NCBI GenBank assembly: GCA_021809225.1
Contig: JAKBAL010000115.1
Location: 1 to 7,077 of the forward strand
DNA length: 7,077 nucleotides
Source of the DNA: Pseudomonadota bacterium
GTDB lineage: Bacteria; Pseudomonadota; Alphaproteobacteria; UBA9655
Direction: 5' to 3'
The translations under genes were made by a program, and so were the position numbers. A model generated the notes under the pieces. It worked only from the letters and a program-made list of their open reading frames with translations. It was not told the DNA's origin and ran no database searches. Shown here one piece after another: positions 1-7,077 of the stretch. Each line of letters begins with the position of its first letter. The first letter of the stretch is position 1.

Positions 1-59
1 TAAAAAGTAGCATCTTACATTTTGTTATAGATTGTAAGGTAATTTGGTTTTTTAGGGAG

Positions 60-94
60 ACCCCCCAGGGAAAAAAGATAGTTTTAGGGGGGGT
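60..94. repeat. GC inverted repeat (C6/G6 hairpin)
   Basis: ACCCCCC at 60-66 is complementary to GGGGGGT at 88-94, with a 21-nt A/T-rich loop whose A-run and T-run can stack further. No T-tract follows on either strand, so a simple intrinsic terminator is unlikely. The G-run in the right arm is the one whose length differs between the two terminal copies. Confidence 0.45.
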
Positions 95-126
95 GAAAAA
101 AGGGGGGAAATTTAGGGGTTTTAGGG
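82..126 (+). other. G-run cluster with quadruplex potential and TTTTAGGG motifs
   Basis: Four G-runs of 7, 6, 4 and 3 (87-93, 102-107, 115-118, 124-126) are separated by 8, 7 and 5 nt on the plus strand. That fits, or just exceeds, the usual quadruplex spacing. Most runs are preceded by TTTTA or ATTTA, so TTT(T)AGGG recurs at 50-57, 82-89, 111-118, 119-126 and 297-304. The minus strand, which is the coding strand here, is correspondingly C-rich. Confidence 0.45.
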
Positions 127-127
127 C

Positions 128-151
128 TTTGAACCGGTGGTAATAGGAAAT
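128..151. repeat. Iteron copy 1 (24-bp direct repeat)
   Basis: This is a 24-bp perfect match to 195-218, with core GAACCGGTGGTAATAGG. The two copies start 67 bp apart in the same orientation and their flanks differ, so the repeat is a discrete unit. It contains the palindrome ACCGGT. The spacing and the position upstream of the replication gene suggest a binding site for the HUH-RNA polymerase protein. Confidence 0.75.
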
Positions 152-194
152 TAGATTTTAAAGTTGCGAAAAAATGGAGGTAAAATTTTCAGAG

Positions 195-218
195 TTTGAA
201 CCGGTGGTAATAGGAAAT
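195..218. repeat. Iteron copy 2 (24-bp direct repeat)
   Basis: Second perfect copy of the repeat at 128-151, in the same orientation. The sequence after it diverges at once into an A-rich stretch, which sets the right boundary of the repeated unit. Confidence 0.75.
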
Positions 219-317
219 AATAAAAAAAATCAAAAATTCCTGAAAAAAGAGTGAAAAAGCAAGGGGGGAGTCTTGTAGATTTTTTTAATAGCGTTATTTT
301 AGGGAAAAGGGGCTTTT

Positions 318-1256
318 TTAGTCTCTCTTCTTAGCGATTAGAATGTATCTCCCGAAGATGGAGAAGATTTCCTTTATATTCGTAAAGGCTGATTGCGGAG
401 GCAGTGGTTGTGGTACGATTGGGGTTATAGTTGGAACCGAAGGGCCTGAATAAGTGGAATTAGAAGGGGGTCCAAAAATAAACCGACCAAGAACAAGGGT
501 GAAGGTAAATGTTCCTATCGCAACGGCGCCTAAGCATAGAAGGGGAAACCAACTGTTAGGCGGCGGAACTGATTCAACCATGCGATTTGTTTTGGCTAAA
601 TGGTCCTTCGCGGCGACGGTATCTTTGTCCATTTTTTCGATAGCTTCCCTTTGCTCAGCAATAGGAAAAGAGATGGGGTCACTTAGAGTTTGGGCTAGTT
701 GTTTAGAACGATCCATAACCTCAAAAGCGTCTCTAAGGAAAGGATCTGCATTTTTAAAGGCAGATTCCCTTAGATTTGAGACCCGTTCTAAATATGTTGA
801 GACACTCGAATTATGAGATTTATCTACGGTGTTTTCAAGTAACACTGCTTTAAACTGCTCAATAGAAAAAGGGGCTTTGCCGCCACTAAGGTCAGCAGTC
901 ACAGGATTAGCGGCTAGCTGAGGAGCGGAAGGTAGTTCCTCAACCTTGGTAGAAACTTTGGTAAGGGTTTTGGAGGTTTTGGTAGCCGCTAAATCCCGCG
1001 CGGTTGCGTTTAGGTCAGGTACCCGTAGCGAAAGACCGTTGATTTGTGGTTTGAATGGTTCAAATTGGGAAGAGTTTGCGCTTGGCTCTGTGATAAGAGA
1101 CTTAGGGAGCACGTCCAAAACTTCCGACGTTGTTTGGGTGATCGTAGTTGTACCTGAAGGCCGGGTATTAGAAAAAGAATGATTGTTCGCCCTACTTTTT
1201 GCGATGTCCTCAAGGACCTTTTCCGCGAAGCTGGTAGAGTTATTTTTTCTTCTCAT
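318..1256 (-). CDS. Single-pass membrane protein, unknown function (312 aa)
   Basis: I do not recognise a family. Residues 1-130 are polar, rich in Ser, Thr, Asn and Pro and of low complexity. Residues about 130-230 are charged and probably helical, possibly coiled coil. One strong hydrophobic segment at about 236-262 (starting SWFPLLCLGAVAIG) is followed by a Pro-rich stretch (264-289) and a short basic tail ending AKKRD. There is no N-terminal signal peptide, so the predicted form is a large soluble N-terminal part anchored near the C-terminus. The start lies 16 nt after the stop of the larger membrane protein, and AGAAGGGAAGA just upstream is the only Shine-Dalgarno-like sequence in the window. 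The stop is TAA. Co-transcription and joint action with 1273-2286 are likely. Candidate roles are a virion or attachment protein, a transfer component or a membrane maintenance factor; none can be chosen from sequence. Confidence 0.85.
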   Translation of the reverse strand: MRRKNNSTSFAEKVLEDIAKSRANNHSFSNTRPSGTTTITQTTSEVLDVLPKSLITEPSANSSQFEPFKPQINGLSLRVPDLNATARDLAATKTSKTLTKVSTKVEELPSAPQLAANPVTADLSGGKAPFSIEQFKAVLLENTVDKSHNSSVSTYLERVSNLRESAFKNADPFLRDAFEVMDRSKQLAQTLSDPISFPIAEQREAIEKMDKDTVAAKDHLAKTNRMVESVPPPNSWFPLLCLGAVAIGTFTFTLVLGRFIFGPPSNSTYSGPSVPTITPIVPQPLPPQSAFTNIKEIFSIFGRYILIAKKRD

Positions 1257-1272
1257 TCTTCCCTTCTATTTA

Positions 1273-2286
1273 TTATTCAATGTCCTCAAAATAAGTTTGA
1301 ACGGTGCTAGTGGTAACATTTTCCGCAACCTGTGCGGGGGTAATTCCTTTAGAACAACACGTACAGGTACAGAACCGCAAAGAACGATTATATATACCCA
1401 ATAAAATAGCTTTTGTAACCGCTACTTCTTCACTGCTAAAACCGATGAGATGATGAAGTTGTGCTATGATATCCTGCTGTGCGGTTACCAGCTCTACAAG
1501 TTCATTGTGAGCCGGGACTAGTTTTTCCAGGCAAGTGGTATTTACTTTTAGTATCCCGGACATGTCCGTCACTCTAGCTTCATTCGTGTTAACGTCCTTA
1601 GTCAAGTTGTGCATACTGTTGAAAATTCCTGAGACAGTAAAAGAGTTATAATTCCAGAAAAGATAAAAGCCACCGCCGATAAGTGTACCAGCAATAGCAA
1701 CAGCACCGTAGTGGTTTTGTAAGAAAATAAAGAGAGTAGAAAGGATGTTGCTTAAAGCCCCCCCTTTAGCTGCTTCAGCAGCGGCTAGAGCAGCAGCCTG
1801 TTGTTGTTGTATAAGAGCAAGAAGCCCTGATTGTAGCTCGGAGATGGAAGAGGCTTGGTTTGTAAGCATAAACTTATCTTGCGGGCTTATTAAATTCCCT
1901 ATACCAAGAGAATTTAAAGAGGAGTCGAGAAATTGCATTTTCTCCTCGGGACTATAAGCTCGAAGAAGCTTAAACCCGAATTTAAGAGGAACGTTATCTA
2001 GCCAATTATATTCAAGATAGGCTATCTTTTTGACTAGAAGCAGAGGAAGCGTTGCCACCGTGGTGGTTATAAAGGTTAATATTCGAAGTGGAATATTACC
2101 TATCACAGACTGTAAATCTGAAATCTCCGCGATTTCCGGGGAGAAAATTAGGAATATAAAAACTGGTAAAAGGAGATGAGTAATGGAAATTAAGTGAACT
2201 GGGGGGACGATGGTGTAAGTTCCTATCATTTGCATAAGCCCTAAAGACCCGAAGACAAATAATTTTATTAATATTCGGATTACCAT
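1273..2286 (-). CDS. Multi-pass membrane protein, unknown function (337 aa)
   Basis: I do not recognise a family. Hydrophobic segments lie at about residues 3-25, 33-49 and 66-88, with a fourth at about 191-212 (AIAGTLIGGGFYLFW). An Ala/Gln-rich helical stretch (about 157-176, QQQQAAALAAAEAAKGG) precedes the fourth. Residues about 225-285 are charged with heptad-like hydrophobics and may form a coiled coil. The C-terminus carries a tight cysteine cluster, CTCTCC (306-311), which could bind a metal or form disulfides. The ATG is preceded by the AAATATTA/CTTAAG arrangement also found before the HUH-RNA polymerase gene, and no Shine-Dalgarno is visible, so this is probably the first gene of its unit. 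The stop is TAA and the next gene starts 16 nt on. It could be a channel, a holin-like or envelope protein, or part of a transfer apparatus; sequence alone does not decide. Confidence 0.85.
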   Translation of the reverse strand: MVIRILIKLFVFGSLGLMQMIGTYTIVPPVHLISITHLLLPVFIFLIFSPEIAEISDLQSVIGNIPLRILTFITTTVATLPLLLVKKIAYLEYNWLDNVPLKFGFKLLRAYSPEEKMQFLDSSLNSLGIGNLISPQDKFMLTNQASSISELQSGLLALIQQQQAAALAAAEAAKGGALSNILSTLFIFLQNHYGAVAIAGTLIGGGFYLFWNYNSFTVSGIFNSMHNLTKDVNTNEARVTDMSGILKVNTTCLEKLVPAHNELVELVTAQQDIIAQLHHLIGFSSEEVAVTKAILLGIYNRSLRFCTCTCCSKGITPAQVAENVTTSTVQTYFEDIE

Positions 2287-2289
2287 TTT

Positions 2290-2313
2290 TAATATTTAAA
2301 AAATAGGCTTAAG
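2290..2313 (-). promoter_or_regulatory. Shared upstream element of the membrane-protein unit
   Basis: Read on the minus strand, CTTAAG (2313-2308), 10 nt, then AAATATTA (2297-2290) ends 3 nt before the ATG at 2286. The HUH-RNA polymerase gene has the same two blocks 9 nt apart at 6854-6832. No other gene in the window has both blocks. This fits a short promoter of the kind used by single-subunit RNA polymerases, or a translation-initiation leader. The role is inferred. Confidence 0.45.
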
Positions 2314-2355
2314 GTTTATAGGTAAGTTAGAAGACGAACTAGTCTTCTTAAGCAT
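2296..2355 (-). CDS. Possible 19-codon leader ORF
   Basis: An ATG at 2355 opens a 19-codon frame (starting MLKKTSSSSN) that closes with TAA at 2296, ten bases before the start of the 337-residue membrane protein. It overlaps both the 7-bp inverted repeat at 2329-2348 and the CTTAAG block, so it could be a regulatory leader peptide or pure chance. If the CTTAAG element is the promoter, this frame would not be transcribed as a whole. Support is weak. Confidence 0.12.
   Translation of the reverse strand: MLKKTSSSSNLPINLKPIF
2329..2348. promoter_or_regulatory. 7-bp perfect inverted repeat, operator-like
   Basis: AGAAGAC (2329-2335) and GTCTTCT (2342-2348) are perfect complements around a 6-nt spacer. 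They sit about 45 bp upstream of the 337-residue membrane protein. Size and position fit a dimeric regulator's operator or a small RNA hairpin. No repressor gene is visible in the window. Confidence 0.35.
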
Positions 2356-2356
2356 T

Positions 2357-2464
2357 ATGGTTTGTCGACTTATTCCAGAAGAAGTCTTGGTGATAGAGAA
2401 GCGAGTCATTTTTCTAGAAATTAAAGATTTTAAAGCGGCGGGGCGGGAAAAAGAAGCTTTTTAA
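2357..2464 (+). CDS. Possible 35-aa small ORF
   Basis: An ATG on the plus strand opens 35 codons ending in TAA. The predicted peptide (MVCRLIPEEVLVIEKR...) alternates charged and aliphatic residues and looks protein-like, but it has no visible ribosome-binding site, no homologue I recognise, and would be the only plus-strand gene. The end of the frame overlaps a GC-rich block (2435-2447). It is a candidate only. Confidence 0.15.
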   Translation: MVCRLIPEEVLVIEKRVIFLEIKDFKAAGREKEAF

Positions 2465-2500
2465 AGGTTAGAGAAGAAACTTAACTTAGGAGACAATAGA

Positions 2501-2549
2501 ATAAAATAAGGGGTTTTGCTACGGACTGGAGCAAAACCCCTTATTTTAT
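2501..2549. terminator. 20-bp perfect inverted repeat (hairpin A)
   Basis: The left arm at 2501-2520 (ATAAAATAAGGGGTTTTGCT) is perfectly complementary to 2530-2549, around a 9-nt loop ACGGACTGG. The arm ends are A/T-rich on both strands, so the hairpin could terminate transcription in either direction: the replication-recombinase unit from one side and any plus-strand RNA from the other. A perfect cruciform of this size is also a classic place for an HUH protein to nick. The 12-mer AAAACCCCTTAT of its right arm recurs at 3016-3027. Confidence 0.6.
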
Positions 2550-2590
2550 CTTAGTTTTCGGTAAGTACCCATGTAGGTTTTTTTCAAGGT

Positions 2591-2629
2591 GCTTTTAATA
2601 GGGGATTCCCCAAACCCCCTATTAAAAGC
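2591..2629. repeat. 14-bp perfect inverted repeat (hairpin B)
   Basis: GCTTTTAATAGGGG (2591-2604) pairs perfectly with 2616-2629 around an 11-nt loop. It lies 41 bp from hairpin A. Two unrelated perfect hairpins side by side suggest a double terminator or a structured origin. No long T-tract follows directly on either strand. Confidence 0.6.
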
Positions 2630-2671
2630 AATAGTAAGAGAACCCTTTTTCTCTTCTATCTTTAAAAAACC

Positions 2672-2692
2672 CTTAAAAACTTTGAATAAATA
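2672..2692 (+). promoter_or_regulatory. Weak promoter-like match for a plus-strand RNA
   Basis: CTTAAA at 2672-2677 and AATAAATA at 2685-2692 roughly repeat the CTTAAG plus AAATATTA pair seen upstream of two genes, with 7 nt between them, but on the plus strand. Transcription from here would enter the foldable domain at 2706. The match is imperfect and the region is AT-rich, so chance is a serious alternative. Confidence 0.15.
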
Positions 2693-2705
2693 GGTAGAGA
2701 ACAAG

Positions 2706-3034
2706 CCCCTAGGCTAAAACGAAGCCATAGCTCCATCCCCCTTAGTTCAGAGAGGGCGAGCAACGAGGTACTTTTGGAAGGCACCTCTCAGTACGGGTTC
2801 GAGATCTCCACCTATATTCAGCCCCCGAAGGAGGTATAAAGCTAGCTAAGCTCCTTTCTCCTACGAGTTCCGAGTCTCTGCGGTATTGAAACGCACATAT
2901 ACCCGGCATGTTTCTTTAGAGTCGGTCTCCCATCTTCTGGATAGGCCTCAAGGTAGAGGACCGACTGTCTATTTTTCTGTCTCATAAGACGGGGGCCAAG
3001 GGGAAAGAACGTGAGAAAACCCCTTATATTTTTT
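2706..3034 (+). ncRNA. Candidate structured RNA, about 300 nt
   Basis: This gene-free, less AT-rich stretch is dense in complementary segments. CCCCT at 2706-2710 and GGCT at 2712-2715 pair with 2999-3003 and 2994-2997 (one A/A mismatch, one G/T pair), closing the whole domain end to end. Inside are 2730-2733/2758-2761 with 2739-2743/2752-2756, 2765-2769/2783-2787, 2828-2833/2851-2856, GGTAT/ATACC at 2882-2886/2899-2903, AGTCGGTC/GACCGACT at 2920-2927/2959-2966, and a 7-bp stem with a CATA loop at 2976-2993. Several G/T pairs and the T-tract after 3025 favour the plus strand, but one stem (2824-2837) gives a cTTCGg tetraloop only on the minus strand, so the strand is uncertain. I found no match to group I or II introns, RNase P RNA, tmRNA, 5S rRNA or a hammerhead. 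It may be an origin transcript, a ribozyme or an untranslated leader. Confidence 0.4.
2998..3034 (+). terminator. Hairpin with T-tract, plus strand
   Basis: AAGGGG (2998-3003) pairs with CCCCTT (3020-3025) around a 16-nt loop and is followed by ATATTTTTTT, the form of an intrinsic terminator. Single-subunit RNA polymerases such as that of T7 stop at this kind of signal. The left arm is the same segment that closes the large domain by pairing with 2706-2710, so the two folds exclude each other. Confidence 0.45.
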
Positions 3035-3092
3035 AGGGTGGATTTTCGGCTATGAAGAATATGGCAAAAAGAGGACCTGGGAGGAAGAGAAG

Positions 3093-3106
3093 ACGTTTTG
3101 TAAGAT
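3093..3106. repeat. Recombinase-linked repeat ACGTTTTGTAAGAT, copy 1
   Basis: This is the first of three identical 14-bp copies within 213 bp, all in the same orientation; the others are at 3159-3172 and 3292-3305. The shared 10-mer TTTTGTAAGA also occurs at 1715-1724 inside the larger membrane-protein gene. Placement around the end of the tyrosine recombinase gene suggests accessory binding sites for that enzyme. Confidence 0.5.
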
Positions 3107-3149
3107 TTTCAAGCGAATTTCGGTTTCTCTTCTTATATATGCTACCAGA

Positions 3150-3172
3150 ATCTTACACACGTTTTGTAAGAT
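3150..3172. other. dif-like inverted repeat, candidate recombination core site
   Basis: ATCTTACA (3150-3157) and TGTAAGAT (3165-3172) are perfect 8-bp complements with a 7-nt centre CACGTTT. This is the architecture of a tyrosine-recombinase core site: two inverted arms around a 6-8 bp crossover region. It lies 20 bp past the stop of the only recombinase gene. A looser version (ATCTTACA, 13 nt, TGTAAGGT) occurs at 12-40 in the control region. On a circular plasmid such a site would resolve multimers or allow integration into a matching host site. Confidence 0.5.
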
Positions 3173-3191
3173 AGTTTGAGCGCTTTTTAAT

Positions 3192-3881
3192 TCACTTATT
3201 GGCTTTATTACGGTTCTTTTTATTCTCCTTTTTTAGTTTATCATCAATATTTTTAGGTTTTTCCTTTAGCGCAGTTTTGATTCGATGATTTACGTTTTGT
3301 AAGATCTGTTTCTTCATTCTAAATTCATATAGAGAATCCGCCATCTCGCTAAGTTTCTCGCGGGAAATATGATATCTAGAGTACCTTAACGTGGTGTTGA
3401 TACTGGAATGTCCGATAAACTGACGTACGTTCTCTGGATTTTGAAATTCAAGGAGATCGGTTACCGCCCCTATACGGAAAGAGTGGGAGCGGAGAAGACG
3501 CTTACCGTTTTTTCTCACCTGATATTCCTTTAGAATAGAATTTATCTTAGAATTAAAATGCGGACGTGAATACTGTTTTCCCTCGTGAGAAGCTATAAAG
3601 CCCTCCTCTAAAAATTCAAAATCCTTGAAATCGTCTTTTGCTTCTTTAGGGACGGCCAAAGTTCTTACACGTTGGGTTTTAGATTCTAAAATTTCGAGAT
3701 AATCCTCGGTATAAAGTTTGCGGATATCTTCCTTGGTGATAAATCTGGTTTCATCTATACGAAGCCCAAACCAGAATAAGAGGGAAAGAATAATACGAAT
3801 TTTCAGATTAGGAGCCATAGGCAAAAGCTCCAAATAATCCTCTTTGGTTATAGCATTTCTGTAGAATTTTTTTACTTTCAT
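3192..3881 (-). CDS. Minimal tyrosine recombinase (229 aa)
   Basis: A site-specific recombinase that would break and rejoin DNA through a 3'-phosphotyrosine link. The full catalytic set is visible: Arg41 in FGLRIDE, Lys68 in the strand pair ESKTQRVRTL, His133 and Arg136 in HSFRIG, His158 in IGHSSINTTLRY, and the nucleophile Tyr167. Spacing from GHSS to Tyr matches XerC-type enzymes. At 229 residues it is shorter than Xer proteins (about 300) because the N-terminal DNA-clamping domain is essentially missing: box I starts only 35 residues in. A Lys-rich tail (from about 205) may give extra DNA contact. It starts 10 nt after the stop of the HUH-RNA polymerase gene, so the two are probably co-transcribed. 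No Shine-Dalgarno is seen, and the stop is TGA. Likely work is multimer resolution or integration at the 3150-3172 site next to its 3' end. Confidence 0.9.
   Translation of the reverse strand: MKVKKFYRNAITKEDYLELLPMAPNLKIRIILSLLFWFGLRIDETRFITKEDIRKLYTEDYLEILESKTQRVRTLAVPKEAKDDFKDFEFLEEGFIASHEGKQYSRPHFNSKINSILKEYQVRKNGKRLLRSHSFRIGAVTDLLEFQNPENVRQFIGHSSINTTLRYSRYHISREKLSEMADSLYEFRMKKQILQNVNHRIKTALKEKPKNIDDKLKKENKKNRNKANK
3292..3305. repeat. Recombinase-linked repeat, copy 3 (inside the recombinase gene)
   Basis: This is an identical 14-bp copy of the motif at 3093-3106 and 3159-3172, here within the coding sequence near the C-terminus, where it is read as ILQNV. A related TCTTACACGTT is found further into the gene at 3663-3673. 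Part of the match could reflect coding constraint. Confidence 0.4.
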
Positions 3882-3891
3882 TTTATTTTTT

Positions 3892-6831
3892 TCAGGAATA
3901 CATATTAAAAGCCTCTATAACTGAGAAATAATCAAAAGGCTGATGATTATTATCTTTTCTTATCTCGTTGATAAGATTATCCACCACCAATCGGTTGGCT
4001 GCTACATCTTTGCGTATACGATTTGAAAGCGATTCCTCTCTCTCCTTTTCAGTTTTAGGAAGTTGACGTTCAACCGAATCCGCATAATTTAAAAGTTGCG
4101 TATCCAATAAATCTAGCATATAAGCGAATAATCGAGGCGTGCTGAAAACGTTATAATTTATTTTTCTTAATTGCTGATGAATAAAATTCATATCCCCAGT
4201 AGCAGCTAAAACGCAGTCATGGACGGCGAAGAAGGGTACTTCGTTTGCATTCTTTTTCATAGAGATTGCGAAAAGCCCGATAATAGCGGCGTCGAAGGAA
4301 TGAATAAAATCGGGCGGAAGGGAAAGGATCAATTTCTTTTTATCCAGGAGATTGGTTAGCTCCATAAATGTAATCGATTTGTTTACATGCTTGAACCGTG
4401 GGGTTTTAGATTTTGTATCCTGTTGTTTAAGCTTTATTTGAAACCGTTTTCTTTTACGTTGTGGGTAGCATAATTCTATTCTTAATCCTAGAGGGGTGGT
4501 CCAAACAATCTTCTGATCGTACTTAGCGTAAATTTGAGCGTAATTTTTCAACATTTCCAAGAAGAGAAAAATTTTGCGTTTCTTTACATCTTCGATGATG
4601 CTGTCAGATAGCATAAAAACAAGTTTAACGTTAAAATACCTTTCAAATTCAGTAGATATGATATATTTTAAATTATTTTGAAAAGAATACGCGGTGAGGC
4701 CATAAGCTCCTTTCATTAGATACTCTTTGAATATCGTTTTCAAGAAGTCAGAGCGAACGGAATCAGGCATATTATCTAGGATTTTTTTAATCTCGGTATT
4801 CTCGCAATTCTGATAATATTCGTTACCGATCTCACCATAAAAGCTAAGCGGTTTTCCGTTAACACTAGCGGCGTTAAGGTTTAGGAAAAATTTATAACGA
4901 CTGTCCTCTAAGAGAAGAGCGATTATCTGGTTACCGGAAGAGGTAGCATCAACGGAAATAAGGAAATTAGAAAGGTAGTTACCCGCGTTTTCTTGACCAT
5001 AAATTTCTAGGTAATTTTGGTATTTTTTCCATTCCGAAGCAACGTTATAAAATTCAAGATGATTCGCGCACGATCCAAGAGGAGAAAAGAAATTTCCTCG
5101 ATCAAACCTCCGAAGATTGCCTTGAAGGAAAGCGTCTCGGTCGAAGAAAAAGACTCTTTCCGAGAAAGACATTTTATCTTTGCTATAAGCCTTTGTGGCG
5201 TGAAATTTAAACCAATCCAAATTAAATGGACGATAATCAAACGAACGGAGAAGGGATCGGATAAATTTATTGGTAACTGGGCTGAGGTCTGAATTAGCAT
5301 AGAATCTCCCTCTAAAATCAATTTTATAAGGGAAATAAAAGCCGTCTCCTGGTAAAAGATAAAGACGAAAAACTTCAAGTAATTTTTCAATCCTCTCGAA
5401 TTCTATTAACGCGGATCGATCGGAAAGATATCTCAAATATTCAGAAGCAACTTGGTGATCTTTTATTACTTTGATAGTTCCGTTGGAAAGATATCTGCAA
5501 CTTCTCTTAAGATAAGTTTCAAGCGAAAATTCCGTTCCATTGTCTCGTTTAGAATAGAACTTTCTATACGCGTCTAATAATTGTTGTGTTGATTTTTTTA
5601 GATTATTCTCCAAATAATCTTTGTATTCTGAACGCATTTTATCATAAACTTCCCAATCTAAGAGAAACTTAGAAGATTGTAGTTTATTAACAGCGTCGAT
5701 TAGATCATCTTTTCTTTTTTCTAAAATTACCTTAGCATCAGGAGTATCGGTTAAAGGGAAAAGATGGTGGGTATCATTTAATAGAAATCCTCCGGAGAAA
5801 TTACTTCTCAAATCCAGTTCATCTCGAGTCCAGTCGTTAGGCTTGCAAAGCATAGGGAGAGAACCAAAGACGAAACCCTCCTCTACAAGCTGACGCGATA
5901 ATTTACCTAAATCAACGTGGAGATTAAAGCGCTGAGTAATGTACTCCTTGCCTTCCAAGCTGGAATAGGGAATGTACTCTTCCTCAACTAGGTCTCCCAG
6001 GGAATTTACGAAGAGACTTACCAAAACGAAACCAATCTTTAAACCGTCTCTTTCCATGTTCTCATCGAAATCCCTCTGCGTTCTGTATTTTCGTTTGGTC
6101 CCGAGACTGTAAACTTGAAAGGCTATAACGCTAAGGAATTTTTTCCACTTATACTCTACATGCTGGTACTTAAGGAAGATAATCGCTATAACTTTGAAGG
6201 CGAGCCGCTTGTCGATACTACGAAAATATTCGATATAAAATCGATCAATAGACTCGCGTTTATCCTCGAAATTTCTATAGTAATTTGCCTCGAACTTGCG
6301 AATATTCTCCTCCGTTGCGAAATAGTTGAAAAGGAGTTTATAGGCAGCGGAATCTTTTTCCTTAGCGATTTCCTCTTCTAATTTCTCGCAGGACTTATTT
6401 AGCGTGTCTTCTTCGAGAAGCTTCTGCGCTTCTCTATGAAGAAGAAGCTCAAGATTCAGACTGCTTCCGTACTCACTAAAATCTTGGAGAATATAATTTA
6501 TCGCACCAGCTGAATCAATTTCCTTGACGTTAGTTCCAGCCTCCAAATCCTCGTTTACAATGTTATTCCAGATAACAGAAATCTCGGACTTATCCATTTC
6601 CTTGTCGATGAGGATATGGAAATGAGGGATACCGGTTTGAGTAAGCTCCTTAACGTAAAAATAGGAAATCCCGTTACTAGTTAGGGTTTCAGTAAAAAGT
6701 TGAATGTGTCCAATTCGGTATTGTTTTGCCTCCCTGTAGGTGAGGGTGATAAATAATTTCCAAGCTTGTTGCCTTAAAATTTTCTTAAGTATAGGTAATT
6801 TCTTGTTATTTTTACGATTTTCAAGATTCAT
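3892..6831 (-). CDS. HUH endonuclease fused to single-subunit RNA polymerase (979 aa)
   Basis: Two enzymes in one chain. Residues about 25-120 carry HUH rolling-circle motifs: motif 1 FITLTY (27-32), motif 2 GIPHFHILID with His70 and His72 as metal ligands, and motif 3 AINYILQD with Tyr113 as the likely nicking residue. Residues 121-240 are a charged helical linker. The rest is a T7/mitochondrial-type RNA polymerase: LPMLCKPNDWT (325-335), AVNKLQ (380-385), FYFPYKIDFRGRFY (498-511), motif A SVDATSSGNQ with Asp628, motif B Lys698-x3-Lys702-x7-Tyr710 (the first Lys is Arg in T7), IVWTTPLG (775-782), LPPDFIHSFD, and motif C AVHDC with His871 and Asp872. Both catalytic Asp residues are present, so it should be active. 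I chose ATG at 6831; a GTG at 6843 would add four residues but overlaps the shared upstream element. The stop is TGA, 10 nt before the recombinase. Predicted role: nick the origin, transcribe the plasmid and perhaps prime synthesis. No DNA polymerase is encoded. Confidence 0.9.
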   Translation of the reverse strand: MNLENRKNNKKLPILKKILRQQAWKLFITLTYREAKQYRIGHIQLFTETLTSNGISYFYVKELTQTGIPHFHILIDKEMDKSEISVIWNNIVNEDLEAGTNVKEIDSAGAINYILQDFSEYGSSLNLELLLHREAQKLLEEDTLNKSCEKLEEEIAKEKDSAAYKLLFNYFATEENIRKFEANYYRNFEDKRESIDRFYIEYFRSIDKRLAFKVIAIIFLKYQHVEYKWKKFLSVIAFQVYSLGTKRKYRTQRDFDENMERDGLKIGFVLVSLFVNSLGDLVEEEYIPYSSLEGKEYITQRFNLHVDLGKLSRQLVEEGFVFGSLPMLCKPNDWTRDELDLRSNFSGGFLLNDTHHLFPLTDTPDAKVILEKRKDDLIDAVNKLQSSKFLLDWEVYDKMRSEYKDYLENNLKKSTQQLLDAYRKFYSKRDNGTEFSLETYLKRSCRYLSNGTIKVIKDHQVASEYLRYLSDRSALIEFERIEKLLEVFRLYLLPGDGFYFPYKIDFRGRFYANSDLSPVTNKFIRSLLRSFDYRPFNLDWFKFHATKAYSKDKMSFSERVFFFDRDAFLQGNLRRFDRGNFFSPLGSCANHLEFYNVASEWKKYQNYLEIYGQENAGNYLSNFLISVDATSSGNQIIALLLEDSRYKFFLNLNAASVNGKPLSFYGEIGNEYYQNCENTEIKKILDNMPDSVRSDFLKTIFKEYLMKGAYGLTAYSFQNNLKYIISTEFERYFNVKLVFMLSDSIIEDVKKRKIFLFLEMLKNYAQIYAKYDQKIVWTTPLGLRIELCYPQRKRKRFQIKLKQQDTKSKTPRFKHVNKSITFMELTNLLDKKKLILSLPPDFIHSFDAAIIGLFAISMKKNANEVPFFAVHDCVLAATGDMNFIHQQLRKINYNVFSTPRLFAYMLDLLDTQLLNYADSVERQLPKTEKEREESLSNRIRKDVAANRLVVDNLINEIRKDNNHQPFDYFSVIEAFNMYS

Positions 6832-6854
6832 TAATATTTCCACAAAAACTTAAG
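6832..6854 (-). promoter_or_regulatory. Shared upstream element of the replication unit
   Basis: On the minus strand, CTTAAG (6854-6849), 9 nt, then AAATATTA (6839-6832) directly abuts the ATG at 6831. This is the same pair as at 2313-2290. GTGGAAA inside the spacer is the nearest thing to a ribosome-binding site. The element is the best candidate for a promoter recognised by the plasmid-encoded polymerase, which would make the gene self-activating. Confidence 0.45.
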
Positions 6855-6887
6855 TTATTATTTTTTTTAATAAAGGAAAACTACCTT

Positions 6888-7077
6888 TAAAAAGTAGCAT
6901 CTTACATTTTGTTATAGATTGTAAGGTAATTTGGTTTTTTAGGGAGACCCCCCAGGGAAAAAAGATAGTTTTAGGGGGGGGTGAAAAAAGGGGGGAAATT
7001 TAGGGGTTTTAGGGCTTTGAACCGGTGGTAATAGGAAATTAGATTTTAAAGTTGCGAAAAAATGGAGGTAAAATTTT
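6888..7077. repeat. Right copy of terminal overlap (redundant with 1-189)
   Basis: This is the same sequence as 1-189, ending at the window edge, with one extra G in the homopolymer (6974-6981, eight G). It includes a redundant copy of the first iteron at 7016-7039. Removing it leaves a circle of about 6,887 bp. Confidence 0.9.

Follow-up and report, generated by a model that had tools for sequence, protein, structure and literature searches.

A fusion of an HUH endonuclease domain with a T7-type RNA polymerase on a small, probably plasmid-like replicon

Can a single polypeptide both start the replication of a small replicon and transcribe its genes? The question is raised by a 7,077-nucleotide stretch of DNA (hereafter the window), in which a first-pass annotation read an HUH nicking enzyme and a T7-type RNA polymerase in one frame. 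HUH initiators occur fused to helicases and primases, and to our knowledge none is fused to an RNA polymerase; the annotation's remark that no such fusion had been described agrees with our literature search, which turned up no published HUH-RNA polymerase fusion in the portions of the sources available to it. The features of the window that bear on the question are as follows.

1..189, no strand: first copy of the terminal overlap (circle closure, unit ~6.89 kb)
6888..7077, no strand: second copy of the terminal overlap (189/190 bp, the copies differing by one G in a G run)
318..1256, minus strand: orphan protein, 312 aa, with one hydrophobic segment (239-257)
1273..2286, minus strand: orphan protein, 337 aa, with three hydrophobic segments close to its N-terminus
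3192..3881, minus strand: tyrosine recombinase (phage integrase family), 229 aa (PF00589, E 3.1e-12)
3892..6831, minus strand: HUH endonuclease-single-subunit RNA polymerase fusion gene, 979 aa
6472..6774, minus strand: HUH endonuclease domain, residues ~20-120 (PF23343, hhalign, profile search, model topology, Foldseek)
6055..6471, minus strand: interdomain region, residues ~121-259, mostly helical and poorly modelled (block pLDDT 31-61)
3895..6054, minus strand: T7/POLRMT-type RNA polymerase, residues ~260-979 (Pfam, PHROG, alignment, model)

Because the contig ends overlap, the window most likely represents an entire circular, plasmid-like replicon of ~6.89 kb. It carries four genes, all on one strand. 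The recombinase also matches PHROG 1 (E 1.3e-20), its match to an XerA-like NCBIfam model lying below the cut-off. Searches of Pfam, PHROG and NCBIfam and for relatives assigned neither orphan to a family and yielded no relative of the 312-aa protein and no credible one of the 337-aa protein; a convincing capsid, MCP or Zot-type match was likewise absent for both in Pfam and PHROG (best E 0.085). No DNA polymerase was recognised among the four genes with Pfam, PHROG or NCBIfam, which fits the earlier suggestion that the host supplies this enzyme, and the fusion is the only recognisable replication and transcription protein of the replicon.

Read as an open reading frame, the fusion gene is unbroken over 979 codons from an ATG at 6831 to a TGA at 3892, a GTG at 6843 (12 bases upstream of the ATG) being also a possible start; in 200 mononucleotide shuffles, the longest stop-free stretch averaged 109 codons and reached at most 195. 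Synonymous codon use did not differ between codons 1-240 and the rest of the gene (0.78 of 2000 random splits were at least as different), and GC at third positions was 0.48 in codons 131-260, somewhat above the 0.34-0.39 found elsewhere in the gene. The landmarks named in the first-pass annotation are all in place, namely FITLTY at 27, HFH at 70 and NYILQD at 112 (with Tyr113) for the HUH part, and Asp628, Lys702, Tyr710 and His871/Asp872 for the polymerase.

The N-terminal domain, with motif I (FITLTY) at 27-32, Glu62, His70/His72 and Tyr113, was matched by PF23343 REP_ORF2-G2P (E 7.6e-9, 36.2 bits vs. a cut-off of 27.8), which also matches two fusion relatives, P0017 and P0067, and the protein as a whole by PHROG 3419, 'rolling circle DNA replication initiation' (E 1.2e-4). 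Glu62, His70 and His72 are invariant in all three fusions. Of the YxxK motif, the tyrosine is present in the window and the lysine is replaced by Gln116; the motif reads YLMKD in P0017 and YMFKE, about four residues later, in P0067. The HUH domains aligned with four inovirus/microvirus initiators at 96.9% and E 1.5e-10 (hhalign), and a profile of the three HUH domains ranked those four initiators, chosen beforehand as weak matches of the same domain, first among 547 ORFs from nine loci (E 9.4e-8 to 8.5e-5; next match 1.1). Searching by tblastn with the HUH domain gave weak Microviridae/Inoviridae-type matches (best E 0.01), and 20 Microviridae records stood among the matches listed for P0017, the matched part of the protein not being given.

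In the full-length model, residues 1-139 lay mostly below pLDDT 50, probably because the N-terminal alignment was poor; residues 1-134 were hence modelled separately. This second model, of low confidence (pLDDT 57), has the order b-a-b-b-a-b-a characteristic of HUH domains, with Glu62 on strand 2, His70/72 on strand 3 and Tyr113 in the final helix, ahead of the tail. The annotation's reading would have been refuted by the lack of any HUH match for residues 1-130, but residues 1-134 do match HUH folds by Foldseek: the top PDB match of the model was 2x3g (SIRV1 ORF119, E 4e-4), third and fourth places going to the Rep domains of Vientovirus and wheat dwarf virus, and among the 50 viral models listed, 7 of the 9 with names were replication initiators or replication-associated proteins (best named initiator, E 2.3e-5). 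VIA-align was not used as proof, since unrelated ferredoxin-like folds gave Z values similar to that of the HUH model.

The C-terminal part is a single-subunit RNA polymerase by several measures. PF00940 (RNA_pol) matched the fusion protein at E 1.6e-24 (87 bits vs. a cut-off of 22) and PHROG 414, 'RNA polymerase', at E 4.4e-54; the polymerase model matched yeast Rpo41, human POLRMT and T7 RNA polymerase (E 3e-23 and weaker). The polymerase residues are Asp505, Arg507, Asp628, Lys702, Tyr710, His844, His871 and Asp872, the last six of which are invariant in all 27 polymerases (from 69 proteins) taken into the alignment. Tyr710 and His844 correspond to Tyr639 and His784 of T7, the residues that select for ribose. 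RPOL_N, the RNA polymerase N-terminal domain that carries promoter contacts in T7, gave a weak sub-threshold Pfam match (16.2 bits vs. 30.1).

The same architecture recurs elsewhere. Two database proteins of 1072 and 975 aa, on other contigs and ~25% identical, share the domain order; they are the two, P0017 (contig of 5143 nt) and P0067 (contig of 4345 nt), that contain both Pfam domains in this order among the 67 other proteins found with residues 480-979. In a tree of 42 rows, kept from 153 (69 proteins and 84 loci) at < 45% identity, the three fusion polymerases group together with support of 100/99 on long branches, and when each was left out in turn the remaining two stayed together (SH-aLRT 97-100). 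Because the fusions have end branches of 2.2-3.2 changes per column and an odd composition, we do not rely on where the tree puts them with respect to phage and mitochondrial enzymes, and long-branch attraction could partly account for their grouping. In the 27-polymerase alignment, the fusion polymerase is 16-20% identical to the 24 non-fusion rows.

Single-protein pattern scans of IMG/VR with the fusion, the recombinase, the two orphans, P0017 and P0067 gave no relatives, nor did an IMG/VR scan with an HUH-only alignment. An alignment scan of the same database gave 254 relatives, of which the best 80 included no fusion and no HUH match; over ORFs of at least 60 aa in loci L001-L082, the best HUH match had E 0.78. 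Four polymerase loci from a GTDB genome scan had no HUH match (best E 1.1), and a Peribacillus plasmid, its polymerase annotated in two pieces, had none either. No Ulva name appeared among the matches to residues 480-979, many of which are nameless.

Several noncoding sites could serve the replication and maintenance of such a circle.

2500..2550, no strand: long hairpin (stem ~21 bp, loop 9 nt), a candidate for the nick site or for the origin of the second strand
2590..2630, no strand: second hairpin with 18-nt arms and a 5-nt loop, sharing a CCCC core with the first
3150..3172, no strand: inverted pair ATCTTACA-7 nt-TGTAAGAT, candidate recombination core site beside the recombinase gene
119..218, no strand: two 33-nt copies, 88% identical and 67 bp apart, candidate initiator or promoter sites

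The 33-nt copies lie within the intergenic stretch that precedes the fusion gene, and the first hairpin has no clear T tract behind it. TGTAAGAT occurs six times in the window (five on the circle) against 0.22 expected; the chance figures for this and the CCCC repeats are optimistic because the patterns were picked after being seen, and a variant pattern was near chance (6 vs. 2.1, with 7 of 200 shuffles reaching 6). None of seven Rfam matches attained the gathering score, and bacterial promoter-like (19 vs. 15.1) and terminator-like sites (6 vs. 6.1) were about as frequent in the window as in shuffles.

On this evidence, we think it probable that the window is a plasmid-like circle whose fusion protein combines an HUH initiator with an RNA polymerase, its replication being of the rolling-circle kind and extended by the host, and its tethered polymerase providing transcription. 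The HUH domain would nick one strand at an origin in a noncoding region, for which a hairpin such as that at 2500-2550 is the best candidate, and remain on the 5' end, while a host DNA polymerase would extend the 3' end. The tethered polymerase would then transcribe the plasmid genes from plasmid promoters and may also make the RNA that primes the second strand, much as POLRMT makes RNA primers in mitochondria; resolution of multimers or integration of the circle would fall to the tyrosine recombinase. The recurrence of the fusion in two other, diverged contigs suggests an element that relies on one protein to initiate both its replication and the expression of its genes.

As to the host, we lean slightly towards an organelle (mitochondrion or plastid) of a protist, algae included. 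A bacterial plasmid or ssDNA-phage-like element is a somewhat less probable reading, compatible with the mechanism just described, and the two orphans, with their hydrophobic segments, could then act in extrusion or assembly. It draws on the Microviridae/Inoviridae type of the HUH domain, on the nearest rows to the polymerase by tree path (viral-contig sequences and a Xanthomonas genome locus) and on a Shine-Dalgarno-like AGAAGGGAAG before the ATG of the 312-aa gene; however, Shine-Dalgarno sequences are weak or absent, by eye, in the other three genes, neither orphan has a capsid or Zot-type family match, the 80 IMG/VR loci examined of 254 and the four GTDB relatives include no fusion, and INPHARED phages and PLSDB plasmids offered no place covering 80% of the query.

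Less likely still, the HUH domain might be only a DNA-binding or tethering module that confers promoter specificity or plasmid retention, with replication started by transcript priming or recombination. The glutamine in place of the YxxK lysine, the displaced tyrosine of P0067 and the weakness of the RPOL_N match agree with this, as does a published mitochondrial plasmid, likewise circular, whose RNA polymerase has 769 aa and for which the available portion of the text names no initiator (PMC11528492). Nevertheless, both histidines, the glutamate and a tyrosine within Yxx[KQ][DE] are kept in all three proteins at ~25% overall identity, as expected if catalysis is selected. It is very improbable that the products of the polymerase half are DNA or mixed primers instead of transcripts, which would turn the protein into a self-sufficient replicase. 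In favour of this, no DNA polymerase gene was recognised, and T7-type RNA polymerases share a fold with A-family DNA polymerases; against it, the invariance of Tyr710 and His844 favours the use of rNTPs. An artefact of assembly or annotation, such as two genes joined in error, can all but be dismissed: the window is a single contig, but the domain order is identical on two other, diverged contigs, and neither a stop nor a shift in codon use marks the junction.

If the preferred reading of a nicking, tethered polymerase is true, the fusion unites in one molecule the initiation of replication, transcription and perhaps priming as well, possibly with a polymerase covalently tied to its own template, and a fused initiator/RNA polymerase could explain how small circles with an RNA polymerase gene only persist. 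HUH-helicase fusions are familiar from CRESS Reps, relaxases and Helitrons, and the window resembles them in having the HUH domain at the N-terminus, joined to a second nucleic-acid enzyme, which here, unlike there, is an RNA polymerase. With the REP_ORF2/G2P initiators of Microviridae and Inoviridae it shares motif I, HxH, the tyrosine motif and the fold order, whereas those are separate proteins (258-301 aa in the four compared) that lack a polymerase and have lysine where the window has glutamine. Catalytic residues and polymerase fold are those of T7-type phage RNA polymerases and mitochondrial POLRMT/Rpo41, from which the fusion differs by the HUH domain in front and a separate deep tree branch.

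Among circular mitochondrial plasmids, pLPM of Leucomyxa plasmidifera encodes a divergent T7-type RNA polymerase, as the window does, and no DNA polymerase, but it is larger (> 15 kb, with 29 ORFs of at least 100 codons) and its polymerase is shorter (769 aa); 'HUH' and 'rolling' do not occur in the accessible part of the text (PMC11528492). By their description, the nearest published analogues appear to be the rpo-bearing circular mitochondrial plasmids of Ulva (pUme, 5.36 kb; pUmu1, 4.1 kb; pUmu2, 11.6 kb), which encode one or more phage-type RNA polymerases with Rpo proteins of 945-962 aa, pUme combining rpo with an orphan ORF (PMC9389341). The account available to us lists no DNA polymerase gene, describes no replication mechanism and, unlike what is found in the window, mentions no N-terminal domain, replication protein or recombinase ('N-terminal' and 'HUH' both have 0 occurrences in it) (PMC9389341). 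We tentatively raise the possibility, which we rate as rather doubtful, of a class of autonomous replicons that depend on the host for DNA elongation only, a single polypeptide nicking the origin, remaining bound to the DNA end and, as RNA polymerase, both transcribing the genes and priming the second strand, and to which the longer Ulva-type Rpo, its HUH domain unrecognised, may belong. Like the Ulva plasmids as described in that account, the window is most likely a small circle that carries rpo and in which no DNA polymerase is recognised, and its polymerase protein, at 979 aa, is of comparable length.

Both halves of the 979-residue fusion score above the Pfam cut-off, with 30-94 matching REP_ORF2-G2P and 541-927 matching RNA_pol (numbered in a 983-residue frame; subtracting 4 gives the numbering from the ATG start), and the RNA polymerase family PHROG 414 spans 256-918. 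The motifs and residue landmarks by which the first-pass annotation had recognized the two domains proved exact in position when the frame was re-checked. The domain join brings no shift in synonymous codon use, although third-position GC is raised in codons 131-260.

A total of 5.8 billion proteins were searched with the whole fusion, residues 1-140, and residues 480-979 as separate queries. The whole fusion matched itself and one fish mitochondrial polymerase, residues 1-140 had no match in this collection besides the fusion itself, and residues 480-979 retrieved 68 proteins, itself included. Both domains are present in two of the 67 others, as borne out by a separate Pfam scan: P0017 (1072 aa, on a 5143-nt contig), which matches replication-initiation PHROGs 3584 (E 2.3e-10) and 3419 (E 6e-7), and P0067 (975 aa, on a 4345-nt contig, the longest of 2), which weakly matches PHROG 3419 (E 0.027). 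The database cluster of the window protein has 9 member sequences and one contig to its name. Because scoring for the whole-fusion and 480-979 queries covered the approximately 8000 candidates with the most shared words, further relatives may exist. Only four relatives were found in the genome collection, among them T7-type enzymes on contigs of an uncultured bacterium (L083:8001-9983) and a Gastranaerophilales MAG (L084:8001-9860). Separately, the annotation of an 11.4-kb Peribacillus plasmid divides a T7-type RNA polymerase between two neighbouring ORFs and part of a hypothetical protein (L001:7528-9489).

Motifs, profiles, and fold together firmly assign the N-terminus to the HUH endonucleases, as a predicted activity. 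The fusion, P0017, and P0067 have FxTLT, HxH, and Yxx[KQ][DE] in common; in a MAFFT alignment, Tyr113 of the fusion is aligned with the Tyr of P0017 and unaligned with that of P0067, which sits about four residues later. Profile comparison of the HUH domains with four initiators, two from inoviruses and two from microviruses, gave 96.9% (E 1.5e-10) over 79 columns, a match that extends past HxH and stops short of the Tyr. When the three-domain profile was run against the 547 ORFs found at nine loci, the same four initiators came out on top (E from 9.4e-8 to 8.5e-5, against 1.1 for the ORF that followed), a ranking that is a sensitivity check and no independent find, because they were chosen as weak matches of the window's HUH domain. 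Run against PDB sequences, the three-row profile returned nothing significant, the best entry being the Rep protein 1l2m (E 0.28). The AlphaFold2 model of residues 1-134 (three sequences, pLDDT 57) runs strand 24-31, helix 40-52, strand 57-63, strand 69-76, helix 81-95, strand 99-104, and helix 107-120. Its top Foldseek match is the HUH Rep SIRV1 ORF119 (E 4e-4), followed by a PII protein, Vientovirus Rep, and wheat dwarf virus Rep. Matches at E 0.001 or better comprised 123 viral models; among the 50 of these that were listed, nine carry names, which in seven cases denote a replication initiator or replication-associated protein; the remaining two are an uncharacterised protein and a parvovirus nonstructural protein. 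In VIA-align, ferredoxin-like folds unrelated to HUH reach almost equal scores.

In the polymerase half, Asp505, Arg507, Asp628, Lys702, Tyr710, His844, His871, and Asp872 are invariant across an alignment of 27 polymerases; Asp628, Lys702, Tyr710, His844, and His871/Asp872 correspond to T7 Asp537, Lys631, Tyr639, His784, and His811/Asp812. Over the greater part of residues 370-979 the model has good confidence (mean per block generally 70-96, dipping to 44-53 near 431-460, 571-590, and 801-820), and it matches the T7 enzyme and the yeast and human mitochondrial enzymes. The three fusions cluster together in a 42-row, 538-column tree (bootstrap 100, SH-aLRT 99), outside the phage-type and mitochondrial rows, a grouping and placement that are suggestive only, because the fusion branches are very long and their composition is odd.

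The fusion gene is the first of four in a row:

6831-3892, minus strand, fusion gene (first)
3881-3192, minus strand, tyrosine recombinase gene (second, after the fusion)
2287-3191, 905 bp, noncoding stretch between the recombinase and 337-aa genes
2286-1273, minus strand, gene for a 337-aa protein (third)
1256-318, minus strand, gene for a 312-aa protein (fourth)

The fusion and recombinase genes stop at UGA and the other two at UAA, and Trp is UGG; the standard genetic code therefore fits. A cysteine cluster, FCTCTCCSKG, lies in the C-terminal part of the 337-aa protein (1345-1374). The first 189 bases recur at 6888-7077, where a G run is longer by one G, and with its ends repeated in this way the molecule is most simply read as a circle of about 6.89 kb; the alternative is a linear molecule with direct terminal repeats of ~190 bp. 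The spacer upstream of the fusion gene has four closely spaced G runs on its plus strand (82-128), and the two terminal copies are unequal by one base in run length.

The 905-bp stretch could be the site of an RNA or an origin. It is strongly structured, folding on the transcribed strand more stably than shuffles (z -5.4, 20 shuffles), and it contains two strong hairpins, neither with a clear T tract. A compact part of ~340 nt at 2690-3030 gave z -2.9 on the minus strand and -1.2 on the plus strand. Nothing in the window attained an Rfam gathering score, and a tRNA search of it found none. Sites resembling AAAACCCCTTAT with at most two mismatches number 10 in the window vs 2.1 expected (one being the terminal-overlap copy), and there are 6 copies of TGTAAGAT (5 when counted on the circle) vs 0.22. 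An inverted TGTAAGAT pair with 7-nt spacing, at 3150-3172, looks like a tyrosine-recombinase core. All of these motifs are post hoc, picked after inspection.

Beyond the gene anatomy, we infer every step of our preferred scheme, in which the HUH domain would nick at a hairpin origin, a host DNA polymerase would carry out elongation, the tethered RNA polymerase would transcribe and possibly also prime the second strand, and the tyrosine recombinase would resolve or integrate.

No HUH-RNA polymerase fusion was found among the open-licence papers listed, going by the openings of their abstracts, and absence there is weak evidence. Foreign sequences in Ulva plastid genomes include ORFs like tyrosine recombinase, ligase, and primase (PMC10151680), and a circular plasmid that encodes a divergent RNA polymerase but no DNA polymerase is reported, with the host enzyme as its presumed DNA polymerase (PMC11528492). 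Circular rpo-bearing mitochondrial plasmids of Ulva, termed a new class, encode full-length Rpo of 945-962 aa, and pUme also has an orphan ORF; the passages covered here are silent on any N-terminal domain and on how the plasmids replicate (PMC9389341). In its length and gene content, the window resembles this class.
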